Origin: Clostridiales bacterium
GTDB lineage: Bacteria; Bacillota; Clostridia; Lachnospirales; WQUN01
Direction: 5' to 3'
NCBI GenBank assembly: GCA_031254075.1
Contig: JAIRVD010000164.1
Location: forward strand, 1-6,860
Length of the DNA stretch: 6,860 nucleotides
A program made the translations under genes and the position numbers. Shown here piece by piece: positions 1-6,860 of this stretch. Within the stretch, counting starts at the first letter, position 1. Each line of letters begins with the position of its first letter. Below the pieces are notes generated by a model, which worked only from the letters and a program-made list of their open reading frames with translations, did no database searches and was not told the origin of the DNA.

Positions 1-723
1 TCGTGGCGAAAATCGTTTTCCGTCGCCGAAATTTGCGAGTTGATTAAATGTATACGTGAGCGTTCTCCGCGCACAATAATACTCGTGGACAATTGCTACG
101 GCGAGTTCGTTTCGGCGGAAGAACCAATCGAAGCCGATTTACTCGCGGGTTCGCTGATAAAAAATCCGGGCGGCGGAATCGCTGCGGGCGGCGGATATGT
201 CGTCGGAAAGAAAAAATTTGTCGAAGCCGCAGCGGAACGCCTTACCGCACCCGGACTCGGCAGCGCGGTAGGTCCGACGCTCGGAATGCCGCGCACCCTT
301 ACTCAGGGGCTTTTCCTTTCCGCGCAAACCGTTTCCGCCGCAATAAAGGGCGCGATTCTCGCCGCAGCCGTTTTCTCAAAACTCGGTTTCGACGTTAACC
401 CCGGCGTTTCCGAAACGCGCTCGGATATCGTTCAGGCAATAAAACTGGGTTCCGCCGAAAACATCCTCGCCTTCTGCCGGGGAATTCAAAAAGCCGCCCC
501 CGTCGATGCCTTCGTCACACCCGAACCCGCCCCGATGCCGGGTTATTCCCACGGCGTAATCATGGCGGGCGGAACCTTCATTCAAGGCTCGTCAATCGAA
601 CTCTCCGCAGACGCGCCAATGCGTGAACCGTTCATCGTGTATTTTCAGGGCGGTCTTACCGCGTCACACTCACGCGCGGGCGTTGTGTTTGCACTGCAGG
701 AATTGGAGGAAATATTATCCTGA
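1..723 (+). CDS. Aluminium-resistance / methionine-gamma-lyase-like PLP enzyme, C-terminal part (5' end outside window)
   Basis: The frame is open from base 1 and gives 240 residues to the TGA at 721-723. The first residues (SWRKSFSVAEI) already match the family, so the TTG at 40 is internal and the true start lies upstream. The protein belongs to the fold-type I PLP family annotated as aluminium resistance protein or methionine gamma-lyase family (usually a little over 400 residues), so roughly the last 57% is seen. Visible motifs are DNCYGEF (bases 88-108), whose Asp should hold the PLP pyridine nitrogen, and GSLIKNPGGG, whose Lys (160-162) is the probable Schiff-base lysine. A Gly-rich C-terminal part, PGYSHGVIMAGGTFIQGSS, follows. 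By family it is a cytosolic C-S lyase-like or cystathionine-lyase-like enzyme, but its substrate cannot be read from sequence and the aluminium link is only a historical name. Its stop overlaps the start of the VanY-like gene, so the two are probably co-transcribed. Confidence 0.88.
   Translation, partial: SWRKSFSVAEICELIKCIRERSPRTIILVDNCYGEFVSAEEPIEADLLAGSLIKNPGGGIAAGGGYVVGKKKFVEAAAERLTAPGLGSAVGPTLGMPRTLTQGLFLSAQTVSAAIKGAILAAAVFSKLGFDVNPGVSETRSDIVQAIKLGSAENILAFCRGIQKAAPVDAFVTPEPAPMPGYSHGVIMAGGTFIQGSSIELSADAPMREPFIVYFQGGLTASHSRAGVVFALQELEEILS
705..710 (+). promoter_or_regulatory. Ribosome binding site GGAGGA deciding the VanY-like start
   Basis: GGAGGA lies inside the last codons of the PLP enzyme gene. 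Ten bases separate GGAGG (705-709) from the CTG at 720, while the next possible start in frame, TTG at 738, is 28 bases away. The position therefore favours CTG 720 as initiator and suggests translational coupling to the upstream gene. Confidence 0.7.
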
Positions 724-1508
724 AAAAATTATTTTTTTTGTTTATTTTAATATTTTTTTTCCCGTGCGCCGCAAATGCCGACGACTCGGGTTTATTATGG
801 CTTGTTAATCGCAAAAATTCTTTACCTGCGAATTTTCGTCCGTCAGACCTTGTGAACTTTCAAGGTACAGAGCTTCGCGCGCCCGCGCGTGACGCTTTTT
901 CGGAGATGAAAACGGCAATGGAAGCAGACGGAATTCGCGGACTGAAACTGCAAAGCGCGTACAGGGCGTATTCCTATCAACGCGCTGTTTTTAATGAAAG
1001 AGTACGCATGATTGAAACAAAAGGAATAAATCGAAGCGCGGCGGAAGCGATTGCGGCACGTTCGATTCAAGCGGAGGGCGCAAGCGAACATCAACTCGGC
1101 TTGGCATTGGACGTAAGCATAGACGGAAAACTTTCACAATCATTCGCGGAAACCGACGCCGGACGCTGGATTGCGGAGAATTGCCATAAATTCGGTTTTA
1201 TCATTCGTTATCCCGAGGCGAAAACATATGTAACGAAAATAATCTACGAGCCGTGGCATTTGCGCTACGTCGGAATTCCGCACGCGCAAATAATGTACGA
1301 AACAACCCTCACACTCGAAGAATATCACGTCTTTCTCGCAAAAATTCCGATGTATATTGTGTGGGAAGAAGATTTCTATTTTTTAGTTATGTATAAAAAC
1401 TCCCCGCCGGAAAACGCAGATGCCGAAATCTTTGGCATATCCGCAACCAAACAGGGAGAAAACGCAGGCTATATTGTTACATTAAAAAAACCGGCGTTGC
1501 AGAGATAA
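720..1508 (+). CDS. Secreted VanY-type D-alanyl-D-alanine carboxypeptidase (peptidase family M15B)
   Basis: A 262-residue protein if started at CTG 720. From there the N-terminus reads MKKLFFLFILIFFF then PCAANA|DD, a textbook Sec signal peptide: two lysines, a hydrophobic core and an A-N-A signal peptidase I site near residue 20. Starting at TTG 738 would remove the lysines and leave no ribosome site. The M15B zinc-peptidase signature is complete: SAYRAYSYQ (about residues 79-87), SEHQLGLALDV with zinc ligands His124 and Asp131, GFIIRYPE (159-166), and YEPWHLRYVG with probable catalytic Glu177 and zinc ligand His180. It should trim the terminal D-Ala from peptidoglycan stem peptides outside the membrane. 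In a chromosomal setting without vanH/A/X this is wall maturation or recycling rather than evidence of glycopeptide resistance. About 55 C-terminal residues (from 207) extend past the catalytic core and are not recognised. The CTGA overlap with the upstream TGA implies an operon. Confidence 0.88.
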   Translation: MKKLFFLFILIFFFPCAANADDSGLLWLVNRKNSLPANFRPSDLVNFQGTELRAPARDAFSEMKTAMEADGIRGLKLQSAYRAYSYQRAVFNERVRMIETKGINRSAAEAIAARSIQAEGASEHQLGLALDVSIDGKLSQSFAETDAGRWIAENCHKFGFIIRYPEAKTYVTKIIYEPWHLRYVGIPHAQIMYETTLTLEEYHVFLAKIPMYIVWEEDFYFLVMYKNSPPENADAEIFGISATKQGENAGYIVTLKKPALQR

Positions 1509-1674
1509 AAAACTCTTTTGTTGAAGCGGCAGACCATTATTTATATCCGTAACGCGCCGCTGTTTTCCTGATATTTTTCTTCTCCGTTGATGAAATTGCC
1601 ACTCTGAGTTCTTCAACACGGAAAATACCTTTTCCCGTTTCTTGCATGTGTGAATTAGACTAACATGTATACTG
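1509..1674. other. Convergent intergenic gap with weak hairpins
   Basis: The gap lies between the stop of the VanY-like gene (plus) and the stop of the Fpg/Nei homologue (minus). I see no small gene here. Two weak inverted repeats are present. One is AGCGGC at 1525-1530 with GCCGCT at 1556-1561, followed by GTTTTCC, but its loop is 25 bases. The other is GGAAAA at 1620-1625 with TTTTCC at 1630-1635, with a 4-base loop. Either could help end transcription in a convergent arrangement, but neither has a clean U-run, so no terminator is called with confidence. Confidence 0.5.
1620..1635. terminator. Possible weak bidirectional terminator hairpin
   Basis: The inverted repeat GGAAAA-TACC-TTTTCC sits in the gap between two convergent genes, where a shared terminator is expected. 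The stem is only 6 perfect pairs, possibly 8 with a one-base bulge, and is AU-rich with no clear downstream U-tract. The call rests mainly on position. Confidence 0.25.
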
Positions 1675-2508
1675 TCACAGCATTTGGCAAGTCGGGCAAA
1701 AATAAATATTTCCGCCGAGGAAGGCTTGGCGGATGATTCCGCCGCCGCAGACGCGGCATGGGTGGGGCAGAGTGATTTTTGAAAGGATTGTTCGGTAGCC
1801 GCCGGAATTATTGAACAGGTCTTTTTCGGTGTCTCTGCCGCCGAGGTCTTTCATTTCTTTGAGGGTGGTTTTCACGCTGTTGAAAAGCTGCTCTTTTTCA
1901 TTTTCGCGCATTGTTTCGAGTTTTCGTTTCGGATGAATACGCGCGTTAAACAGAATATCCTGCGCAACGCCGTTGCCTAGCCCGGGAATTCTTTGTTCCG
2001 TTGCGAGGAATGCTTTCGCGCTGTAAGACGGCTTTGTATTTTCCCAAAGCGCGTCGAAATATTTTTCATCGAAAGCGTCGGTCAGCGGGTCGGGAAGATG
2101 TGTATTAGTAAAATGCCCGAGCGCGGTTTTGTCCGTTACGGGCGCGCAGAACATCGAACCCCACATTTGCACGGTGCAGCTCATATGCGAGTCGTCTTCG
2201 AATTCAAGCAGCAGTTGATGCTTTGCGGGCAGTTTTTTTTCAGGCGCGTGATATTTTATCGGTGTGCTGATTACAAGAAGCATGTCCTCACAAATAATTT
2301 CCGTATTTCCGCCGCAGGTGTAACCCGTACCCGGATTTGAATCGGTAATTTTCTTACCCGAAAGCATTGCGTCATAGGCAACGGGGTCGCCCGAATACCA
2401 CGCAAACGCGTGCGGGTGCGCGTTCGCTACAGCACGGCGAATCGTTTTCCCTGTCAGCGTTTGCTTTATTTGTTCCGATAATACATAGGTTTCGGGAATT
2501 TCAATCAT
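1675..2508 (-). CDS. Fpg/Nei-family DNA glycosylase homologue (formamidopyrimidine-DNA glycosylase / endonuclease VIII-like)
   Basis: A 277-residue protein beginning MIEIPETYVL. ATG 2508 is preferred over ATG 2517: an AAAGG at 2518-2522 is nine bases before 2508 but abuts 2517, and MIEIPE aligns directly with the family's MPELPE start. The family excises oxidised bases and nicks the abasic site. Visible elements are Glu3 of the N-terminal motif; PAKHQLLLEFED (about 94-105), whose Lys96 may be the conserved DNA-contact lysine; the helix-two-turn-helix region (about 167-196) with TEQRIPGLGNG and ARIHPKRK; and a C-terminal zinc finger with Cys251, Cys254, Cys271 and Cys274 (CxxC-16-CxxC). Two things are odd. 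Position 2, normally the Pro nucleophile, is Ile. The Arg usually found in the finger hairpin is absent from LGGNIYFCPTCQ. I recall a clostridial subfamily with this kind of N-terminus but cannot check it here. Family membership is secure; catalytic activity is not. The gene follows the kinase pair on the same strand after a 72-base gap. Confidence 0.85.
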   Translation of the reverse strand: MIEIPETYVLSEQIKQTLTGKTIRRAVANAHPHAFAWYSGDPVAYDAMLSGKKITDSNPGTGYTCGGNTEIICEDMLLVISTPIKYHAPEKKLPAKHQLLLEFEDDSHMSCTVQMWGSMFCAPVTDKTALGHFTNTHLPDPLTDAFDEKYFDALWENTKPSYSAKAFLATEQRIPGLGNGVAQDILFNARIHPKRKLETMRENEKEQLFNSVKTTLKEMKDLGGRDTEKDLFNNSGGYRTILSKITLPHPCRVCGGGIIRQAFLGGNIYFCPTCQML

Positions 2509-2517
2509 TATAATCAT

Positions 2518-2522
2518 CCTTT
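2518..2522 (-). promoter_or_regulatory. Ribosome binding site AAAGG for the Fpg/Nei homologue
   Basis: Read on the minus strand, AAAGG is followed by nine bases and then ATG at 2508-2506. It touches the earlier in-frame ATG (2517-2515), leaving no room for initiation there, so it selects the MIEIPE start. Confidence 0.6.
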
Positions 2523-2535
2523 AAATTGTTTTTTT

Positions 2536-2557
2536 ATTTATACCGCATGTCAGTATA
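2536..2557 (-). promoter_or_regulatory. Possible promoter -10 region with inverted repeat upstream of the Fpg/Nei homologue
   Basis: On the minus strand the gap after the kinase gene holds TATACT (2557-2552) and TATAAAT (2542-2536), both plausible -10 elements giving a short leader before ATG 2508. No convincing -35 hexamer sits at the right distance. The two form the arms of a TATAC-N9-GTATA inverted repeat (plus strand 2539-2557), which could be an operator or chance in AT-rich sequence. Confidence 0.25.
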
Positions 2558-2580
2558 ATTGGCTGATTCGATTAAAAAAT

Positions 2581-5343
2581 TTAATCAACAAAAATCTGCA
2601 CGGGGGAGTTTCTGCTTGATGCGTTTCCGCTGTCGCCGAGTTGACCTTCGACATTGTGACCCCAAGCCCAAACGGTTCCGTCGGTTTTAATTGCTATGGT
2701 GAAGCTGTGTCCTGCGGAAACATGAGCGACATTGTCCATGATTCTCACGGGGCTGCTTTGGTTTGTGTTTGTTCCGTCGCCGAGTTGACCGCGGTCATTT
2801 GCGCCCCAAGCCCAAAGGCTTCTGTCGGCTCTGATTGCAACGGTGTGATTGAATCCGGCAGAAACGGTCAGCACGTCGTCGAGAATTTTTTCGGGTCTGT
2901 TTTGGCGTGCGCTTGTTGAGCCGCGTCCGAGCTGACCGCTTCCGTTGCGCCCCCATGACCATAAGCTTCCGTCGGTTCTGATTACCATTGAGTGATGGTT
3001 TCCGGCGGAGACGGCTCTGACATTTTCCATAATAAATGTGGGTTCGTTCACATTTCTGTTGCTTCCGTTACCGAGTTGACCGTGTTCGTTCCAGCCCCAT
3101 GCCCAAAGATTTCCGTCGGATGTAATTGCCATCGTATGCGATTCCCCGACAGAAACTGCGGAAACGTCCGCGATTATTCTTACGGGGGAATGACGCGCGA
3201 CAGTCGTACCGTCGCCGAGTTGACCGTTGTTATTATGTCCCCATGCCCAAAGGTTGCGGTCATTCGTAATTGCCGCCGTGTGGAAATTACCTGCCGAAAC
3301 GGCGACTACATTGTCCATTATCCTTATCGGGCTTAACTGTCCGTTTGCTGTTCCGTCGCCGAGGCGACCTGCGCCGCCCCATGCCCAAAGACTGTTGTCG
3401 TTTCTGATTGCCATAGTGTGACTGCTTCCGCCCGAAACAGCGGTATAGACTCCGGAAATTCTGACGGGGTTGAATCGGTTTACGGTTGTGCCGTCGCCGA
3501 TTTGTCCGCTGCTGTTGCTTCCCCATGCCCATAGTGCACCGCTCGACGAAATTACATATCCTGTATGCGAACCCGCCGCCGCGACCGTCATTCTTTCATT
3601 TGAAACGGGTTGCGGTGAGGGTGTCGGTGCAGTCGTAGGCGCGATTGTCGGTTCGGGGGTCGGTTCGGGCGCGGGGGTAGTTACGGCGGCGGGCGAACTC
3701 GTCGGCGCGATTGTAGGTTCGGGCGGTTCGGGTTCGCCGGTCGGCTCGGTAGTTTCTTCGTCCTCAATTACATCATCATCAGAGCGCGGCTGTCCCGTGC
3801 TTATTACAACCGAAACCATCGTTACATCAACCGAAGACGCTCCCGCCGCGGGGTTTTGCGAAATTACCAATCCGATTGCGGTGTTTTCGCTTGCGGCATA
3901 ATCGACACCGATATTCATGCCCATTTCGACGAGAACCCGCCTTGCATCATCTAATGTCAAATACACCAAGTCGGGAATTTCACCCTCGGGCGTCGGCTCC
4001 GCACCCTCGCTTATTCTGACTTCGACGGTGGTGTTTACTGCAACGACATCACCCGCGTTTATGCTTTGCGAAAGCACCAAATTTTCCGGAATTCTGTCGG
4101 AAGAATCTCTGCCGACAATTAAAAACGAAAGTTCCGCGTCGCGCAGGCGTTCTTCGGCTTGTGCAATATCATTGCTTATAACGGAGGGAACACGCGTTTG
4201 ACCGTCGTTAATCAGCGGCGGCAGTATTTCGGACGGCGCGAACGCGCGGAATATGCCAAGCGTAATGATTACAAACATCGCGGCGGGAAAACCGATTTTC
4301 GCCCAAAGCGGCAGATTGTATAACGGCAACTTTGAAATTTTTCCGTAAAGGCGCGTAACTTTTTCGGGCGGCTTCGTTGTCAATTCTTTTGCGAGCGCTG
4401 ACATATTTTGCGTTCTGTCTTCTATGCGAACGTTGATTGCGTTTAAAATCGCGGTTTCTTGATTTTCGGAAATATCTTTTGCGAATTTCGCGATTGGTTT
4501 TAAAATATCTTTTTTCTTGCCCTCGAAATATGCGCGGCGTTCAAACGCGTCAGGCGGAACGATGCCCGTTACCATTCGGTAGAGCGTTGCGCCGATTGCG
4601 TAAACATCGGTGTGACTACCTTGGTCGCCGAGACTGCGATATTGTTCTTCGGGCGAATAGCCCGGCTTTATAATTACGGTTAAACTTCGGCTGTGTGACG
4701 TCGTCGCGAATCGCGCGGCTCCGAAGTCAATTAATTTAACGCGTCCGTCCGTCGATAAAAAAATATTATCGGGCGCGATAAATCTGTGAATGATTCCGTG
4801 ACGATGAATCACTTCCAGCGATTTAATAATCGGCATAAGCAATTTAATTGCGTCATCGACGGGCATGGTTTTTTCACGGCGCAAACGCGCCTCAAGCGAT
4901 TCGCCCTGAAGATATTCGCGAATAATATACGCAGTATTGTTCTCCTCAAAGCTGTCGAAGATTCGAACCACACCATCTTCTTGGTGGAATTTCGCAAGCC
5001 TCTGCGCTTCCTCAACGAATTTCGAAAGCCCGTCGCCAAATTGCTCGGCTTTGTCACCCGTGAAAACGGTTACATTCGCTTGCCCCGGTACGCGCGTGGA
5101 AAATTCGCTCGGCAAATATTCCTTTATCGCGACTTTTTGCTCAAGCGTTGCGTCCCATCCGATGTATGTAATGCCGAAATTTCCGAACCCAAGCACCTTT
5201 CCGACAATATATCGCTCACGCAAAATACTGCCGGGTATCATGTGCAGACTATCTTCTGCCTTAGACTCTTCAACATAGCCGCAATGCGGGCAGGCATAAT
5301 TTTTATCTTCATATTTCATCATACAACTCATGCAAATTTTCAT
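2581..5343 (-). CDS. Membrane Ser/Thr kinase-like receptor: zinc ribbon, kinase domain with HRF (no catalytic Asp), TM, two PASTA, seven RCC1 repeats
   Basis: A 920-residue protein. Residues 4-21 hold a CxxC/CxxC zinc ribbon (C4, C7, C18, C21). The Hanks-type kinase domain is about 45-320: glycine loop GFGNFG (52-57), Lys74 in VAIKEYLP, an EE pair at 111-112 in the C-helix region, DFG (206-208) and SPEEQY in the activation segment. The catalytic loop reads HGIIHRFIAPDN, so Phe188 replaces the HRD aspartate while Asn193 is kept; this predicts a pseudokinase or very weak kinase. One membrane segment (about 349-368) separates the cytoplasmic kinase from an outside part. That part holds PASTA 1 (about 383-447), PASTA 2 (about 455-517), a Pro/Thr/Glu-rich stalk (about 529-583) and seven RCC1-type repeats (about 586-920). 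PASTA domains are known to bind peptidoglycan fragments or beta-lactams; RCC1 propellers bind proteins or other ligands. ATG 5343 has GGAGG five bases upstream and lies one base after the stop of the other kinase gene, so the two should be co-translated. Confidence 0.93.
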   Translation of the reverse strand: MKICMSCMMKYEDKNYACPHCGYVEESKAEDSLHMIPGSILRERYIVGKVLGFGNFGITYIGWDATLEQKVAIKEYLPSEFSTRVPGQANVTVFTGDKAEQFGDGLSKFVEEAQRLAKFHQEDGVVRIFDSFEENNTAYIIREYLQGESLEARLRREKTMPVDDAIKLLMPIIKSLEVIHRHGIIHRFIAPDNIFLSTDGRVKLIDFGAARFATTSHSRSLTVIIKPGYSPEEQYRSLGDQGSHTDVYAIGATLYRMVTGIVPPDAFERRAYFEGKKKDILKPIAKFAKDISENQETAILNAINVRIEDRTQNMSALAKELTTKPPEKVTRLYGKISKLPLYNLPLWAKIGFPAAMFVIITLGIFRAFAPSEILPPLINDGQTRVPSVISNDIAQAEERLRDAELSFLIVGRDSSDRIPENLVLSQSINAGDVVAVNTTVEVRISEGAEPTPEGEIPDLVYLTLDDARRVLVEMGMNIGVDYAASENTAIGLVISQNPAAGASSVDVTMVSVVISTGQPRSDDDVIEDEETTEPTGEPEPPEPTIAPTSSPAAVTTPAPEPTPEPTIAPTTAPTPSPQPVSNERMTVAAAGSHTGYVISSSGALWAWGSNSSGQIGDGTTVNRFNPVRISGVYTAVSGGSSHTMAIRNDNSLWAWGGAGRLGDGTANGQLSPIRIMDNVVAVSAGNFHTAAITNDRNLWAWGHNNNGQLGDGTTVARHSPVRIIADVSAVSVGESHTMAITSDGNLWAWGWNEHGQLGNGSNRNVNEPTFIMENVRAVSAGNHHSMVIRTDGSLWSWGRNGSGQLGRGSTSARQNRPEKILDDVLTVSAGFNHTVAIRADRSLWAWGANDRGQLGDGTNTNQSSPVRIMDNVAHVSAGHSFTIAIKTDGTVWAWGHNVEGQLGDSGNASSRNSPVQIFVD
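2584..3588 (-). repeat. Seven RCC1-type repeats forming a predicted seven-bladed beta-propeller
   Basis: Seven units with a period of 46-49 residues begin near residues 587, 636, 682, 730, 778, 827 and 875 of the PASTA/RCC1 protein. Each has the pattern VSAGxxHTxAI, a short turn, LWAWGxNxxGQLGDGT and SPVRI. At DNA level the repeated GQLGDGT codons appear on the plus strand as recurrent CCGTCGCCGAGTTGACC-like blocks, for example at about 2778-2797, 3211-3230 and 3352-3371. Seven blades is the canonical number for a closed RCC1 propeller, so the domain looks complete. The copies have diverged, so this is not a recent expansion. Confidence 0.9.
3595..3759 (-). repeat. Pro/Thr/Glu-rich low-complexity stalk with internal duplications
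   Basis: Encodes about residues 529-583 between the PASTA domains and the RCC1 propeller. PEPTIAPT occurs twice, matched at DNA level by two near-identical 20-base blocks at 3638-3657 and 3704-3723 that differ at one base. Such a stretch is expected to be an extended, flexible spacer outside the membrane, holding the propeller away from the PASTA domains and the cell wall. Length variation by slippage between the repeats is plausible. Confidence 0.75.
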
Positions 5344-5344
5344 G

Positions 5345-6860
5345 TTAACCTCCGATTAAACGAAAATATATTAAAAATTCTTCGTGAACATTTGTAAATT
5401 CATCAAGCATGTCGGAATTCACGGGCAGACTTCCGCTTCTGTTGCGAATATGCAAAATATCCTGAGCGTTGCTACCGAATAAATATCGCAGAAAACGTTC
5501 GGCGGCGGCGCGTTCGGCAGGGCTTGCATTTGCGTTGATGCTGAAAAAATCGGTGAAATGCGGTCTTTCTATATCAACGTGGCTGATGCTGTATCGACCG
5601 GGCAACGCCGCTTGAATTTCAAAAAAATCGGATGTATCGGAAATATATACTCCCGCCTGTTCCGACAAAAATAAATCCTTTCTTGGCGTTTGGAGATATT
5701 CGCCAAAAGTCGAATTTTCATAAATCACGGGAACGTTAAAACCGAGCGGCAGTTGATTTAATTCGGTGACAGACGTTAAATGGTCATAAAACCGAAACTC
5801 ACGCCGGGATAACCTTTCCGCGACGGCGGATAAATCCGCCGTGCTTTCCAAATTTCCAAATCCCGTTGATTCGAACAATGTCGGCAGATTTCCGCCTGTG
5901 ATTGCGTTTTCGTATCCCCTTGCCGGAAACGTTATTATTTCAATGTTTATATTCGAAAAATTTTCGCGGAACGCTGAAATTATATTTTCAAACGCGGCGA
6001 TTTTTTCTTCGTCATGCGGAAACGCAATTGTAATTGTTGCGGGCGCGAGTGTCTCTTGCACGCCCTGCGTATTCCAATTCGCGAAAAGCATAACCGACGA
6101 AAGAATTACAATTAAAAACGCGGATGCCAAACTCGCAATTTGTCGAAGCTGTCTGCGCCTTTTCAAGATACCAATCGGCGGAACGGGTTTTTCTTCAATG
6201 ATTGCCTTTTCAAAGTCGTAAACAGAAGCAAAGCGTAAATTTTTGTCAATTGCCATTGCACGCATTACAGAGTTGCTTACCGCCACGGGCACGGATGAAT
6301 TTAATTCATGCGGCGCGGGCACAGTGTCGGAAATTATTCTGTTTGTGGATTCCGTCGGCTTTACGCCTGTAAGCATGTAATACAGTGTTGCGCCAAGCGC
6401 GTAAATATCCGTTCGCGGTCCTTGAACGTTCACGCGTTCATATTGCTCGGGCGGAGCAAAGCCCGGCTTTAAAATAATTACGGGTTGCTGTTCTTTTTCG
6501 CTTGAAAAACGCGCCGCGCCGAAATCAATCAGCGTAATTATTCTGTTGTCACAAATAAAAATATTATCGGGGCTGACATCCCTGTGAATAATTCCGGCTC
6601 TGTGAATATCCTTCAGCGCGCCGCAAACATGCCCGATTATTTCGATACTGCCTTGGTAGTCCATTCGATTTGTTTTAAGAAATTCGTTCAGCGTGATTCC
6701 TTCCAAATGTTCCATTACTATATATGCGGTGTTGTTTTCTTCAAAATAGCCCGAAACCTTTATGATGTTCCTGTGCGAACTGAATCGCGCCATACTGCGC
6801 GCTTCGTCAATGAAACGCTCCAAGCCGTGCTTGTACACCTTCAAACGATTGCCGGAAAAA
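5345..6860 (-). CDS. Membrane Ser/Thr protein kinase with solute-binding-protein-like ectodomain (N-terminus outside window)
   Basis: The frame is open to the window edge. The first visible residues FSGNRLKVYKHGLERFIDEA align with the FTGDKAEQF region inside the neighbouring kinase, so TTG 6844 is not the start; the glycine loop, ATP lysine and any zinc ribbon lie upstream. There are 504 residues visible. Catalytic motifs are intact: HRDVSPDN (His92-Arg93-Asp94, bases 6586-6578), DFG (112-114) and GFAPPEQY in the activation segment. A basic run, LKRRRQLRQ, precedes one membrane segment (about 241-262), placing the kinase inside. The outside part (about 273-504) resembles a family 1 extracellular solute-binding protein. 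It opens with TITIAFPHDEEKIAAFENI and an INIEIITFP strand, then has PLGFNVPVIYEN. It ends with a helix containing SPAERAAAERFLRYL and the GSLPVNSDML tail typical of these proteins. At about 230 residues it is shorter than the usual near-400, so it may be a reduced binding domain. The expected role is phosphorylation of cytoplasmic targets in response to an external ligand. It is the first gene of the visible kinase pair. Confidence 0.9.
   Translation of the reverse strand, partial: FSGNRLKVYKHGLERFIDEARSMARFSSHRNIIKVSGYFEENNTAYIVMEHLEGITLNEFLKTNRMDYQGSIEIIGHVCGALKDIHRAGIIHRDVSPDNIFICDNRIITLIDFGAARFSSEKEQQPVIILKPGFAPPEQYERVNVQGPRTDIYALGATLYYMLTGVKPTESTNRIISDTVPAPHELNSSVPVAVSNSVMRAMAIDKNLRFASVYDFEKAIIEEKPVPPIGILKRRRQLRQIASLASAFLIVILSSVMLFANWNTQGVQETLAPATITIAFPHDEEKIAAFENIISAFRENFSNINIEIITFPARGYENAITGGNLPTLFESTGFGNLESTADLSAVAERLSRREFRFYDHLTSVTELNQLPLGFNVPVIYENSTFGEYLQTPRKDLFLSEQAGVYISDTSDFFEIQAALPGRYSISHVDIERPHFTDFFSINANASPAERAAAERFLRYLFGSNAQDILHIRNRSGSLPVNSDMLDEFTNVHEEFLIYFRLIGG
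5349..5353 (-). promoter_or_regulatory. Ribosome binding site GGAGG within the end of the upstream kinase gene
   Basis: On the minus strand GGAGG is followed by TTAAC and then ATG (5343-5341), a five-base spacing. It encodes the final Gly-Gly of the upstream kinase and overlaps its termination region (TAA 5347-5345). Ribosomes finishing the first kinase are therefore well placed to start the second. Confidence 0.75.

What the first reader, a model, noticed from the sequence alone, without database searches (positions are those of the whole stretch)
4780..4788. PASTA/RCC1 receptor kinase has HRF instead of HRD: predicted pseudokinase
The codons read CAC AGA TTT, so the catalytic-base aspartate is Phe188, while the ATP lysine (Lys74), Asn193, DFG and glycine loop are all kept. 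The neighbouring kinase has a normal HRD in the same motif context. Going from an Asp codon (GAT/GAC) to TTT needs at least two base changes, so a single sequencing error is unlikely. Retained nucleotide-binding motifs with a lost catalytic base is the usual pseudokinase pattern and suggests ATP-dependent scaffolding or allosteric control of a partner.
Basis: partly seen in the sequence, partly recalled or inferred. Interest (0 to 1): 0.7.

Follow-up and report, generated by a model that had tools for sequence, protein, structure and literature searches.

The report
Receptor pseudokinase paired with active kinase
A bacterial membrane protein has phenylalanine and arginine at two kinase active-site positions that are aspartate and methionine in all 119 of the closest relatives compared, so it is predicted to have lost phosphorylating activity and would instead regulate the normal-looking receptor kinase encoded right beside it.

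Summary
On the minus strand, 4780-4788 reads CAC AGA TTT, giving HRF (F188) in an intact 920-aa zinc-ribbon/kinase/PASTA/RCC1 protein.

Seven base changes in three codons make an error unlikely, and 'ATP motifs all kept' is incomplete. Among 75 kinases of this and related genomes, Arg gatekeeper occurs in 7 of 14 that lost a catalytic residue (the window's and six of a separate clade) and in 0 of 61 canonical ones.

The gene lies one base downstream of an HRD receptor kinase with a solute-binding-protein-like ectodomain. That tandem recurs in 14 other loci, 11 with a PP2C gene and six with a clear FHA gene; in one of the 14 the second kinase has also lost a catalytic residue.

Best reading: a young HER3-like pseudokinase partner of kinase A. 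Inactivity and pairing are inferred; drift is not excluded.

The parts
2581..5343 (-). kinase B (HRF protein), 920 aa: zinc ribbon, kinase domain, likely TM, PASTA, RCC1
   Evidence: intact ORF
5281..5334 (-). N-terminal zinc-ribbon CxxC..CxxC (C4, C7, C18, C21)
   Evidence: sequence; conserved cysteines in alignment A1
4393..5211 (-). protein kinase domain, residues 45-317
5179..5181 (-). N55 in the glycine loop (Gly in 119 of 119 listed relatives), codon AAT
5122..5124 (-). K74, beta-3 lysine, kept
4918..4920 (-). R142, gatekeeper (Met in 119 of 119 listed relatives), codon CGC
   Evidence: aligns with M of PknB YIVMEY; end of beta-5 in the model
4780..4788 (-). H186 R187 F188 in place of HRD
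4636..4728 (-). activation segment 206-236 (DFG to EEQYR), all 17 family-conserved positions kept
4249..4308 (-). likely transmembrane helix, residues 346-365
   Evidence: read by eye; no TM predictor was run
4009..4194 (-). PASTA domain (best of two stretches)
   Evidence: Pfam PF03793
2845..3621 (-). RCC1-like propeller (best stretch, residues 575-833)
   Evidence: Pfam PF25390 E 1.5e-114, seven RCC1 stretches
5349..5353 (-). GGAGG, Shine-Dalgarno-like, 5 bases before the ATG of kinase B; inside the end of kinase A
   Evidence: sequence
5345..6859 (-). kinase A, 504 aa shown, N-terminus (with its glycine loop and beta-3 Lys) cut off by the contig end; HRD, N and DFG present
6578..6586 (-). 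HRD of kinase A
   Evidence: sequence; alignment
5348..6046 (-). ectodomain of kinase A, solute-binding-protein-like
   Evidence: 8-sequence profile A3 to PDB 7v09 E 1e-10; SBP_bac_1/8 in relatives

Best explanation
Kinase B (the HRF protein) is predicted to be a catalytically dead receptor kinase that likely works as the regulatory partner of the HRD receptor kinase A encoded one base upstream in what is probably one operon. SHOWN: D188F, M142R (gatekeeper) and G55N against 119 of 119 listed relatives; intact ORF, predicted kinase fold and intact activation segment; A and B adjacent, and the same A-B order in 14 other loci, 11 with a PP2C phosphatase gene and six with a clear FHA gene. INFERRED: without the catalytic base B would not transfer phosphate; the Arg gatekeeper would point into the back of the ATP pocket and weaken or replace nucleotide binding; B, with PASTA and RCC1 domains outside, would dimerise with A as PASTA-type kinases do with themselves, and either allosterically switch A on (as HER3 does for HER2) or serve as its activation-loop substrate, with PP2C resetting and FHA reading the phosphate. 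The loss is recent on the tree, because the sister sequences keep HRD and Met.
For: 119 of 119 listed homologues have HRD and Met gatekeeper. Of 85 columns at least 99% conserved, B departs at four: G55N, M142R, T149S, D188F; the other 119 depart at a mean of 0.55. Three of the four lie in my ATP/catalytic-site set of 19 of those 85 (P 0.03). Codons 55, 142 and 188 need at least 2, 3 and 2 base changes. In 75 kinases with all four positions readable, window included (82 distinct; 7 dropped for gaps), gatekeeper Met is lost in 12 of 14 that lack a catalytic residue and 1 of 61 that keep all three; Arg in 7 of 14 against 0 of 61. The six other Arg-gatekeeper proteins belong to a clade apart from B (five of the six included). 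B's end branch (0.20) is near the tree's median (0.22), and it nests among HRD sequences. All 17 conserved activation-segment positions are kept. A-B tandems; in a tree of the 15 loci, A and B kinases separate at 100/100 support. PP2C and FHA. A second loss in a B partner: G002 has K74R, HLD and DFS beside an A that keeps K, HRD and DFG. PknB dimerisation and HER2-HER3 activation: passages of PMC6428115 and PMC4718504.
Against: F188 is seen in one contig of one MAG (78.5% complete), with no reads and no orthologue carrying Phe. In 13 of 14 other A-B loci every B keeps K/D/D, so the pairing does not need a pseudokinase. The rate test does not prove continuing constraint: 4 of 21 derived changes hit conserved columns, 6.9 expected if constraint were gone (P 0.12). 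The number of departures alone is not unique: P0041 departs at 8 such columns and P0107 at 4, both with HRD. Two degenerate B proteins (G002, G005) keep the Met gatekeeper. The six other Arg-gatekeeper proteins lie outside A-B tandems in the stretches fetched. No interaction or activity data; no coordinates were available, so the R142 geometry is untested. Kinase A's N-lobe lies off the contig and was not found elsewhere in G000, so its own activity is not certain.
Confidence: 0.55

Rival explanations
1. Young decaying gene: B lost its catalytic site by drift and the kinase domain no longer does anything useful; the ectodomain may or may not still matter.
For: Singleton state; 4 of 21 derived changes at conserved columns against 0 to 2 of 9 to 27 in six sisters; full relaxation is not rejected (P 0.12).
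Against: ORF of 920 aa intact with all domains; end branch not longer than the median; all 17 conserved activation-segment positions kept; three of four conserved-site changes are in the ATP site.
Confidence: 0.22
2. ATP-binding pseudokinase: nucleotide is bound with K74, N193 and DFG and gives ATP-dependent scaffolding.
For: K74, E112, N193, DFG and three loop glycines kept; HER3 binds ATP although it lacks this Asp (PMC4718504, passage).
Against: Gatekeeper Arg and G55N; Arg gatekeeper occurs in 0 of 61 canonical kinases.
Confidence: 0.13
3. Atypical but active kinase: another residue takes over as base, or low activity without a base suffices, perhaps only in an A-B dimer.
For: K74, E112, N193 and DFG are kept; weak activity is reported for HER3 (PMC4718504, passage).
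Against: Two further active-site changes; no acidic residue directly beside position 188 (IHRFIAPDN).
Confidence: 0.06
4. Assembly or strain-mixing artefact.
For: Fragmentary MAG (392 contigs); the best-hit list holds no second copy of the sequence.
Against: Seven base changes in three separate in-frame codons, no gap or frameshift against P0002. Identity to P0002 is lower at residues 141-180 (13 and 10 of 20), but that stretch is variable between sisters too (for example P0002 with P0005, 15 and 11 of 20).
Confidence: 0.04

Closest known systems
HER3 (ERBB3) receptor pseudokinase
   Same: Receptor whose kinase domain lost the HRD Asp but keeps beta-3 Lys, Asn and DFG Asp; works with an active homologous receptor (PMC4718504, passages).
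   Different: HER3 has Asn, not Phe, lacks the alpha-C Glu that is kept here, and binds ATP at about 1 uM; here the gatekeeper is also Arg; bacterial Ser/Thr family, partner only inferred.
PknB/Stk1-type PASTA kinases
   Different: NCBIfam NF033483 scores 219 against a cut-off of 450; zinc ribbon, RCC1 propeller, catalytic Asp absent.
PpkA (5hnv)
   Different: PpkA has HRD and Thr at the position of R142 in the printed alignment.
Bacterial pseudokinase families ActPs1-3, GLW, CP1, DYD, DLHK
   Same: Bacterial Ser/Thr kinase-like domains with lost catalytic residues (PMC12599244; abstract, section 4 part 1 of 2, section 10 and passages seen).
   Different: None is described in what I read as a zinc-ribbon/PASTA receptor in an A-B kinase tandem; the word gatekeeper does not occur in that paper's main text.
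EssB/YukC
   Same: Transmembrane pseudokinase of Firmicutes with a non-catalytic role (PMC12599244, section 4).
   Different: All three motifs lost, part of type VII secretion; here only the HRD Asp of the three residues is lost.

Membership tests
Pseudokinase (bioinformatic definition) | Loss of beta-3 Lys, HRD Asp or DFG Asp | tested here: met
   D188F; K74 and D206 kept; definition from a passage of PMC12599244
Pseudokinase (functional) | No phosphotransfer activity | not testable with these tools
   needs an assay
PknB/Stk1 PASTA kinase (NF033483) | Score above the curated cut-off | tested here: not met
   219.3 against 450
PknB/Stk1 PASTA kinase (NF033483) | PASTA domains after a kinase domain | tested here: met
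   PF03793, two stretches
Kinase B family of the tandem | Nests in the B clade and lies directly after an A-clade kinase | tested here: met
   trees; gap of 1 base
HER3-like receptor pseudokinase (analogy only) | HRD Asp lost, Lys and DFG Asp kept, receptor architecture | tested here: met
   TM read by eye
HER3-like receptor pseudokinase (analogy only) | Heterodimer with and allosteric activation of an active receptor kinase | not testable with these tools
   only the adjacency of A is shown
HER3-like receptor pseudokinase (analogy only) | Tight ATP binding | not testable with these tools
   Arg gatekeeper argues against
CP1 pseudokinases | Linked to a COG3899 ATPase domain, no transmembrane region | tested here: not met
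   Pfam gives kinase, PASTA and RCC1-type models and no ATPase domain; TM read by eye; definition from PMC12599244 section 10
GLW pseudokinases | GLW in place of HRD | tested here: not met
   HRF; definition from a passage of PMC12599244
ActPs1-3, DYD, DLHK pseudokinases | family profile | not tested
   no such profiles were searched

The most novel reading that the evidence does not exclude
The Arg gatekeeper is a convergent lock: in independent bacterial pseudokinases an arginine replaces the gatekeeper Met, reaches into the empty ATP pocket and ties the alpha-C glutamate or DFG aspartate, holding an active-like shape without ATP, so that a kinase-pseudokinase receptor pair in a PP2C-FHA-kinase-kinase operon signals by allostery as HER2-HER3 does.
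Probability: 0.2. Interest if true: 0.7.

Novelty: new variant of a known kind. Interest (0 to 1): 0.5.

Why it matters
Bacterial pseudokinases are described as largely unexplored experimentally (PMC12599244, abstract). Here one member of a recurrent two-receptor-kinase tandem has lost a catalytic residue while its neighbour keeps HRD and DFG, giving a small two-protein system in which allosteric control of a bacterial receptor kinase by a pseudokinase could be tested, with canonical B proteins of relatives as built-in controls. The gatekeeper residue gives a simple sequence mark for such proteins in this family.

Tried and rejected
Conservation of HRF in relatives: none found (0 of 119 listed; 0 kinases among 15 genome contigs pattern matches; 0 viral matches). 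The tool notes that records of the window's own genome or a near one may be left out of such scans.

Viral-contig copies of kinase B: 8 stretches matched a pattern, none confirmed, so no closer DNA for dN/dS; the closest proteins (P0002 and others) came without DNA.

Fold of kinase A's ectodomain by Foldseek: kinases filled the list; its identity rests on the sequence profile and Pfam in relatives. No SBP hit for the window's own kinase A at E 0.001.

Completing kinase A's N-lobe within G000: only B and distant kinases matched. A PP2C match ending at base 3087 of the 3106-base contig C132 may be the upstream part of the operon; unproven.

The count of A and B proteins sharing a contig length (15) was made from a hand-entered part of the lists (29 of 120 B rows, 18 of 120 A rows, chosen after I had seen matches), so it is only supportive and I do not lean on it.

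The Fisher P values ignore relatedness (six Arg-gatekeeper proteins are one clade), so I quote counts only. The ATP-site set was drawn up by me from recalled PKA numbering.

Literature: I saw no paper on an Arg gatekeeper pseudokinase of this family or on such a tandem in the listings; the library is open-access only, and only three papers were opened (PMC12599244, PMC4718504, PMC6428115: abstract, sections or passages as stated, none in full).

Full report
OBSERVATION. The window is the whole of contig C118 of an unnamed MAG (2.0 Mb, 392 contigs, 78.5% complete). The minus-strand ORF 2581-5343 (920 aa) encodes a zinc ribbon, a kinase domain (Pfam E 2.3e-33), a likely TM segment (by eye), PASTA and RCC1 repeats. 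Codons 186-188 are CAC AGA TTT, HRF. A GGAGG lies five bases before the ATG.

IS IT PRIVATE? A search of 5.8 billion proteins with residues 1-340 gave 7972 hits, of which the best 120 are listed: one is the window's own protein, and the other 119 all have HRD; the remaining hits were not seen. The nearest is 81% identical (P0002). A DNA pattern for HRF in this motif context matched 15 stretches in a collection of 84,980 genomes; translated in the matching frame, none is a kinase; viral contigs gave none.

WHAT ELSE CHANGED. Of 85 alignment columns at least 99% conserved in the 119, the window protein departs at four: G55N, M142R, T149S and D188F. R142 aligns with the Met of YIVMEY in PknB, recalled as the gatekeeper, and sits at the end of beta-5 in an AlphaFold model of mean pLDDT 85. 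Codons 55, 142 and 188 differ from the family codons by at least 2, 3 and 2 bases. There is no gap or frameshift against P0002. Identity to P0002 is lower at residues 141-180 (13 and 10 of 20), but that stretch is variable between the sisters as well. An error in three separate codons is unlikely. The other 119 depart at 0.55 such columns on average, though P0041 departs at 8 and P0107 at 4 with HRD intact. Three of the four departures lie in the ATP/catalytic site (P 0.03; set chosen by me). All 17 conserved positions of the activation segment are kept.

CONSTRAINT. Against six sisters, the window protein has 21 derived changes among 255 testable columns, 4 in conserved columns; 6.9 would be expected without constraint (P 0.12), while sisters show 0 to 2 of 9 to 27. 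Its end branch (0.20) is near the tree median of 0.22. So the active site has been released, and the test cannot say whether the rest is under selection.

CONTEXT. One base upstream, the same strand encodes kinase A: HRD kinase (N-lobe off the contig), a hydrophobic segment and a solute-binding-protein-like ectodomain (profile to 7v09, E 1e-10; SBP_bac hits in relatives). Related genomes hold the same order, A then B: 14 loci besides the window (L064, L065, L098, L099, L100, L101, L102, L103, L105, L108, L109, L157, L158, L159), with A-B gaps of -89 to 316 bases in the 11 measured; L100 and L158 have two B genes. In a tree of the 15 loci the A kinases (15 rows) and B kinases (16 rows) separate at 100/100; in the larger tree, L105's second kinase fell outside the B clade. 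Pfam finds a PP2C gene in 11 of the 14 (L064, L098, L099, L101, L103, L105, L108, L109, L157, L158, L159; in L105 it is downstream) and a clear FHA gene in six (L098, L099, L101, L102, L157, L159); L065 has only a marginal FHA match further off and no PP2C in the two flanking ORFs scanned; the flanking ORF of L100 and the corresponding ORF of L158 gave no Pfam match. The 120 listed homologues of G015's kinase A (itself among them) have HRD in 120 of 120. The family is not universal: matches to the B kinase domain (A-type kinases and the window's own genome included) at E 1e-70 or better occur in 25 of 392 genomes of the order, and at 1e-80 in 12 of 391 of the class.

RECURRENT DEGENERATION. 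Among the 15 A-B loci, window included, B has lost one of the three catalytic residues in two: the window, and G002 (K74R with HLD and DFS). G005, same genus, carries a G002-like B at a contig end without a visible A. G118 has HLD and DFA but keeps all three residues. Three genomes (G227, G174, G200) have a strongly degenerate kinase between two canonical ones. A separate clade of pseudokinases (G266, G239, G096, G263, G047, G194; beta-3 Lys to Asp/Asn, HGN), with no second kinase in the stretches fetched, has Arg at the gatekeeper, as the window does. In 75 distinct kinases with the four positions readable, window included (82 distinct rows, 7 dropped for gaps), gatekeeper Met is lost in 12 of 14 degenerate and 1 of 61 canonical ones; Arg in 7 of 14 and 0 of 61. 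In the protein lists the gatekeeper is Met in 119 of 119 B and 119 of 120 A proteins, the other being Phe. Relatedness inflates these numbers, but the window lies far from the Arg clade on the tree, so Arg most simply arose twice.

MECHANISM. Shown: sequence, fold prediction, gene order, intact activation segment. Inferred: no phosphotransfer; weak or no ATP binding; physical pairing with A; control of A by B or phosphorylation of B by A. For PknB the prevailing hypothesis is that ligand binding outside dimerises the kinase domains, which allows activation-loop phosphorylation (PMC6428115, passages). HER3, which lost the same Asp, activates HER2 or EGFR in heterodimers (PMC4718504, passages); [quoted passage not shown] BIR2 is the precedent for a receptor pseudokinase with a filled pocket, proposed as a dummy substrate of its active partner.

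COMPARISON AND NOVELTY. It meets the sequence definition of a pseudokinase (PMC12599244). It is not in NF033483 by score and does not show the CP1 or GLW marks; other families were not tested. New variant of a known kind; interest 0.5, held down by the single-MAG singleton status and raised by the gatekeeper change and the recurring tandem.

Noticed in passing
L104 4782-6383, L106 3951-5450, L107 4117-5625: Strongly degenerate kinase (glycine loop lost, beta-3 Lys to Tyr/Glu, LGN or HGN) encoded between two canonical kinases in three genomes of one genus.
   Followed up: partly
L126, L127, L129, L130, L132, L133: Clade of about 450-aa pseudokinases with zinc ribbon, HGN, beta-3 Lys to Asp/Asn and Arg gatekeeper, with no second kinase in the stretches fetched.
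   Followed up: partly
L064 4369-8940, L066 6151-7355, L108 532-5829: B-type clade with HLD...PNN/PSN and DFS/DFA; two of three also have beta-3 Lys to Arg.
   Followed up: partly
L069 2590-4716 and 5519-7939: Two neighbouring kinases of G015 are both degenerate (HKD with GIE; NAN with GFG).
   Followed up: no
L110 1256-3529: Kinase with broken glycine loop, Ser gatekeeper and HCDISPET (metal Asn lost) although the Lys, HRD Asp and DFG Asp are present: a likely further pseudokinase that the three-residue rule misses.
   Followed up: no
window 5348-6046: The solute-binding-like ectodomain of kinase A lacks a long middle stretch (dozens of residues) present in its relatives (alignment A3).
   Followed up: partly
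window 1-2517: Other genes: end of a methionine gamma-lyase family gene (1-723 +), VanY-type D-Ala-D-Ala carboxypeptidase (738-1508 +), Fpg/MutM-like H2TH protein (1675-2517 -).
   Followed up: no
L167 (G000 contig C132, 1646-3087): Two PP2C-like matches, the second close to the contig end; possibly the upstream part of this operon.
   Followed up: partly
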